64,000 bases of DNA from Embleya scabrispora (GTDB taxonomy: Bacteria; Actinomycetota; Actinomycetes; Streptomycetales; Streptomycetaceae): positions 5,125,501-5,189,500 of the forward strand of contig NZ_MWQN01000001.1 in assembly GCF_002024165.1 (NCBI RefSeq), in the 5' to 3' direction. The position numbers were made by a program, and so were the translations under genes. Positions 1-64,000 of the stretch are shown one piece after another (within the stretch, counting starts at the first letter, position 1; every line of letters starts with the position of its first letter). The notes under the pieces are model-generated. The model ran no database searches. It was not told where the DNA came from and was given only the letters and a program-made list of their open reading frames with translations.

Positions 1-360
1 GGGGTGGCCGTGACCGCCTGCACGACGGAGAACCAGCCCGCGACGCCGCACGAGAAGAAACTGCTCGACGGGCCGGTCACGGTGGGCCGGTCCGACGACG
101 TGGCGGTCGGCAAGGGCAAGGTCTACACCGACACCTCGATCGTGGTGACCCAGCCGGCCAAGGACGATTACAAGGCGTTCGACGCCCGTTGTCCGCACCA
201 GGGGTGTCTGGTCACCAAGGTCGACCAGGGTGTCATCCAGTGCCAGTGCCACGGCAGCCAGTTCTCGATGAACGACGGTTCGGTCGTGCGCCGACCCGCC
301 AAACGCGGTCTCACACCGCTGCCGGTCACCGTCGCGAACGGCGAGATCGTGGTGGGTTGA
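1..360 (+). CDS. Rieske [2Fe-2S] lipoprotein, 5' end outside window
   Basis: C-terminal part of a Rieske iron-sulfur protein, probably an extracytoplasmic electron-transfer lipoprotein. Both cluster-binding boxes are present: CPHQGC near nt 190-207 and CQCHGS near nt 241-258, giving the usual two Cys and two His ligands. The reading frame is open at the window edge. The first residues read VAVTAC, which looks like a lipobox (V-T-A-C) at the end of a signal peptide, so the true start should lie upstream. A GTG at nt 4 is possible but would leave no signal sequence. The stop is at 358-360, 39 nt before uvrC. The Rieske assignment is firm; the electron partner is unknown. Confidence 0.88.
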   Translation, partial: GVAVTACTTENQPATPHEKKLLDGPVTVGRSDDVAVGKGKVYTDTSIVVTQPAKDDYKAFDARCPHQGCLVTKVDQGVIQCQCHGSQFSMNDGSVVRRPAKRGLTPLPVTVANGEIVVG

Positions 361-399
361 CCGCGAAAATCTGTTGGAGCCAGCACATAGGGTGGAGAA

Positions 400-2496
400 A
401 TGGACCCGTCGTCGTACCGGCCCGCGCCCGGCCAGATCCCGACGTCGCCCGGTGTGTACCGGTTCAGCGACGAGCACGGGCGCGTGGTCTACGTCGGCAA
501 GGCGAAGAACCTGCGCGCCCGGCTCTCGTCCTACTTCCAGGACCTGGCCAACCTGCACCCGCGCACCCAGACCATGGTCACCACCGCCGCCTCGGTGGAC
601 TGGACCGTGGTCGGCACCGAGGTCGAGGCACTCCAGCTCGAATACTCCTGGATCAAGGAGTTCGACCCCCGCTTCAACGTCAAGTACCGCGACGACAAGA
701 GCTATCCCTCGCTCGCGGTGACGTTGAACGAGGAGTTCCCGCGCGCCCAAGTGATGCGCGGTCCGCACCGCAAGGGGGTGCGCTACTTCGGGCCGTACGG
801 GCACGCGTGGGCCATCCGCGAGACGCTCGACCTGCTGCTTCGGGTCTTCCCGGTACGCACCTGCTCGGCCGGGGTGTTCAAGAACGCCCGCCAGGTGGGC
901 CGGCCGTGCCTGCTCGGCTACATCGGCAAGTGCGCGGCGCCGTGCACCGGCAAGATCTCCGCCGAGGACCACCGCGCGCTGGCCGAGGACTTCTGCGAGT
1001 TCATGGCCGGCCGCACCGGGCCCTACGTCAAGCGCGTCGAGCGCGAGATGAAGCAGGCCGCGCAGGCGATGGAATACGAGAAGGCGGCCCGGCTGCGCGA
1101 CGACCTGGCCGCGCTCACCCGCGCCCTGGAGAAGAACGCGATCGTCTTCGGCGACGGCACCGACGCCGACGTGATCGCCCTCGCCGAGGACGAACTCGAG
1201 GTCGCCGTCCAGATCTTCCACGTGCGCGGCGGTCGGGTGCGCGGCCAGCGCGGCTGGGTCACCGAGCGGGTCGAGGACGTGGACACCGCCGACCTGGTCG
1301 AGCACTTCCTCCAGCAGCTCTACGGCGAACAGCGCGGCGAGGCGGTGCCGCGCGAGGTGTTGGTGCCCGCGCTGCCCGCCGACACCGCCGCGCTGAGCGA
1401 GTGGCTGTGCGAACTGCGCGGCGCCAAGGTCGAGGTGCGGGTGCCGCAGCGCGGCGACAAGAAGTCGCTCCAGGAGACCGTGCGGCGCAACGCCGCCCAG
1501 GCGCTGAACCTGCACAAGCTGCGCCGCGCGGGCGATCTGACCGCCCGCTCGCTGGCGCTGCAACAACTCGCCGAGGCGCTGGACATGGACACCGCGCCGC
1601 TGCGCATCGAGTGCTACGACATCTCGCACCTGCAGGGCACCGAGGTGGTCGCCTCGATGGTGGTCTTCGAGGACGGCCTGCCGCGCAAGAGCGAATACCG
1701 GCGCTTCGCGATCAAGACCTTCGAGGGCCAGGACGACCCGCGCGCGATGCACGAGGTGCTGACCCGGCGTTTTCGGCGGTACAAGTCCGACCTCGCGCGT
1801 GACGCGGCCGGCGATGCCGCGGCGGACGCGGAGGGCGCCGACGGCGCGGAGCACACCGGGCCGATCGACCCCGAGACCGGCAAGCCGAAGCGGTTCGCGT
1901 ATCCGCCCCAGCTGGTCGTGGTCGACGGCGGGCAGCCCCAGGTCGCCGCCGCGATGCGGGCCTTGGAGGAGGCCGGCGTGGTGGACGTCACCGTGTGCGG
2001 CCTGGCCAAGCGGCTCGAAGAGGTCTGGGTTCCGGGGGAGGACGACCCGATCGTGCTCCCGCGCAGCAGCGGCGAGGCGCTGCTGATGCTCCAGCGCATC
2101 CGCGACGAGGCGCACCGCTTCGCGATCACCTACCACCGCGCCAAACGCTCCAAGGCGATGACGGCGAGCGCGCTGGACGACATCCCCGGCCTGGGCGAGA
2201 CCCGGCGCAAGGCGGTGCTGGCGCACTTCGGCTCGCTCAAGCGCCTGCGCGCGGCCCGGATCGAACAGATCACCGAGGTGCCCGGCATCGGTCGGGCCAC
2301 CGCGGCGGCGATCGTGGCGGCGCTCGCCACGCGGGCGCCCGCGGCTCCCGCCGTGAACACCGCCACGGGCGAGATCATGGAGGACGACGACGTCGCCGGC
2401 GCCGACGACGGTGTCGGCGCGGCGGACGAGGCGGTCCCGGTTGTCCCCCCGAGGCAGGAACCAGCAGGAGGAAGCGTTGAACTCGCCCAGCCGTAG
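400..2496 (+). CDS. uvrC: Excinuclease ABC subunit C (UvrC)
   Basis: UvrC makes both incisions in nucleotide excision repair after UvrAB has located the lesion. The 698-residue product has an N-terminal GIY-YIG nuclease domain (SPGVYRF and [13 protein letters not shown] within residues 10-50), a UVR coiled coil for UvrB contact around residues 215-250 ([15 protein letters not shown]), a central RNase H-like nuclease region containing [11 protein letters not shown], and a C-terminal tandem helix-hairpin-helix ([21 protein letters not shown]). An acidic Ala/Asp-rich insert of about 30 residues before LVVVDGG looks like a disordered linker. Length and domain order are normal for actinobacteria. 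The ATG follows GTGGAGAA. The stop lies 24 nt before rapZ. Confidence 0.97.
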
Positions 2497-2520
2497 GTGC
2501 GGCACGCACCGGGGGGACGC

Positions 2521-3414
2521 ATGAGTACCGAGAACACGAACGACGAGGTCGAGGGCACCCCGGAGCTGGTGATCATCTCCGGCATGTCCGGCGCCGGTCG
2601 CAGCACCGCCGCCAAGGGCATGGAGGACCTCGGCTGGTTCGTGGTGGACAACCTGCCGCCGTCGCTGATCCCCGCCATGGTCGACCTCGGGGCCCGCACG
2701 CAAGGGGCGGTCGCGCGGATAGCGGTCGTCGTCGACGTGCGCGGACGCACCTTCTTCGACGACCTGCGCTCCGCGCTCGGCGAGCTGGACGCGTCCGGCG
2801 TGCTGCGTCGGATCGTCTTCCTGGAGGCCTCCGACGACGTACTGGTGCGCCGCTTCGAGGGGGTCCGCCGGCCGCACCCGCTCCAGGACGACGGCCGCAT
2901 CCCCGACGGCATCGCCCGCGAGCGCGAACTACTGCGCGAGCTGCGCGGCGAGGCCGACCTGGTGATCGACACCTCCGACCTGAACGTGCACCAGCTGCGG
3001 GCCCGGATGGACGACCGGTTCGCCGGCTCCGGCGAGCCGCAGTTGCGCGCCACGGTGATGTCCTTCGGCTTCAAGTACGGCCTGCCCGTGGACGCCGACC
3101 TGGTGGTCGACTGCCGCTTCCTGCCCAACCCGCACTGGATCCCGGAACTGCGCCCGCACACCGGCATGGACGAGGCGGTCAGCCGGTACGTGTTCGACCA
3201 GCCCGGCGCGAAGGAGTTCCTGGACCGCTACGCCGAACTGCTGCACATCGTCACCGAGGGCTACCGGCGCGAGGGCAAGCGCTACGTCACGCTCGCGGTG
3301 GGGTGCACCGGCGGCAAGCACCGCAGCGTCGCGATGGCCGAGCGCCTCGCCCGCCGGCTCACCGAGGACGGCCTGGACACCGTGCTCGTACACCGCGACA
3401 TGGGCAGGGAATGA
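2521..3414 (+). CDS. rapZ: RNase adapter / P-loop protein RapZ (YvcJ family)
   Basis: P-loop nucleotide-binding protein of the RapZ/YvcJ family. In enteric bacteria it controls an amino-sugar small RNA; in actinobacteria its role is less clear. The Walker A motif [14 protein letters not shown] lies about 20 residues from the start. The C-terminal domain keeps the family motif [17 protein letters not shown] chose ATG 2521, preceded by a GGGGGG purine run, over an in-frame GTG at 2497 directly after the uvrC stop; that would add eight unconserved residues. The product is 297 residues. Its TGA overlaps the yvcK ATG (ATGA at 3411-3414), so the two are translationally coupled. The order rapZ-yvcK-whiA is conserved in Gram-positive bacteria. 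Confidence 0.95.
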
Positions 3415-4376
3415 GCGGCCCCAAGGTGGTCGCCCTGGGCGGCGGACACGGCCTCTCCGCCTCGCTGGCGGCGCTGCGCCGGCTCACCGACGACCTGACG
3501 GCGATCGTCACGGTCGCCGACGACGGCGGCTCCAGCGGGCGGCTGCGCAAGGACCTGGGCGTATTGCCGCCGGGCGATCTGCGGATGGCGCTGGCCGCGC
3601 TGTGCGGCGACGACGAGTGGGGGGTGACCTGGAGCCGGGTCATCCAGCACCGGTTCCGCCGCGAGGGCGAGCTGAACGGGCACGCGGTCGGCAACCTGCT
3701 CCTGGTCGGCCTGTGGGAACTGATGGACGACCCGATCGCGGCGCTGGACTGGATGGGCCGCCTCCTCGGCGCGCACGGGCGGGTGTTGCCGATGTCGGCG
3801 GTCCCGCTCGACATCGAGGCGGACGTCGCCGGGCACGACCCGGCCCACCCGGAGCGGGTGTCCACGGTGCGCGGGCAGGCCCAGGTCGCGGTCACCCCGG
3901 GCGACGTGCGCGGGATCCGACTGCTCCCGGCCGATCCGCCGGCCGTACCCGAGGCGGTCGCGGCGGTGCGTGACGCCGATTGGGTGGTTGTCGGGCCCGG
4001 TTCGTGGTTCACCTCGGTACTGCCCCACCTGCTCGTTCCCGAGTTGGCGGCGGCGCTGGTGGAGACCAAGGCCAGGCGGCTGTTGGCGCTGAATCTGGCC
4101 CCGCAACCGGGCGAGACGGCGGGTTTCTCGCCGCAGCAGCACCTGGAGGTGCTGGCCGCGCACGCCCCGGCGCTGACCTTTGACATCGTCCTCGGCGACC
4201 GCGACCGTGTGGAGGACGTACCGGGCCTGGAACGGGCCACGGCGGCGCTCGGTGGACACGTCCATCTGGCCCCCGTTTCGGCGGTCGACGGCTCGCCGCG
4301 ACACGACCCCGAACGGTTGGCCTCGGCCTACGGCCGGATCTTCGTCGATCGTGAAAGGATCGCTTCATGGCGATGA
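3411..4376 (+). CDS. yvcK: Gluconeogenesis factor YvcK (CofD-like)
   Basis: YvcK/CofD-like protein that binds UDP-sugars and is needed in Bacillus for growth on gluconeogenic carbon and for normal cell shape. Conserved parts are visible: [14 protein letters not shown] at the N terminus, then [15 protein letters not shown] and [12 protein letters not shown], and [10 protein letters not shown] further on. The product is 321 residues, a normal length. The start is ATG 3411, which overlaps the rapZ stop; the frame stays open upstream but there it covers rapZ in another frame. The gene ends inside whiA (10-nt overlap). Coupling to the genes on both sides suggests one transcript. Confidence 0.94.
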
Positions 4377-5347
4377 CGGCAGCAGTGAAGGACGAGCTCA
4401 GCCGCCTCCCGGTCACCCGGTCGTGCTGTCGCAAGGCGGAGGTCTCCGCGCTCTTGCGCTTCGCGGGCGGACTGCACATCGTGGGCGGGCGAATCGTCAT
4501 CGAGGCGGAGTTGGACACCGCGATGGCCGCGCGCCGGCTGCGCAAGGACATCCTCGAGGTCTACGGGCACAGCTCGGACCTGGTCGTGGTGGCTCCCGGC
4601 GGGCTGCGCCGCGGCAGCCGCTACGTGGTCCGGGTCGCGGTCGGCGGCGATCAACTGGCCCGCCAGACCGGGCTGCTGGACGCGCGCGGGCGACCGGTAC
4701 GCGGACTGCCGCCCCAGGTCGTCTCGGGTGCCACGTGCGACGCGGAGGCTGCCTGGCGCGGCGCGTTCCTGGCCCACGGCTCGCTCACCGAACCCGGCCG
4801 CTCCTCGGCCCTGGAGGTGACCTGCCCCGGCTCGGAGGCGGCGCTCGCCCTGGTCGGCGCGGCGCGTCGGCTGGGCCTGGCGGCCAAGTCGCGCGAGGTG
4901 CGCGGGGTGGACCGGGTGGTGGTCCGCGACGGCGACGCGATCGGCGCGCTGCTCACCCGGCTCGGCGCGCACGAGAGCGTGCTGGCCTGGGAGGAGCGGC
5001 GGATGCGCCGCGAGGTGCGGGCCACGGCGAACCGGTTGGCCAACTTCGACGACGCGAACCTGCGCCGCTCGGCCCGGGCGGCGGTCGCCGCGGGGGCACG
5101 GGTGCAGCGGGCGTTGGAGATCCTGGGCGAGGAGGTCCCGGAGCACCTGGCGGCGGCCGGCAAGCTGCGGCTCGACCACAAGCAGGCGTCGCTGGAGGAG
5201 CTGGGCGGGCTGGCCGAGCCGCCGCTGACCAAGGACGCGGTCGCGGGTCGGATCCGCCGCCTGCTGGCGATGGCCGACAAGCGCGCGGGCGAGCTGGGCA
5301 TGCCCGGCACCGACGCCGGACTGTCCGTGGACATACTCGTGTCCTGA
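4367..5347 (+). CDS. whiA: Sporulation / cell division regulator WhiA
   Basis: WhiA combines a LAGLIDADG homing-endonuclease-like fold with a C-terminal helix-turn-helix. In Streptomyces it works with WhiB to activate sporulation septation genes. The 326-residue product begins [17 protein letters not shown], typical of the family, and has the N-terminal [18 protein letters not shown] segment. The C-terminal DNA-binding part is around residues 225-310, with [18 protein letters not shown] and [20 protein letters not shown]. The ATG lies 8 nt after GAAAGGA and overlaps the end of yvcK. A long hairpin follows at 5437-5480 and probably ends the uvrC-to-whiA transcript. Confidence 0.96.
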
Positions 5348-5436
5348 GCGCTCCGGGGGTCATCGGCTCCCGGCGCGGGCGGCTCGAACCCGCGGGGTTC
5401 GGCCCACGCGCCCGCCGCGCACGCCAAAACCATTCG

Positions 5437-5480
5437 AAGGCGTCGATCCGCGAGACATAGAGTCTCCGGATCGGCGCCTT
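5437..5480 (+). terminator. Long hairpin after whiA
   Basis: A 14-nt arm (5437-5450) pairs fully with 5467-5480, counting one G-U pair. An inner stem GAGAC/GTCTC extends it, leaving a loop of about five bases. No U tract follows. It is probably a factor-independent or 3'-end-protecting structure closing the whiA transcript. Confidence 0.6.
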
Positions 5481-5532
5481 CGTCCGTAGTCGCGGAGGCA
5501 AGGCCGCGCACGCGAGGGAAGGAACCACCACC

Positions 5533-6777
5533 GTGGACGTCCGCACGATCGACGAAGACGAGCTCATCCCGTGGACCGCCGCCGTCGGCGTCGGCTTTCT
5601 CCGAGTCCCCGACGACTCCAAGGAGAACCGTGAGAAGCGGTTGGCCCACTGGCGCGAGCGGGCCGACCTGGCCAGGACGCGCGGGGCCTTCGACGGCGAT
5701 CGATGTGTGGGCACCTTCCGCAGCTTCGCCACCGGGCTGACCGTGCCCGGCGGTGCGATCGTGCCGGTGTCGGCGATCACCAACGTGACCGTCTCGCCCA
5801 CTCATCGTCGGCGCGGGCTGCTCACCGAGATGATGCGGCTCGACCTGGCCGACGCCGCCGCGCGCGGCGAGATGCTGGCCATCCTGATCGCCGCCGAATA
5901 CCGCATATACGGCCGGTTCGGCTTCGGCGTGGCCACCGAATACCAAAAGTTCACGCTCGACATGCTGCGCACCGACTTCGCCCCCGACGCACCGGTCGAG
6001 GAGGGCGGGCGGATCGAGCTGGTCACCCCCGAGGAGGTGGCCGAGCTGGGCCCGCCGCTGCACGAGGAGTTCCGCGGGCTGCGCGCGGGCGCGATCGGCC
6101 GCACGGCGCTATGGTGGGGCAACTACACGGGCCTGAACCCGTCCCCGGCGAATCCGGCCCCGCCCCGCTTCCACGCGATCTACCGCGACCCGTCCGGGAA
6201 GGTCGCCGGTCTGGTCTCCTACCGCACCGACGACCGCTGGGACGAGTTCGTACCCAAGGTGACGCTGACCGTGGACTCGCTGATGGCGCTGACCCCGGCG
6301 GCCGAGTTCGCGCTGTGGCGGTTCTGCGCGAGCGTGGACTACGTGGAGAAGATCGAGGCCGCCGACCGCAGTCCCGACGAACTGTTGCCGATGCTGCTCA
6401 CCGACGCCCGGGCGATCACCACGCAGACCCGCCGGGACTTCGTCTGGACCCGGATCCTGGACGCGCCCGCCGCGTTCTCCGCGCGCACCTACGGCGCCCG
6501 GGACCGGCTCGTGGTCGAGGTCTCCGACGATCTCGGGTACGCGGCCGGCCGGTTCGCGATCGACGGCGCACTCGACGGCGGCACGTGCGTGCCGACCGGG
6601 GAGCCGGCCGAACTGGCCCTGGACGTGGCCACGCTCGGCGCGTTGTACCTGGGTTCGGGGTCGCCGGTGCGGCTGGCCGTGGCCGGGCGGATATCCGAGT
6701 TGTCACCCGGTGCCGCCGAGCGGGCCGAGGCATTGTTGCGGACGCCGCGCGAACCGTGGTGCCCCGACTGGTTCTGA
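5533..6777 (+). CDS. GNAT N-acetyltransferase, Eis family
   Basis: Looks like an Eis-type acetyltransferase: an N-terminal GNAT domain, a second degenerate GNAT domain and a C-terminal SCP2-like domain. Eis proteins acetylate amines of aminoglycosides and of protein lysines. The acetyl-CoA loop region reads VSPTHRRRGLLTEMMRLDL (residues about 93-112), the typical R/Q-x-x-G-x-G/L arrangement. The protein ends in -DWF, keeping the free C-terminal carboxylate that Eis enzymes use in catalysis. Its 414 residues match the family. The start is GTG 5533, 9 nt after GGAAGGAA. It appears to be a single-gene unit between the whiA hairpin and the M14 gene. Whether it confers resistance cannot be told from sequence. 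Confidence 0.85.
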   Translation: MDVRTIDEDELIPWTAAVGVGFLRVPDDSKENREKRLAHWRERADLARTRGAFDGDRCVGTFRSFATGLTVPGGAIVPVSAITNVTVSPTHRRRGLLTEMMRLDLADAAARGEMLAILIAAEYRIYGRFGFGVATEYQKFTLDMLRTDFAPDAPVEEGGRIELVTPEEVAELGPPLHEEFRGLRAGAIGRTALWWGNYTGLNPSPANPAPPRFHAIYRDPSGKVAGLVSYRTDDRWDEFVPKVTLTVDSLMALTPAAEFALWRFCASVDYVEKIEAADRSPDELLPMLLTDARAITTQTRRDFVWTRILDAPAAFSARTYGARDRLVVEVSDDLGYAAGRFAIDGALDGGTCVPTGEPAELALDVATLGALYLGSGSPVRLAVAGRISELSPGAAERAEALLRTPREPWCPDWF

Positions 6778-6956
6778 CCACATCGTGGAATCTTTGCGCG
6801 TAGCCTCGACCGAATATGACCGTCAGTCAGGTCTCGTGTACCACGCGGTAGGTGCCGTAGCATGCGCAACACCCGGGCGCAGGAGTCACGTTCCATCCCT
6901 CGGGTGGTGATTTCGCGCCTACCCGTATGCACGCCTAACCCACGACTGGGGGGTCG

Positions 6957-9900
6957 ATGAGGCGTCATCGTTCCACGGGCACCACCAAACGAGTTCGGCT
7001 GGCCACGACGGGGATCGCGGCGCTTTCGCTGGCACTGGGTCTGTTGACCGCAGCGCCGGCGAGCACCGCGGCACCCGCCGCCGGTCCCTCCTATCCCGAA
7101 GTGACCAGCGCACCACCGGAAGCGAAGCTTCCTCCGGCGGGCGACAACGGACCGCAGTCCTACACGATCAAGGCCGACTCCGCCCAGGTGAAGCAGATCT
7201 TCGCCCTGGGCGTGGACCGCCACGAGACGAAGGCCACCAGGACCGCCGACGGCAAGGCCGAGCTGGAGGTGATCCTGAGCGATGCCCAGGCCGCCAAGCT
7301 GCGTGCCGCCGGCCTCGCGGTGGAGGCGAAGTCCCAGGCGCAGAACCGCTCGGCGGCTCCGGCCGCGGCGGGCGTCTTCCGCAAGTACAGCGGTCCGGGC
7401 GGCCTGGGCGCCGAGCTGGTGCAACTCGCCAAGGACCACCCGGACATCGCCAAGACCGTCAGCATCGGCAAGACCGTGCTCGGACAGGACATCCTCGCGG
7501 TCAAGGTGACCAAGAACGTCCGCACCAGCCCCGACGGGTCCAAGCCCGCCGTGTTGTACATGTCCAACCAGCACGCGCGCGAGTGGATCACGCCGGAGAT
7601 GACCCGCCGGCTGCTGCACCACTACGTGGACGGCTACGGCACCGACGCCGAGGCGACGCGGCTGGTCGCGGACAACGAGCTGTGGTTCGTGATCTCGGCC
7701 AACCCCGACGGCTACGACTGGACCTTCCAGACCGGCCAGCGGTTGTGGCGCAAGAACCTGCGCGACAACAACGGCGACGGCGTGATCACCGCCGGCGACG
7801 GTGTCGACCTCAACCGCAACTTCGACTACAAGTGGGGCTACGACAACGAGGGCTCCTCGCCCGACCCGTTGAACGAGACCTACCGCGGCCCCGCCCCGTC
7901 CTCCGAGCCGGAGACCCGGGCGATCGAGGGCTTCGCCCGGCACATCAAGGCGAAGTTCGTGGTCAACTACCACTCCGCCGCGCAACTGATCCTCTACGGC
8001 GTCGGCTCGCAGGTGGCGACCCCCAGCCCCGACGACGAGATCATGGTCGCGCTCGCGGGCGACGACGCGCACCCGGCGGTCGCGGACTACGACCCGGACC
8101 TGTCGGCCGAGCTGTACGTGACCAACGGCGACACCGACGGACAGATGAACGAGGCGTACAAGACGCTCTCGTTCACCCCGGAGATGTCCACGTGTGCCAC
8201 GGCCGCCGGTTACCTGCCGGACGATCCGTACACGGTGGAGAACTGCGGCAGCATCTTCAGCTTCCCGAACGACGAGACGCTGGTCGGGATGGAGTACGCC
8301 AAGAACCAGGCGTTCGCCCTGTCGGTGGCCAAGTCGGCCAAGGACCCGGACGACCCGGTCTCCTCGGTCGGGCGCAAGGCTCCCGACCTGATCGCCGACC
8401 GGTTCGAGCACTCCTATGCCGAGGACCACGACGACCAGACCGTCGCGGTGATCGCCAAGCGCGCGCTGACCAACCGCAAGCTCAACTACCGCGTCAACGG
8501 CGGCCCGGCCAAGACCGCGGGCGTCAAGGAGTGGAAGGGCGGCAAGCGGTACGGCGAGCAGGGTTCGGTCTACTACGCCGAATACCGGGGCGACATCAAG
8601 AACGTGCGCACCGGTGACCGGGTCGAGGTGTGGTTCACCGGCGACAAGGCCGGCACCGGCAAGGTGGAGAGCGATCGCTTCACCTTCACGGTGGAGAGCG
8701 GCATCGCCGAGAAGACCGAGACGCTGGTCCTGGCCAACGAGGACTACAAGGGCGTCAACCCGACCTACCCGCCGAACACCGTCGGTCCCAAGTACGCGCA
8801 GCAGTACGTGGACGCGCTGGCGGCCAACGGCATCAAGGCGGCCGTCTACGACGTCGACAGGCTCGGCGCGCCGCACCACCTCGGCGTGCTCTCGCACTTC
8901 AAGGGCGTGTTCTGGTACCTCGGCGACAACCGACTGACCACGGACGCGGCCCGGGAGAACACCGACGTCCAGGGCGACATCTACCAGGACGCCCAGGTCA
9001 CGCCGCTGGTCCAGGACTTGACCGTCAACGTGCGCGACTTCCTCAACGAGGGCGGCAAGCTGGCCTACCTCGGCGAGACCGCGGGCTACTACGGTCCCCT
9101 GCGCAGCGCCGCGGGCGGCGGCATCTACTACGGCCTGAACGGGCACCCGGACCAGCCCTGCAAGGTCACCGTCGACCCGACGAGCGACTGTCTGATCGTC
9201 TCCGACGACTTCACCCAGTACTGGCTCGGCGCCTTCGATCGCTCGGCGACCAACGGCGCCTCCGGTGTGGTCGGTTCGGCCGCGCCCTTCGAGGGCATCG
9301 ACAAGCCGCTGCCGGGCACCGCGTCCAACCCGCTGAACGAGGCGGGCGGATTCCTGCCCACCAGTTCGATCCTGACGCCGGACAAGTTCCCGCTGTTCGA
9401 CAGCCGCTCGGTGGCGACGTACTCGGGCAACACGTCCGGGCCGTACACCCCGGCCGAGGGCAAGTGGTACATCAACGGCCTGCACACGGACAACGCGTAC
9501 AAGCGACTGACCCGCACGATCGACCTCACCGGGGTCACCGCGGCGGACGCGGCGAAGCTCACCGCGCAGTTCTCGTACGACACCGAGCGGGCCTGGGACC
9601 ACGCGATCGTGGAAGCGCACACCGTCGGCGCCGAGGACTGGACGACGCTCCCGGACCTGAACGGGAACAGCACCACCAAGCCGCCCACCTCCTGTGAGGG
9701 CGGCGACCTGGTGGCCACCCACCCGCAGTTGAAGCACTACCTCACGGTGACCACTCCCAAGTGCCTGAGCACCGGTACCACCGGGTCGTGGAACGCGTTC
9801 ACCGGCAACTCGGGCGGCTGGAAGCCCGTCGCGTTCGACCTGTCCGCGTACGCCGGCAAGAAGATCGAGGTGTCGATCGCGTACGTGAGCGACGCGAACA

Positions 9901-10181
9901 CCGGCGGCACCGGCCTGTTCGTGGACGACACCAAGGTCGTCACCGCGGCGGGTGTCCGGGACGCCGAGGCGTTCGAGACCGGTCTGGGCCCGTGGGTTCT
10001 GGCCGGCCCGCCGCCCGGTGACCAGGCGCTGGTCGGCTTCACCCGCAGCCAGGCCGCGTTCGGCTCGTCGGTGATCGCCACCGACGACACGATGCTCGTC
10101 GGCTTCGGCCTGGAGCAGTTGGCCACGGCACAGGACCGCAAGGTCTTCGTGGACCGGATCCTGCGGGAGTTGTACAAGTAG
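6957..10181 (+). CDS. Secreted M14 zinc carboxypeptidase, multidomain
   Basis: Exported metallocarboxypeptidase. The N terminus has a basic stretch (KRVRLATTG) followed by a hydrophobic core and an Ala-rich cleavage region around residues 30-43, a Sec-type signal. The M14 catalytic domain spans about residues 130-450. Zinc ligands are H206 and E209 (NQHAREW) and H339 (VNYHSA), and the catalytic Glu is E409 (FTPEMS). DLNRNFDYKWG supplies the substrate-binding Arg. The remaining 600 residues hold a beta-rich segment, a glutamine-amidotransferase-like region (FKGVFWYLGDNRLTTD) and a C-terminal jelly-roll or MAM-like part seen in secreted streptomycete peptidases. The ATG follows a GGGGGG run. 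Length (1074 residues) is usual for this actinobacterial subgroup. Confidence 0.92.
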   Translation: MRRHRSTGTTKRVRLATTGIAALSLALGLLTAAPASTAAPAAGPSYPEVTSAPPEAKLPPAGDNGPQSYTIKADSAQVKQIFALGVDRHETKATRTADGKAELEVILSDAQAAKLRAAGLAVEAKSQAQNRSAAPAAAGVFRKYSGPGGLGAELVQLAKDHPDIAKTVSIGKTVLGQDILAVKVTKNVRTSPDGSKPAVLYMSNQHAREWITPEMTRRLLHHYVDGYGTDAEATRLVADNELWFVISANPDGYDWTFQTGQRLWRKNLRDNNGDGVITAGDGVDLNRNFDYKWGYDNEGSSPDPLNETYRGPAPSSEPETRAIEGFARHIKAKFVVNYHSAAQLILYGVGSQVATPSPDDEIMVALAGDDAHPAVADYDPDLSAELYVTNGDTDGQMNEAYKTLSFTPEMSTCATAAGYLPDDPYTVENCGSIFSFPNDETLVGMEYAKNQAFALSVAKSAKDPDDPVSSVGRKAPDLIADRFEHSYAEDHDDQTVAVIAKRALTNRKLNYRVNGGPAKTAGVKEWKGGKRYGEQGSVYYAEYRGDIKNVRTGDRVEVWFTGDKAGTGKVESDRFTFTVESGIAEKTETLVLANEDYKGVNPTYPPNTVGPKYAQQYVDALAANGIKAAVYDVDRLGAPHHLGVLSHFKGVFWYLGDNRLTTDAARENTDVQGDIYQDAQVTPLVQDLTVNVRDFLNEGGKLAYLGETAGYYGPLRSAAGGGIYYGLNGHPDQPCKVTVDPTSDCLIVSDDFTQYWLGAFDRSATNGASGVVGSAAPFEGIDKPLPGTASNPLNEAGGFLPTSSILTPDKFPLFDSRSVATYSGNTSGPYTPAEGKWYINGLHTDNAYKRLTRTIDLTGVTAADAAKLTAQFSYDTERAWDHAIVEAHTVGAEDWTTLPDLNGNSTTKPPTSCEGGDLVATHPQLKHYLTVTTPKCLSTGTTGSWNAFTGNSGGWKPVAFDLSAYAGKKIEVSIAYVSDANTGGTGLFVDDTKVVTAAGVRDAEAFETGLGPWVLAGPPPGDQALVGFTRSQAAFGSSVIATDDTMLVGFGLEQLATAQDRKVFVDRILRELYK

Positions 10182-10202
10182 GCGCGAGCGCGTGTGATCG
10201 AC

Positions 10203-10264
10203 CCACCGGGAAAAACCGGTGGCCGTGATACCGGCCCCCGGCGGAGACTTCTCCGCCGGGGGCC
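10203..10264 (+). terminator. Tandem hairpins after M14 peptidase gene
   Basis: Two stems lie back to back. CCACCGG/CCGGTGG (10203-10222) encloses an A-rich loop. The second pairs 10233-10247 with 10250-10264 and is essentially perfect and GC-rich. A short A/T stretch (CATTAA) follows. This is a strong double terminator for the peptidase gene. Confidence 0.75.
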
Positions 10265-10269
10265 ATTAA

Positions 10270-12063
<1,794 letters not shown>

Positions 12064-12103
12064 CGGACCGGCACACGTGCCGATAGTCGACGCTCGACGA
12101 TGC

Positions 12104-12134
12104 GGGCCCGGGTGACACGTCGTCGCCCGGGCCC
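12104..12134 (+). terminator. Hairpin between gap and pgk
   Basis: A 12-bp GC-rich stem pairs 12104-12115 with 12123-12134 (one G-U pair) around a 7-nt loop. No U tract is present. It may end or attenuate the gap message before pgk. Confidence 0.6.
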
Positions 12135-12194
12135 ACCGTTTCTGCGACATCCGAGCACGACCATCCCCACCGTTTCTTCGACATCCGAGGACGA
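12132..12194 (+). repeat. 29-nt direct duplication in the pgk leader
   Basis: Two 29-nt copies, at 12132-12160 and 12166-12194, differ at only two positions and begin 34 nt apart. The second copy contains the purine-rich stretch CCGAGGACGA that serves as ribosome-binding site for the TTG start of pgk. In the first copy the same place reads CCGAGCACGA, so only one copy keeps the GAGG element. Confidence 0.85.
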
Positions 12195-12201
12195 GTCGAA
12201 C

Positions 12202-13389
12202 TTGAAGACCATCGACGACATCGACGTATCCGGTAAGCGCGTCCTGGTGCGCGCCGACCTCAACGTCCCGCTCGACGGCGGACGCATCACCGACGACGGC
12301 CGGATCCGGGCGAGCGTGCCGACCATCGAGGCGCTGCGCGGCCGCGGCGCCAAGGTGATCGTGTGCTCTCACCTGGGTCGGCCCAAGGGCGCCCCCGAGC
12401 CCGACTTCTCGCTCGCCCCGGTGGCCGCGCGGCTCGGCGAACTCCTGGGAGCCGACGTGGCGTTCGCGACCGACACGGTCGGCGACAGCGCCCGGGCGAC
12501 GGTCGGCAAGCTCGCCGACGGCGAGGTGGCGCTCCTGGAGAACCTGCGCTTCAACCCGGGCGAGACGGCCAAGGACGACGCCGAGCGCGGGGCGTTCGCG
12601 GACCGGCTCGCCGACCTCGCCGAGGTGTACGTGGGCGACGGTTTCGGCGCGGTGCACCGCAAGCACGCGTCGGTCTACGACGTGCCGGCCCGGCTGCCGC
12701 ACGCGGTCGGCGGCCTGATCGCCACCGAACTGGACGTGCTCAAGCGGCTCACCGACGACGTGCAGCGCCCGTATGCGGTGATCCTGGGCGGTTCGAAGGT
12801 CTCCGACAAGCTCGGTGTGATCGACAGCCTGCTGGAGCGGGCCGACCGCATCCTGGTGGGCGGCGGCATGGTGTTCACCTTCCTGGCCGCGCAGGGCCAC
12901 GAGGTGGGCAAGTCGCTTCTGGAGCGGGACCAGATCGAGCGGGTCCGCGAGTATCTGGCCCGGGCCGAGGCGAAGGGCGTGGAGTTCGTCCTGCCGGTCG
13001 ACGTGATCGCGGCCACCGCGTTCGCCGCCGACGCGGACCACGCGGTGGTCTCCGTCGAGGCGATCCCGGCGGACCGGCTCGGCCTGGACATCGGCCCGGC
13101 GTCCGGCGAGTTGTTCGCCGACAAGCTGGCCGACGCGCAGACGGTCTTCTGGAACGGCCCGATGGGCGTGTTCGAGATGGAGCCGTACAGCCACGGCACC
13201 CGCGCGGTGGCCCAGGGGCTGATCGACTCCGACGCGTTCACCGTGGTCGGCGGCGGCGACTCGGCCGCGGCCGTGCGTACCCTCGGCTTCGACGAGAACG
13301 CCTTCGGCCACATCTCCACCGGTGGCGGCGCGAGTCTGGAATACCTCGAAGGCAAGTCCCTGCCCGGCCTCGAAGCTTTGGAGGGCTGA
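12202..13389 (+). CDS. pgk: Phosphoglycerate kinase
   Basis: Transfers phosphate from 1,3-bisphosphoglycerate to ADP in glycolysis. The N-terminal domain begins [20 protein letters not shown] (start read as Met), the family signature. [13 protein letters not shown] marks the substrate site, and the nucleotide-binding GGGDSAAAV and [16 protein letters not shown] are at the C terminus. The product is 395 residues. I chose TTG 12202 because homologues begin MKTID and because GAGG lies 11 nt upstream; the 34 extra in-frame codons upstream are Pro/Arg-rich and cover the duplicated leader. The tpiA ATG follows 6 nt after the stop, so pgk and tpiA form an operon. Confidence 0.96.
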
Positions 13390-13394
13390 ATCCG

Positions 13395-14189
13395 ATGTCC
13401 GCCGTGAAGAACACCTCCGGTCGCATCCCGCTGATGGCGGGCAACTGGAAGATGAACCTCAACCACATCGAGGCCATCTCCCTGGTGCAAAAGCTCGCGT
13501 TCACCCTGAACGACAAGGACTTCGACCGGGTCGAGGTCGCGGTACTGCCCCCGTTCACCGATCTGCGCTCGGTGCAGACCATGGTCGAGGCGGACAAGCT
13601 CCGCTTCACCTTCGGTGCCCAGGACATCTCGCAACACGCGGGCGGCGCGTACACCGGTGAGATCGCCGGGTCGATGCTGGCCAAGCTCAACTGCACGTAC
13701 GCGCTGGTCGGCCACTCCGAGCGGCGCCAGTACCACCACGAGGACGACGCGCTGGTCAACGCCAAGGCGCACGCCGCCTACGCGAGCGGCCTGGTGCCGA
13801 TCGTGTGCGTCGGCGAGGGCCTGGACGTGCGCAAGGCCGGCGAACACGTCGCGTACACGCTCGCCCAGGTCGAGGGCGCGCTGAAGGGCATCACCCCCGA
13901 GCAGGCCGAGTCCGTGGTGATCGCCTACGAGCCGGTCTGGGCGATCGGCACGGGCGAGGTGGCCACCCCGGAGAACGCGCAGGAGGTGTGCGCGGCGATT
14001 CGGGGCAGGCTCGCCGAGTTGTACTCCGCCGACCTGGCGGACCGGGTGCGGGTGCTGTACGGCGGTTCGATGAAGCCGAACAACGTGGCCGGCCTGATGG
14101 CGCAGGCCGACGTGGACGGCGGCCTGGTCGGCGGCGCCTGCCTCCTCGCGGAGGACTTCGCGCGGATCGTGCGCTACCAGGAGCAGTAG
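13395..14189 (+). CDS. tpiA: Triosephosphate isomerase
   Basis: Interconverts dihydroxyacetone phosphate and glyceraldehyde-3-phosphate. The TIM barrel signatures are intact: GNWKMN (catalytic Lys) near residue 19, [11 protein letters not shown] (catalytic His) around the middle, [11 protein letters not shown] (catalytic Glu) near residue 175, and the phosphate-gripping GGSMKPNN near the C terminus. The product is 264 residues. The ATG lies 6 nt after the pgk stop, so the two are probably co-transcribed. A strong hairpin follows at 14206-14238. Confidence 0.97.
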
Positions 14190-14205
14190 GACGAACGTTG
14201 GTCGA

Positions 14206-14238
14206 TCGGGCCCGGGGCGCACGTCGCCCCGGGCCCGA
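14206..14238 (+). terminator. Hairpin after tpiA
   Basis: A 14-bp stem of mostly G and C pairs 14206-14219 with 14225-14238 around a 5-nt loop. No U tract follows. It lies 17 nt after the tpiA stop, as expected for the end of the pgk-tpiA message. Confidence 0.65.
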
Positions 14239-14424
14239 CGCGTGTCCGAGATCGTGCGCCGATCGGTCATCGGGGCCGGAACCACTCGTTCCCCATAAAC
14301 CCGATGCGAGTATTTCCAACCCGCTTGCCCCACCCATAACCGGTACCTGACGATAAGTCATCGCCAAGTGGCCGGTAGTCGCCCCTCTGCGGCGACTGTG
14401 GCCGGCTGCCCCCAGGGGGTGCGG

Positions 14425-16110
14425 GTGTCCTTTCCAGACATGTCCAGAACCGGGGATACCGGAGCCACACGGTATCTGTGCACGGGTGCGGAGATCGACG
14501 AGCGGTTCGCCGCGCGGGTGATCGAGGAATTGTGGGAGAACGCGCACCGGGACCGCGCGCCTTCCTACGGATACAACGAACAGGCGGTCCTGGAGCACGC
14601 GTTGGCCGCCCGCAGGCGGCGGATCCTGCGCGATGTGATCGCGTTTTTGGTGCCGGTGATGATGGCCCTGATCGGCTTCGGCGTCGCGGCCGGGCTGACC
14701 TGGCTGGCGCTGGTGCTCTTCTTCGGCCTGATGACGGTGCGCAGCGGCGTCGTGGGCGGGGGCGGTGTGCGCGACCTGCGGAGCCGGGCGGCGGCGCAGG
14801 TGTCGTGGGTGGCGGCGCTGCTGTTCGGGCTGATGTTGTACCTGGTGGCGGGGGGTACCGGGAAGCCGCCGGACTTCACGATGATCGCGCTGACCGTGCT
14901 GCCCGCCTACGCCGTGGTGGTGTTCGTGGTGTGGATCGAGCGTATGCAGCAGCGCGCCACGGTGGTCTCGGACCTGGGCCCCGGGCGTACCTGGGTGCCG
15001 ACGGCGCCGCCGGGACCGGCGCCGGTGGGCGGGGTCGGGACGTTACAGGGGGCGCTGACCGAGGTGTTGCCGCCGCGCCCGACACACGCCCCGGTCGACG
15101 TCGCCGAGCCGCCGGCGTCGGTGGTGCCGCCGCCGATCCCGTCCACCGTGCGCTACAGCGGCTACGTGCCGTTCGTCGGCGCGGGCGAGTTGGTGGAGAG
15201 CTGGACCTTCCCGGTCGAACTGCGCGGGGCCGGGCCCTCCGTGCTGGACGCGCCGCGGCCGAGTATCACCGACAAGAACGGATACACCCCGTTCACCGTC
15301 GACGAGTTGACGGGTGCGATCTGCACCGCGTTCGAGGGGTTGTCCCGCTCCGAGGAGGGCCGGCACCGGTTGACCGGGCTGAGTGTGCAGATGCACGAGT
15401 TCAGCAGCGGGATCACCGGCGGCGCGGTGCCGCCGCCGGCCGAGGCGACCCGACGCTACCTGTGTGTGCGGGTGGGCACGTGGTCGCAGGAGGTGGTCGT
15501 CTCGGTACTGATCCGCTTCACCCTGGACGGCCGCATGTTGTACACCGAGTTGCACGAACTGGTGCTGCCGCCGATCCGGCCCGACTTCCACGTCGCCGAC
15601 GAGTGGTTGCACGCCGCCGACGCGGCCACCCTGTGGGGGGCGTTCGGCCACGCCCTCGTGGAGGCGCCGGGACTGATGGCCTCGGCGGCGGGCCGGTTGA
15701 TGCGGGTGTGGTCCTCGTGGTGGCGCCGGGCCGGCAACCTGCGCGCGGCGCACGAGCGCACCGCCCGCAACCTGCCGGTGGACCGGGGCGCGCGGGCCTC
15801 GGTGCGCGAGTTGGGCGCGTCGGCGAACTACGCCACGTTCTTCCAGAACTCGGACGCGGAGAAATACCTCAAGCTGATCGAGCGCAAGTTCACCGTATTC
15901 GTGCTGGACTTCCTCCAGCGCAGGAACGTGGATGTCACCGAGTATCGCCAACGCAACGAGCTGGTCCTCAACAACGGGATCATCCAGCACGTCTCGGGCG
16001 ACCTCAACAACAGCGGCGCGATCGTCGCGGGCCGCGGCAACCAGGCGTCCGTGCGCGGTTCCGGCGGGGTCGGCACCGGCGCACGATCGACAGCGGGAGG
16101 TACCTCGTGA
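14425..16110 (+). CDS. Unknown membrane protein with C-terminal beta-repeat motif
   Basis: I do not recognise a named family. The N-terminal 40 residues (ATRYLCTGAEIDERF) resemble a streptomycete hypothetical family. About four transmembrane segments follow within the first 180 residues (for example IAFLVPVMMALIGFGVAAGL and TVLPAYAVVVFVVWIE). Then comes a proline-rich linker and a soluble region of about 350 residues. The last 35 residues contain DLNNSGAIVAGRGNQASVRG, a motif that recurs twice in the next gene. The start is uncertain: GTG 14425 has AGGGGG 5 nt upstream, ATG 14440 has no clear ribosome-binding site, and the frame is open to 14368. The stop overlaps the next start (GTGA, 16107-16110), so the two are coupled. 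Confidence 0.8.
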   Translation: MSFPDMSRTGDTGATRYLCTGAEIDERFAARVIEELWENAHRDRAPSYGYNEQAVLEHALAARRRRILRDVIAFLVPVMMALIGFGVAAGLTWLALVLFFGLMTVRSGVVGGGGVRDLRSRAAAQVSWVAALLFGLMLYLVAGGTGKPPDFTMIALTVLPAYAVVVFVVWIERMQQRATVVSDLGPGRTWVPTAPPGPAPVGGVGTLQGALTEVLPPRPTHAPVDVAEPPASVVPPPIPSTVRYSGYVPFVGAGELVESWTFPVELRGAGPSVLDAPRPSITDKNGYTPFTVDELTGAICTAFEGLSRSEEGRHRLTGLSVQMHEFSSGITGGAVPPPAEATRRYLCVRVGTWSQEVVVSVLIRFTLDGRMLYTELHELVLPPIRPDFHVADEWLHAADAATLWGAFGHALVEAPGLMASAAGRLMRVWSSWWRRAGNLRAAHERTARNLPVDRGARASVRELGASANYATFFQNSDAEKYLKLIERKFTVFVLDFLQRRNVDVTEYRQRNELVLNNGIIQHVSGDLNNSGAIVAGRGNQASVRGSGGVGTGARSTAGGTS

Positions 16111-16454
16111 ACACCGCCGAATCGAACGTCACCGGACCGGAACCGGAGCCCGAGGACCCGGGCGCGGACGAACCGCGCAACGACGGGATCAGCCTGTCGG
16201 GCGGCCCGGTGACCAACACCGGCGCGATCGTGGCGGGCGGTGACAACCGGGTCACGGTGCGACGCACGGGCGCGGTGCGCGGCACCCGGGACGCCGGGCG
16301 GGGACACCCGCTGACCAGCACCGGCGCGCTGGTCAGCGGCAGTGGTCACGAGCTGGAGGTGGAGGACACCGGAGACGTCGAGCCGGCCGACGCCGCGGCG
16401 GACCCCGGGGAGGGCCGGTCGCCGGGGGAGCGGAGCACGCCCGACCAGCCGTAA
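16107..16454 (+). CDS. Small protein built on the same repeat motif
   Basis: A 115-residue protein with no signal peptide or membrane segment. It starts at GTG 16107, inside the stop codon of the preceding gene. Two copies of a short motif make up its core: PVTNTGAIVAGGDNRVTV and PLTSTGALVSGSGHELEV. Both align with the C terminus of the upstream membrane protein. The pattern is polar-T/S-N/S-T-G-A-I/L-V-A/S-G-x-x-N/H-x-hydrophobic-x-V, which suggests short beta hairpins. The ends are acidic and Pro/Glu-rich. The shared motif and the overlapping start suggest a partner or accessory subunit of the membrane protein. Function unknown. Confidence 0.7.
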   Translation: MNTAESNVTGPEPEPEDPGADEPRNDGISLSGGPVTNTGAIVAGGDNRVTVRRTGAVRGTRDAGRGHPLTSTGALVSGSGHELEVEDTGDVEPADAAADPGEGRSPGERSTPDQP

Positions 16455-16580
16455 TACTATGATCCGCCGGATTAGCCGAAGGGCCGCACGGCTCCCACTT
16501 GCGGGGCGCGGCAGCGTACTCTGTCCGGTGGCCGGGAATCTCCGGCCTCCGCGTTCCGCCAGAAGGAGTTGGGCCCGGCC

Positions 16581-16817
16581 GTGATCACCGGTTTCTCGAT
16601 CGCCCTGATCGTCTTCAGCCTGCTCATGGTGCTGTTGGTGCTGCTGCACAAGGGCAAGGGCGGCGGCCTGTCGGACCTGTTCGGCGGCGGCATGTCCTCC
16701 TCGCTCGGCGGTTCCTCCGTCGTGGAGAAGAACCTCGACCGCATGACCATCATCGTCGGCGTGTGCTGGATCACGACGATCGTCGTACTCAGTCTGCTTC
16801 TCAAGAACTCGTACTGA
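16581..16817 (+). CDS. secG: Preprotein translocase subunit SecG
   Basis: Small non-essential subunit of the SecYEG protein channel in the cytoplasmic membrane. The 78-residue product has two transmembrane helices (FSIALIVFSLLMVLLVLL and IIVGVCWITTIVVLSLLL) joined by the conserved HKGKGGGLSDLFGGG loop. I chose GTG 16581, with AAGGAG 12 nt upstream, over an in-frame TTG at 16569, because homologues begin close to GFSIALIVF. It lies between glycolysis and the RbpA-like gene, the usual place in streptomycetes. Confidence 0.95.
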   Translation: MITGFSIALIVFSLLMVLLVLLHKGKGGGLSDLFGGGMSSSLGGSSVVEKNLDRMTIIVGVCWITTIVVLSLLLKNSY

Positions 16818-17014
16818 CGACTCGTAGCGACAAACGCGTACCGACAGGCCGGTTCGGCCGCTGTTTCCACCCGCGCGGTGGCCTTTCTGACGGACTGTCG
16901 GAAACGGTCGGAAAAGGGCCACCGCTCGGTTCAACCTTGCGCGAGGCGCACGTACACTGGACGCCAAGCCGCGCAACGGGGGCGCGACCTCAAGGACCAA
17001 GGGGAGTTTTTACC

Positions 17015-17350
17015 GTGGCAAGTGGCAACGCCATCCGTGGGAGTCGGGTCGGCGCCGGCCCGATGGGGGAGGCTGAGCGCGGCGAAGCAGCCCCACGTCT
17101 CCGTATCTCTTTCTGGTGCGCGAACAAGCACGAGACCCAGCCGAGCTTCGCGACCGACGCTCAGGTCCCCGAGACGTGGGACTGCCCCCGCTGCGGACTG
17201 CCCGCCGGGCAGGACCAGCACAACCCGCCGGACGCCCCGCGTACCGAGCCCTACAAGACGCACCTCGCCTACGTGCGCGAGCGGCGCAGCGACGCGGACG
17301 GCGAGGCGATCCTCGCCGAGGCGCTGGCCAAGCTGCGCGGCGAACTCTGA
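17015..17350 (+). CDS. rbpA: RNA polymerase-binding protein, RbpA family (divergent paralogue type)
   Basis: RbpA proteins bind RNA polymerase and the principal sigma factor and stabilise initiation complexes in actinobacteria. The 111-residue product keeps the family layout: an IRGSRVGA basic stretch near the N terminus, a zinc-ribbon-like core (C-x3-H ... CPRC, in FWCANKHETQPSF and TWDCPRCG), and a C-terminal helical part with RTEPYKTHLAYVRERRS. The core differs clearly from the better-known RbpA sequence (EYACEKGHRFEMPF type), so this is probably the second, secG-linked form found in streptomycetes rather than the essential one. The start is GTG 17015 after GGGGAG. A terminator with a T run follows. 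Confidence 0.82.
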   Translation: MASGNAIRGSRVGAGPMGEAERGEAAPRLRISFWCANKHETQPSFATDAQVPETWDCPRCGLPAGQDQHNPPDAPRTEPYKTHLAYVRERRSDADGEAILAEALAKLRGEL

Positions 17351-17410
17351 GTCCGGTCCCGGGCTCGACGAGCGTGTACCCGTACGGTCGGCCGTAGGCC
17401 GCCGTCGGGG

Positions 17411-17468
17411 GAGCCGCCGGGAGTGACGACCCACCTTCGGGTGCCGTCGTGACTCCCGGCGGTTTTTT
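17411..17468 (+). terminator. Intrinsic terminator between convergent rbpA-like and TPR genes
   Basis: A near-perfect GC-rich stem of about 20 bp with a TTCG loop is followed by GG and a run of six T. It lies 60 nt after the rbpA-like stop. On the other strand it lies just beyond the end of the TPR gene at 17507, where the stem could also end transcription, though without an equally good T run. Confidence 0.9.
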
Positions 17469-17506
17469 GTGCCGCGTCGTTCGGCGCGCGCCGCCCGGGC
17501 GGGGCG

Positions 17507-18868
17507 TCAGTCGCGCACGGGCAGAGCCTCCTGGGGGACCGGGCGGTGTACGCGGCGGCGGTCGGCCTGGTGGGGCAGCGGACGCCCGCCGCGTTCGATC
17601 CAGCCCGGCAACTCCTCGCCGGTGGCCGCGAGCCAGCGGTTGCGCACCGCGTCGGGGTCGGCGTGGTGGGCCCGCACCAGGGTGTCGCCGGCCAGGTCGG
17701 AGACGCGGTCCAGGTTGAGCGCGGTGCCCACGCCCAGGGCCGCGGCGAGCGGCGGCACCGCGTCGGCGGGCCGGCCGGCGGCGACCAGGACGATGCCGTA
17801 CAGCGCGTAGGTGACCGGGACTTCGGGGCGGCGGGCCAGCACGGGGTCGGCCCGCACCCGTCTCGCCCGCAGTCGGACCGCCTCCTCCAGCGCGTCCACC
17901 GCCTCGTCGTGCGCGCCGGCGGCGCTGTGCAGCAGGCCCAGGCTCTGTAGCGAGGCGGCGAGTTCGTCCTCGCGGCGCCCGGCGGGGGCGTGCTCCGCGC
18001 CGGCGTAGCCGCGGCGCACCTCGACCGCCTCGGCGGCCAGCGCGATCGCCTCCGGGCCGCGGCCGAGGCGGGCGAGCAGGGTGGCGTGCCGGAGCAGCAC
18101 GGCGGCCTGCCGGGCCTCGGGCGGACCGACCCCGAGCAGCCGTTCGGCCTCGGTGAACGCGGCCAGCGCGGGTTCGCTCGCGCCGCCGGCGGCGAGTCGG
18201 CCGGCGAGTTCGTCCAGGGACAGGGCGAGTTCGACCCGATAGCGCTCGGGCGTGCGGGCGGCGAGGGTGCGAAAGAGCTGTACCGACTCGTGCAGCGCGC
18301 CCAGCGCGGCCGACTCGTCGCCGTGGTCGCCGAGTCGGGCCCCCAGTTCGCGCAGGGTCAGCGCGAGCAGCGGGCGGTGCGCGCGGTGGTCGAACGCGGC
18401 CAGTCGGCGGGCGTGTTCGGCGGCGCTCGCGGCCACCTTCACCGCGTCCTCGGTGCGGCCGTCGGCGGCCGCCACGGCGGCGAACGCGCGCAGTCCGCCG
18501 ACCAGGGCGGGGCCGTGCCGGCGGTGGTCCCTGGCGGCGAGCGCGCCCAGCATCCGCACCGCGGCGCGGGCGGGCGCGGCGGCGTCGGCGTGCCGACCGG
18601 CGCGGGTCAACTGCCGTGCCTTCTCGGTCAACATCTCGGCCCGGGTCGCCTCGGCGTCGTCGACCTCGGCCGGAGCGCCGACGACGCCCGGCGGATTCGG
18701 TTCCGGTTCGGCCGGATCCGGCCCCTCGGTCCGTCCGCGTTCGGCGAAGGACGGCGCGGCGGGCGCGGTTTCGGGCGTGGCGAGGCCCGGACACGGCGAC
18801 TGCGACTCGCGCCGGTGCCGGTATTCCTCCAGGTGACGCTCATGGCGTCGCAGCCATCCGAACCGCAC
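17507..18868 (-). CDS. Tetratricopeptide-repeat protein
   Basis: A 453-residue protein made mostly of helical pairs of the TPR type, with many segments of the pattern A-x2-L-x3-G-x2-x-E-A (for example LARLGRGPEAIALAAEAVEV and LHSAAGAHDEAVDALEEAV). It has no signal peptide, kinase or DNA-binding domain. The N-terminal 90 residues are Pro/Glu-rich after a basic start (RFGWLRRHERHLEEYRHRR). The frame runs on to 19024, but GTG 18868 has a strong GAGGTGGGG 5 nt upstream. Similar TPR proteins act as scaffolds or regulator partners. It is transcribed towards the rbpA-like gene. The TPR fold is well supported; the role is unknown. Confidence 0.8.
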   Translation of the reverse strand: MRFGWLRRHERHLEEYRHRRESQSPCPGLATPETAPAAPSFAERGRTEGPDPAEPEPNPPGVVGAPAEVDDAEATRAEMLTEKARQLTRAGRHADAAAPARAAVRMLGALAARDHRRHGPALVGGLRAFAAVAAADGRTEDAVKVAASAAEHARRLAAFDHRAHRPLLALTLRELGARLGDHGDESAALGALHESVQLFRTLAARTPERYRVELALSLDELAGRLAAGGASEPALAAFTEAERLLGVGPPEARQAAVLLRHATLLARLGRGPEAIALAAEAVEVRRGYAGAEHAPAGRREDELAASLQSLGLLHSAAGAHDEAVDALEEAVRLRARRVRADPVLARRPEVPVTYALYGIVLVAAGRPADAVPPLAAALGVGTALNLDRVSDLAGDTLVRAHHADPDAVRNRWLAATGEELPGWIERGGRPLPHQADRRRVHRPVPQEALPVRD

Positions 18869-19144
18869 GGGTCCCCACCTCGCCTCTGGTCCCGAAGACC
18901 TCCGCGTGACGCTATCGCGAGCGGGCCGCCGACGGGGCCGAACGGGTACGGATCCGGCCACGCACGCCTGACCGAGACGACAGCGGGATGTCCGCGGCAT
19001 GCCGTTTTGCCCGGCCCGGTTCACTCCTTGGGCTCGGCTTTGCCGACTGGGCGGGGGATCCCGCGCGCTCGTGTTCCAAGATCGCTAATGTGTGCGAGTT
19101 CCATCGAAGTACGGGCGCGGCGCGCCCGACGCACAGGGGGTTCG

Positions 19145-19753
19145 ATGCATCCGATCACACGCAGGACCTGGGGCGGGATCACCGCCGTGACGATCGGCGC
19201 GCTCGCGCTGGTCGCCTGCGACGCGGACGACAAGAAGGACACATCCAAGGCGGTCGACAGCCCGACCGCGACGGCGACGGCGACCGCGCCGCCGCCCACC
19301 GGCACCCCCGGTGGCTCCGGTACGCCGGCCACGCAGGCGCCCAAGTCGGCCAAGCCGTCGGCGAGTCTGTCCTCGGCGGGCGACCAGGGCGAGGACTGCG
19401 GCCCGGCGCCGACCACCAAGCCCGGACACCGGATCGTCTACCCGAACAAGGCGCCCAGCAAGGACTCGCTGTACTACCGCGACACCAAGTTCGTGTGCGA
19501 CCCCAACGACGGCCACTACGAGCCGGTCGGCGCCGAGCAGACGCCGCTGCGCTTCGCGGCGCAGGCCACGGGCACCCTGTCCGGACCGACCCCGTGGAAG
19601 GCGCAGTACCTCGGCCAGGTGTGGGACCACATCGACAAGTGCCTGGCCGGTCGGACCGACCCCGGACACCCGTGCTCGTCGTCCGGGGCCTATGAGATCA
19701 CCCTGAACGCCGCCGGCGAGATCAGCGACATCAGGGAGATCTACCACTCCTGA
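19145..19753 (+). CDS. Secreted lipoprotein, unknown function
   Basis: A 202-residue lipoprotein. The signal peptide is MHPITRRTWGGITAVTIGAL followed by a lipobox L-V-A-C with Cys near residue 25. About 60 residues rich in Thr, Ala, Pro and Ser form a wall-spanning linker. The folded C-terminal part has four Cys (DCGPAP, FVCDPND, DKCLAG, HPCSSS), likely two disulfides. The start is ATG 19145, 5 nt after GGGGG; upstream in-frame sequence overlaps the opposite-strand TPR gene. No family recognised. The last 40 residues (AYEITLNAAGEISDIREIY) look beta-rich. Confidence 0.82.
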   Translation: MHPITRRTWGGITAVTIGALALVACDADDKKDTSKAVDSPTATATATAPPPTGTPGGSGTPATQAPKSAKPSASLSSAGDQGEDCGPAPTTKPGHRIVYPNKAPSKDSLYYRDTKFVCDPNDGHYEPVGAEQTPLRFAAQATGTLSGPTPWKAQYLGQVWDHIDKCLAGRTDPGHPCSSSGAYEITLNAAGEISDIREIYHS

Positions 19754-19807
19754 CCCGCCGGCCCGGTCGGGCTCTCCCACCCACGGGAGGGCCCCGCCGG
19801 GCGCCCG

Positions 19808-20167
19808 TCAGCCCTGCGCGCCGCCCAGTTGCAGGCCCGCCATCCGGGACCACTCGTACTCGGTCGTGCGCACCTTCGCCGCGAGTTCGTTCGGGAACTC
19901 CTCGTGCAGCGTCACGCCCGCCTTGACGATCGCGGCGCGGGCGATGTCCCGGTTGCGCACGACCTGGTCGCCCCAGGCCCCGTCGGCGCCGACGAGCACG
20001 ATCCGGGTCGCGTCGCGGCCGACGTACTCGACGACCGCGTCGCCCCCGCCGCCGTGCGCGGCGGTGAAGCGCTCGATGTGTTTGGCGATCCTGCGCACCT
20101 GTCGCTCGACCCGCGCATCCGGGGAACCCGGTTCCGGCGTGGCCGTCGTGGTCTCGGTGTCCGTCAT
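19808..20167 (-). CDS. Conserved small protein, unknown function
   Basis: A 119-residue soluble protein with a Thr/Pro-rich N terminus and an alpha/beta body: RVERQVRRIAKHIERFTAAH looks like a helix, DAVVEYVGRDATRIVLVGAD like strands. No catalytic motif or membrane segment is visible. I chose ATG 20167 over an in-frame GTG at 20176. It lies downstream of ctaB on the same strand, with about 110 nt between, so it may be read from the ctaB transcript. I do not recognise the family. Confidence 0.7.
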   Translation of the reverse strand: MTDTETTTATPEPGSPDARVERQVRRIAKHIERFTAAHGGGGDAVVEYVGRDATRIVLVGADGAWGDQVVRNRDIARAAIVKAGVTLHEEFPNELAAKVRTTEYEWSRMAGLQLGGAQG

Positions 20168-20278
20168 GGCGCCCACATTACCGACGGGGCGTCACCGGAT
20201 CCGGCGCAATCGCGCGTGGTCCGGATCACGTCGCGACGCATGATCGCGGCACATCGCGGGCGCCGCGCCCGAACCGGC

Positions 20279-21223
20279 TCAGAACAGCAGCGGGTCGACC
20301 GCGACCGCGACGAACAGCAGCGTCAGGTAGGTGATCGACCAGTGGAACAGCCGCATCTCCTTGAGCTTGGCGCCGGTCACCTCGGCCTTGGCCCGACGCT
20401 GCAGCCCGTGCGCCTCCCACAACCAGGCCGCCCCGAGCAGGGCCGCGGCGATCGGGTACAGCGGCCCGGTGTCCGCGGCCGGCCACAGCAGCATCGACAC
20501 CCCGACCATGACCCAGCTGTAGAGCACGATCTGGTTCGCGACGACCTTGTTGCCCGCGACCACCGGCAACATCGGCACACCGGCATTGGTGTAGTCGTCG
20601 GTGAACTTCATCGACAGCGGCCAATAATGCGGCGGGGTCCAGAAGAAGACCACCGCGAACAACACCACCGGCGCCCAGTCCAGCGAATTCGTGACCGCGG
20701 TCCAGCCGATCAGCACCTGCATGCAACCCGCGATACCGCCCCACACGATGTTCTGCGGCGTGCGCCGCTTCAGCAACATCGTGTAGACGACGACGTAATA
20801 GAAGATCGCGAAGACGGAAAGCGCCGCCGACAGCGGATTGACCAGGAACCAGAACCACGCGGTGGAAATCACCCCGAGCGCGCTCGCGAACACGATCGAC
20901 TCGCGCGGCGACACCATTCCGGTGACCAGCGGCCGCCGTTCGGTGCGGTGCATCAGCCGGTCGATGTCCCGGTCGATGTACATGTTGAAGGCGTTGGCGC
21001 TGCCCGCCGAGAGGTATCCGCCGAAGACGACCAGCAACACCAGTCCCAGATCCGGCAGCCCGTGCGCCGCCAGGAACATCACCGGAATGGTGCTGATCAG
21101 CAGCAGTTCGATGATGCGCGGCTTGGTGAGGGCCACGAATGCGAGAACCCGGGCCATCGGCGGGCGGGCGCCGGCGGGCGCATTTCCCACCAGCCCGGCC
21201 GGTCGGGATTCGACGGCTGTCAC
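20279..21223 (-). CDS. ctaB: Protoheme IX farnesyltransferase (heme O synthase)
   Basis: A UbiA-family membrane prenyltransferase that adds a farnesyl group to heme B to make heme O for the aa3 oxidase. The prenyl-diphosphate/Mg2+ motif [15 protein letters not shown] (N-x3-D-x3-D) lies near residue 80, and [14 protein letters not shown] with the preceding [10 protein letters not shown] is typical of CtaB. About nine transmembrane segments are visible. The start is GTG 21223 ([10 protein letters not shown]), giving 314 residues; the frame stays open another 149 codons upstream, but that part is Gly/Arg-rich and not protein-like. It is transcribed away from tkt, as in Streptomyces. ctaA, the next enzyme of the pathway, is at 37.0-38.0 kb. 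Confidence 0.95.
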
Positions 21224-21672
21224 GAACACCCCATCAGCAGCGTTTTCGGCCGGGCCCGGGTGCCGCCCGGAAGCCGGTTTGCTCGTCAATACATAAGCGG
21301 AGGCAAGGGGTGTCGAGACGTCGAGGCCCGGACCCACTAGCAGGAAACTGTAGTCCCTCACCAGGGGCACGAAGCCTCCGGGGCATGCCCGCCGCACCGC
21401 CGGGTAGCCGACCGGAAGGTCGCCGCGTGCGCCGCCCCGTGCCCACCACGCGTCGTGCCTCGTCCCGCGTGTCCCCGCGGTCCGCCCGACCACGTGGACA
21501 TCGGGGTGAACCACACGGTGAACGTCACCACCCGGGTGGCCGTCCTCCGAGCGAGGGAACATGCCGCCCCCGGTAGGCTCGGCCACGTGCCGGAGGCGCC
21601 GGGGCGAAGGTCCCGAGCCGGCCGCAATCATTCGGCGTATCCCGGAAGACCCCGGAAGGAGCCCTGACAAGG
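21224..21672. other. Divergent ctaB-tkt intergenic region
   Basis: About 450 nt between two divergent starts. It must hold promoters for both genes, but I see no consensus strong enough to name. On the plus side AAGGAG (about 21655) serves tkt. A frame on the minus strand is open throughout but has no conserved protein character. Confidence 0.5.
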
Positions 21673-23763
21673 GTGAGCACCAAGCCGACCCCCGACAACA
21701 GCTCTCTCGACTGGAGCGACCTCGACAAGCGAGCCGTCGACACCGCTCGCGTGCTCGCGATGGACGCCGTTCAGAAGGTCGGTAACGGCCACCCCGGAAC
21801 GGCCATGAGCCTGGCCCCGGCGGCCTACCTCATCTGGCAGAAGTTCCTGCGCCACGATCCGACCGACCCGGACTGGACCGGTCGCGACCGCTTCGTGTTG
21901 TCCCCGGGCCACACCAGCCTGACCCTCTACACCCAGCTCTACCTGTCCGGCTACGGCCTGACCCTGGACGACCTGAAGTCGTTCCGCACCTGGGGCAGCC
22001 GCACCCCCGGCCACCCCGAGCACGGCCACACCGCCGGTGTCGAGACCACCACCGGGCCGCTCGGCCAGGGCGTGGGCAACGCGGTCGGCATGGCGATGGC
22101 GGCCCGCTACGAGCGCGGCCTGTTCGACCCGGACGCGGCCCCCGGCGCCTCCCCGTTCGACCACACCATCTGGGTGATCGCCTCCGACGGCGACCTCGAA
22201 GAGGGCATCTCCGCCGAGGCCAGCTCACTCGCCGGGCACCAGAAGCTGGGCAACCTCGTCGTGCTCTACGACGACAACCACATCTCGATCGAGGGCGACA
22301 CCGAGACCGCGTTCAGCGAGGACGTCCTCGCCCGCTACGCGGCCTACGGCTGGCACACCATCCGGGTCGAGCCGCAGGCCGACGGCGACATCGACATCGC
22401 GGCGCTGAGCGCGGCCCTGGAGGCGGGCAAGGCGGAGACCGGCCGGCCGACCATGATCGCCATGCGGACGATCATCGCCTGGCCCGCGCCCAACGCGCAG
22501 AACACCGGCAAGGCGCACGGCTCGGCGCTGGGCGCCGACGAGGTCGCGGCCACCAAGCGGGTACTCGGCTTCGACCCCGAGCAGTCCTTCGAGGTCGCCG
22601 ACGAGGTGCTCGCGCACACGCACCAGGTGGTCGACCGGGGCCGTGCGGCGCACGACGCGTGGAAGAGCGCGTTCGCCAAGTGGGCCGAGACCAACCCCGA
22701 GCGCGCCGCCGAGCACGCCCGCATCGCCGCCCGTCGGCTGCCCGACGGCTGGGAGAAGGCGCTGCCGGAGTTCGAGGCCGGCAAGCCCGTCGCCACCCGC
22801 AAGGCCTCCGGCAAGGTGCTCGCCGCGCTCGGCCCGGTCGTCCCCGAGCTGTGGGGCGGCTCCGCCGACCTGGCCGAGTCCAACAACACCACCATCGACG
22901 AGGGCAGTTCGTTCCTGCCCGAGGGCAACCCCCTCAAGGGCGCGAGCCCGTACGGGCGCACCGTGCACTGGGGCATCCGCGAGCACGCCATGGGCTCGAC
23001 CATGAACGGCATCGCGCTGCACGGCGGGACCCGGATCTACGGCGGCACCTTCCTGGTGTTCAGCGACTACATGCGCCCGGCCGTCCGGCTCGCCGCGCTG
23101 ATGAAGCTGCCCACCACCTACGTGTGGACGCACGACTCGATCGGTCTCGGCGAGGACGGCCCCACCCACCAGCCGATCGAGCACATCGCCGCGCTGCGCG
23201 CGATCCCCGGCCTGGACGTGGTCCGCCCGGCGGACGCCAACGAGGTCGTGGTGGCCTGGCGCAAGATCCTGGAGACCACCGACCGTCCGGCCGGCATCCT
23301 GCTCACCCGCCAGGACGTACCGACGTGGGACCGGACCGAGTTCAACTCGGCCGAAGGCGTCGCGCACGGCGGTTACGTGCTGGCGGAAGCCTCCAGCGGA
23401 GTGCCCGAGGTGATCCTCATCGGCACCGGCTCCGAGGTGCAGACGGCGGTCGCCGCCCGCGAGGTGCTCGAAGCCGAGGGTGTGCCCACCCGGGTGGTCT
23501 CGATGCCGTGTGTCGAGTGGTTCAACGCGCAGGAGCAGGCGTACCGCGAGAAGGTGCTGCCGCCTTCGGTCAAGGCGCGCGTGTCGGTCGAGGCCGGCAT
23601 CGCCCAGGGCTGGCGCGAGTTCGTCGGCGACACGGGTCGGATCGTCTCGCTGGAGCACTTCGGCGCGTCGGCGGACTACAAGAAGCTGTTCGCCGAGTTC
23701 GGGATGACCCACGAGGCCGTCGTTTCGGCCGCTCGGGAATCCCTGGCGCACGCCGGTAGCTGA
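21673..23763 (+). CDS. tkt: Transketolase
   Basis: Thiamine-diphosphate enzyme of the non-oxidative pentose phosphate pathway; moves two-carbon units between sugar phosphates. The 696-residue product has the N-terminal [19 protein letters not shown], the ThDP-binding [14 protein letters not shown] and [15 protein letters not shown], and the pyrimidine-domain [20 protein letters not shown]. Length is normal. The start is GTG 21673, with AAGGAG about 12 nt upstream. tal follows after 126 nt that contain a perfect 19-bp hairpin. Confidence 0.97.
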
Positions 23764-23778
23764 AGATCATGTGACCCG

Positions 23779-23820
23779 GTGGGCGGTGTCGGGTGGGAAC
23801 ACCCACCCGACACCGCCCAC
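23779..23820 (+). terminator. Perfect 19-bp hairpin between tkt and tal
   Basis: Arms 23779-23797 and 23802-23820 are exact reverse complements around the loop AACA. No T run follows. It begins 15 nt after the tkt stop and 70 nt before the tal start. It could stop the tkt message, protect its 3' end or reduce read-through into tal. Confidence 0.7.
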
Positions 23821-23889
23821 ACCGGGCGTCGATCCGCCGCCCATGACGCGGCCGGATCCGGCCGCCCACTCGATAAGGAGCAAAGTGTC

Positions 23890-25002
23890 ATGACGGAACC
23901 CCTGCGTCGCCTGTCCGCCGAGGGCGTGGCCGTGTGGCTCGACGACCTGAGCCGGACGCGGCTGGAGTCCGGCAACCTGCAGGAACTCGTCCGCGACCGC
24001 GAGGTCGTGGGCGTGACCACCAACCCGGCGATCTTCCAGAAGGCGATCTCCGGCAACGACGTCTACGACGCGCAACTGCGCGAGCTCGCGGTGCGCGGCG
24101 TGACGGTCGAAGAGGCCGTGCGCATGATCACCACGGCCGACGTGCGCCGGGCCTGCGACGTGCTGCGCCCGGTCTACGACGCCACGAACGGCCGCGACGG
24201 CCGGGTGTCGATCGAGGTGGACCCGCGCCTGGCGCACGACACCGAGACGACCAGCGCCGAGGCGCGCCAGCTGTGGTGGCTCGTGGACCGGCCGAACCTG
24301 TTCATCAAGATCCCGGCCACCAGGCCCGGTCTGCCCGCCATCTCGCAGGCGCTCGCCGAGGGCATCAGCGTCAACGTCACGCTGATCTTCTCGCTGGCCC
24401 GCTACCGCGAGGTGATGGAGGCCTACGTCGAGGGCATCGAGCGCGCCCGCGCCGCCGGTCTGGACATCTCCAAGATCGAGTCGGTCGCGTCGTTCTTCGT
24501 CTCCCGCGTGGACACCGAGATCGACAAGCGGCTGGCCGCGCTGGGCACCGACGAGGCCAAGGCCGCGGCGGGCAAGGCCGCGGTGGCCAACGCGCGACTG
24601 GCCTACCAGGCGTACGAAGAGGTCTTCGGCACCGAGCGCTGGCAGGCCCTCGCCGCCGCCGGGGCCCGGCCGCAGCGCCCGCTGTGGGCCTCCACCGGCG
24701 TCAAGGACCCGGCGTACCGCGACACGATGTATGTGGACGACCTGGTCGTCAAGGGCGTGGTGAACACCATGCCCGAGGCCACCTTGAACGCGGTCGCCGA
24801 CCACGGCTCCATCACCGGCGACACCGTGCACGGCACCTACGAGTCGGCGCAGGCCGACCTCGACGCGGTCGCCAAGCTCGGCATCTCCTACGACGAGGTC
24901 GTCGACCTGCTCGAAGAGGAGGGCGTCGAGAAGTTCGAGACCTCCTGGAACGAGCTGCTCGCGTCCGTACAGGGCGAGCTGGACCGGCTCGCCAAGAGCT
25001 GA
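23890..25002 (+). CDS. tal: Transaldolase
   Basis: Transfers a dihydroxyacetone unit between sugar phosphates in the non-oxidative pentose phosphate pathway. The Schiff-base Lys is K140 in [12 protein letters not shown], and [14 protein letters not shown] near the N terminus is the second family signature. At 370 residues it is the longer actinobacterial (TalB/TalPgi-type) form. The start is ATG 23890, 10 nt after AAGGAG. It stands between tkt and pgi in the same direction. Confidence 0.96.
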
Positions 25003-25180
25003 CGCCCCCTCGTCGAACGGCCGTTGCACCCGGTGGGCCTCCCTCGCCGACCGGCGCAGTACCCGCTCGTCCCGCCGCCGCCGCATGTGACCCGTTCGGC
25101 GGCGGCGGGAGGGGTAATCCACGCAATCAGGGCATGATTTCAGCACACTCCCACCCCATTCATAGGAGGGCTGACCGCCC

Positions 25181-26863
25181 GTGGTACACGCAAACGACGA
25201 ACGCGTGACCGCAGGCGGCGTGGACGTCACCGTTTCCGGTGACCTCGTTCACTCCGCCGCAGTCGCCGAAGTCATCACCGCCTGCGTCGTGGACAAGGTG
25301 CCCGCGCGCCTGACCGCCTCCGACGCCACCCTGTGGGGTCCGGACGCCGAGTCGCTGGCCGCGATCCGCCTGGGATGGGTGGACCTGCCCGCCTCCTCGC
25401 GCGCGCTGCTGCCGCAACTCGCCGAACTGCGCGAGCGGTTGGCCGCCGAGGGCCTGGACCACGTGGTCCTGGCCGGCATGGGCGGCTCCTCGCTGGCCCC
25501 CGAGGTGATCACCGCCACCTACGGCAAGTCGCTCACCGTGCTCGACACCACCGACCCCGCCCAGGTCCGCCGCGCGCTGGGCGAGGACCTGGAGCGCACC
25601 GTCGTGGTCGTCTCCAGCAAGAGCGGCGGCACCGTGGAGACCGACAGCCACCGCCGCGCGTTCGAACAGGCCTTCCTCGACGAGGGGTTGACCAACGACC
25701 AGCTCGCCGGCCGGATCGTGGTGGTGACCGACCCGGGCTCGCCGCTGGAGAACACCGCGCGCAACGCCGGCTACACCATCGTGCTCGCCGACCCCAACGT
25801 CGGCGGCCGCTACTCCGCGCTGACCGCGTTCGGCCTGGTGCCCAGCGCGCTGGCCGGGGTGGACGTGGAACGCCTCCTCGACGAGGCCGCCGCGCTCGCC
25901 CCGACGCTGGCCGGCGATCGGGACAACCCCGGCCTGCTGCTCGGCGCGGTGCTCGGGGCCGCCGCCAACCACGGCCGGGACAAGCTGGTCCTGGCCAACA
26001 GCGGCGACATCGTCGGATTCGGCGACTGGGCGGAGCAGTTGATCGCCGAATCCACCGGCAAGCAGGGCCGGGGCATCCTGCCCGTCGTGGTCGAGAGCCC
26101 GACCGCGCCGGGCTTCGACCACGCGTCCGGCCCGGACGCGGTGCGCGCGGTCATCGGCGCGGAGGACATCGAGCGCCTCGCCGCCGACCTGCGCGTGTCC
26201 GGCCCGCTGGGCGCGCAGCTGCTGCTGTGGGAGTACGCGACCGCGGTCGCCGGCCGAGTGCTCGGCATCGACCCGTTCGACCAGCCCAACGTGCAGGAGT
26301 CCAAGGACAACACCGGCGCGCTGCTCGAACGCGCGGGCGACGACGGACCGCTGCCGGTGGGCACACCCGCCTTCGTCGACGGCGCGGTCGAAGTACACGG
26401 CGACGCCGGGCTGTTGGCCGGCGCGAGCGACCTGACCGGGGCGCTGCGCGCGCTGCTCGCCGCGGTGCCCGACAACGGCTACCTCGCGGTCATGGCCTAC
26501 CTGGACCGGCTCGGCGACACCGACGCGCCCGAACTGCGCCCGCTGCTCGCCGAGGCGCTGGACGGGGAGCAGGTCACCTTCGGCTGGGCCCCCCGATTCC
26601 TGCACTCCACCGGCCAGTTCCACAAGGGCGGACCCGCCGTCGGCGCCTTCCTCCAGATCACCGGCGCCAACACCGAGGACCTGGACGTACCGGCCAAGCC
26701 GTACAGCTTCGGCCGCCTGCAACTGGCCCAGGCCCTCGGCGACCTCGGCGCGATCACCTCGCGCGAGCGCCCGGTCCTGCGCCTGCACCTGACCGACCGC
26801 GCGGCCGGACTCGGGCAACTGCTCGACGCCGCCCGCGCCCTCGCGGACGGAGCGGCTCGATGA
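25181..26863 (+). CDS. pgi: Glucose-6-phosphate isomerase
   Basis: SIS-fold isomerase of glucose-6-phosphate and fructose-6-phosphate. Sugar-phosphate binding motifs include LAGMGGSSLAPEV and VVSSKSGGTVETDS near residues 93-160, and PFDQPNVQESKDNTG further on. The C-terminal FLHSTGQFHKGGP holds the active-site His/Lys region. The 560-residue length matches the actinobacterial form that follows transaldolase. The start is GTG 25181, 11 nt after AGGAGG. Its stop overlaps the zwf ATG, so it begins the coupled block pgi-zwf-opcA-pgl. Confidence 0.93.
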   Translation: MVHANDERVTAGGVDVTVSGDLVHSAAVAEVITACVVDKVPARLTASDATLWGPDAESLAAIRLGWVDLPASSRALLPQLAELRERLAAEGLDHVVLAGMGGSSLAPEVITATYGKSLTVLDTTDPAQVRRALGEDLERTVVVVSSKSGGTVETDSHRRAFEQAFLDEGLTNDQLAGRIVVVTDPGSPLENTARNAGYTIVLADPNVGGRYSALTAFGLVPSALAGVDVERLLDEAAALAPTLAGDRDNPGLLLGAVLGAAANHGRDKLVLANSGDIVGFGDWAEQLIAESTGKQGRGILPVVVESPTAPGFDHASGPDAVRAVIGAEDIERLAADLRVSGPLGAQLLLWEYATAVAGRVLGIDPFDQPNVQESKDNTGALLERAGDDGPLPVGTPAFVDGAVEVHGDAGLLAGASDLTGALRALLAAVPDNGYLAVMAYLDRLGDTDAPELRPLLAEALDGEQVTFGWAPRFLHSTGQFHKGGPAVGAFLQITGANTEDLDVPAKPYSFGRLQLAQALGDLGAITSRERPVLRLHLTDRAAGLGQLLDAARALADGAAR

Positions 26864-28416
26864 GCCCCAAAGCCGGCAAGAGCAAGCCGGCCGTCTGGCC
26901 GGAGAACCCGCTGCGCGACCCCCAGGACCGCCGGCTCCCGCGCATCGCGGGTCCGTCGGGCCTGGTCATCTTCGGCGTCACCGGCGACCTGTCCCGCAAG
27001 AAGCTGATGCCGGCGATCTACGACCTGGCCAACCGCGGCCTGCTGCCGCCGGGCTTCGCGCTGACCGGGTTCGCCCGGCGCGACTGGGAGAACCAGGACT
27101 TCGCCCAGGTGGTCTACGAGGCGGTCAAGGAACACGCCCGGACCCCCTTCCGGGAAGAGGTCTGGCAGCAGCTGTCCGAGGGATTCCGCTTCGTCCAGGG
27201 CGAGTTCGACGACGGCAAGGCGTTCGACCAGCTGCGCCAGACGATCGACGAGCTGGACGAGCAGCAGGGCACCCAGGGCAACCACGCGTTCTACCTGTCC
27301 GTGCCGCCGAAGGCCTTCCCCGAGGTGGTCCGCCAGCTCAAGGAGCACGGACTCGCCGACCCCAAGGCCGACTCGTGGCGCCGCGTGGTGATCGAGAAGC
27401 CGTTCGGGCACGACCTCAAGAGCGCGCGCGAGCTGAACAAGGTCGTCGACGACGTCTTCCCGCCCGAGTCGGTCTTTCGCATCGACCACTACCTGGGCAA
27501 GGAGACCGTCCAGAACATCATGGCGTTGCGCTTCGCCAACACCATGTTCGAGCCGCTGTGGAACCGCTCCTACGTGGACCACGTGCAGATCACCATGGCC
27601 GAGGACATCGGCATCGGCGGCCGGGCCGGGTACTACGACGGCATCGGCGCCGCGCGCGACGTGATCCAGAACCACCTGCTGCAACTGCTCGCGCTGACCG
27701 CGATGGAGGAGCCGGTGTCCTTCGACGCCGACGCCCTGGTGGCCGAGAAGCTGAAGGTGCTCGGCTCGGTCAAGCTGCCCGACGACCTCTCGCGCGGCAC
27801 GGTGCGGGCCCAGTACACCCGCGGCTGGCAGGGCGGCGAGCTGGCCAAGGGCTACCTCGAGGAGGACGGCATCCCACCGGACTCGCGTACCGACACCTAC
27901 GCCGCGATCAAACTGGAGATCGCCAACCGCCGCTGGGCGGGCGTGCCGTTCTACCTGCGCGCGGGCAAGCGCCTCGGCCGCCGGGTCACCGAGATCGCGG
28001 TGGTCTTCCAGCGCGCCCCGCACCTGCCGTTCGACGCCACCGCGACCGAGGAGCTGGGGCAGAACGCCCTGGTCATCCGGGTGCAGCCGGACGAGGGCAT
28101 GACGGTGCGCTTCGGCTCCAAGGTGCCGGGCACCGCGATGGAGGTGCGCGACGTCAACATGGACTTCGCGTACGGCGAGTCGTTCACCGAGTCGAGCCCG
28201 GAGGCGTACGAGCGCCTGCTGCTCGACGTGCTGCTCGGCGACGCGCCGCTGTTCCCCCGGCACGAGGAGGTCGAGCTGTCCTGGAAGATCCTCGACCCGA
28301 TCGAGGAGCACTGGGCGCAGCACGGCAAGCCCGAGCCCTACGTGTCCGGGACCTGGGGTCCGGACGCGGCCGACGAGATGCTCGCACGTGACGGACGGAG
28401 CTGGCGCCGCCCATGA
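26860..28416 (+). CDS. zwf: Glucose-6-phosphate 1-dehydrogenase
   Basis: First enzyme of the oxidative pentose phosphate pathway; makes NADPH and 6-phosphogluconolactone. The coenzyme motif VIFGVTGDLSRKKLMPAIYD is at residues about 34-54. The substrate site RIDHYLGKE carries the catalytic His region (H210), preceded by the conserved IEKPFGHDL. The product is 518 residues. ATG 26860 overlaps the pgi stop and the zwf stop overlaps opcA, both as ATGA. The pairing with OpcA, its allosteric partner in cyanobacteria and actinobacteria, supports a redox-controlled enzyme complex. Confidence 0.97.
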   Translation: MSPKAGKSKPAVWPENPLRDPQDRRLPRIAGPSGLVIFGVTGDLSRKKLMPAIYDLANRGLLPPGFALTGFARRDWENQDFAQVVYEAVKEHARTPFREEVWQQLSEGFRFVQGEFDDGKAFDQLRQTIDELDEQQGTQGNHAFYLSVPPKAFPEVVRQLKEHGLADPKADSWRRVVIEKPFGHDLKSARELNKVVDDVFPPESVFRIDHYLGKETVQNIMALRFANTMFEPLWNRSYVDHVQITMAEDIGIGGRAGYYDGIGAARDVIQNHLLQLLALTAMEEPVSFDADALVAEKLKVLGSVKLPDDLSRGTVRAQYTRGWQGGELAKGYLEEDGIPPDSRTDTYAAIKLEIANRRWAGVPFYLRAGKRLGRRVTEIAVVFQRAPHLPFDATATEELGQNALVIRVQPDEGMTVRFGSKVPGTAMEVRDVNMDFAYGESFTESSPEAYERLLLDVLLGDAPLFPRHEEVELSWKILDPIEEHWAQHGKPEPYVSGTWGPDAADEMLARDGRSWRRP

Positions 28417-29582
28417 TGATCGATCTGACGGACACCAAGTCGAGCAAGATCAATGCCGCGCTGGTCGAGGCCCGTCGAGGAATGGGCAGCCCCACCCTCG
28501 GCATGGTGCTCACCCTGGTCATCGTCACCGACGAGGCCAACCAGTACGACGCGATGAAGGCCGCGAGCACCGCCGCCCGCGAGCACCCCTCGCGGATCCT
28601 GGTGGTGATCGGCCGCCCGGGAGCGGAGATCGCGCCGCGCCTGGACGCCGAGGTCCGGGTCGGCGACTCGGGCGTGGGCGAGACCGTACTGCTGCGCATG
28701 CACGGGGAGTTGGCCAACCACGCCGAGTCGGTCGTGCTGCCGCTGCTGCTGCCCGACGCGCCGGTCGTGGTGTGGTGGCCGGGGCGTGCGCCGGAGGTGC
28801 CGAGCAAGGACCTGCTCGGCGCGCTGGCCACCCGCCGGGTCACCGACGCCGCCGCGCCGCCGCGCCGGGCCGATGTGCTGCGGCTGCGGGCGAGCGCGTA
28901 CACGCCGGGGGACACCGACCTGGCCTGGACCCGCACCACGCCGTGGCGCAGCCTGCTGGCCGCGGCGCTCGACCAGAAGTACAGCCGGATCCTGAGCGCG
29001 AAGGTCGGCGCCAAGGCAGGCAACCCGAGCGCGGAACTGCTCGCGCTGTGGTTGACCGACCGCTTGGAGGTCGACGTGGAGCGGGTGGAGACCGGCGGCC
29101 CCGGGATCACCGCGGTGACGCTGGTGACCGAGGACGGCGAGATCGTGATCGACCGCCCCGACGGGATGATGGCGTCGCTGTCCTCGCCCGGCCAGCCGGA
29201 CCGGGTGGTCGCGCTCAAGCGGCGCGAGGCCTCCGACCTGGTCGCCGAGGAACTGCGCCGGCTGGACCCGGACGACGTGTACGCGGCGACGCTGGCGCGG
29301 GCCGCGCTGGAGGCGGCGCGGGTGCCGTCGGCGGCGTCGTTCACCGAGTCGCCCGAGTCGCAGACGCCGGTGAGCGACGTGGAGAAGGCCGAGGAGGGCG
29401 AGGCGCCGCTGCGGAAGCCGAAGAAGGAGGTCGGTACGGCTCCGCCGCTCAAGCGCACGTCGAGCGCGGCGGGGGCGAAGCGGGCCTCCGCCCGGGGGCG
29501 GGTGGCGGACGAGGGCGCGCCCGCCGCGCCGAAGAACGCGGCCGGCCGGGCGCCTCGGAAGAAGAAGGGCGACGGCGCGTGA
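28413..29582 (+). CDS. opcA: Glucose-6-phosphate dehydrogenase assembly protein OpcA
   Basis: OpcA binds glucose-6-phosphate dehydrogenase and controls its assembly and activity. The N-terminal domain (KSSKINAALVEARRGMGSP, VLTLVIVTDEANQYDAMKAA) and the core (HPSRILVVIGRPGAEIAPRLD, VVWWPGRAPEVPSKDLLGAL) match the family. At 389 residues it is longer than the usual 300-350: from about residue 325 it carries a Lys/Arg/Ala-rich tail (KKEVGTAPPLKRTSSAAG, then APRKKKGDGA) that looks disordered. The start overlaps the zwf stop and the end overlaps the pgl start. Confidence 0.94.
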   Translation: MMIDLTDTKSSKINAALVEARRGMGSPTLGMVLTLVIVTDEANQYDAMKAASTAAREHPSRILVVIGRPGAEIAPRLDAEVRVGDSGVGETVLLRMHGELANHAESVVLPLLLPDAPVVVWWPGRAPEVPSKDLLGALATRRVTDAAAPPRRADVLRLRASAYTPGDTDLAWTRTTPWRSLLAAALDQKYSRILSAKVGAKAGNPSAELLALWLTDRLEVDVERVETGGPGITAVTLVTEDGEIVIDRPDGMMASLSSPGQPDRVVALKRREASDLVAEELRRLDPDDVYAATLARAALEAARVPSAASFTESPESQTPVSDVEKAEEGEAPLRKPKKEVGTAPPLKRTSSAAGAKRASARGRVADEGAPAAPKNAAGRAPRKKKGDGA

Positions 29583-30337
29583 GCCCGCACGGCCCGGTCC
29601 GGGTGCACGCCGACACGGCACTCCTCGCCAAGGCGGCGGCCACCGGGCTGATCCAGCGGGTCGCCGACGCGCAGGCCGAGTTCGACGTGGCGCACATCGT
29701 GCTGACCGGTGGCCGCAACGGGAACGCGCTGTTGCACGAGTTGTCGCTCACGCCCACGCTGGGCGCGATCGACTTCGACCGGCTGCACGTGTGGTGGGGC
29801 GACGAGCGGTTCCTGCCGGCGGGCCACGCCGACCGGAACGAGACGCAGGCGCGCGAGGCGTTGTTGGACACCGTCCCGGTGCTGCCGGAGCTGGTGCACC
29901 CGATGCCGGCCAGTGATGGTCCGGACGGGGACGACGTGGAGGCGGCGGCGGCACGGTATGCCGCCGAACTGGCCGCCGCCGCACCCGCGGGCGCGCTGGT
30001 CCCGACGTTCACCCTGGCCATGTTCGGGGTGGGCCCCGACACGCACGTCGCGTCGCTCTTCCCGGGCTTCGCGGCGACGGAGGAGACGGAGCGCACGGTG
30101 GTCGCGGTCCGCGAGGCCCCCAAGCCTCCGCCGACCCGGATCACGCTGACCTTCCCGGCGATCCGAGCCGCCCACGAGGTGTGGCTGCTCGCGGCGGGCG
30201 AGGACAAGGCCGACGCGGTGGCGGCGGCCCGGGCCTCCACCGACCCCACCAAGACCCCGGCGGCCGGCGCCTACGGCACGGGCGCCACCCTGTGGCTCCT
30301 GGACCGGGCCGCGGCGGCGGGGCTACAGGAGCATTAG
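29579..30337 (+). CDS. pgl: 6-Phosphogluconolactonase
   Basis: Hydrolyses 6-phosphogluconolactone, the second oxidative pentose phosphate step. The 252-residue product shows the family motifs LTGGRNGNALLHEL, the WWGDERFLPAGHADRNE phosphate-site segment and GVGPDTHVASLFPG, the last with Thr where Gly is usual in enteric enzymes. The start is GTG 29579, inside the opcA stop (GTGA). A 20-bp terminator follows at 30344. No gnd gene is present nearby, so 6-phosphogluconate dehydrogenase must be encoded elsewhere. Confidence 0.94.
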   Translation: MSPHGPVRVHADTALLAKAAATGLIQRVADAQAEFDVAHIVLTGGRNGNALLHELSLTPTLGAIDFDRLHVWWGDERFLPAGHADRNETQAREALLDTVPVLPELVHPMPASDGPDGDDVEAAAARYAAELAAAAPAGALVPTFTLAMFGVGPDTHVASLFPGFAATEETERTVVAVREAPKPPPTRITLTFPAIRAAHEVWLLAAGEDKADAVAAARASTDPTKTPAAGAYGTGATLWLLDRAAAAGLQEH

Positions 30338-30343
30338 CCGTAC

Positions 30344-30397
30344 CCGAAGGGCGGGGCGGAGGCTGGATTCGGCCTCCGCCCCGCCCTTCGGTTGTTT
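30344..30397 (+). terminator. Intrinsic terminator after pgl
   Basis: A perfect 20-bp GC-rich stem pairs 30344-30363 with 30372-30391 around an 8-nt loop, then TTGTTT. It begins 6 nt after the pgl stop and should end the pgi-pgl transcript ahead of the toxin-antitoxin pair. Confidence 0.85.
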
Positions 30398-30410
30398 CCG
30401 TCGCCGGAGG

Positions 30411-30441
30411 GTCATACGTGCCGTATGATCGATGGTATGAC
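30411..30441 (+). promoter_or_regulatory. Likely autoregulatory operator of the toxin-antitoxin pair
   Basis: Three GTATGA-type half sites occur: GTCATAC at 30411-30417 on one strand, and CGTATGA at 30422-30428 and GTATGAC at 30435-30441 in the opposite orientation. The first two form a perfect 7-nt inverted repeat with a 3-nt spacer. The first and third also form a perfect inverted repeat with a wider spacer. The sites cover the antitoxin start, the usual place for a ribbon-helix-helix antitoxin to repress its own operon. Confidence 0.6.
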
Positions 30442-30649
30442 GGCAAAGGAGCGGGTGACGGTCACACTTCCCGCCGACTTGCTGGCGGCGGCGAAGATCG
30501 CGTCCGCCGGAAATCTGTCCGCCTATGTCGAGCGTGCGCTGCGCTCCGAAGCCCTCCGCGAGGCGGGGGACGCGATAGCTTCCTGGCGAGGCCGGGATGT
30601 CGACGACATCGAGGAGTTCGCCGACATGTTCGGCGAGGAGATCGCGTGA
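30437..30649 (+). CDS. Ribbon-helix-helix antitoxin
   Basis: A 70-residue protein starting at ATG 30437; an in-frame ATG at 30425 is equally possible and both lie inside the operator. The N-terminal RVTVTLPADLLAAAKIA is a typical ribbon-helix-helix strand and first helix, followed by NLSAYVERALRSEAL, the second helix. The acidic C-terminal tail (DVDDIEEFADMFGEEIA) is suited to bind and block the toxin. There is no strong ribosome-binding site at either start, so a leaderless mRNA is possible. The stop overlaps the toxin GTG, which ties toxin translation to antitoxin translation. Confidence 0.78.
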   Translation: MTAKERVTVTLPADLLAAAKIASAGNLSAYVERALRSEALREAGDAIASWRGRDVDDIEEFADMFGEEIA

Positions 30650-30966
30650 ACCTCGCACGCGGGCAGGTCTGGGAAGTTCCCCTGGCCACCAAGGTCCGAG
30701 CCGTCGTGATCATCGAATCCGACGCGGCCATTCGCGCCCTGCCGGGAACCCTCGTGTGCATGATGATCGATCAGACCGGGGGCGCCCCGGACACGGTGGT
30801 CACCGTGCCGATCACCGAACCGATCGAGGGCGCGGCTGTCGCCGTCGATCTCGTCTCACTCACCGACAAGCGCATCCGTTCCGGCGCATTCCTGGGCACC
30901 GTCGACGCGGCCGTCATGACCCGCCTGTCCGCAGCCCTGCGCGTGGTGCTGGAACTCACCGACTGA
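30646..30966 (+). CDS. MazF/PemK-family toxin
   Basis: A 106-residue protein of the MazF/PemK endoribonuclease fold, expected to cut RNA when free of antitoxin. The N-terminal LARGQVWEVPL is the family's first strand and loop (R-G-x-V/I-W). VRAVVIIESD matches the next strand, and the later VTVPITEP and VDLVSLTDKRI match the middle strands; the C-terminal helix is TRLSAALRVVLEL. The start is GTG 30646, overlapping the antitoxin stop. Expected catalytic Arg and Ser/Thr positions are only partly clear by eye, so activity is inferred from family and context. Confidence 0.75.
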   Translation: MNLARGQVWEVPLATKVRAVVIIESDAAIRALPGTLVCMMIDQTGGAPDTVVTVPITEPIEGAAVAVDLVSLTDKRIRSGAFLGTVDAAVMTRLSAALRVVLELTD

Positions 30967-31356
30967 AACGGTCGACTTCCCTGCCCCGCCCGGCGACCCG
31001 GAGCGGGGCCACACCACGACGAACCGCCTTCGACTTCGTCGGCCGGACGAGATCGCCGGCCTGTGGACCTCCCGAGCGGTCGGCGTGATCCGACTCGCCG
31101 GCCTTGTGGTCTCGCTGCCTCGTGCCGGCACCCGGCCACCGCTTCCCGACCGCCGATCCGTATACCCGCCAACCGGAAGGTCCGTTCCGAGGGGTGCCGG
31201 AGCTTCATTCGGGCGTGGTCCCGGGTTCACGGGGGTACGGGTGTTCCGGTCGTGATTGCCGGGTACAGCAGACCGGGAAGTCACGGGAGGGCCACACTGG
31301 GGGCCACGAGTGGGACCGGAAGCGGGACCACGCGAGGGATCGAAGGAGTGCGTGCG
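30967..31356. other. Intergenic region before egtA
   Basis: 390 nt between the toxin stop and the egtA start. I see no protein-like frame, hairpin terminator or clear promoter consensus. CGAAGGAG at 31341-31348 is the egtA ribosome-binding site. The egt promoter is expected here. Confidence 0.4.
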
Positions 31357-32607
31357 ATGGCTACCACTCTGCAGGAGGACGACGCACAGGCCCATGTACA
31401 CGGGGTGTGCTTCAAGACCGGCCCGCCCGCGCGGGTCGGGATCGAACTGGAATGGATCGTGCACGACGGCGCCGACGCCCGCCGGGAGGTGGCGCCGGAG
31501 CGGCTGGACGAGGCCCTGGCCCTACTGGAGGCGAAGGGGCTGCCGTTCGGCAGCAGATTGACCCGCGAGCCGGGTGGGCAGGTCGAACTGAGTTCACCGC
31601 CCGCCGACACGCTCGCCGGATGCGCCCGAGACCTCCGGGCCGACATGACGGCCCTGGAGCAGGCGCTGGCCGCGAGCGGACTCGTGCTCGCGGGCCACGG
31701 CCTGGAGCCGTATCGAAACCCGCCACGCGTCCTGGACCACCCGCGCTATCGGGCGATGGAGGCGTACTTCGACCGGGATGGCTCCTGGGGCCGGATGATG
31801 ATGCGCGGCACCGCGTCCGTGCAGGTCAACCTGGACGCGGGCGACGAGAGCGCGGGCCTTCGGGACTATCGGTCGCGCTGGGAATTGACCCACCGGCTGG
31901 GCCCGGTACTGGTCGCCGCGTTCGCCAACTCGCCGCTGTGGCAGGGCAAGCCGACCGGTTGGCGGTCCACCCGGCAACTGGTCTGGGCCCGCATGGACCC
32001 CGGCCGCACCCGGCCGCCGGGCCCGCCGCCGGGCATCGACGGCGACCCGCGCGCCGCGTGGGCTCGCTACGCCCTGGACGCGCCGCTGTTGTGCCTGCGC
32101 GGCGCCACGGCGGACGGGTGGAACGCCCCGGAGGGCCTGACCTTCCGCTCCTGGCTGCGCGGAGTGCCCGGGATGCGGCCGCCCACCCTCGACGACCTCG
32201 ACTACCACCTCACCACCCTCTTCCCGCCGGTGCGCCCGCGCGGCTGGCTGGAGTTGCGGATGATCGACGCGCAGCGCGGCGAGGACTGGATCGTGCCCGC
32301 CGCGATGGCCGCCACCCTGCTGGACGACCCGGTCGCGGCCGAGGCGGCATGGGGGGCGACCGAACCCCTGTGCGCCGACGGCGCGACCGTACCGACCGAG
32401 GCGGTCTGGCACCGCGCCGCCCGGCTCGGCCCCGCCGACCCGGTGCTCGGCAAGGCGATCATCGCCTGCTTCGCCGCCACGGAGAACGCGCTCGCCGTCG
32501 CCGGCGCGCCCGGCCCGGTCCGTGCGGCCGTCGCCGAATTCACCCGGCGCTACGCGGAACGGGGCCGATGTCCCGCCGACGATCTGTTGGAAAGGACCTG
32601 TCGATGA
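31357..32607 (+). CDS. egtA: Glutamate-cysteine ligase EgtA (ergothioneine pathway)
   Basis: Makes gamma-glutamylcysteine, the sulfur donor for ergothioneine. The 416-residue product belongs to the GCS2-type ligases: RVGIELEWIVHD near residue 25 is the metal/ATP-binding Glu motif, and MMMRGTASVQVNLDAGDE and LEYHLTTLFPPVR-like DLDYHLTTLFPPVRPRGWLE are family segments. The start is ATG 31357, 8 nt after CGAAGGAG. The stop overlaps the egtB ATG (ATGA). Context, followed directly by egtB and the egtC/egtD frame, supports EgtA over a mycothiol or glutathione enzyme. Confidence 0.93.
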   Translation: MATTLQEDDAQAHVHGVCFKTGPPARVGIELEWIVHDGADARREVAPERLDEALALLEAKGLPFGSRLTREPGGQVELSSPPADTLAGCARDLRADMTALEQALAASGLVLAGHGLEPYRNPPRVLDHPRYRAMEAYFDRDGSWGRMMMRGTASVQVNLDAGDESAGLRDYRSRWELTHRLGPVLVAAFANSPLWQGKPTGWRSTRQLVWARMDPGRTRPPGPPPGIDGDPRAAWARYALDAPLLCLRGATADGWNAPEGLTFRSWLRGVPGMRPPTLDDLDYHLTTLFPPVRPRGWLELRMIDAQRGEDWIVPAAMAATLLDDPVAAEAAWGATEPLCADGATVPTEAVWHRAARLGPADPVLGKAIIACFAATENALAVAGAPGPVRAAVAEFTRRYAERGRCPADDLLERTCR

Positions 32608-33950
32608 CGTCGCTGAAGCCATCGGAAACCTCGACAACCGCGAAATCGATAGCCGAGGCCGCGTTGGCGCGGGCCCGGCGCCGGACGCTGGCCCTGACCG
32701 AGTGTCTGACCGACGAGGAACTGACCGCCCAGCACTCCCCGTTGATGTCGCCGCTGGTCTGGGACCTGGCGCACATCGGGAACCAGGAGGAACTGTGGCT
32801 GGTCCGCCGCGCCGGCGGCCGGCCGGCGCTGCGTCCGGATCTGGACGCGCTGTACGACGCGTTTCGGCATCCTCGCGCGAACCGTCCGGCCCTGCCCCTG
32901 CTGGCGCCCGAACCGGCCCGGGACTATGTCGGCGAGGTACGGGCCAGGGCGCTGGAGGTGCTGGAGGGCGCCGATTTCGACCCCGACGGTGATCCGCTCC
33001 TGGCGCGGGGATTCGTGTTCGCCATGCTCGCCCAGCACGAGCAGCAGCACGACGAGACCATGCTCGCCACGCACCAGTTGCGCGCCGGACCGGCCGTCCT
33101 GGACGCCCCCGAACCGCCCGCCGCGCCGCCGGACGCGGCCGGGTTGCCGCGCGAAGTCCTGGTCGCGGCGGGGCCGTTCGAGATGGGCACCGACACCGAC
33201 GGGTGGGCCTTGGACAACGAGCGGCCCGCGCACGTCGTCGAGGTGGCGGCGTACTGGCTGGACACCGTGCCGGTGACGAACGCGGCCTACCTGGAGTTCA
33301 TCGCCGACGGCGGATACGACCGGGACGACTGCTGGACCCCGGAGGGGCGCCGGCATCGGGACGAAGCCGGGCTGCGCGCACCGCTGTTCTGGTGGCGCGA
33401 CGGGAGGACGTGGCTGCGCCGGCGGTTCGGCCGGACCGAGCCGGTGCCGCCGGACGAGCCGGTCGTGCACGTGTGCTGGTACGAGGCGGACGCCTACGCG
33501 CGCTGGGCCGGGCGGCGGTTGCCGAGCGAGGCCGAGTGGGAGAAGGCGGCCCGGCACGATCCGGTCGAGGGCCGGTCGCGGCGGTATCCGTGGGGCGACG
33601 CCGAGCCCACGCCCGAGCACGCCAACCTCGGCCAGCGGCATCTGCGTCCGGCGCCGGCCGGAGCGTATCCGGCGGGCGCCGCCCCGTGCGGGGCACGGCA
33701 GTTGCTCGGCGACGTCTGGGAGTGGACCGCCTCCGACTTCACCGCCTACCCCGGGTTCGCGGCGTTTCCCTACCGGGAGTATTCCGAGGTGTTCTTCGGG
33801 CCCGGGCACAAGGTGCTGCGCGGCGGCGCGTTCGGGGTCGACGAGGTGGTCGCCCGGGGCACCTTCCGCAACTGGGACCTGCCTATCCGGCGGCAGATCT
33901 TCGCCGGATTCCGCACCGCGCGCGACGCGGCGCCCGGGGAGGCGGGCTGA
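32604..33950 (+). CDS. egtB: Ergothioneine sulfoxide synthase EgtB
   Basis: Non-heme iron enzyme that joins gamma-glutamylcysteine to trimethylhistidine with oxygen. The N-terminal DinB-like domain carries the iron triad H57 (DLAHIGNQEELW) with H145 and H149 (AQHEQQHDETML). The C-terminal formylglycine-enzyme-like domain has PFEMGTDTDGWALDNERP, RLPSEAEWEKAAR and LLGDVWEWTASDF. The product is 448 residues, normal for the family. Both ends overlap neighbours by a few bases: its ATG with the egtA stop, and its TGA with the next ATG at 33950. Confidence 0.95.
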   Translation: MTSLKPSETSTTAKSIAEAALARARRRTLALTECLTDEELTAQHSPLMSPLVWDLAHIGNQEELWLVRRAGGRPALRPDLDALYDAFRHPRANRPALPLLAPEPARDYVGEVRARALEVLEGADFDPDGDPLLARGFVFAMLAQHEQQHDETMLATHQLRAGPAVLDAPEPPAAPPDAAGLPREVLVAAGPFEMGTDTDGWALDNERPAHVVEVAAYWLDTVPVTNAAYLEFIADGGYDRDDCWTPEGRRHRDEAGLRAPLFWWRDGRTWLRRRFGRTEPVPPDEPVVHVCWYEADAYARWAGRRLPSEAEWEKAARHDPVEGRSRRYPWGDAEPTPEHANLGQRHLRPAPAGAYPAGAAPCGARQLLGDVWEWTASDFTAYPGFAAFPYREYSEVFFGPGHKVLRGGAFGVDEVVARGTFRNWDLPIRRQIFAGFRTARDAAPGEAG

Positions 33951-35734
33951 TGTGCCGTCACCTGGCCTATCTGGGGCCGGAGATCGCGCTGGCGTCGGTG
34001 CTGGTGGAGCCGACGCGCGGGTTGTACGAGCAGTCCTGGGCGCCGCGCCGGCAGCGGTACGGGACGGTCAACGTCGACGGGTTCGGCTTCGGCTGGTATC
34101 CCGACGCGGATCCGGCGGACGTCGAACCCGCCCGCTATCGGCGCGCGTTGCCGATCTGGGCCGACCCGAACCTGCCCGACCTGGCCCGGACCGTGCGCAG
34201 CGGCGCGTTCCTGGCCGCCGTGCGCAGCGCCACCGCCGGCACCAGCCAGGAGGAGGCGGCGGCCGCGCCGTACCGGGACGGCGCGTGGCTGTTCAGCCAC
34301 AACGGCGCCGTGCCGGACTGGACCCGGCTGCCGGTCGGGCCCGCGCTCGACCAGGCCGCCCTGCTCGGGATGGAGGCGCGCTGCGACTCGGCGCTGATCT
34401 GGGCCCTGCTCGCGCGCCGGCTCCGGCAGCGCGAGCCGGTCGGCGGCGCGCTGGTCGACGTGGTCCGGCGGATCGCCGAGGTGCGCCCGACGGCCCGGCT
34501 CAACCTCCTGCTCACCGACGGCCGGACCGTGTTCGCCACCCGATACGGGGACACCCTCTGGTACCGCACCGGCCCCGGACGGGTCCTGGTCGCCTCCGAA
34601 CCCGACGAGCACCAGGACCCGATCTGGGACGCGTGGCGGGAGGTACCCGACCACTCCCTCCTCGTCGCCACCCGCGACGGCGTCCGCATCGCCCCGATCC
34701 GTCCCGTGCGACCCGTCGCCGCACGTCCGTCATCCGCACCACAGGAACGGCGTCCCATGAACAGCCGATTCACCCTCGACCACCGGCTGCCGGCCGACTA
34801 CTTCGACACCACGCTGCGCGCCGACGTGCGCCGAGGACTGACCGCGCCGGGCAAGTCGTTGCCGCCCAAGTGGTTCTACGACGCGCGCGGCAGCGAGTTG
34901 TTCGAGGAGATCACCCGGCTGCCCGAGTACTACCCGACCCGCGCCGAGCAGGAGATCCTGACCCGGCGCGCCCCCGAGATCGCCGCGGCGACGCGGGCCC
35001 ACTCGCTGATCGAATTGGGCTCGGGCTCGTCGCGAAAGACCCGGCTGCTCCTGGACGCGCTCACCGCGGCCGGCACGCTGGAGCGCTATGTGCCGCTGGA
35101 CGTGAGCGATTCGGCGCTGGTCCAGGCCGGTGAGGCGCTGTGCCGCGACTATCCGACGCTGCGGGTCGCGGCCACGGTCACCGACTTCGAACAGGAACTC
35201 CCCCTGGCGGACGAGCCGGGCCCGCGCCTGCTCAGCTTCCTGGGCAGCACGCTCGGCAACCTCGACCCCGCCCAGCGCACGGACTTCTACCGCATCCTGC
35301 GCCGCGCGCTGAGCGCCGACGACACCCTGCTGCTGGGGGTCGACCTGGTCAAGGACCCGGCCGTGCTGGTCGCCGCCTACGACGACGCCCAAGGCGTCAC
35401 GGCCGAGTTCAACAAGAACGTCCTGCACGTGCTCAACCGCGAACTCGACGCCGACTTCGACCCCGACGCCTACGACCACGTGGCGCTGTGGAACGCGCAG
35501 GAGGAGCGCATCGAGATGCACCTGCGCTCCAGGATCGACCAGACGGTCAAGATCCCGCCCCTCGACCTGTCCATCGACTTCACCCGAGGCGAACACCTCC
35601 GCACCGAGATCTCCACCAAATTCCGCCGCGAGCCCCTGGAAGCCGAACTCGCCGAGGCCGGCTTCACCATCCGCCAGTGGTGGACCGACCCGCAAAACCG
35701 CTTCGCCCTCCTCTTGGCCGTCCCGAGCCGCTGA
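33950..35734 (+). CDS. egtCD: Fused EgtC amidohydrolase and EgtD histidine methyltransferase frame
   Basis: One uninterrupted 594-residue frame holds two ergothioneine enzymes that are normally separate. Residues 1 to about 255 are EgtC, a class II glutamine amidotransferase-type hydrolase beginning MCRHLAYLG with the nucleophile Cys2; it removes glutamate from the EgtB product. A Pro/Arg/Ala linker (RPVAARPSSAPQERRP) leads to Met270, the usual EgtD start, and a full EgtD: YDARGSELFEEITRLPEYYP, the SAM motif LIELGSGSSRKTRLLLDAL and FLGSTLGNLDP. I traced codons through the junction and found no stop. EgtD could also start separately at ATG 34757. No egtE is present nearby. Confidence 0.9.
   Translation: MCRHLAYLGPEIALASVLVEPTRGLYEQSWAPRRQRYGTVNVDGFGFGWYPDADPADVEPARYRRALPIWADPNLPDLARTVRSGAFLAAVRSATAGTSQEEAAAAPYRDGAWLFSHNGAVPDWTRLPVGPALDQAALLGMEARCDSALIWALLARRLRQREPVGGALVDVVRRIAEVRPTARLNLLLTDGRTVFATRYGDTLWYRTGPGRVLVASEPDEHQDPIWDAWREVPDHSLLVATRDGVRIAPIRPVRPVAARPSSAPQERRPMNSRFTLDHRLPADYFDTTLRADVRRGLTAPGKSLPPKWFYDARGSELFEEITRLPEYYPTRAEQEILTRRAPEIAAATRAHSLIELGSGSSRKTRLLLDALTAAGTLERYVPLDVSDSALVQAGEALCRDYPTLRVAATVTDFEQELPLADEPGPRLLSFLGSTLGNLDPAQRTDFYRILRRALSADDTLLLGVDLVKDPAVLVAAYDDAQGVTAEFNKNVLHVLNRELDADFDPDAYDHVALWNAQEERIEMHLRSRIDQTVKIPPLDLSIDFTRGEHLRTEISTKFRREPLEAELAEAGFTIRQWWTDPQNRFALLLAVPSR
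34743..34759 (+). promoter_or_regulatory. Possible internal ribosome-binding site and start for EgtD
   Basis: AGGAACGG at 34743-34750 lies 6 nt before ATG 34757, in frame with the fused reading frame and exactly where stand-alone EgtD proteins begin (MNSRFTLDHRLP). It would let EgtD be made alone as well as fused. Confidence 0.5.
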
Positions 35735-35740
35735 CCCACC

Positions 35741-35789
35741 GGGCTCCCGACGAACGCCCCCACCCACCGGGGCCGTTCGTCGGGAGCCC
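35741..35789 (+). terminator. Hairpin after egtD
   Basis: A perfect 16-bp stem pairs 35741-35756 with 35774-35789; the 17-nt loop can itself pair in part (CCCC with GGGG). No T run. It starts 6 nt after the stop, marking the end of the egt operon. Confidence 0.7.
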
Positions 35790-35879
35790 TGCCTCGCCCG
35801 CCCCGCACGCTCGTCGAACCTCTGAGCTAATCTGCCATGACGATGTGTCACCAATGGTGGATCGAGCCCGGGGGCGCCC

Positions 35880-36098
35880 GTGAGCAACATCGAGCGAATA
35901 CTCGATCCGCGTCGCATCCACAGGAAGATGCCGGCCCCACACCGCCGCCGCCGGAAACCGGCCGACCAGCGGTACGTGCCCAACCCCCGACCGAACAACG
36001 CCCCCGTCCCACCGGGCGGCTTCAAGGTCTCGCCCGCCGGTCTGCGCGGGCGGCCGGTGCCGGCCTCGGTCCGTGCCTCCTTCGAGGGCGGTTGCTGA
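35880..36098 (+). CDS. Possible small basic protein
   Basis: A 72-codon frame from GTG 35880, basic and Pro-rich (NIERILDPRRIHRKM, PHRRRRKP, VPPGGFKVSPAG). Third-position GC is high but not as consistent as in the surrounding genes. There is no clear ribosome-binding site. Its stop overlaps an ATG at 36098 that begins a decayed segment. I cannot assign a family. It may be a real small gene or a remnant of the same degenerate locus. Confidence 0.3.
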   Translation: MSNIERILDPRRIHRKMPAPHRRRRKPADQRYVPNPRPNNAPVPPGGFKVSPAGLRGRPVPASVRASFEGGC

Positions 36099-36232
36099 TG
36101 GTGACCGTGTCGCAACTGCGCGACGCCCGGTTCAGGCCGGATTCGAGGAGAAGGTTCTGCTGACCGGCCAGAATCATCCTGGAGCACATCGATGAATCGG
36201 CCGCCGAGGGGAAGGTTCGCAAGGTCCGATGA
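36098..36232 (+). pseudogene. Decayed coding segment upstream of lipoprotein gene
   Basis: An ATG at 36098 opens MVTVSQLRDAR, then the frame closes after 21 codons. Coding-like peptides continue in the other two frames: QAGFEEKVLLTGQ near 36133-36171, then IILEHIDESAAEGKVRKVR ending at TGA 36230-36232, which overlaps the next ATG (ATGA). This looks like a gene broken by two frameshifts or a deletion. The opening residues resemble the start of actinobacterial WXG100-like proteins, but too little is left to be sure. Confidence 0.4.
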
Positions 36233-37007
36233 TCGGGCGATGGGCCGACCGGGTTCGGCGAAGGTGGATCCGGGGGCTCGCGGCCGTCGGCGTTGTCGTC
36301 GCGACACTGGTCGGATGTTCGGTGCTCTCGGTGCCGGACACCACGTTCGGGCCGCCGGATCGGCGGGCGGATGTGTTGATTCCGGCGGTGTTGCCGGATG
36401 TGTTGGCCGGTGGGCGGGTCACGGAGTTGGACGCCGTGTTCGGGCTCGGTGAGGCGTATCGCGCGCGGGGCAGCGCGGGGCGGATGTGGCACGGTTCGAT
36501 GTTCGTGAGGCTGATCGCCTATCGCTACGGGGACGTGGGCGCGGCCAAGAAGAGCTTCGGGGGAATGCGCCGCATCAGGTGCACGCCGACGACTGGGGGT
36601 CGGGTGTCAAGCCGACCGTGATCTCGCATTATCAGGTCGGTGGTGCGGATCAGGCGCAACTGGAGAGTCGGAGCGGGCCGAACGCGGCCACCGCGGGTGA
36701 ATGGCTCTACTGGGCGCGCTACGACGAATACGTGGTTTTCGTCGAGTTGCGATTCGGCAGCGAGTGGTATCGCGATGGTGTCGACCCCGAGCGGGTCAAG
36801 GTCGCCCTTCGGCCGATCGATGCCCACATCCGGAGCCGACTCGCGGTGGGTGCGGACCGGAAGCCGGAATTGCAGCCCCCCGCGCCGACTCCGCCGACTC
36901 CGTCGCCCGGACGTCTCAACGTGGAGCGAGGATTGTGGCGGCCCACGCCCACCTGTGACGGGCTGGGTGTTCCGGCGACCGTGGATCTTTCGCCGCGGGG
37001 TCAGTAG
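36229..37007 (+). pseudogene. Frameshifted lipoprotein gene
   Basis: ATG 36229 begins a lipoprotein: a basic N terminus, a hydrophobic stretch VVVATLVG and Cys in the lipobox L-V-G-C near residue 30. The frame runs through DVGAAKKSFGG to about 36565 and then turns into nonsense ending at 36621. A second frame continues the protein smoothly from NAPHQVHADDWGSGVKPT to a Pro-rich tail ending at 37007. The switch falls at a run of five G at about 36559-36563; one extra G would restore a single frame of about 260 residues. It may be a real frameshift mutation or a homopolymer sequencing error. The 3' end overlaps ctaA on the other strand. Confidence 0.7.
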
Positions 37008-37963
37008 CTGGTGGCGACCGGTTCGCGGGTTTCGGGTTCCGCCTCGTCGGCGGCTTCGCGGGGCTGGTCGCCTCGGATGCGGAGGGCGAAGACGGTTCTT
37101 GTCGCGGTGACCACCGTGAGGGCGGCGCCGAGCATGTGGGTGAGGACCATCCACTCGGGCAGGCCGTTGAAGTATTGGATGTAGCCGATCAGGCCCTGGG
37201 GGATCAGGACGGCGAGCAGCCACCACACGCGTGATTGGGCGGCCTGGGGGGCGTCGGTGACGCGCAGGGCCAGGGCCAGGGCGACGGCCGCGCCCAGGAG
37301 CAGGAAGGCCAGGTCGGCGTGCAGCCAGGCGATCTGGTCGATGTCCACGTCGAAACGCTTGGCCTTGAGGTCGCCCGCGTGCGGGCCGGAGCCGGTGACC
37401 ACGGTGCCGATCACGATCAGCGCGCCCGCCACGCCGAGGGTGCCGTAGCCGAACCAGCGGATCTCGGGACGGACCAGGAAGCGGGCCGGCGCGTCGCCCT
37501 CGCCGGAGCGTTCGTACAGCGCCACCGCCGACGCGATCAGCGCCATCGACAGGAGCAGGTGGCTCGCCACCGCCATCGGGTGCAGGTCGGTGAGCACCGT
37601 GATGCCGCCGAGCACGGCCTGGCCGACCACCGTGCCGATCTGGATCCAGGACAGCGTGGTGATGTCCCTGCGGCGCACGGTCATTCGGTACGCGGCCACC
37701 ACGCAGAGCACCGCGATCGCGCCGACCACGTAGGTCAGCATGCGGTTGCCGAACTCGATGTACGCGTGGTGGCTGACCGCCTCGTGCGGCGTCCAGTCGC
37801 GGGTGTCGCTGTCGCAGCGGGGCCAGGTGTCGCACCCCAGGCCCGAGTCGGTGAGTCGGACGAGACCGCCCGTGACGACGATGCCGACCTGCGCCACCAG
37901 GTTCGCGAGGAACACGCGGCGCGCGACGAGGGGGGAGACGGCCTGCAGACTCATGCGCGACAT
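37001..37963 (-). CDS. ctaA: Heme A synthase CtaA
   Basis: Eight-helix membrane enzyme that oxidises heme O to heme A for cytochrome aa3 oxidase. The 320-residue product has the family N terminus (FLANLVAQVGIVVTGGLVRL), the periplasmic Cys pair in GLGCDTWPRC, and the conserved heme-ligand His regions (AYIEFGNRML, MAVASHLLLSM, AWLHADLAFLL, VLTHMLGAA). The start is ATG 37963 or ATG 37954; neither has a clear ribosome-binding site. It follows the ABC exporter genes on the same strand. Its end overlaps the lipoprotein frame by 7 nt in convergent orientation. Confidence 0.94.
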   Translation of the reverse strand: MSRMSLQAVSPLVARRVFLANLVAQVGIVVTGGLVRLTDSGLGCDTWPRCDSDTRDWTPHEAVSHHAYIEFGNRMLTYVVGAIAVLCVVAAYRMTVRRRDITTLSWIQIGTVVGQAVLGGITVLTDLHPMAVASHLLLSMALIASAVALYERSGEGDAPARFLVRPEIRWFGYGTLGVAGALIVIGTVVTGSGPHAGDLKAKRFDVDIDQIAWLHADLAFLLLGAAVALALALRVTDAPQAAQSRVWWLLAVLIPQGLIGYIQYFNGLPEWMVLTHMLGAALTVVTATRTVFALRIRGDQPREAADEAEPETREPVATSY

Positions 37964-38034
37964 GCTACGTCGTGAACGGATTCACAAGCGCACCAGGGGT
38001 GTCGGTCGACGCCCGCCCCGACTCCACCCCGACC

Positions 38035-38838
38035 TCACTCCCAGCGGAAGAAGCGCGCCGCCGCGCCGAGGCCCAAAACCGCCCAGACCGCCAGGATGGC
38101 CAGATCGCCCAGCGGCAGCCCCGACCCGTCCCGGAGCACGTCGCGCAGCCCGTCCGACAGCGCCGAGATGGGGAGCAGCGCGAGCGTGTGCTCGACCCCG
38201 GAGGGGAACTTGTCCAGCGGCACGATCACCCCGCCGCCGAGCAGCAGCAGGATGAACACCAGATTCGCGCCCGCCAGGGTGGCCTCGGCCCGCAGCGTGC
38301 CGGCCATCAGCAGCCCGAGCCCGGAGAACGCCGCCGTGCCCAGGAGCAGCAGCAGGATCACCCACACGGGGTTCCCGTGCGGCGACCACCCCAGCCCGAA
38401 CGCGATCGCCGTGAGCAGCGCCACCTGCAGGATCTCCACCACCAGGACACACGTGGTCTTGGCCACCATCAGCCCCCACCGGGGCAGCGGGGTCGAGCCC
38501 AGCAGCTTGAGCACGCCGTAGCGCCGCTCGAACCCGGTCGCGATCGCCTGCCCGGTGAACGCTGTCGACAACACCGCCAGCGCGAGCAGCCCCGGCGCCA
38601 GGAAGTCCACCCGGTCGCCGTCCCCGGTGTCCACGAGGTCGGCCGAGCTGAACACCACGAGCAGCAGCGTCGGAATGATCACCGTCAGCAACAGCTGCTC
38701 GCCGTTGCGCAGCAACATCCTGGTCTCCAGGGCGCTCTGCGCCAGGATCATCCGACCCAGCGGCGCCGCCCCCGGCGCGGGCGCGAACGTACCGCGCGTC
38801 CCGTCCCGCGTCGCCGCGGCCTTCGCGTCCGCGCTCAA
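38035..38838 (-). CDS. ABC-2 type transporter permease
   Basis: A 267-residue ABC-2 permease with about six transmembrane helices after a cytoplasmic N terminus (for example LTVIIPTLLLVVFS, FLAPGLLALAVLSTAFTG, ANLVFILLLLGGGVIVPL). The start is TTG 38838, which shares bases with the ATPase stop, giving tight coupling. The order ATPase-permease-ctaA on the minus strand is the usual streptomycete arrangement between the suf operon and ctaA. The substrate is not known; drug or lipid export is typical of the class. Confidence 0.9.
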   Translation of the reverse strand: MSADAKAAATRDGTRGTFAPAPGAAPLGRMILAQSALETRMLLRNGEQLLLTVIIPTLLLVVFSSADLVDTGDGDRVDFLAPGLLALAVLSTAFTGQAIATGFERRYGVLKLLGSTPLPRWGLMVAKTTCVLVVEILQVALLTAIAFGLGWSPHGNPVWVILLLLLGTAAFSGLGLLMAGTLRAEATLAGANLVFILLLLGGGVIVPLDKFPSGVEHTLALLPISALSDGLRDVLRDGSGLPLGDLAILAVWAVLGLGAAARFFRWE

Positions 38839-39764
38839 CTCCGCAGCTCCCGTCCGGTCAGCTCCATGAACACGTCCTCCAGGCTGCGTCGTTCCACCGT
38901 CAGCCGCTCCGGCATCACCCCGTGCTGTGCGCACCAGGAGGTCACCGTGGCGAGCAGTTGCGGGTCTATCTCGCCCTCGATCCGGTACGCGCCGCGCGAG
39001 ACCTCGAACGCCTTGGCGCCCTCGGGCAGCGCGTTGAGCAGCGAGCCCATGTCCAGACCGGGCGGGCCGGAGAAGCGCAGCGAGTTCTCCGCTCCGTCGT
39101 GGCACAGCGCCTCGGGCGAGCCGGACGCGATCACCCGGCCGCGGTCCACGATCACCACCTCGTCGGCCAGCTTCTCCGCCTCGTCCATCAGGTGTGTGGT
39201 GAGCACCACGCTCACCCCGTCGGCGCGCAGCTCGCGCACCAGGTCCCAGGTGGCGTGCCGGGCGTGCGGGTCGAGGCCGGCGGTCGGCTCGTCCAGGAAC
39301 ACCAGTTCGGGGCGGCCGACCACGGCGAGCGCGAGCGCCAGGCGCTGCTGCTGGCCGCCGGACAGCCGGCGGTAGGTGGTCCGCCCGCACGAGCCCAGGC
39401 CCAGGCGTTCGATCAGCATCGCCACGTCCAGGGGGTGTGCGTGCAGTTTGGCGACGTGGCGCAACATCTCCTCGGCGCGCGCCCCCGAGTACACGCCCCC
39501 GGACTGCAACATCACCCCGATCCGGGGCCGCAGCGCGGCGGCGTCGCGCACCGGGTCCAGGTCGAGCACCCGGACCTCGCCCGCGTCGGCGCGCCGGTAG
39601 CCCTCGCAGATCTCGATCGTGCTGGTCTTGCCGGCGCCGTTGGGGCCGAGCACCGCGGTGACCCGGCCGCGTTCGACGGTGAGCGAGAGCCCGTCCACGG
39701 CGGTCTTGTCGCCGTAGCGCTTGACCAGGCCCGTGAGCGCGACTGCCGGCGACGAGGAGTCCAT
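38835..39764 (-). CDS. ABC transporter ATP-binding protein (exporter type)
   Basis: A 309-residue ATPase with Walker A GPNGAGKTSTIE near residue 40, signature RLSGGQQQRLALALA, Walker B LVFLDEPTAGLD and switch His in LTTHLMDEAEKLAD. It belongs to the DrrA/CcmA-like class that pairs with ABC-2 permeases. The C-terminal 80 residues form the extra domain seen in these exporters. The start is ATG 39764. It is divergent from sufR, with 214 nt between. Confidence 0.93.
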   Translation of the reverse strand: MDSSSPAVALTGLVKRYGDKTAVDGLSLTVERGRVTAVLGPNGAGKTSTIEICEGYRRADAGEVRVLDLDPVRDAAALRPRIGVMLQSGGVYSGARAEEMLRHVAKLHAHPLDVAMLIERLGLGSCGRTTYRRLSGGQQQRLALALAVVGRPELVFLDEPTAGLDPHARHATWDLVRELRADGVSVVLTTHLMDEAEKLADEVVIVDRGRVIASGSPEALCHDGAENSLRFSGPPGLDMGSLLNALPEGAKAFEVSRGAYRIEGEIDPQLLATVTSWCAQHGVMPERLTVERRSLEDVFMELTGRELRS

Positions 39765-39904
39765 GACGAGTCAGTCTAGAAAGCTCCGGGCCCCCGTCGT
39801 GCCGGGGTCGGCGAGAACGGCCGGAACACCGTTCGACTGACGGGACGTCAGATGAACCCGCAGGTCGAAGCGGGTCGAACGGCTCGCCGAGAGACCGTGT
39901 GATG

Positions 39905-39918
39905 TTAGGTACACCTAA
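39905..39918. promoter_or_regulatory. Palindrome TTAGGT-AC-ACCTAA between ABC exporter and sufR
   Basis: A perfect 14-nt palindrome with the half site TTAGGT known from DtxR/IdeR/DmdR iron boxes. Canonical boxes space these half sites by about 7 nt, here by 2. It lies 61 nt upstream of the sufR start and 140 nt from the exporter start, so it could serve either gene. Confidence 0.45.
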
Positions 39919-39965
39919 GTGATGGACTCCACGCGGATGCCGTTTGGCCTGGCGCACTATTAACG

Positions 39966-39979
39966 CAACAATGGTGTTG
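39966..39979 (+). promoter_or_regulatory. SufR operator CAAC-N6-GTTG at the sufR start
   Basis: CAACAATGGTGTTG is a perfect CAAC-N6-GTTG palindrome (arms extend to CAACA/TGTTG). This is the 14-bp SufR binding motif described for Streptomyces avermitilis. It ends on the first base of the sufR GTG, so bound SufR would cover the transcription or translation start and repress the suf operon. Confidence 0.85.
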
Positions 39980-40845
39980 TGGAAAACGCGCGGACGAGCG
40001 AGGAGGCACCGAGGCGGGCGACCGTCCCGGGTGCCGGCACGCCCGAACACGACGGCCACGAGGGCACCCGCCACCGGGTCACCCGGTCGATCGTCGAACA
40101 CGGTCCGTCCACCGCGGCGGACCTCGCCGAGCGGCTGGAGCTGACCCCGGCGGGCGTACGCCGCCACCTCGACGCACTGCTCGCCGAAGGTGTGCTGGTG
40201 GCCGGTGAACAGCGCGTCTACGGGCGCCGAGGCCGGGGCCGTCCGGCCAAGCTGTTCGCGCTGACCGACGCCGGCCGCTCCGGTTTCCACCAGGAATACG
40301 ACGAGCTGGCGGCCGAGGCGCTGAGCTTCGTGGCCGAACGGCTCGGCAGCGAGGCGGTGGCAACTTTTGCCCGCGAGCGGCTTGCCGCGCGCGAGGAGAG
40401 GTATCGTCCCTCGGTCGAGTCCGCGCCCACCGGGGAGCGGGCCCGAGCGCTGGCCGAGGCGCTGTCCGCCGACGGGTATGCCGCGAGTGCGCGGCCCGCA
40501 CCCGGCGGAGAGCAGCTTTGCCAGCACCACTGTCCGGTGGCGCACGTCGCCGAGCGGTTCCCACAGCTCTGCGAGGCCGAGGCCGAGGTGTTCGCACGCC
40601 TTCTCGGCACGCACGTGCAACGGCTGGCGACCATCGCCCACGGCGACGGCGTCTGCACCACGCACGTTCCCGCTGTACAGGCTGAAACGGCCGGTCCGAC
40701 CGGTCGCAGGACCGGCTCGTCCGGTCCGCCGGCCGCACCCTCCGTTTCGAAAACCAGCGAAGACCGAAATCCGCCGCGCCGGGGCACCTCCCGTTCGCGG
40801 GAATCGACCGCCGCCGACCCGGCTTCCGGGAGGACTACTTCATGA
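39979..40845 (+). CDS. sufR: Iron-sulfur-sensing repressor SufR
   Basis: A DeoR/ArsR-like winged-helix repressor that senses Fe-S status through its own cluster and controls the suf operon. The winged helix is at residues about 33-95 ([21 protein letters not shown]). Cluster Cys are C181, C185, C198 and C226, in [19 protein letters not shown] and GDGVCTTHV, the pattern expected for a [4Fe-4S] SufR. The 288-residue product has a basic, Pro/Ser-rich tail. The start is GTG 39979, directly at the operator. The stop overlaps the sufB ATG. Autoregulation is strongly implied. Confidence 0.94.
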
Positions 40846-42254
40846 CCACCGACGCTCGCCCCGAGCTCGAGGGCCTGGGCACCTACGAGTACGGCTGGGC
40901 CGACTCGGACACCGCCGGCGCCTCCGCGCGCCGTGGCATCTCCGAGGAGGTCGTCGCCGACATCTCGGCGAAGAAGTCCGAGCCCGAGTGGATGTTGAAG
41001 CAGCGCATGAAGGGCCTGCGGCTCTTCGGCAAGAAGCCCATGCCGACGTGGGGCTCCGACCTCTCCGGCATCGACTTCGACAACATCAAGTACTTCGTCC
41101 GCTCCACGGAGAAGCAGGCCGCCTCGTGGGAGGACCTGCCCGAGGACATCAAGAACACCTACGACCGGCTCGGCATCCCGGAGGCGGAGAAGCAGCGCCT
41201 GGTCGCGGGCGTCGCCGCCCAGTACGAGTCCGAGGTCGTCTACCACCAGATCCGCGAGGACCTGGAGGAGCAGGGCGTCATCTTCCTGGACACCGACACC
41301 GGGCTGCGCGAGCACCCGGAGCTGTTCAAGGAATACTTCGGCTCGGTCATCCCGACCGGCGACAACAAGTTCTCCGCGCTGAACACCGCGGTGTGGTCGG
41401 GCGGCTCGTTCATCTACGTCCCGCCGGGCGTGCACGTGGAGATCCCGCTCCAGGCCTACTTCCGGATCAACACCGAGAACATGGGCCAGTTCGAGCGCAC
41501 GCTGATCATCGCCGACGAGGGCTCGTACGTGCACTACGTCGAGGGCTGCACGGCGCCGATCTACAAGTCGGACTCGCTGCACTCGGCCGTGGTCGAGATC
41601 GTGGTCAAGAAGAACGCCCGGGTGCGCTACACGACCATCCAGAACTGGTCGAACAACGTGTACAACCTGGTGACCAAGCGCGCGGTGGCCCACGAGGGCG
41701 CCACGATGGAGTGGATCGACGGCAACATCGGTTCCAAGGTCACCATGAAGTACCCGGCCGTGTGGCTGCTCGGCGAGCACGCCAAGGGCGAGACGCTGTC
41801 GATCGCCTTCGCGGGCGAGGGCCAGCACCAGGACGCGGGTTCGAAGATGGTGCACTGCGCCCCGAACACCTCGTCCAACATCGTGTCCAAGTCGGTGGCG
41901 CGCGGCGGTGGCCGCACCTCCTACCGCGGCCTCGTGCAGATCGAGGAGGGCGCGCACGGCTCGACCTCGTCGGTCAAGTGCGACGCGCTGCTCGTGGACA
42001 CGATCAGCCGCTCGGACACCTACCCGTACGTCGACGTCCGCGAGGACGACGTGTCGATGGGTCACGAGGCGACCGTCTCGAAGATCTCCGACGACCAGCT
42101 GTTCTACCTCATGAGCCGCGGCATGACCGAGGACGAGGCCATGGCGATGATCGTGCGCGGGTTCGTCGAGCCCATCGCGCGCGAGCTGCCCATGGAGTAC
42201 GCCCTCGAGTTGAACCGCCTGATCGAGCTTCAGATGGAAGGGGCTGTGGGCTAG
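40842..42254 (+). CDS. sufB: Fe-S cluster assembly protein SufB
   Basis: Scaffold subunit of the SufBC2D complex on which Fe-S clusters are built. The 470-residue protein shows the SufB features: [49 protein letters not shown], and the C-terminal region [22 protein letters not shown] followed by [15 protein letters not shown]. (Segments abbreviated.) The ATG overlaps the sufR stop; sufD follows after 3 nt. No intein is present, unlike some mycobacterial sufB genes. Confidence 0.97.
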
Positions 42255-42257
42255 TCC

Positions 42258-43490
42258 ATGGCTGCGAACACCAACACTCCCGGTAGCACCACCGCCGGAT
42301 CGATCGCCGTGCGCGAGGCCGGGGCCGAGAACGTGCTCGCCGGCCCCGGCACCGGCCGCTCGGTCGCCCAGCCCGCCGACGCCCGCCAGGTCGCCGCCGC
42401 GTCCTACGACGTCGCCGACTTCGCCGTGCCGACCGGCCGCGAGGAGGACTGGCGGTTCACCCCGCTGGCCCGCCTGCGCGGTCTGCACGACGGCACCGCG
42501 GCCGCGGCCGGGCGCGGCGAGGTCACCGTCTCGGTGACCGCCCCCGAGGGCGTCACCGTCGAGACGGTCGACCGCTCCGACGCGCGCATCGGTCGGGCCG
42601 GCAAGCCCGTCGACCGCGTCGCGGCCCAGGCGTACAGCTCGTTCGAGAAGGCCACCCTCGTCGTGGTCGGCAAGGACACCCAGCTCGCCGAGCCCATCGT
42701 GATCGACCTGCGCGGCGCCGGCGGCACCGCGTTCGGGCACGTCGCGATCGAGGTCCAGCGGTTCGCCGAGGCGACCGTGGTGCTCGACCACGCCGGCTCC
42801 GCCACCTACGCGCAAAACGTCGAGTTCATCGTCGGCGACGGCGCGAAGCTCAAGGTCGTCTCGATCCAGGACTGGGACGCCGACTCGGTGCACGTGGGCG
42901 CGCACCTGGCCCGGGTGGGCCGCGACGCGTCCTTCACCTCCGTGGTGGTCACCCTCGGCGGCGACGTGGTCCGGCTCTTCCCGCGCGTGGTCTACGACGC
43001 CCCGGGCGGCGACGCCGAGCTGTACGGCGTGTACTTCGCCGACGCCGGCCAGCACCTCGAACACCGCCTGTTCGTCGACCACGACGTGCCGCAGTGCCGC
43101 AGCCTGGTCACCTACAAGGGGGCCCTGCAGGGCGCCGACGCGCACACCGTGTGGATCGGCGACGTGCTCATCCGCGCCGCGGCCGAGGGCACCGACACCT
43201 ACGAGCTCAACCGCAACCTGGTGCTCACCGACGGCGCCCGCGCCGACTCGGTGCCCAACCTGGAGATCGAGACCGGCGAGATCGCCGGCGCCGGACACGC
43301 CAGCGCGACCGGCCGCTTCGACGACGAGCAGCTGTTCTACCTCCAGTCGCGCGGCATCCCGGCCGACGAGGCCCGCCGCCTGGTGGTGCGCGGCTTCTTC
43401 GCCGAGGTGATCGCCCGGGTCGGCATCGCCGACCTCCAGGAGCGGCTGATGAAGCAGATCGAGGCCCGGCTCGAAGGCGGCGCCCGATGA
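42258..43490 (+). CDS. sufD: Fe-S cluster assembly protein SufD
   Basis: SufB-like partner subunit of the SufBC2D complex; helps load iron. The 410-residue product has the SufD pattern: EEDWRFTPLARLRGLHDG near the N terminus, a long beta-helix core, and AGHASATGRFDDEQLFYLQSRGIP (positions about 345-368; abbreviated) with VRGFFAEVIARV at the end. The start is ATG 42258, 3 nt after sufB. Its stop overlaps the ATG of the Rieske ferredoxin gene. Confidence 0.95.
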   Translation: MAANTNTPGSTTAGSIAVREAGAENVLAGPGTGRSVAQPADARQVAAASYDVADFAVPTGREEDWRFTPLARLRGLHDGTAAAAGRGEVTVSVTAPEGVTVETVDRSDARIGRAGKPVDRVAAQAYSSFEKATLVVVGKDTQLAEPIVIDLRGAGGTAFGHVAIEVQRFAEATVVLDHAGSATYAQNVEFIVGDGAKLKVVSIQDWDADSVHVGAHLARVGRDASFTSVVVTLGGDVVRLFPRVVYDAPGGDAELYGVYFADAGQHLEHRLFVDHDVPQCRSLVTYKGALQGADAHTVWIGDVLIRAAAEGTDTYELNRNLVLTDGARADSVPNLEIETGEIAGAGHASATGRFDDEQLFYLQSRGIPADEARRLVVRGFFAEVIARVGIADLQERLMKQIEARLEGGAR

Positions 43491-43804
43491 GCTACCTCAA
43501 GGCGTGCGCCGAGGGCGACCTGCACGAGGACACACCGCTGCGCGTCGTGCTCGACGACGTCCCGGTGACCCTCGTGCGCACCGAGGGCGACGTGTACGCG
43601 ATCAACGACGTGTGCTCGCACGCCAACGTCTCGCTGTCCGAGGGCGAGGTCGAGGACTGCGCGATCGAGTGCTGGCTGCACGGCTCGCGCTTCGACCTGC
43701 GCACCGGTCGCCCCTCGGGCCCCCCGGCGAACCTGCCGGTCCCCGTATACCCCGTGAAGATCGACGGCGGCGCCGTCTACGTCGAAGTGAACCAGGAGTC
43801 CTGA
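43487..43804 (+). CDS. Rieske-type ferredoxin of the suf operon
   Basis: A 105-residue soluble Rieske [2Fe-2S] protein with cluster boxes CSHANVSL and CWLHGSRFDL. Such ferredoxins are regularly found between sufD and sufC in actinobacteria and are often labelled as dioxygenase ferredoxin subunits, but no oxygenase is nearby. Position suggests it delivers electrons for cluster assembly or is an early client. The start is ATG 43487, overlapping the sufD stop; sufC starts 7 nt after the end. Confidence 0.92.
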   Translation: MSYLKACAEGDLHEDTPLRVVLDDVPVTLVRTEGDVYAINDVCSHANVSLSEGEVEDCAIECWLHGSRFDLRTGRPSGPPANLPVPVYPVKIDGGAVYVEVNQES

Positions 43805-43811
43805 GTCCGTT

Positions 43812-44576
43812 ATGGCAACGCTTGAGATCCGCGACCTGCACGTCAGTGTGGACGCCGAGAACGGTCCGCGCGAGATCCTGCGCGGCGTCGACCTGACCGT
43901 GAAGCAGGGCGAGACCCACGCCATCATGGGCCCCAACGGCTCCGGCAAGTCCACGCTCGCCTACTCGGTCGCGGGGCACCCGAAGTACCAGGTCACCGGC
44001 GGCACCGTGCTGCTCGACGGCGAGGACGTGCTGTCCATGACCGTCGACGAGCGGGCCCGCGCCGGGCTGTTCCTGGCCATGCAGTACCCCGTAGAGGTCG
44101 CCGGCGTCTCGGTGTCCAACTTCCTGCGCACCGCCGCCACCGCCACCCGCGGCGAGGCCCCCAAGCTGCGGCTGTGGATCAAGGAGGTCAAGGAGGCCAT
44201 GGAGCGCCTCCAGATGGACCCCTCCTTCGCCGAGCGCAACGTCAACGAGGGCTTCTCCGGCGGCGAGAAGAAGCGCCACGAGATCCTGCAGCTGGAGCTG
44301 CTGCGCCCGAAGATCGCGATCCTCGACGAGACCGACTCCGGTCTGGACGTCGACGCGCTGCGCGTGGTCTCCGAGGGCGTCAACCGGGTGCAGGCCACCG
44401 GGGAGATCGGCACCCTGCTGATCACCCACTACACCCGCATCCTGAAGTACATCAAGCCCGACCACGTGCACGTCTTCGCGGGCGGCCGGATCGTCGAGTC
44501 CGGCGGTGCCGAACTCGCCGACAAGCTGGAGGACGAGGGCTACGAGGCGTACACCGGCAAGGGGGAGTCTGCATGA
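43812..44576 (+). CDS. sufC: Fe-S cluster assembly ATPase SufC
   Basis: ABC-type ATPase that drives conformational change in SufBC2D. The 254-residue protein has Walker A GPNGSGKSTLAY, signature FSGGEKKRHEILQL and Walker B IAILDETDSGLDVDALR, the SufC-type sequence. LITHYTRILKYIKPDHVHV follows, with the switch His. The start is ATG 43812; the stop overlaps the sufS ATG (ATGA). Confidence 0.97.
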   Translation: MATLEIRDLHVSVDAENGPREILRGVDLTVKQGETHAIMGPNGSGKSTLAYSVAGHPKYQVTGGTVLLDGEDVLSMTVDERARAGLFLAMQYPVEVAGVSVSNFLRTAATATRGEAPKLRLWIKEVKEAMERLQMDPSFAERNVNEGFSGGEKKRHEILQLELLRPKIAILDETDSGLDVDALRVVSEGVNRVQATGEIGTLLITHYTRILKYIKPDHVHVFAGGRIVESGGAELADKLEDEGYEAYTGKGESA

Positions 44577-45832
44577 CACTGCACCTGCCGGGGCTGCTCG
44601 ACACGGACACGATCCGCAAGGATTTCCCGATCCTCGAACGGCTCCTGCACGACGACCGACCGCTCGTCTACCTCGACAACGCGGCCACGTCGCAGACCCC
44701 GCGTCAGGTGATCGACGCGATGACGCACTACTACGCGAACAGCAACGCGAACGTGCACCGCGGCGTGCACGTGCTGGCCGAGGAGGCCACCGCGCTGTAC
44801 GAGGGCGCCCGGGACAAGGTCGCGGCGTTCATCAACGCGCCCAGCCGGGACGAGATCGTCTTCACCAAGAACTCCTCCGAGGCGATCAACCTCGTCGCGA
44901 ACATGCTGACCTGGGCGGACGAGCCGTTCAAGGTCGGCGTGGGCGCCGACGTGGTGATCACCGAGATGGAGCACCACTCGAACATCGTGCCGTGGCAGCT
45001 GCTCGCGCAGCGCACCGGCGCCCAGCTCAAGTGGTTCGGGCTCACCGACGACGGCCGGCTCGACCTGTCGAACATCGAGCAGGTGATCACCGAGGAGACC
45101 AAGGTCGTCTCGGTGGTGCACACCTCGAACATCCTCGGCACGGTCAACGACCTGGACCCGATCGTGCGCCGCGCGCACGACGTCGGCGCCCTGGTCGTGG
45201 TCGACGCGTCGCAGGCCGCGCCGCACATGGTGCTCGACGTGCAGGCGCTCGGCGCCGACTTCGTCGCGTTCACCGGCCACAAGATGTGCGGCCCGACCGG
45301 GATCGGCGTGCTGTGGGGCCGGCTCGGTCTGCTGGAGGAGCTGCCGCCGTTCCTGGGCGGTGGCGAGATGATCGAGACCGTGACGATGAGCGCGTCCACG
45401 TACGCGCCCGCGCCGCACAAGTTCGAGGCCGGCACGCCGCCGATCGCGGAGGCGGTCGGGCTCGGTGCGGCCATCGACTACCTGTCGGCGATCGGCATGG
45501 ACCGGATCGCCGCGCACGAGCACGCGCTCACGGGATACGCGGTCGACGCGCTGAACAGCGTCGAGGGGCTGAAGATCATCGGCCCGGCCGACAACGTGGC
45601 GCGCGCGGCGGCGATCTCCTTCACCTTCGGCGACATCCACCCGCACGACGTGGGCCAGGTGCTCGACGAACAGGGCATCGCGGTCCGGGTGGGACACCAC
45701 TGCGCCCGGCCGGTCTGCCTGCGCTACGGCGTGCCGGCGACCACCCGCGCCTCGTTCTACCTGTACTCCACGCCGGCCGAGGTCGACGCGCTCGTGGCCG
45801 GGCTGGAACATGTCCGACAGTTTTTCGGTTAG
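44573..45832 (+). CDS. sufS: Cysteine desulfurase SufS
   Basis: PLP enzyme that takes sulfur from cysteine and passes it as persulfide to SufU. The PLP-binding Lys is K237 in FTGHKMCGPTGIG. The sulfur-carrying Cys is C377 in VGHHCARPVC. The 419-residue length and the group II architecture (EMEHHSNIVPWQLL) fit SufS. The start is ATG 44573, overlapping sufC. sufU, its normal partner, follows after 36 nt. Confidence 0.96.
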   Translation: MTLHLPGLLDTDTIRKDFPILERLLHDDRPLVYLDNAATSQTPRQVIDAMTHYYANSNANVHRGVHVLAEEATALYEGARDKVAAFINAPSRDEIVFTKNSSEAINLVANMLTWADEPFKVGVGADVVITEMEHHSNIVPWQLLAQRTGAQLKWFGLTDDGRLDLSNIEQVITEETKVVSVVHTSNILGTVNDLDPIVRRAHDVGALVVVDASQAAPHMVLDVQALGADFVAFTGHKMCGPTGIGVLWGRLGLLEELPPFLGGGEMIETVTMSASTYAPAPHKFEAGTPPIAEAVGLGAAIDYLSAIGMDRIAAHEHALTGYAVDALNSVEGLKIIGPADNVARAAAISFTFGDIHPHDVGQVLDEQGIAVRVGHHCARPVCLRYGVPATTRASFYLYSTPAEVDALVAGLEHVRQFFG

Positions 45833-45868
45833 TACGGGTTCGGCGGAGCAGGGGCGGGAGGCGAAGAG

Positions 45869-46339
45869 ATGAAGCTCGACGGGATGTATCAGGAAATCAT
45901 CCTGGATCACTACCGGCACCCCCACAACAAGGGGTTGCGGGATCCGTTCGACACCCAGGTCCACCACGTCAACCCGACCTGCGGGGACGAGGTCACGCTG
46001 CGTGTGAAGCTGGACGGCGGGAAGGTGCTCGACGTCAGCTACGAGGGCCAGGGCTGTTCGATCAGCCAGGCCAGCGCGTCGGTGATGACCGACCTGGTGA
46101 TCGGGCACACGATCGAGGACGCGATGCACGCCGGGGACGAGTTCCTGGCGTTGATGCAGTCCAAGGGTCAGGGTGAGCCGGACGAGGACGTGCTCGAGGA
46201 CGCGGTGGCGTTCGTCGGTGTGAGCAAGTATCCGGCGCGGGTGAAGTGCGCGCTCCTGGGGTGGATGGCCTTCAAGGACGCCACCGCGCAGGCGCTGGAC
46301 GGTGCGCGGGCGCCGCAGACGATGGAAGGGCAGAAATGA
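45869..46339 (+). CDS. sufU: Sulfur-transfer protein SufU
   Basis: Zinc-dependent sulfurtransferase of Gram-positive SUF systems; accepts persulfide from SufS. The 156-residue protein has the three zinc-ligand/acceptor Cys C38 (NPTCGDE), C63 (GQGCSISQAS) and C127 (RVKCALLGW), plus the SufU-specific insertion between the second and third. MYQEIILDHYRHPHNKG is the family N terminus. The start is ATG 45869, after GGGAGGCGAAGAG. The stop overlaps the next ATG. Confidence 0.96.
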   Translation: MKLDGMYQEIILDHYRHPHNKGLRDPFDTQVHHVNPTCGDEVTLRVKLDGGKVLDVSYEGQGCSISQASASVMTDLVIGHTIEDAMHAGDEFLALMQSKGQGEPDEDVLEDAVAFVGVSKYPARVKCALLGWMAFKDATAQALDGARAPQTMEGQK

Positions 46340-46668
46340 CCGAGACTCAGGCGGCCGGCGTGGCCACGCCGGAGGACGTCACCGAGGCGATGTACGACGT
46401 CGTCGACCCCGAGCTCGGGATCAACGTGGTCGACCTGGGCCTGGTGTACGGCGTGCATGTCGACGACGCGAACATCGCCACGATCGACATGACGTTGACC
46501 AGCGCGGCCTGTCCGCTCACGGATGTGATCGAGGACCAGACGCGGACCGCCACGGAGGGGATTGTGGCGGACATGCGGATCAACTGGGTCTGGATGCCGC
46601 CGTGGGGGCCGGACAAGATCACCGACGACGGGCGTGAGCAGCTGCGCGCTTTGGGGTTCAACCTGTAG
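46336..46668 (+). CDS. sufT: SUF-associated MIP18/DUF59 protein (SufT-like)
   Basis: A 110-residue MIP18-family (DUF59) protein thought to help mature Fe-S proteins. It has the signature DPELGINVVDLGLVYGV, MTLTSAACPLTDVIED with the conserved Cys, and WMPPWGPDKITDDGREQLRALG at the C terminus (abbreviated). The start is ATG 46336, overlapping the sufU stop. It is the last gene of the suf operon. A tandem repeat array begins 24 nt after the stop. Confidence 0.93.
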   Translation: MTETQAAGVATPEDVTEAMYDVVDPELGINVVDLGLVYGVHVDDANIATIDMTLTSAACPLTDVIEDQTRTATEGIVADMRINWVWMPPWGPDKITDDGREQLRALGFNL

Positions 46669-46691
46669 CTCCTGGGCCGCTGGGCCCTTTT

Positions 46692-47184
46692 GGCCTCAGT
46701 CGCCGGCCGGGCTGGTTGGGCCGGCCTGCGGCCGAGGCGGGCTCGAACGCCTGGCCTCAAGCGCCTGGCCTCAAGCGCCGGCCGGGCTGGGGTTGCGGGT
46801 TTGTGTTTTTGGCGAGCCTTGAGTGTTGGTCGGCTGGGGTGGCCTCAAACGCCGGCCGGGCTGCTTGGCCTCAAACGCCGGCCGGGCTGGGGTTGCGGGT
46901 TTGTGTTTTTGGCGAGCCTTGAGTGTTGGTCGGCTGGGGTGGCCTCAAACGCCGGCCGGGCTGGGGTTGCGGGCTTTGAGTTTTGGCGGCCTTGAGTGTT
47001 GGTTGGCTGGGGTGGCCTCAAGCGCCGGCCGGGCTGGGGTTGCGGGTTTTGGGTTTTTGGCGGCCTTGAGTGTTGGTCGGCTGGGGTGGCCTCAAGCGCC
47101 GGCCGGGCTGAGTTGCGGGTTTTGGGTTTTTGGCCGGCGTTGCGGGTTGGTTTGCTGGGGTGGGCTCAAACGCCGGTCGGGGTG
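46692..47184 (+). repeat. Tandem array 1, about 74-nt unit, eight core copies
   Basis: Eight copies of a 23-nt core (CTCAAGCGCCGGCCGGG at its centre, with AAG or AAA) start at about 46692, 46767, 46841, 46867, 46941, 47014, 47088 and 47162. Spacing is 73-75 nt, except one 26-nt step that duplicates the core alone. The core is a near palindrome (AGC-x-CCGGCCGG-x-CT). The spacer is G/T-rich (GAGTGTTGGTCGGCTGGGG). The unit length is not a multiple of three and the array encodes nothing. It lies between the convergent sufT and the 957-codon gene. Confidence 0.9.
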
Positions 47185-47587
47185 GGAGTTGTGGGTTCGG
47201 TGGGCGGATCTGTTCGGCTGGGGGCCTCGGTTGTCGGCTTCAGGGATGGTCGGGCTTTGGTTGCGTGATGGGGTTTGCTTGGCGGTGGGGCGGAGCGGGG
47301 CGCTGCTGGGTTTGGCCGCCGCCGGCGTTCGGGGGTCTGAGACTGGGGGTTCCCGACGAGACGGGTGTGTCGAGTGTCGGGTTTGTGTGCTCCAGCCGGC
47401 TCGAGGCCGGAGGGGAGACCGGAACCGCCCGATCCGAGCCGGCTTCGGGCACGGTTCCGCGGAGGCTGTAGGTCCCGGGGGGCCTCAACAGCTGCCCGCC
47501 CGTGCTGTACGCCCACCGCACCCCGAAGCCGCCCGACCCGCTCGGGAAGGCTCCTCGTTGGATTCGGACCGGCCGCCCCGCAACCGG
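47185..47587. other. Non-coding stretch between array 1 and the 957-codon gene
   Basis: About 400 nt with no protein-like frame on either strand, no further repeat cores and no clear hairpin with a T run. It begins G/T-rich like the array and becomes ordinary GC-rich sequence towards 47587. Confidence 0.4.
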
Positions 47588-50461
47588 TTATGGGCGGGGT
47601 TGGGAGACGCCCAGGAGTTCGAGGATGTCTGTGTCGCCTCGTTGTTGCAGGTGGTGTAGGACGGCCTTGAGGTCGATGCCGGGGTCGAGGCCGATTCTGG
47701 CGCCGAGGAGTTCGGGGAGGTTGACCTGTTCGGGGACCGGGTCGACGCCGGTGTGGCGTAGGGCCCTTGCCCAGCGGGGGAGGCGGACCGTGGCGTCGCC
47801 GCGGACCAGGCGGGCCTCCAGGCGGCCCTGGTGGATCGACGAGATGAAGACCATGTCGCCCTCGTGCGCGGACAGGCCGGCCAGGATCGCGCGCAGGGAC
47901 ACCAGGTAGGGCGTGTCGGACCAGCGCAGCGCGGCGGGGCCGTGGCCGTGGTGCAGCCGGACCTGGCCGCCCGGGGTGACGCCGAGGGATTGGGCGAACG
48001 CCGCCGGTACCTTGACCGGCTCGCCTTCGAGCATCGCGGTGGACACGTCCACCCGGAACGCCCATGCGCCGGTGTCCTCGCGGAAGCAGCCCGCGGTCCG
48101 GGACGGATCGCCGATCGGCGCCGGCCGCCCCTTCTGCGCCGGGCGCTCCAGGGTGTCCGCCGAGCGGGACAACACCTGGCCGTTCTCCACCTGGAAGCCC
48201 TCCAGGCGGGCGATCCAGGCGGCCTGAAGCGGCGGGCGGATGCCCATCGCGGTCAGGTCCCGCTCCAGCGCCGCCAGCGGCACCGGGCCGCGGGCGCAGG
48301 CGGCGTCCAGGGTGGCCTGGGTGCGGTCGGACAACTCGCCCAGCGGCGCGCTCGACAACCAGCCGTCGACCGAGGTGTGCAGGCCGAGCAGGCCGCGCAG
48401 CACCTGCCAGACCTGGATCTCCAGACCCGGCACGGTCTCGGTGTGCTTGGGATGCAGCGTGCGCAGTTCGGAGACCGTGGTCAGGACGCCCAGCCGGTCC
48501 CGGACGAAGCTCAGGTGCACCCGGACCGGCGCGCCGTCGGAGCGGCCGATGCGCTCGTCCAGGTTGCGTCGCAGGTCCCGCTCCAGGATCTTGACCTCGG
48601 CCGGTGAGGTGCCGAACTCGGCGGCCAGCGAATCCAGTTCGCGGGGTTCGTCGGTGAACAGCCGGTCCCGGGCGAGTACCCGGCGGCGCGGCTCGCTCGC
48701 CGGAAACCAGGTCGCCAGGACGATGACGAGATCGCCGCCGCCGGGCTCGCCGGCGCGCGACTGCGGCCGGTCGACGAGCATCGTGACATCGTCGGGGGGC
48801 GCGGCCGGCAGCGTGCCGGGCACCATCTCGACGGTGGCCTCGGGGTCGGCCGCCTTCGCCTTCGTGCCCCGGTTGGTGTGCGGCACGGCGGACGGGTCCG
48901 GCGGCGCGGGTACGGACGGCACCTCCGCCGCGGACGCGCCGGCCGGCGCGGGGGTCGGCCCGGAACGCGGCGGGTGGCTCGGTCGGGGCGGGATGCGCAG
49001 GCCCTCGGGGGTGCGCGGTACGGCGGCCTCACCCATCGCCGCGACCGCGCCGGCGGTGGGCGGCGGGACCTCGCCGAATGCGTCCCGGCCGCCCTCCTCG
49101 TTCGTGTCCGCCGCCTCGGTGCTCTTGGCGGGCGGCTCGGATCGGGTCGGCGGGGCGGTGCGCTTGCCCTTGCGGGTGAGTGCGGGGATCGGGACGTCGG
49201 CGACGGTCATCGGCGGCGTCTCGCCGAACGCGTCCACGCCGGGCGCCTCGTCGATCGTGGGCTCCTCCGCCGGCGGGGCCGGGTGCGGCCGGCGGTCCTC
49301 GGAGGTGTCCGTGGTGCGGATCCGCGGCACCGGCTTGGCGGCGGGCTCGGCCGCGGGCGCGTCGATGTGGTGGGCGGCGATCTCGGGCAGCGGTTCCGTG
49401 CGGGCCTCGGCGGACGACGCGCGCTCGGGGCCGGGCGCCGTGACCGTGGGCAGGCTCGCGCGGGTGGTCGGCGGCACCTCCCCGTAGGCGTCCCGGCCCG
49501 ACTCGGACGCGTCGTCGTCGGAGTCGGCGACCTCGGAATCGTCATCGGGTGCCTCGGCGGCGGCCGGCTCCGGTTCGGTCGCGACGGGTGCCGGCGGCAG
49601 CGCCAGCGACGCGCGCAGCCCGGACGGCACCTGGGTGAGCAGCGCGGTCAACGCGGTCCGCACCTCGTCCGTGGCGTCCTCCAGGCCGACCACGGCCGCG
49701 GTCTCCAGGGTGACCTGTGCGAGCTGCGCCATCAGGGGTACGTCCGGCGCCTGTTCGGCCAGCCAGCGCACCACGGTGCCCAGTTCGGCGGTCAACGGCT
49801 CGGGCAGCTTGACCGGACGCAGTTCCTCGTCGTCCAGGTCGCCCCACTCGTCCGGGTTGTCCCAGTCGCCGTCCTCCGGGGCGGGCGGGATCACGGTCGC
49901 CGCGGCGGACGCCGGCTCCGTCTCGGGGGCCGTCTCCGGCTCGGCGGCCGGTTCGGGCATCGCCGCCGCGTTCGCCGCCGTGCCGGACGCGTCGAACAGG
50001 GCGTCCACGTCCACCGATTCGTCGTCCTGCGGCAGCAGTCCCAGGACTTCCTCGAACAGCCGGGCCACCAGCGGCCGCACGGTCGAGGTGCCGATCTGGG
50101 TCCAGTCGCCGACCTCGCGCACCGTCGTGGTGAGCAGGTCCGCCCAGTCGGGTGTACGCACCATCACGTTGGTCCGCGCGCCGTCGGGCCACTGGGAGAG
50201 CCGGAAGCCGTTGCGCGCCAGCCAGGCCCCGGGCAGCAGATCGCCCAGGCGCAGGTGTCGCAGCTCGGTGTAGGCGAGATCGGCGAGCCGTCCAGGCAGT
50301 TCGTCCCGGCCGAAGGTGTCGGCGGCGCGCACCACCGGCACGCTCATCCACCACGCCGCGGGCAGGTCCTCGTGCTCGAGGTAGTCGGCGACGAGTTCGG
50401 GCGCGACGAAGCGCAGGGCGGGCACGAAATCGGCCAGAGTGGCCTGGAGCCGGGGCTGCAT
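47588..50461 (-). CDS. Large unknown protein with sigma-region-4-like helix-turn-helix
   Basis: A 957-residue cytoplasmic protein with no recognised full-length family. Residues 1-150 form a folded, Trp-containing N-terminal domain (AAWWMSVPVVRAADTF, LGDLLPGAWLARNGF). Residues about 165-580 are mostly acidic, Pro/Ala-rich and disordered, with three copies of D-A-F/Y-G-E-V/T-P-P near residues 323, 409 and 460. At about 595-640, DRLFTDEPRELDSLAAEFG followed by TSPAEVKILERDL closely follows a sigma-70 region 4 helix-turn-helix. The C-terminal 250 residues are alpha/beta (GDMVFISSIHQGRLEARLV). The start is ATG 50461 with GGAGG 7 nt upstream. It is divergent from an RsbW-like gene. A DNA-binding or RNA polymerase-related role is inferred. 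Confidence 0.75.
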   Translation of the reverse strand: MQPRLQATLADFVPALRFVAPELVADYLEHEDLPAAWWMSVPVVRAADTFGRDELPGRLADLAYTELRHLRLGDLLPGAWLARNGFRLSQWPDGARTNVMVRTPDWADLLTTTVREVGDWTQIGTSTVRPLVARLFEEVLGLLPQDDESVDVDALFDASGTAANAAAMPEPAAEPETAPETEPASAAATVIPPAPEDGDWDNPDEWGDLDDEELRPVKLPEPLTAELGTVVRWLAEQAPDVPLMAQLAQVTLETAAVVGLEDATDEVRTALTALLTQVPSGLRASLALPPAPVATEPEPAAAEAPDDDSEVADSDDDASESGRDAYGEVPPTTRASLPTVTAPGPERASSAEARTEPLPEIAAHHIDAPAAEPAAKPVPRIRTTDTSEDRRPHPAPPAEEPTIDEAPGVDAFGETPPMTVADVPIPALTRKGKRTAPPTRSEPPAKSTEAADTNEEGGRDAFGEVPPPTAGAVAAMGEAAVPRTPEGLRIPPRPSHPPRSGPTPAPAGASAAEVPSVPAPPDPSAVPHTNRGTKAKAADPEATVEMVPGTLPAAPPDDVTMLVDRPQSRAGEPGGGDLVIVLATWFPASEPRRRVLARDRLFTDEPRELDSLAAEFGTSPAEVKILERDLRRNLDERIGRSDGAPVRVHLSFVRDRLGVLTTVSELRTLHPKHTETVPGLEIQVWQVLRGLLGLHTSVDGWLSSAPLGELSDRTQATLDAACARGPVPLAALERDLTAMGIRPPLQAAWIARLEGFQVENGQVLSRSADTLERPAQKGRPAPIGDPSRTAGCFREDTGAWAFRVDVSTAMLEGEPVKVPAAFAQSLGVTPGGQVRLHHGHGPAALRWSDTPYLVSLRAILAGLSAHEGDMVFISSIHQGRLEARLVRGDATVRLPRWARALRHTGVDPVPEQVNLPELLGARIGLDPGIDLKAVLHHLQQRGDTDILELLGVSQPRP

Positions 50462-51003
50462 GCAGGTCCTCCGTGACGCGGTCGGTAACCCCGACGTTAG
50501 TACCCCGGCCGGAAAGGTTCACCGGCTCCGTGTGCGGTGTGGTGCGTGAGGCGGCGCCTCGCCGCACTTCGCACCGGGAGCCGGTGGAACTCTCCGGTCG
50601 CGATCCCGACGTCGGGTGGCGAGCCGGCACCGGGGGGTCCCGGGTCGTTGCCGTCTGTTTGCGGGACGAAACGGCGGTTCGGTTGGTTCCCCGAGCCGGG
50701 GTTCGAGCCGTGCGACGAGGGTCACGCGACGACTTCGAGCCGGCGGTCCGGGGCGGTTGTCGTCGGGGATCGCTACCCCGTCGGCCCGGCCGGGAACCGC
50801 CCTCGTGCGTTGCGCGACGCTTTCCACCACCATGCGCGCCGATCGAGCGCCGCCCGTGCGTCCATCGCCGGCCCGCGCCACGTTTCACCAGGGGGAAAGA
50901 AGTCGATCTCACCAACAGCGGAGACAAGGACGGCTAGTTTGGACAAAGGTTGCCGATGCCTCCGGCCGCCTCATCCGCGCCACCAGGGGAGACAGGGGGA
51001 GAC
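50462..51003. other. Divergent intergenic region, about 540 nt
   Basis: Lies between the starts of the 957-codon gene and the RsbW-like gene. Frames are open on both strands but their translations are Arg/Pro-rich and lack any conserved pattern. It should contain promoters for both genes, but I could not identify one with confidence. Confidence 0.4.
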
Positions 51004-51438
51004 GTGGGCGAAATCGCATCATCGCCGCGATTCGGGGAGTCTCCGGCCGGCCCGCTGTTGCTGTCGCTGCGTCTGTCGGCCACCGTCGAGGCCGTACCTC
51101 GCGCCCGCCACGCGCTACGCGCGGTGCTTGCGGAGCGGGTTCCGCGCGCGCCTGTCGACACCCTCGAACTGCTGCTCTCCGAACTGGTGACCAACGCGGT
51201 CCGGCACTCGACGCGGGGGCGTACGGTCGCGGTCGCCGTGCTGCGTCGGGAGAACTCGATCCGGATCGCGGTGGTGGACGACGACGGCGCGGCGCTTCCC
51301 GAAGCGGGGGACGCGGTGGATCTGCTGGACGAGCACGGTCGCGGGTTGTTGCTCGTGGAGGCGATGGCCGAGGAGTGGGGGAGCTATCCGGTGCCGGATG
51401 GCAAGGTTGTGTGGTGTGACGTGAAGACGGTGGAGTGA
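51004..51438 (+). CDS. RsbW-like ATP-binding regulator (HATPase_c)
   Basis: A 144-residue single-domain GHKL ATPase of the SpoIIAB/RsbW-like class that is abundant in streptomycetes. The N box is LLSELVTNAVRHSTRG, the G1 box IAVVDDDGAALP and the G2 region EHGRGLLLVEAMAEEWG. Family members act as anti-sigma or anti-anti-sigma kinases or as orphan regulators. I chose GTG 51004, with GGGGGAGA just upstream; an in-frame start at 50950 would add a Pro/Gly-rich tail. It lies opposite a protein with a sigma-region-4-like domain, which makes a functional link attractive but unproven. Confidence 0.82.
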   Translation: MGEIASSPRFGESPAGPLLLSLRLSATVEAVPRARHALRAVLAERVPRAPVDTLELLLSELVTNAVRHSTRGRTVAVAVLRRENSIRIAVVDDDGAALPEAGDAVDLLDEHGRGLLLVEAMAEEWGSYPVPDGKVVWCDVKTVE

Positions 51439-51606
51439 GGCGGCTTCGGGTCGGGCGGTTGGGTTGTTCGGGCGAAGGTGGGCGAGGGCGTACCCGGGTG
51501 TGGGTGGGTCGAACCAATAACCGCAAAAAATGGCGCAATTCGCGTCCGCCATGCACCCTGGCAGGAACGATTTCGATCGCCTGTACACGTGTGCAAGGAG
51601 GATCCG

Positions 51607-52134
51607 TTGCGCGAACAGACCATCGGGGAACACCTCGACCGACTGGCCAGTCCCGACGTCCGGGTGCGGGGGGCGGCCGCCGCGCTCCAGGCCGCGCAGG
51701 CCGCCGCGCTCGTCGAGCGGGCCGCCGCACTCGCCCTGCACACCACCGACGCCGAGGAGACGATGCGGGCGGCGCGGGCCGAGGCGGGGCGGATGCGGGA
51801 GCGGGCAATGCGGGCGGGCCATGCGGCGCGGGAGGCTTCGGAGCGGTCCGGCTCGGGGGTGGATTCCGCCGAAGTGCCTTTGCGTATCGCGGCGTTGGCG
51901 GCGGATCTGATCGGGCTCGCGGGTACGGTGCGGGATGGTGCGGATGACGATGTGCTTCCGTATCTGGTTGCGGCTGCGGCCAGTGCGCGGGCTGCGCTCG
52001 AGGCTTCCGCCGCTTGGGTTTCGTTGCTTGTCGCCGATGGCGGGGGGCGGGATGTGCGGGTTCGGATGACGCGGCATCTTTCGGCTGTCGCCGATGCGGA
52101 GGAGATTGTGGATCGGGCTCGGGCTGCGGCCTGA
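51607..52134 (+). CDS. Ala-rich helical protein, unknown function
   Basis: A 175-residue protein, strongly alpha-helical and rich in Ala, Glu and Arg (RVRGAAAALQAAQAAALVE, EETMRAARAEAGRMRERAM). No signal peptide or catalytic motif. The start is TTG 51607, 5 nt after a full AAGGAGG; the frame is open to 51478, but that part is not protein-like. Periodic Ala and charged residues suggest helical bundles or coiled coil. It ends 2 nt before tandem array 2. I do not recognise a family. Confidence 0.68.
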   Translation: MREQTIGEHLDRLASPDVRVRGAAAALQAAQAAALVERAAALALHTTDAEETMRAARAEAGRMRERAMRAGHAAREASERSGSGVDSAEVPLRIAALAADLIGLAGTVRDGADDDVLPYLVAAAASARAALEASAAWVSLLVADGGGRDVRVRMTRHLSAVADAEEIVDRARAAA

Positions 52135-52136
52135 GT

Positions 52137-52690
52137 TGGCCTCAAGCGCGGGGCCTCAAGCGCCGGCTGGGCTGGGGTGTGTTCGGCCGGCGGTGGGCTT
52201 TCGGTGGGTTGGGGTGGCCTCAAGCGCCGGCCGGGCTGAGAGGGGTGTGTTCGGCCGGCGGTGGGCTTTCGGTGGGTTGGGGTGGCCTCAAGCGCCGGCC
52301 GGGCTGAGAGGGGTGTGTTCGGTCGGCGGTGGGTTTTGGGTGGGTTGGGGTGGCCTCAAGCGCCGGCCGGGCTGAGAGGGGTGTGTTCGGTCGGCGTTGG
52401 GTTTTGGGTGGGTTGGGGTGGCCTCAAGCGCCGGCCGGGCTGAGAGGGGTGTGTTCGGTCGGCGGTGGGTTTTGGGTGGGTTGGGGTGGCCTCAAGCGCC
52501 GGCCGGGCTGAGAGGGGTGTGTTCGGCTGGCGTTGGGTTTTGGGTGGGTTGGGGTGGTCTCGGGCGCCGGCCGGGCTGAGGAGGGGTGTGGTTGGGCGGC
52601 GTTGGGTTTTGGGTGGGTTGGGGTGGTTTCGAGTGTCGGTCGGGCTGAGGGGGGGTGTGGTTGGGCGGTGGTGGGGCTTGGGGGTGGGGT
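52137..52690 (+). repeat. Tandem array 2, exact 68-nt unit with phased G-quadruplex motifs
   Basis: Core copies (CTCAAGCGCCGGCCGGG at the centre) start at 52216, 52284, 52352, 52420 and 52488, exactly 68 nt apart, with diverged copies at 52556 and 52625 and partial ones near 52137-52153. Five units hold a GGG-TTTT-GGG-T-GGG-TT-GGGG pattern at 52331, 52399, 52467, 52535 and 52604. The spacing is not a multiple of three. The array sits between the convergent 175-codon gene and the metallopeptidase gene, 4 nt from the latter's stop. Confidence 0.92.
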
Positions 52691-52693
52691 TTG

Positions 52694-53587
52694 TCAGATG
52701 TGGGCTGTGAAGGTGTCGCATTTGGTGGGGTCGCCTGTGGTGTAGCCCCTTTGGAACCACTGTTGGCGTTGGGCGGCTGAGCCGTGGGTCCAGGTTTCCG
52801 GGGTTACTCGGCCCTGGAATTCCTGCTGGATGCGGTCGTCGCCCACCGCTGCCGCGGCGTCGAGGCCGTCGGCGATGTCCTGGGGGGTGAGGTTGGTGAT
52901 CAGGGCTCCCGGGGGCGTGGTCGCGTGTTGGGCCCAGACGCCGGCGTAGCAGTCGGCCTGGAGTTCGAGGCGGACCGAGCCGCTCTGCGGGCCCTGGCGG
53001 TCGTTGCCGACCCTGGCCATCTGGCCGGTGAGGTCCTGGATGTGGTGGCCGTACTCGTGGGCCAGTACGTACGCCTCGGCGAACGGCCCGCCCTTGGCGC
53101 CGAACTTGGTGCGTAGCTCGCCGAAGAAGCCCAGATCGATGTAGACCCTGCGGTCGCCGGGACAGTAGAAGGGGCCCACCGCCGAGGTCGCCCCGCCGCA
53201 CGCGGTCGAGGTGCTGCCGGTGAAGAACCGGGTCGGCGCCGGCTTGTACGTCGCGCCCCGGCGCCGGTACTCGTCCGTCCAGTACGCCTGCACGCTGTTC
53301 ACCACGCCGACGATCCGGCAGTCGTCGCGCGCGTTGGCGTCGGTGCCCTTGCGGCACGAGTCCTGGAGCGCGCGATTGTCCGCCGGGACGGCGCCGCCCC
53401 CGCCCCCGCCGTCGCTCAGGCCGAGCTGGTTCGGGCTCAGGCCGAAGATCAGGCCGAGGACCACGGCGATCAGGCCCGCCGCGCCGCCGCCCACCGCGAG
53501 GCCGGGACGACGCAGCCCGCCGCCCCCCGAGCCGCGTTCGTCCTCGATCTGGGACGTGTCCAGATCCGCATCGTCGTCGAACTGCAT
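52694..53587 (-). CDS. Neutral zinc metallopeptidase (YpfJ/KPN_02809 family)
   Basis: A 297-residue membrane-anchored metallopeptidase. A short acidic cytoplasmic tail ([19 protein letters not shown]) and a Gly-rich stretch lead to one transmembrane helix ([16 protein letters not shown], residues about 30-48). The extracytoplasmic domain carries the zinc site [10 protein letters not shown] (HExxH) and the downstream [12 protein letters not shown] that supplies the third ligand. Four or more Cys are present. The start is ATG 53587; the frame runs on to 53725 without protein character. Physiological substrate unknown. Confidence 0.9.
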
Positions 53588-53836
53588 CTCGCGACCGCCA
53601 AGGCAACAGGGAATAGACGTCGGGTGACGGATATCCCTTTTCGCGGGTTTTACCGCGCCCGTCGCCTTGGTGCCGGGAGGACGCCCGGAAATTCGTTCCG
53701 ACGGCTCCCGTAGACTCGTGGGCATGGTCGGTTTCCCTGGATATCCCCGCGAGCGGCCTTAGCGCGGTGCGGCTTCCCAGCGAGCCCCGCACGATCGTCC
53801 GTCTTCGTCAGTCCCCGACCGGGAGCCCAGTCCTTC

Positions 53837-55435
53837 ATGATCAACGCAACCAACGTCGAACTGCGGGCCGGTGCCCGCATCCTCCTCGAGCCGGCCTCCT
53901 TCCGGGTCGCGGCCGGCGACCGGATCGGTCTGGTCGGCCGCAACGGCGCCGGCAAGACCACGCTCACCAAGACGCTGGCCGGGGAGACCCAGCCGGCGGC
54001 CGGGACCATCACCCGCACCGGCGAGGTCGGCTACCTGCCGCAGGACCCGCGCACCGGCGACCTGGACGTGCTGGCGCGGGACCGGATCCTGTCCGCGCGC
54101 GGCCTGGACGTCGCGCTCTCCGGGATGCGCGAGGCCGAGGGCCTGATGGCCAGCGCCAGCGGTGACACGGCGGCGAAGGCGATGCGCCGGTATTCGCGTC
54201 TGGAGACCGAGTTCCTGACCAAGGGCGGCTACGCGGCCGAGGCCGAGGCGGCCACCATCGCGGCCAGCCTGGGGCTGCCGGACCGGATCCTGGGCCAGGA
54301 ACTGCACACGCTCTCCGGTGGCCAGCGGCGCCGGGTCGAGTTGGCCCGGATCCTGTTCTCCGACGCCGACACGCTGCTCCTGGACGAGCCCACCAACCAC
54401 CTCGACGCCGACTCGATCGGTTGGCTGCGCGACTTCCTCAAGACGTACAAGGGCGGCTTCATCGTGATCAGCCACGATGTCGGCCTGATGGAGGCGTGCG
54501 TCAACAAGGTGTTCTACCTGGACGCCAACCGCACCACGATCGACATCTACAACGTCGGCTGGAACGCCTACAAGCTCCAGCGCGAGACCGACGAGCGCCG
54601 CCGCAAGCGCGAGCGGGCCAACGCCGAGAAGAAGGCCGACCAACTCTTCTCGCAGGCCGACAAGATGCGCGCCAAGGCGACCAAGACGGTGGCCGCGCAG
54701 AACATGGCCCGCCGGGCCGAGAAGCTGCTCTCCGGCCTGGAGAGCGAGCGCAAGTCGGACAAGGTCGCCAAGCTGCGCTTCCCCAAGCCCGCCCCCTGCG
54801 GGAAGACCCCGCTGATGGCGACCGGGCTGTCCAAGTCGTACGGCTCGCTGGAGATCTTCACCGACGTCGACCTGGCCATCGACAAGGGCTCGCGCGTGGT
54901 CATCCTGGGCCTCAACGGTGCGGGCAAGACCACGCTGCTGCGGCTGCTCGGCGGCGTCGAGGACCCGGACACCGGCAAGATCGAGCCGGGCCACGGCCTG
55001 CAACTGGGCTACTACGCACAGGAACACGAGACGCTGGACCCGGAGCGCACGGTCCTGGAGAACATGCGCTCGTCCTCGCCCGACCTCGACCTGGTCGAAG
55101 TGCGCAAGGTGCTCGGCTCCTTCCTGTTCTCCGGCGACGACGTGGACAAGCCGGCCGGCGTGCTCTCCGGTGGCGAGAAGACCCGGCTCGCGCTCGCGAC
55201 GCTCGTGGTCTCCAAGGCCAATGTGCTGCTCCTGGACGAGCCGACCAACAACCTCGACCCGGCCAGCCGCGCCGAGGTGCTCGACGCGCTGCGCACCTAC
55301 GAGGGCGCCGTGGTTCTCGTCACCCACGACGAGGGCGCGGTGGAGGCGCTGCAGCCGGAGCGGATCATCCTGCTCCCGGACGGCGTCGAGGACCTGTGGA
55401 GCGAGGACTACGCCGACCTGGTCGCGCTCGCCTGA
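53837..55435 (+). CDS. ABC-F family ATPase
   Basis: A 532-residue protein with two ABC domains and no membrane segment, an ABC-F protein acting on ribosomes (translation factor or antibiotic protection). Walker A motifs are VGRNGAGKTTLTK and LGLNGAGKTTLLR, the signatures LSGGQRRRVELARI and LSGGEKTRLALATL, the Walker B motifs LLLDEPTNHLDAD and LLLDEPTNNLDPA. A charged linker around residues 250-300 (ERRRKRERANAEKKAD) separates the domains, as in the P-site tRNA-contacting motif. The start is ATG 53837. The subtype is not clear; housekeeping use is likelier than resistance. Confidence 0.93.
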   Translation: MINATNVELRAGARILLEPASFRVAAGDRIGLVGRNGAGKTTLTKTLAGETQPAAGTITRTGEVGYLPQDPRTGDLDVLARDRILSARGLDVALSGMREAEGLMASASGDTAAKAMRRYSRLETEFLTKGGYAAEAEAATIAASLGLPDRILGQELHTLSGGQRRRVELARILFSDADTLLLDEPTNHLDADSIGWLRDFLKTYKGGFIVISHDVGLMEACVNKVFYLDANRTTIDIYNVGWNAYKLQRETDERRRKRERANAEKKADQLFSQADKMRAKATKTVAAQNMARRAEKLLSGLESERKSDKVAKLRFPKPAPCGKTPLMATGLSKSYGSLEIFTDVDLAIDKGSRVVILGLNGAGKTTLLRLLGGVEDPDTGKIEPGHGLQLGYYAQEHETLDPERTVLENMRSSSPDLDLVEVRKVLGSFLFSGDDVDKPAGVLSGGEKTRLALATLVVSKANVLLLDEPTNNLDPASRAEVLDALRTYEGAVVLVTHDEGAVEALQPERIILLPDGVEDLWSEDYADLVALA

Positions 55436-55497
55436 CCGTCCGGGCGGTGCGCCCGACCTCCCGGGCGGTGCGGCCCGGGAGCCCCGAACGTCCGACA

Positions 55498-55533
55498 CCC
55501 CGTCGGGTTGCCTTCCTCGGCAACCCGGCGGGG
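55498..55533 (+). terminator. Hairpin after ABC-F gene
   Basis: A 15-bp stem pairs 55498-55512 with 55519-55533 (one G-U pair) around a 6-nt loop, 60 nt after the stop. No T run follows directly. Confidence 0.65.
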
Positions 55534-55865
55534 TGATCGCTTTCGTCCCCCCGACGGGTTTTCCCCACGAAATCCTCACAAGGGGAAGCCATCCTTCCGG
55601 TCCGTACGTGACGCCGGTCACGGGGCTCGGCGGCGACACAGAGCAAGGTCGTGAATCTCATGGGTGACCAGCGCCTTTGTCGGCGGACACAGGATTCGGT
55701 CAAGCATTCGGCAAAGGAAGGCGCGATTCCGCTCGGGTGATCTTTGTGTGCAAGAGGCCACGCGCCGCGATGATCAAGCCATCGGGCCTGGTGGAATCAC
55801 TGGCCTTGCCATGCCCCAGGGGTGATCATGGGATTCCAGAGCGCACTTCCTATGAGGAGGCACGT
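55534..55865. other. Intergenic region before the helix-turn-helix gene
   Basis: About 330 nt. A frame is open from 55677 into the next gene, but its first 63 codons are not conserved in style. GAGGAGG at 55854-55860 is the ribosome-binding site of the next gene. No named regulatory site recognised. Confidence 0.4.
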
Positions 55866-56099
55866 GTGGCCGAGACTCTGAAGAAGGGCAGCCGGGTGAC
55901 CGGTGCCGCGCGCGAGCAGCTCGCGGCTGACCTCAAGAAGAAGTACGACTCCGGTGCCAGCATCCGCGCCCTTGCGGAGGAGACGGGCCGTTCCTACGGC
56001 TTCGTGCACCGGATGCTCAGCGAGTCGGGAGTGACTCTCCGCGGCAGGGGCGGGGCAACACGGGGCAAGGCCAAGACCGCCGCGTCGTCCTCGGCCTGA
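55866..56099 (+). CDS. Small helix-turn-helix protein
   Basis: A 77-residue basic protein that is nearly all helix-turn-helix: LKKKYDSGASIRALAEETG, then RSYGFVHRMLSESGVTLRG, with a Gly/Lys/Ala tail (GATRGKAKTAASSSA). This is a very conserved type in streptomycetes, resembling resolvase or Trp-repressor-like DNA-binding domains. The start is GTG 55866, 5 nt after GAGGAGG. The basic tail suggests non-specific DNA contact, perhaps a nucleoid-associated or global regulator. Target unknown. Confidence 0.88.
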   Translation: MAETLKKGSRVTGAAREQLAADLKKKYDSGASIRALAEETGRSYGFVHRMLSESGVTLRGRGGATRGKAKTAASSSA

Positions 56100-56208
56100 G
56101 ACCGAGTCCCGGGGCAGTACGGCACCATTCGTCGAACGGCCATGTGACCGACCGGTAACGTCGGACACGTGGTCGTTTGCCGGAAGCGACCCGAACACGG
56201 GAGGGACC

Positions 56209-57093
56209 GTGGACGTGGACGCGCATCAGCTCGGCTCGAACGACAACCCGAGTGGCAACACGAGTGACGACAGGGGCGGCACGGACAACAGCGGTCGCGG
56301 GGTCGGCGGTGCCGACAGCGCGGCAGGGCAGGGCCTTTCGGTCGTGATCGAAGGTGCGTTCGCGGTGGTGAGCCTCACCAACCCCGATCGGCGCAACGCG
56401 CAGACTCCCGCGCTCTGGCGCGCGCTCGCCGCCGTCGGCCGCGACCTGCCCGGTGATGTCCGGGCCGTGCTGTTGCGCGCGGAGGGCGTCTCGTTCTCCG
56501 CGGGCCTGGATCGACGGATGTTCCCGGGTGGCGGGGGCATCCCGGGGGAATCGGACCTCGCCACGCTGGCCGGGGCGAGCGACGACGAACTCGACGCCAC
56601 CATCGCCTCGTTCCAGGAGGCGTTCACCTGGTGGCGACGCCCGGACCTGATCACGGTGGCCGCGGTGCAGGGGCATGCCGTGGGGGCCGGGTTCCAACTG
56701 GCGCTGGCCTGCGACCTGCGGGTGTGCGCCGACGACGCGCGGTTCTCGATGCGCGAGACCGCGCTCGGCCTGGTTCCGGACCTGGCCGGGACGAAGCCGC
56801 TGACCGACCTGGTCGGCTACGCCCGGGCCCTGGAGATCTGCGTCACGGGCCGCTGGGTGGGGGCCGAGGAGGCGGTCTCGATGGGACTGGCCACCCTCGC
56901 GGTGCCGCGCGAGGAGTTGGACGGTGCCGCACGCGACCTGATCGCGGCACTCGTCGCCGCACCGCGCGACGCGGTGATCGAGACGAAAGCCCTGCTCGCG
57001 GGCGCCGCGACGCGTGGCTACGACGAACAGCGCGCCGCCGAACGCGCCGCACAGGCCCGCCGCCTGCGCGATCTCGCGGGGACGGGGGAGTAG
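56209..57093 (+). CDS. Enoyl-CoA hydratase/isomerase family protein
   Basis: A 294-residue crotonase-fold protein with an extra, polar N-terminal tail of about 45 residues (Asn/Gly/Asp-rich). The oxyanion-hole motifs are SFSAGLDRRMFPGG and GHAVGAGFQLALACDLRV. At the second catalytic Glu position the text reads ETALGLVPDLAGTKPL, where Asp stands in the usual E/P-E region, so hydratase activity is uncertain and isomerase or other crotonase chemistry is possible. The start is GTG 56209 after GGGAGGGA; GTG 56215 is an alternative. It stands alone. Confidence 0.87.
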   Translation: MDVDAHQLGSNDNPSGNTSDDRGGTDNSGRGVGGADSAAGQGLSVVIEGAFAVVSLTNPDRRNAQTPALWRALAAVGRDLPGDVRAVLLRAEGVSFSAGLDRRMFPGGGGIPGESDLATLAGASDDELDATIASFQEAFTWWRRPDLITVAAVQGHAVGAGFQLALACDLRVCADDARFSMRETALGLVPDLAGTKPLTDLVGYARALEICVTGRWVGAEEAVSMGLATLAVPREELDGAARDLIAALVAAPRDAVIETKALLAGAATRGYDEQRAAERAAQARRLRDLAGTGE

Positions 57094-57326
57094 GACCGGC
57101 TCGGCGGATCCCGACGCGACCCGCTCCATCGGGATCCGCCGGCACGATTTCGTGAGGCGCGCGTCACATGTACTCCCGCCGGCATCGAGGCGCCGGGGGT
57201 GGGCCCGGGACTAAGCGGGCCCGTGTCGGTGTTCCCGTGTACGAAGTACTGAGGTTGACTCAGGAATTTGTTCGAGCATTCGGCTCGGGCAGGCGACACG
57301 TACGGGATGTACGGGAACGAGGCGGG

Positions 57327-59228
57327 ATGAGTGGCGGCGGCCCGATGGGGATGAACCTGCGCTCCTACACGCGCGACGCGTCCGTGGTGGAGCGAAAACT
57401 CGCGCCCGGCACGGTGCGCCGGGTGGGCGAGTTCGCGAAACCGTTCGCGCGGCAGATCACCGCGTACCTGGTCCTGGTGGTGATCGGCGCGGTGCTGACC
57501 ATCGTGCCGCCGCTGCTCGCGCAGCGGATCGTGGACCAGGGTGTACTGAAGGGCGACGGCCACCTGGTGACCGTGCTCGCGATCGTGGTGGCGGGCGTCG
57601 CGCTGCTCGCCGCCGGGTTCGGCCTGGCCGAGCGGTGGTACTCGGCGCGGATCGGCGAGGGTTCGATCTACGCGCTGCGCAGCAAGGTGTTCGCGCACGT
57701 GCAGCGCCAGCCGATCGCGTTCTTCACCCGGACCCAGACCGGCGCGTTGATCTCGCGCCTGAACAACGACGTGCTGTCCGCACAGCGGGCGTTCACCTCG
57801 ACCCTGGCGGGCGTGGTGTCCAATCTGGTCAGCCTGGTCCTGGTGGCCGGGACGATGTTCTACCTCGCCTGGCAGATCACCCTGGTCTCGCTGGTGCTGC
57901 TGCCGCTGTTCCTGCTGCCGGCCAAGTGGATCGGCCGCCGGTTGCAGGCGATGACCCGCGAACAGATGCAGTTGGACGCGGAGATGTCGACGGTGATGAC
58001 CGAGCGGTTCAACGTCTCCGGCGCGACGCTGGCCAAGATCTTCGGCCGGCCCGAGGAGGAGGACGCGCTGTTCTCCGGGCGGGCCGCGCGGGTGCGCGAC
58101 ATCGGCATCCGGATCGCGCTGGTAAACCGGGTGTTCGCCACCGCGCTCACCCTGGTCGCCTCGCTCGCGACCGCGCTGGTGTACCTGATCGGCGGGCATC
58201 TCGCGGTGGACGGTCGGCTCACCGTGGGCACCCTGGTGGCGCTCACCGTGCTGCTCGGCCGGCTGTACGGGCCGCTGACCGCGCTGGCCAACGTGCGGGT
58301 GGACGTGATGACCGCGCTGGTCAGCTTCGAGCGGGTCTTCGAAGTCCTCGACCTGCCCGCGATGATCGCCGACAAGCCGGACGCGAAGCCGCTGCCGGCG
58401 GACGCGGCGACGGTGGAGTTCGACGCGGTCGGCTTCGCCTACCCGGGGGCCGACGAGGTCTCGCTGGCCTCGCTGGAGAGCGTCGCGGTGCTCGATCGAC
58501 GGCGCTCCGAACCGGTGTTGCACGACGTGTCGTTCCGAGCCGAGCCGGGTCAACTGGTGGCCCTGGTCGGACCGTCGGGCGCGGGCAAGACCACGATCAC
58601 CTCGCTGGTCGGCCGGCTCTACGACGCGACCGAGGGGACGGTACGGATCGGCGGAGCCGACGTGCGCGACGTCACCCTGGCCTCGGTGCGCGACACGGTC
58701 GGCGTGGTGACCCAGGACTCGCACATGTTCCACGACACGATCCGCGGCAACCTGCGCTACGCCAAGCCGGACGCGAGCGACGAGGAACTGTGGGCGGCGC
58801 TGCGCGCGGCCAATATCGGCGACCTGGTCGAGGGGCTGCCGGACCGCCTGGAGACGGTGGTCGGCGAGCGCGGACATCGGTTGTCCGGCGGGGAGAAGCA
58901 GCGCCTGGCGATCGCCCGGCTGCTGCTCAAGTCGCCGCGCGTGGTGGTGCTCGACGAGGCCACCGCGCATCTGGACTCGGAGTCGGAGGCCGCCGTGCAG
59001 CGCGCGTTGGCCACCGCCCTGGTCGGTCGTACCGCCCTGGTGATCGCCCACCGACTGTCCACCGTGCGCGACGCGGACCTGATCCTGGTGGTGGACGACG
59101 GCCGGATCGCGGAGCGCGGCACGCACGCCGAGTTGCTGGCCCGGGACGGTCTGTACGCGGATCTGTATCACCGTCAGTTCCGGGACCGGGAAGAAGACTC
59201 GATCGATTCCGCGGTGCTCGCGAGTTGA
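57327..59228 (+). CDS. ABC transporter, fused permease and ATPase
   Basis: A 633-residue half-transporter of the MsbA/LmrA type. The N-terminal membrane domain (residues about 50-340) has six helices (for example AYLVLVVIGAVLTIVPPLLA and ITLVSLVLLPLFLLPA). The ATPase domain has Walker A GPSGAGKTTITS, signature RLSGGEKQRLAIARLL, Walker B VVVLDEATAHLD and switch His in ALVIAHRLSTVRDADL. It probably works as a homodimer exporting lipids or drugs. I chose ATG 57327 after GAGGCGGG; the frame is open to 57168. Confidence 0.92.
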   Translation: MSGGGPMGMNLRSYTRDASVVERKLAPGTVRRVGEFAKPFARQITAYLVLVVIGAVLTIVPPLLAQRIVDQGVLKGDGHLVTVLAIVVAGVALLAAGFGLAERWYSARIGEGSIYALRSKVFAHVQRQPIAFFTRTQTGALISRLNNDVLSAQRAFTSTLAGVVSNLVSLVLVAGTMFYLAWQITLVSLVLLPLFLLPAKWIGRRLQAMTREQMQLDAEMSTVMTERFNVSGATLAKIFGRPEEEDALFSGRAARVRDIGIRIALVNRVFATALTLVASLATALVYLIGGHLAVDGRLTVGTLVALTVLLGRLYGPLTALANVRVDVMTALVSFERVFEVLDLPAMIADKPDAKPLPADAATVEFDAVGFAYPGADEVSLASLESVAVLDRRRSEPVLHDVSFRAEPGQLVALVGPSGAGKTTITSLVGRLYDATEGTVRIGGADVRDVTLASVRDTVGVVTQDSHMFHDTIRGNLRYAKPDASDEELWAALRAANIGDLVEGLPDRLETVVGERGHRLSGGEKQRLAIARLLLKSPRVVVLDEATAHLDSESEAAVQRALATALVGRTALVIAHRLSTVRDADLILVVDDGRIAERGTHAELLARDGLYADLYHRQFRDREEDSIDSAVLAS

Positions 59229-59296
59229 CCGACCGCAGCTCGGGGCGCCGGGTAGTGTGGTGATATTCCAAATGGTTGGCAAGAGGGGCTTTCCGG

Positions 59297-60526
59297 GTGC
59301 GTGTTCTCGTCGCCGGCGGCGGCATAGGTGGTCTTGCTGTGGCACTCAGCCTGCACGACGCGGGCATCACCGAGGTGACGGTGATCGACGCGGCACTGAG
59401 AATCCGGCCCCTGGGGCTCGGGATCAGCCTCCTGCCCCACGCGGTGCGCGAACTCGCCGAACTCGACCTCTACCATCCGGTCGCCAACCTGGGCGTGCCG
59501 CTGTCCGGGGTGGCCTTCCCCGACCGCCGGGCGACCCGGGTGGTACTGGCGCCGCGCGGGCAGCGGGCGGGCTTCCTGTGGCCGCATCTGTCCGTGCACC
59601 GCGGGGAGTTGCAGGTCGCGCTGCTGCGCGCGGTGTATCAGCGCCTCGGTCGCGCGGCGGTGCGTACCGGGTCCCGGCTGACCGGTTTCGACCAGGACGA
59701 CGACGGGGTGACCGCGTACTTCGTGGACGGCGAGGGGCGACCCTGGCAGGAGCGGGCCGACGTGCTGATCGGCGCGGACGGGATCAACTCCGCGACGCGC
59801 GCGACGCTGTTGCCGGACGAGGGCGCGCCGATCGCCCAGCCGCGCATCCTGATGCGCGGCACCACGCGCTGTGCGCCGTTCGCCGACGGCCACACCATGA
59901 TCATGACCGCGCACGGCGAGGCGCGGTTCATGGCGCACCCGATCAAGCCGATCGATCCGCGCGACGGGTACACCCTCACCAACTGGCTCGCGGAGTTGCC
60001 CGATCGGCAGTCGGCGGGCGAACTCGGCGACACCGGCTGGAACGGCCCGGCGGACCTGCGCCGGCTGGCCCGGGTCTTTCGCGGCTGGAGCATCGCCGGG
60101 GCCGACATCGGAGCCATGGTCAAGTCGCCCACCGAGGCGTCCGGCTATCCGCTGGTGACCCGAGCGCCGCTGGACCAGTGGTCGTTCGGCCGGGTCACCC
60201 TGCTCGGCGACGCGGCCCACCCGATGTATCCGTACGTGCTCGGCGGCGCGTCCGAGTCGATCGTCGACGCGCGCGTGCTGGCCCGCTCGCTGGGGTCGTA
60301 CCGGGACCCGGTCGAGGCGCTGGAGATGTACGAGCGGGCCCGGCTGCCGCTGAACAAGTGGCTGCAACTGATCGGCCACGGCCGGGTGCCGCGCGCCGAG
60401 GACGCGACCGGGCCGCTGACCGCCACCGAGGAGATCGGCGGCATCATCGGCGCCTACGGCCACCTGCCCGGACACGACCCGGCGGCCCTGAACGAGCGGC
60501 CGTCGTACGGCCTCGCGAAGGTCTGA
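59297..60526 (+). CDS. FAD-dependent monooxygenase
   Basis: A 409-residue group A flavin monooxygenase. The FAD-binding GGGIGGLAVALSLHDAG is at the N terminus, the DG motif region reads ADVLIGADGINSATR, and the GD motif VTLLGDAAHPMYPYVLGG near residue 300 is intact. Such enzymes hydroxylate aromatic or polyketide substrates or break down aromatics. The start is GTG 59297, with AAGAGGGG about 10 nt upstream. No biosynthetic cluster surrounds it. It faces the Asp23 genes, ending 18 nt before their 3' end. Confidence 0.9.
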   Translation: MRVLVAGGGIGGLAVALSLHDAGITEVTVIDAALRIRPLGLGISLLPHAVRELAELDLYHPVANLGVPLSGVAFPDRRATRVVLAPRGQRAGFLWPHLSVHRGELQVALLRAVYQRLGRAAVRTGSRLTGFDQDDDGVTAYFVDGEGRPWQERADVLIGADGINSATRATLLPDEGAPIAQPRILMRGTTRCAPFADGHTMIMTAHGEARFMAHPIKPIDPRDGYTLTNWLAELPDRQSAGELGDTGWNGPADLRRLARVFRGWSIAGADIGAMVKSPTEASGYPLVTRAPLDQWSFGRVTLLGDAAHPMYPYVLGGASESIVDARVLARSLGSYRDPVEALEMYERARLPLNKWLQLIGHGRVPRAEDATGPLTATEEIGGIIGAYGHLPGHDPAALNERPSYGLAKV

Positions 60527-60544
60527 GCGCGCCGGACGCCAGGC

Positions 60545-60892
60545 TCACACCCCCGCGTCGGTGACCAGGACGTGCACCACCACCCGTTGGTGGCCCGTGC
60601 GCTCGCGTACCTCCGCGGTGACCGCCGTGCGCACCGCGCGGGCCACGTCCAGGACGCGGTGGTCGGCCGCGGCGCGGAACTGCACGTCCACGTGCAGGAC
60701 TCCGTCGAGCACACGCGTGGTCACCCCCGGGACCCGGCCCGGGAGCAGGCCGCCCGAGACCTGGGCGACCGCGTCGAGCAGGCCCGGTTGCAGGTCCACC
60801 ACGCCGGGAACGGCCAACGCCGCGCCGCCGGCGGTGGTCCGGGCCAGGACGGACATCTCGCGGGACGACGCGCGCTGCGCCGGCTGCCTCAT
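60545..60892 (-). CDS. Asp23/Gls24 family protein
   Basis: A 115-residue Asp23/Gls24 (DUF322) envelope-stress protein. The core VPGVVDLQPGLLDAVAQ and the paired strands VLDGVLHVDVQFRAAADHRV and QRVVVHVLVTDAGV follow the family pattern. The start is ATG 60892, sharing bases with the stop of the upstream gene (ATGA), so it is translated with the anti-sigma-like protein. It is the last gene of the minus-strand unit sigma, anti-sigma/Asp23, Asp23. Confidence 0.85.
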   Translation of the reverse strand: MRQPAQRASSREMSVLARTTAGGAALAVPGVVDLQPGLLDAVAQVSGGLLPGRVPGVTTRVLDGVLHVDVQFRAAADHRVLDVARAVRTAVTAEVRERTGHQRVVVHVLVTDAGV

Positions 60893-61641
60893 CGGTTCCC
60901 CTTCCGAGCCTCGGCGGCCGGTTCCAGGCCCACCACGTCCACGTCCACCTTCGCCACTTCCAGCCCCAGTCGCTCCGTCGCGGCCCGGCGCACCCGCTCG
61001 CGCAGCCGATCGGCCAGCGCGTGGATCGGCTCGCCGTACGGCACGCCGACCGACAACCGCACCGTCACCGGGCCCGGCACCGCCGCCCCCGCCCGATTCT
61101 CGAACGGCCGGATCCGGCAACTGCGGGCCTGCACGCCGGGCTCGGCGTCGACCGCCGCGCGCAGCGTGCGCGCCGCGGCGGTCTCGGTCAGCGTCAACTG
61201 CTCGTCCGGCTCGCCCATGGGCAGCAGCCGGCCGGTGTGCAACTCGGCCCGGACCAGGCGCATCACCCGGGTGCCCAGATCATCCGGCACCGGGACCGAC
61301 AACTCGGCCCACTCGCGGGTGACCTGGTCGAGCACCGAATGGTCGCGCAACACCGCCTGGCACTCCGGACACGAGCGCTCGTGCTCGTCCAGCGCGTCCA
61401 CGGAGGCGTGTTCGAGCACCGACTCCGGTTCGCGCCCACAGGGCAGCAGTTCCTCGTCCGGATCGAAATCCGCCGGCTCGCCGAAGCCCGACTCCGACCC
61501 CGAGCCCGGGATCGAGCCCGAGTCCGGATCGGCGTCGGCGCGCGGGCCCGGCGCCGCCCCGCGGGCCCCCGCGAGCAGTTCCGCCGCGGACGGCAGCCGC
61601 AGCGCGTCCGGAGCGTCGCCCGTCTCGTCGGTCACGTCCAC
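60889..61641 (-). CDS. Anti-sigma-like zinc-finger protein fused to an Asp23 domain
   Basis: A 250-residue protein that follows an ECF sigma gene with overlapping ends. Residues about 65-100 hold a ZAS-like zinc motif (EHASVDALDEHERSCPECQAVL: H, then H-x3-C-x2-C). The middle is a helical linker. Residues about 170-250 read TVRLSVGVPYGEPIHALADR with AKVDVDVVGLEP, an Asp23/Gls24 domain. No transmembrane segment is visible, so sensing may be through the Asp23 domain rather than a membrane helix. I chose GTG 61641, with GGAGG 10 nt upstream; GTG 61635 overlaps the sigma stop. The anti-sigma role is inferred from motif and position. Confidence 0.78.
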   Translation of the reverse strand: MDVTDETGDAPDALRLPSAAELLAGARGAAPGPRADADPDSGSIPGSGSESGFGEPADFDPDEELLPCGREPESVLEHASVDALDEHERSCPECQAVLRDHSVLDQVTREWAELSVPVPDDLGTRVMRLVRAELHTGRLLPMGEPDEQLTLTETAAARTLRAAVDAEPGVQARSCRIRPFENRAGAAVPGPVTVRLSVGVPYGEPIHALADRLRERVRRAATERLGLEVAKVDVDVVGLEPAAEARKGNR

Positions 61642-62186
61642 GGTCGCATCGCCTCCGCCAGGGTCTGTCGTGCTCGGAAGATCCTGCCCCGTACCGCGTT
61701 CGTCCCGATCCCCACGGCCGCCGCGATCTCGTCGTAGCTCTGCCCGTGCATCTCGCGCAGTACCCAGCAGGCCCGCTGCTCCTCGGTCAGTGTGGTCATC
61801 GCCTCCTGGAGCGCCTTCAGTGCCGCCGACCCCTCGGCCCGTCGCTCCGGATTGTCCGCCATCTGCTCTATCGCCCGGTCGGGTACCTGGTCCAGGCCGA
61901 CCGTGGGCCGCCGGGTCCGGGCGATGTTCAGGGCGCGGTTGGTGACGATGCGATACATCCAGGTCAGGAACGACGAGTCGGCGCGGAACCCGGGCAGCCG
62001 GCGCCACGCGCTGATGAACGCCTCCTGTACCGCGTCCTCCGCGTCGCCGGCGCTGCCCAGGATGCGCAGCGCGAGCGTGTACAGGGATCGCCCGTGCCGA
62101 CGCATCAGCACCTCGAACGCCTCGGCGTCACCCTCGCGAGCCCGCACCACCAGGGTGCCCTCGTCGAGCTCGGCCTCGTCGGCCAT
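61632..62186 (-). CDS. ECF-type RNA polymerase sigma factor
   Basis: A 184-residue group IV sigma factor. Region 2 is clear (LRILGSAGDAEDAVQEAFIS, then WRRLPGFRADSSFLTWMYR with IVTNRALNIAR). Region 4 is HGQSYDEIAAAVGIGTNAVR followed by RIFRARQTL. No C-terminal extension. The start is ATG 62186 with GAGGAGGGA about 8 nt upstream; the frame stays open to 62486 but is not conserved. The zinc-motif gene directly follows and overlaps. It is divergent from another Asp23 gene, and probably controls the locus on both sides. Confidence 0.93.
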   Translation of the reverse strand: MADEAELDEGTLVVRAREGDAEAFEVLMRRHGRSLYTLALRILGSAGDAEDAVQEAFISAWRRLPGFRADSSFLTWMYRIVTNRALNIARTRRPTVGLDQVPDRAIEQMADNPERRAEGSAALKALQEAMTTLTEEQRACWVLREMHGQSYDEIAAAVGIGTNAVRGRIFRARQTLAEAMRPWT

Positions 62187-62473
62187 CGGCTTTCCCTCCT
62201 CGTCCCAACTCGGCGACCGTACTGCGCCGGAGGTCGCAAGACGAGAACCGCCACCCGTACGGCGGGCCGCGCGTTCGGTACGTGTTCGCGACCGCCTCGG
62301 CGGGTAGCGTCGGATTCCGCGAAACATCCTCCGATCGACGCGTGACGTTCGCCCGGTGTGTGTGTCGTACAGGTGTGGTGAACCCGGCAAGGGGCACCGA
62401 TGACAGCGGGACCGAGTGGGGTTCCGGTCGCAGGGTTCGGGCATTGCAGCCAGTCGAGGAAGGAAGTGCGCCG

Positions 62474-62965
62474 ATGGCGGACACAACGGCCCAGGGCAAG
62501 ACCGGCACGCAGGCGCTCCAGAAGGACGAAGAGCGTTCGGTGGGCAACGGTGGTCGTTCCACGGAGGTCGTCAAACTGGCCACCGACAAGGGACGCACGT
62601 CGATCGCGGACGGCGTGGTGGCCAAGATCGCGGGCATCGCGGCCCGGCAGATCCCGGGCGTGTACGCGCTCGGCGGCGGCGCGGCCCGGGCGTTCGGCGC
62701 GGTGCGCCAGCGCATTCCGGGGGGCAAGCCCAACGTGGCCCAGGGCGTCAGCGTCGAGGTGGGCGAGCGGCAGTGTGCCGTGGATCTCAACATCGTCGTG
62801 GATTACGGCGTGCCCATCGCCGAATTGGCGCAGGCGGTCCGGGAGAATGTCATCGACTCCGTCGAGCGGATGACCGCGCTCGAGGTGGTCGAAGTCAACA
62901 TCGCGGTGGACGACATCCACATCGACTACGACGGCGACGACTCCAAGGAGCGCCAGCTTCAGTGA
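62474..62965 (+). CDS. Asp23/Gls24 family envelope stress protein
   Basis: A 163-residue Asp23/Gls24 protein, the longest in this locus. A polar N-terminal tail leads to GRTSIADGVVAKIAGIAARQ and the paired strands VSVEVGERQCAVDLNIVVDY and VVEVNIAVDDIHIDY. The start is ATG 62474, after GGAAGGAAG. In staphylococci Asp23 is anchored to the membrane through AmaP; the genes that follow here supply small membrane proteins of similar kind. The stop overlaps the next start (GTGA). Confidence 0.92.
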   Translation: MADTTAQGKTGTQALQKDEERSVGNGGRSTEVVKLATDKGRTSIADGVVAKIAGIAARQIPGVYALGGGAARAFGAVRQRIPGGKPNVAQGVSVEVGERQCAVDLNIVVDYGVPIAELAQAVRENVIDSVERMTALEVVEVNIAVDDIHIDYDGDDSKERQLQ

Positions 62966-63240
62966 CGCGTGGGCCCGGCGACGACGAGCGGCGGAAACTG
63001 CTGCGCGAATACCGGGAATTCATCCGCACGAGCCACCCCGATCGTGGGGGCGACCCGGCGGAATTCGTCGCCGGGCTCGAACGCTTCAGGGCACTGATCG
63101 ACGCGGCGGGACCACCCGCGCCGATCCGTTCGGGGGCCGCGGCGGAGACTACGGTCTACCGCCGCGGCCGCTTGCCGGGCCGGCTCTGGCGGCAGTTGAC
63201 GGAGCGCCAGCGGCGGCGCAACAACCCGCGTGTCGAGTAG
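62962..63240 (+). CDS. Short J-domain-like protein
   Basis: A 92-residue basic protein. EYREFIRTSHPDRGGDPAEF matches helix II, the HPD loop and the start of helix III of a DnaJ J-domain. Helices I and IV are missing or very short, so it is a minimal form. The C-terminal half is Arg-rich (RGRLPGRLWRQLTERQRRR). The start is GTG 62962, inside the stop of the Asp23 gene, so it is coupled. A J-domain would point to an Hsp70 (DnaK) link for Asp23 assembly, but the truncated form makes this tentative. Confidence 0.72.
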   Translation: MTRGPGDDERRKLLREYREFIRTSHPDRGGDPAEFVAGLERFRALIDAAGPPAPIRSGAAAETTVYRRGRLPGRLWRQLTERQRRRNNPRVE

Positions 63241-63366
63241 CGGGCGGGTGCGACACCGATGGATTCCGGACAGCTCCGCGGCAGGACATCTTCGCGGCAT
63301 TCGGCCCGACAGGGGCCGGCAACTCGGCAACAACCAATGGTCGGTTCAGTGAGGAGTCGTTCGCCA

Positions 63367-63549
63367 ATGACTACACCCATGGTCGGCCTGTTGGTCGGCA
63401 TGGCCCTCGGCCTGGCCGCCGCGCTGGGCGGGTTCGGGGCCTTTCTCCTGGTCGCCGCCCTCGGGGTGGTCGGCTTCCTGGTCGGCCGCTTCCTGGACGG
63501 CGACCTGGATCTCGGCGAGCTGTTCAGCTCGCGCAATCGGCGCCGCTGA
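63367..63549 (+). CDS. Small membrane protein, DUF2273-like
   Basis: A 60-residue protein with two closely spaced transmembrane segments (VGLLVGMALGLAAALGG and AFLLVAALGVVGFLVG) followed by FLDGDLDLGELF and a basic end (SSRNRRR). This fits the DUF2273 family found beside Asp23 genes, likely membrane anchors. The start is ATG 63367, 11 nt after GAGGAG; upstream in-frame sequence is not protein-like. The next gene's ATG overlaps its stop. Confidence 0.85.
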   Translation: MTTPMVGLLVGMALGLAAALGGFGAFLLVAALGVVGFLVGRFLDGDLDLGELFSSRNRRR

Positions 63550-63905
63550 TGCGCGCGGTACCGGCGGAGGGCCTGGCGCCGGCCGCGCACCGCGGAGTAC
63601 TGCAGATCGGCGGTCGGGTGGTGGAGAAGATCGCCGCCCGCGCGGCGCGTGAGGCCACCACCGAGGTCGCCCCGGACACCGTGCTGCGCGCCCCGAAGGC
63701 GGGCGCCACGATGCACCACGACCACGCGACGGTGAACCTCGACGTTGACGTGCCCTATCCCGGCCCGGTGGTCGAGATCGCCCGGACCATCCGGCAACGG
63801 GTGCGCGCCGACGTGGAATACCTGACCGGGATGCCCGTGGTGCGGGTGGACGTGACGGTCGCCCGGTTGACCCGTGGGGGGCACGGCAAGAGGAGAGTGC
63901 AGTGA
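63549..63905 (+). CDS. Asp23/Gls24 family protein
   Basis: A 118-residue Asp23-type protein: GVLQIGGRVVEKIAARAARE, then HHDHATVNLDVDVPYPGPVV and VVRVDVTVARL. It is shorter and more basic than the protein at 62474. The start is ATG 63549, overlapping the DUF2273-like stop. Its own stop overlaps the next start, so the plus-strand Asp23 genes are translated as a chain. Confidence 0.87.
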   Translation: MRAVPAEGLAPAAHRGVLQIGGRVVEKIAARAAREATTEVAPDTVLRAPKAGATMHHDHATVNLDVDVPYPGPVVEIARTIRQRVRADVEYLTGMPVVRVDVTVARLTRGGHGKRRVQ

Positions 63906-64000
63906 GCCTGGAGGCTTCGCCGGAGGCGCCGGCCGACGGCTCGACGGCCCTGGCGGCCGCCGACGACTGGGGCGACGGTGCGAAGGTGCGCCGGGCCTGG
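63902..64000 (+). CDS. Start of a further gene of the Asp23 operon (partial)
   Basis: Only the first 33 codons lie in the window. GTG 63902 overlaps the preceding stop (GTGA). The visible part is acidic and Ala-rich (EASPEAPADGSTALAAADDW). In streptomycetes this position usually holds a DUF6286-type membrane protein, but the visible part cannot confirm that. Confidence 0.6.
   Translation, partial: MSLEASPEAPADGSTALAAADDWGDGAKVRRAW

Follow-up and report, generated by a model that had tools for sequence, protein, structure and literature searches.

The tandem array at 52152-52682 of the window (64,000 nt of Embleya scabrispora, C1:5125501-5189500) is real, but it is not a quadruplex device: it belongs to a family of REP-like hairpin repeats that lie in fork-oriented arrays. 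We see about an even chance that it is a locally amplified array of a REP-like 23-nt hairpin without a RAYT gene, amplified in place as the DNA replicates, chiefly where the core sits on the lagging-strand template. In a broader reading, which we hold more tentatively and place somewhat below even, arrays of hairpin repeats arise or survive chiefly where the lagging template carries the core. They would then make up a chromosome-wide record of replication direction and a local zone of strand-asymmetric mutation, perhaps kept because they separate replication from head-on transcription where genes converge.

Layout of the array

Tandem Repeats Finder placed the array at 52152-52682 (period 68, 7.8 copies, 93% matches), 17 nt past the stop of the plus-strand gene at 51478-52134. 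A control of 400 kb of Markov-shuffled sequence contained 0 cores, and the array is thus far above chance. As the initial annotation had described, it separates two convergent genes, one ending at 52134 (+) and a Zn_peptidase gene at 52694-53725 (-). The features are as follows.

51478-52134, plus strand: leading-strand neighbour gene; weak match to PF04961, start possibly further downstream
52152-52682, plus strand: tandem array, 68-nt period, about 7.8 units; the core strand is the plus strand and the leading strand
52152-52174, plus strand: core copy 1, GGCCTCAAGCGCCGGCTGGGCTG, one mismatch
52216-52238, plus strand: core copy 2, GGCCTCAAGCGCCGGCCGGGCTG
Starts at 52284, 52352, 52420 and 52488, plus strand: exact core copies after copy 2
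52331-52350, plus strand: G-quadruplex-like motif 1, in the variable G+T-rich spacer
52399-52418, 52467-52486, 52535-52554 and 52604-52623, plus strand: other G-quadruplex-like motifs, in the variable G+T-rich spacer
52556-52578, plus strand: decayed core copy, GGTCTCGGGCGCCGGCCGGGCTG
52694-53725, minus strand: neighbour gene on the lagging strand, encoding a putative neutral zinc metallopeptidase (PF04228, Zn_peptidase)
46691-47197, plus strand: another array of this core within the window, with a period of about 74 nt (one step of 26 nt) and oriented like 52152-52682

The five phased 20-mers reported earlier were confirmed: GGGTTTTGGGTGGGTTGGGG occurs exactly at 52331, 52399, 52467, 52535 and 52604 (steps of 68, 68, 68 and 69 nt), and the minus strand of 52137-52690 has no G-quadruplex motif. 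Units 1 and 2 carry GGGCTTTCGGTGGGTTGGGG in place of the quadruplex 20-mer and are missing the four-run motif. The spacer of the 68-nt unit also holds a decayed inverted core, giving a longer hairpin that is stabler on the plus strand; this longer hairpin is not general across arrays. Since 68 is not divisible by three, coding of a repeat protein by the array was ruled out. Rfam covariance models gave no credible match in the window between 46000 and 54000.

In the second array the spacers contain decayed direct core copies (GCCTTGAGTGTTGGTCGG) whose differences from the core are solely C-to-T and A-to-G. A 957-aa ORF on the minus strand (47588-50461) had no Pfam match.

A covarying hairpin core

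The conserved element is a 23-nt core, GKCC-TCAANCGCC-GGMC-GGGCTG, in which positions 1-4 pair with 14-17 as a four-pair stem with compensatory changes. Among 60 distinct cores, pairing held in 92% of cells, compared to 20-46% when the pairing was slid. The covariation score was 0.433 vs 0.149 ± 0.023 in shuffles, and mutual information reached 0.64 bit at positions 2/16 (0.12 for the next pair). The stem types observed were GGCC/GGCC, GTCC/GGAC, GCCC/GGGC, CGCC/GGCG and GCGC/GCGC, while the loop TCAANCGCC and the tail GGGCTG were almost invariant. The earlier term "palindromic core" holds insofar as the element is an inverted repeat with a hairpin backed by covariation, but the palindrome is imperfect, with a 4-bp stem and a 9-nt loop.

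Because differing sequences keep pairing, a folded single strand is favoured over a fixed double-stranded protein site and, judging from the sequences, the core probably acts in that form, whether as RNA or as DNA. Whole units folded no better overall than shuffles (median z -0.2), and a conserved RNA fold of the whole unit was rejected on this near-zero median. As a rule the cores are not followed by a U-tract (3% had 5 or more T of 8), no terminator-like site was seen, and they do not qualify as intrinsic terminators (stem-loop plus U-tract).

Distribution of the repeat family

In Embleya, the linear chromosome is described as measuring 7.1 Mb and a second replicon 4.2 Mb (PMC13152386). The genome analysed here totals 10.96 Mb, with dnaA at 3.333 Mb of the 7,005,287-base contig C1; a second, weaker DnaA-domain match (50 bits) lies near the start of contig C3 (8347-8652). 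The exact 20-mer CCTCAADCGCCGGMCGGGCT occurs 258 times in the genome and its reversed control 0 times. Three congeners contained 36-171 cores. Across the family the distribution was patchy, with the core in 35 of 121 genomes and 4 of 16 genera. Among plasmid records, array matches were limited to two large Embleya replicons. On the replicon NZ_CP108777.1 (Embleya sp. NBC_00896, 3.1 Mb), the stretch from 0.85 to 2.03 Mb held 60 exact cores, 43 plus and 17 minus.

Clusters were tabulated from about 1.6 Mb read in pieces together with pattern listings, with uneven coverage of the genome. Both strands were searched by BLAST, and with the pattern listings this made the sampling blind to strand; genes were called by codon usage. 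None of the 63 core clusters tabulated on C1 lay inside a called gene. Of the 63, 39 sat in convergent gaps, whereas among 879 background gaps 161 were convergent (odds ratio 7.2, p = 4e-13); a divergent gap held one cluster. Leading-oriented arrays in convergent gaps began a median of 42 nt past the leading gene's stop and lay 100 nt from the other gene.

The period is specific to each locus, ranging from 26 to 124 nt among arrays of the same core. Because of this, and with distinct periods showing no 10.5-bp phase (resultant 0.07), the suggestion of selection for helical phasing did not survive. Direct tandem arrays predominate in this genome, and head-to-head core pairs are found in other genera and in a few arrays here. 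In another genus (G100) copies of the core face each other head to head at a distance of 26-28 nt, forming long near-perfect hairpins that resemble BIMEs or REPINs.

Orientation relative to replication

The strand bias of the cores switches at dnaA, and clusters nearly all point away from the origin. In the DNA read, exact copies left of dnaA were 87 minus and 15 plus, and those to the right were 123 plus and 10 minus. Clusters with at least three copies on C1 were leading in 46 cases, opposite in 5 and mixed in 2 (p = 2e-9). Neighbouring genes do not explain this polarity, because convergent gaps alone gave 33 leading vs 5 opposite (p = 4e-6) and 6 of the 9 clusters between two lagging-strand genes were leading-oriented. 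All six are multi-copy and antisense to both neighbours, and those with well-supported gene neighbours include C1:465812, 613878, 3826418, 4521083 and 6541361. A further 12 arrays lie between two leading-strand genes. Single copies (2 and 2) were too few to claim that polarity is limited to arrays.

The polarity is partly inherited, since many arrays are orthologous between sister species. Four of the opposite clusters form two neighbouring pairs (4064610 / 4072885 and 5228186 / 5237516), which would fit inverted segments. In G112, G119 and G032, from other genera with sparse copies, no replichore polarity was seen by eye, and polarity as a property of the whole family was rejected.

These counts bear on an RNA-based explanation, in which the core gives the co-oriented upstream gene a 3'-end hairpin (terminator, RNase barrier or 3' UTR stabiliser), with arrays serving to reinforce convergent gene ends. 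Such an element would account for the excess in convergent gaps with one divergent case, the shorter distance to the leading gene's stop, the covarying stem and the long perfect hairpins formed at gene ends by head-to-head pairs in other genera. Convergent gaps are symmetric in gene arrangement, yet 33 of 38 clusters follow the leading strand there; the six arrays antisense to both flanking genes and the missing U-tract also count against it, and we consider this explanation rather unlikely.

Strand-asymmetric composition and decay

On the core strand, array DNA is very strongly enriched in G+T: spacers reach a GC skew of 0.7 and a TA skew of 1.0, and the skew fades over about 500 nt into both neighbours. 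The median leading-strand skew of arrays was 0.28 for GC and 0.56 for TA. A general leading-strand skew was rejected as the source, since ordinary gaps had a GC skew of 0.02-0.06 compared to 0.20 in arrays. Decay of the cores was likewise asymmetric: C or A had mutated 169 times, chiefly to T or G, and G or T 55 times (p = 1e-14). Adjacent units differed by 2.3% in cores vs 19% in spacers, a comparison that is biased because the cores were found by similarity.

Opposite-oriented arrays had a weaker G+T skew that was still on their own core strand. The skew therefore tracks the core rather than the replichore, and replichore alone was rejected as its determinant. Inversion after formation could be the reason for this own-strand skew.

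Because the core strand is G+T-rich, the antisense RNA of an array is C+A-rich, and it might load Rho, halting read-through out of the lagging-strand gene and so limiting head-on fork collisions. This would be consistent with the leading-strand polarity and with the six arrays between lagging-strand genes, but it leaves unexplained both the conserved hairpin core and the 12 arrays that have a leading-strand gene on either side. In S. lividans, moreover, Rho inhibition reportedly leaves colony growth unaffected (PMC3765725), and we regard Rho loading as improbable.

Turnover between relatives

The sister species (G001) has five 64-nt units at the site of the 52152-52682 array, with flanks 93-97% identical, which supports the earlier suggestion of recent local expansion. 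Congener G003 has no array there. Orthologous arrays of this genome and G001 hold their place and orientation between flanks that are about 90-98% identical, and their copy number and period change (68 / 64 nt at the 52152-52682 locus; 99 / 73, 76 / 61 and 89 / 46 nt elsewhere). Noncoding divergence was 0.2-0.23 within 50-100 nt of arrays and about 0.06 at a distance; at third codon positions on the downstream side, divergence went up to 0.14 from 0.06. The rise is only partly array-specific, because array-free convergent gene ends also showed some increase (0.10 in the last 100 nt). In G003 the upstream gene retains normal C-ending codons. In congener G002 (C118, about 34.9-35.5 kb) three cores with 27-nt spacing lie where the metallopeptidase frame is cut short; its PF04228 gene has in-frame stops and is matched only as far as residue 229. 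A deletion that involved the array is possible.

A proposed lagging-template mechanism

From the orientation, structure and turnover observed, we infer the following mechanism. The core strand of leading-oriented copies is the lagging-strand template and would become single-stranded as the fork passes. Hairpins would fold on the exposed strand and lagging synthesis would slip or switch template, so that the array gains, loses and re-homogenises units. On that strand C and A would change to T and G through deamination of cytosine and adenine or through error-prone gap filling; spacers would thus drift to G+T-rich sequence, at times spelling a quadruplex motif. The core would stay constant either through selection for the hairpin or because re-copying takes the hairpin as its unit.

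Orientation, expansion, re-homogenisation and strand-asymmetric change would all be accounted for jointly by hairpins on the lagging template. The weak point of this mechanism is that the few opposite arrays retain the skew of their own core strand. RNA-based explanations do better than the lagging-template mechanism on the preference for convergent gaps and worse on polarity. Where genes converge, the arrays might also help to end transcription or to limit head-on transcription.

Relation to known repeat systems

Like REP, BIME and REPIN elements (PMC3116915, PMC6006769), the Embleya core is a short, hairpin-forming imperfect palindrome found outside genes, in high copy number, at gene 3' ends and with a covarying stem, and head-to-head pairs of it occur in related genera. 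Unlike them, it is found in a genus without a RAYT gene (the PF01797 profile of the Y1 HUH transposase had no match in G000-G003), direct tandem arrays predominate and orientation follows the replichore. The core works like a REP element, but by the RAYT criterion it falls outside the REP family. The loop and foot sequences of REPs differ from those of the Embleya core.

A mobile system (RAYT or IS200/IS605-like) that inserts with a strand bias could have put copies on the lagging template, and the hairpin, the patchy spread and the polarity would all suit it. We find it quite improbable, as Y1_Tnp (PF01797) is missing from the four genus genomes and also from the core-bearing genomes G112, G107 and G032; RAYT mobilisation was rejected on this ground. 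The phage records and viral contigs searched held no core copy, and a phage origin of the repeat was rejected as well.

AIMS and the polar oligomers KOPS and Chi (PMC5993296) share with the core a strand bias that switches at the origin and follows the leading strand outward, but they are octamers or so scattered across coding and noncoding DNA alike, whereas the core is a folded 23-mer in tandem arrays outside genes (0 of 63 clusters in genes). Orientation-dependent unstable hairpin or quadruplex repeats (PMC4661408, PMC3310812) resemble the arrays in having a hairpin or G-rich strand, a varying copy number and a dependence on replication direction; the Embleya units differ in being long, in having a conserved core and in being dispersed over dozens of loci on a bacterial chromosome. 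The cutoRNA convergent gene ends of Streptomyces (PMC3765725) are similar in their convergent arrangement and poorly defined termination, but repeats are unmentioned there ("repeat" occurs 0 times in the text).

Searches of the literature by sequence and keyword found no description of the core repeat, and "palindrom" and "intergenic" are absent from the text of the Embleya genome paper (PMC13152386). REP-like repeats have long been known, but we found none described as forming arrays that follow the direction of replication, lack RAYT and lie in zones of strand-asymmetric accelerated change. If the lagging-template mechanism is true, Embleya would offer dozens of matched natural loci for studying how lagging-template hairpins drive repeat expansion and mutation in bacteria. 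The loci would also bear on how the ends of convergent genes are organised in high-GC actinobacteria, whose terminators are ill defined.

The quadruplex motif

The initial proposal that function lies in the phased G-quadruplexes, for which five exact copies on one strand speak, is barely credible: the motif is present in only 14 of 39 arrays here and 5 of 30 in the sister species, matches over all arrays are fewer than expected from base composition (20 vs 29.6), and the orthologous sister-species array has one match without a phased series, most of its units missing the motif. It is not kept across copies and orthologues. Since the spacers are G+T-rich in composition, the motif is, as read from base composition, a local by-product and not a conserved feature. 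In the 52152-52682 array itself there were 6 matches, a number not far above chance given the 3.7 ± 1.6 expected from its own composition.

Short zones of more than 72% G+T on one strand, with no recognisable core, also occur in this genome (for example at local positions 2800-3089 and 12593-13157 of two stretches). Some of these may be fully decayed arrays, and some others are low-complexity coding DNA.
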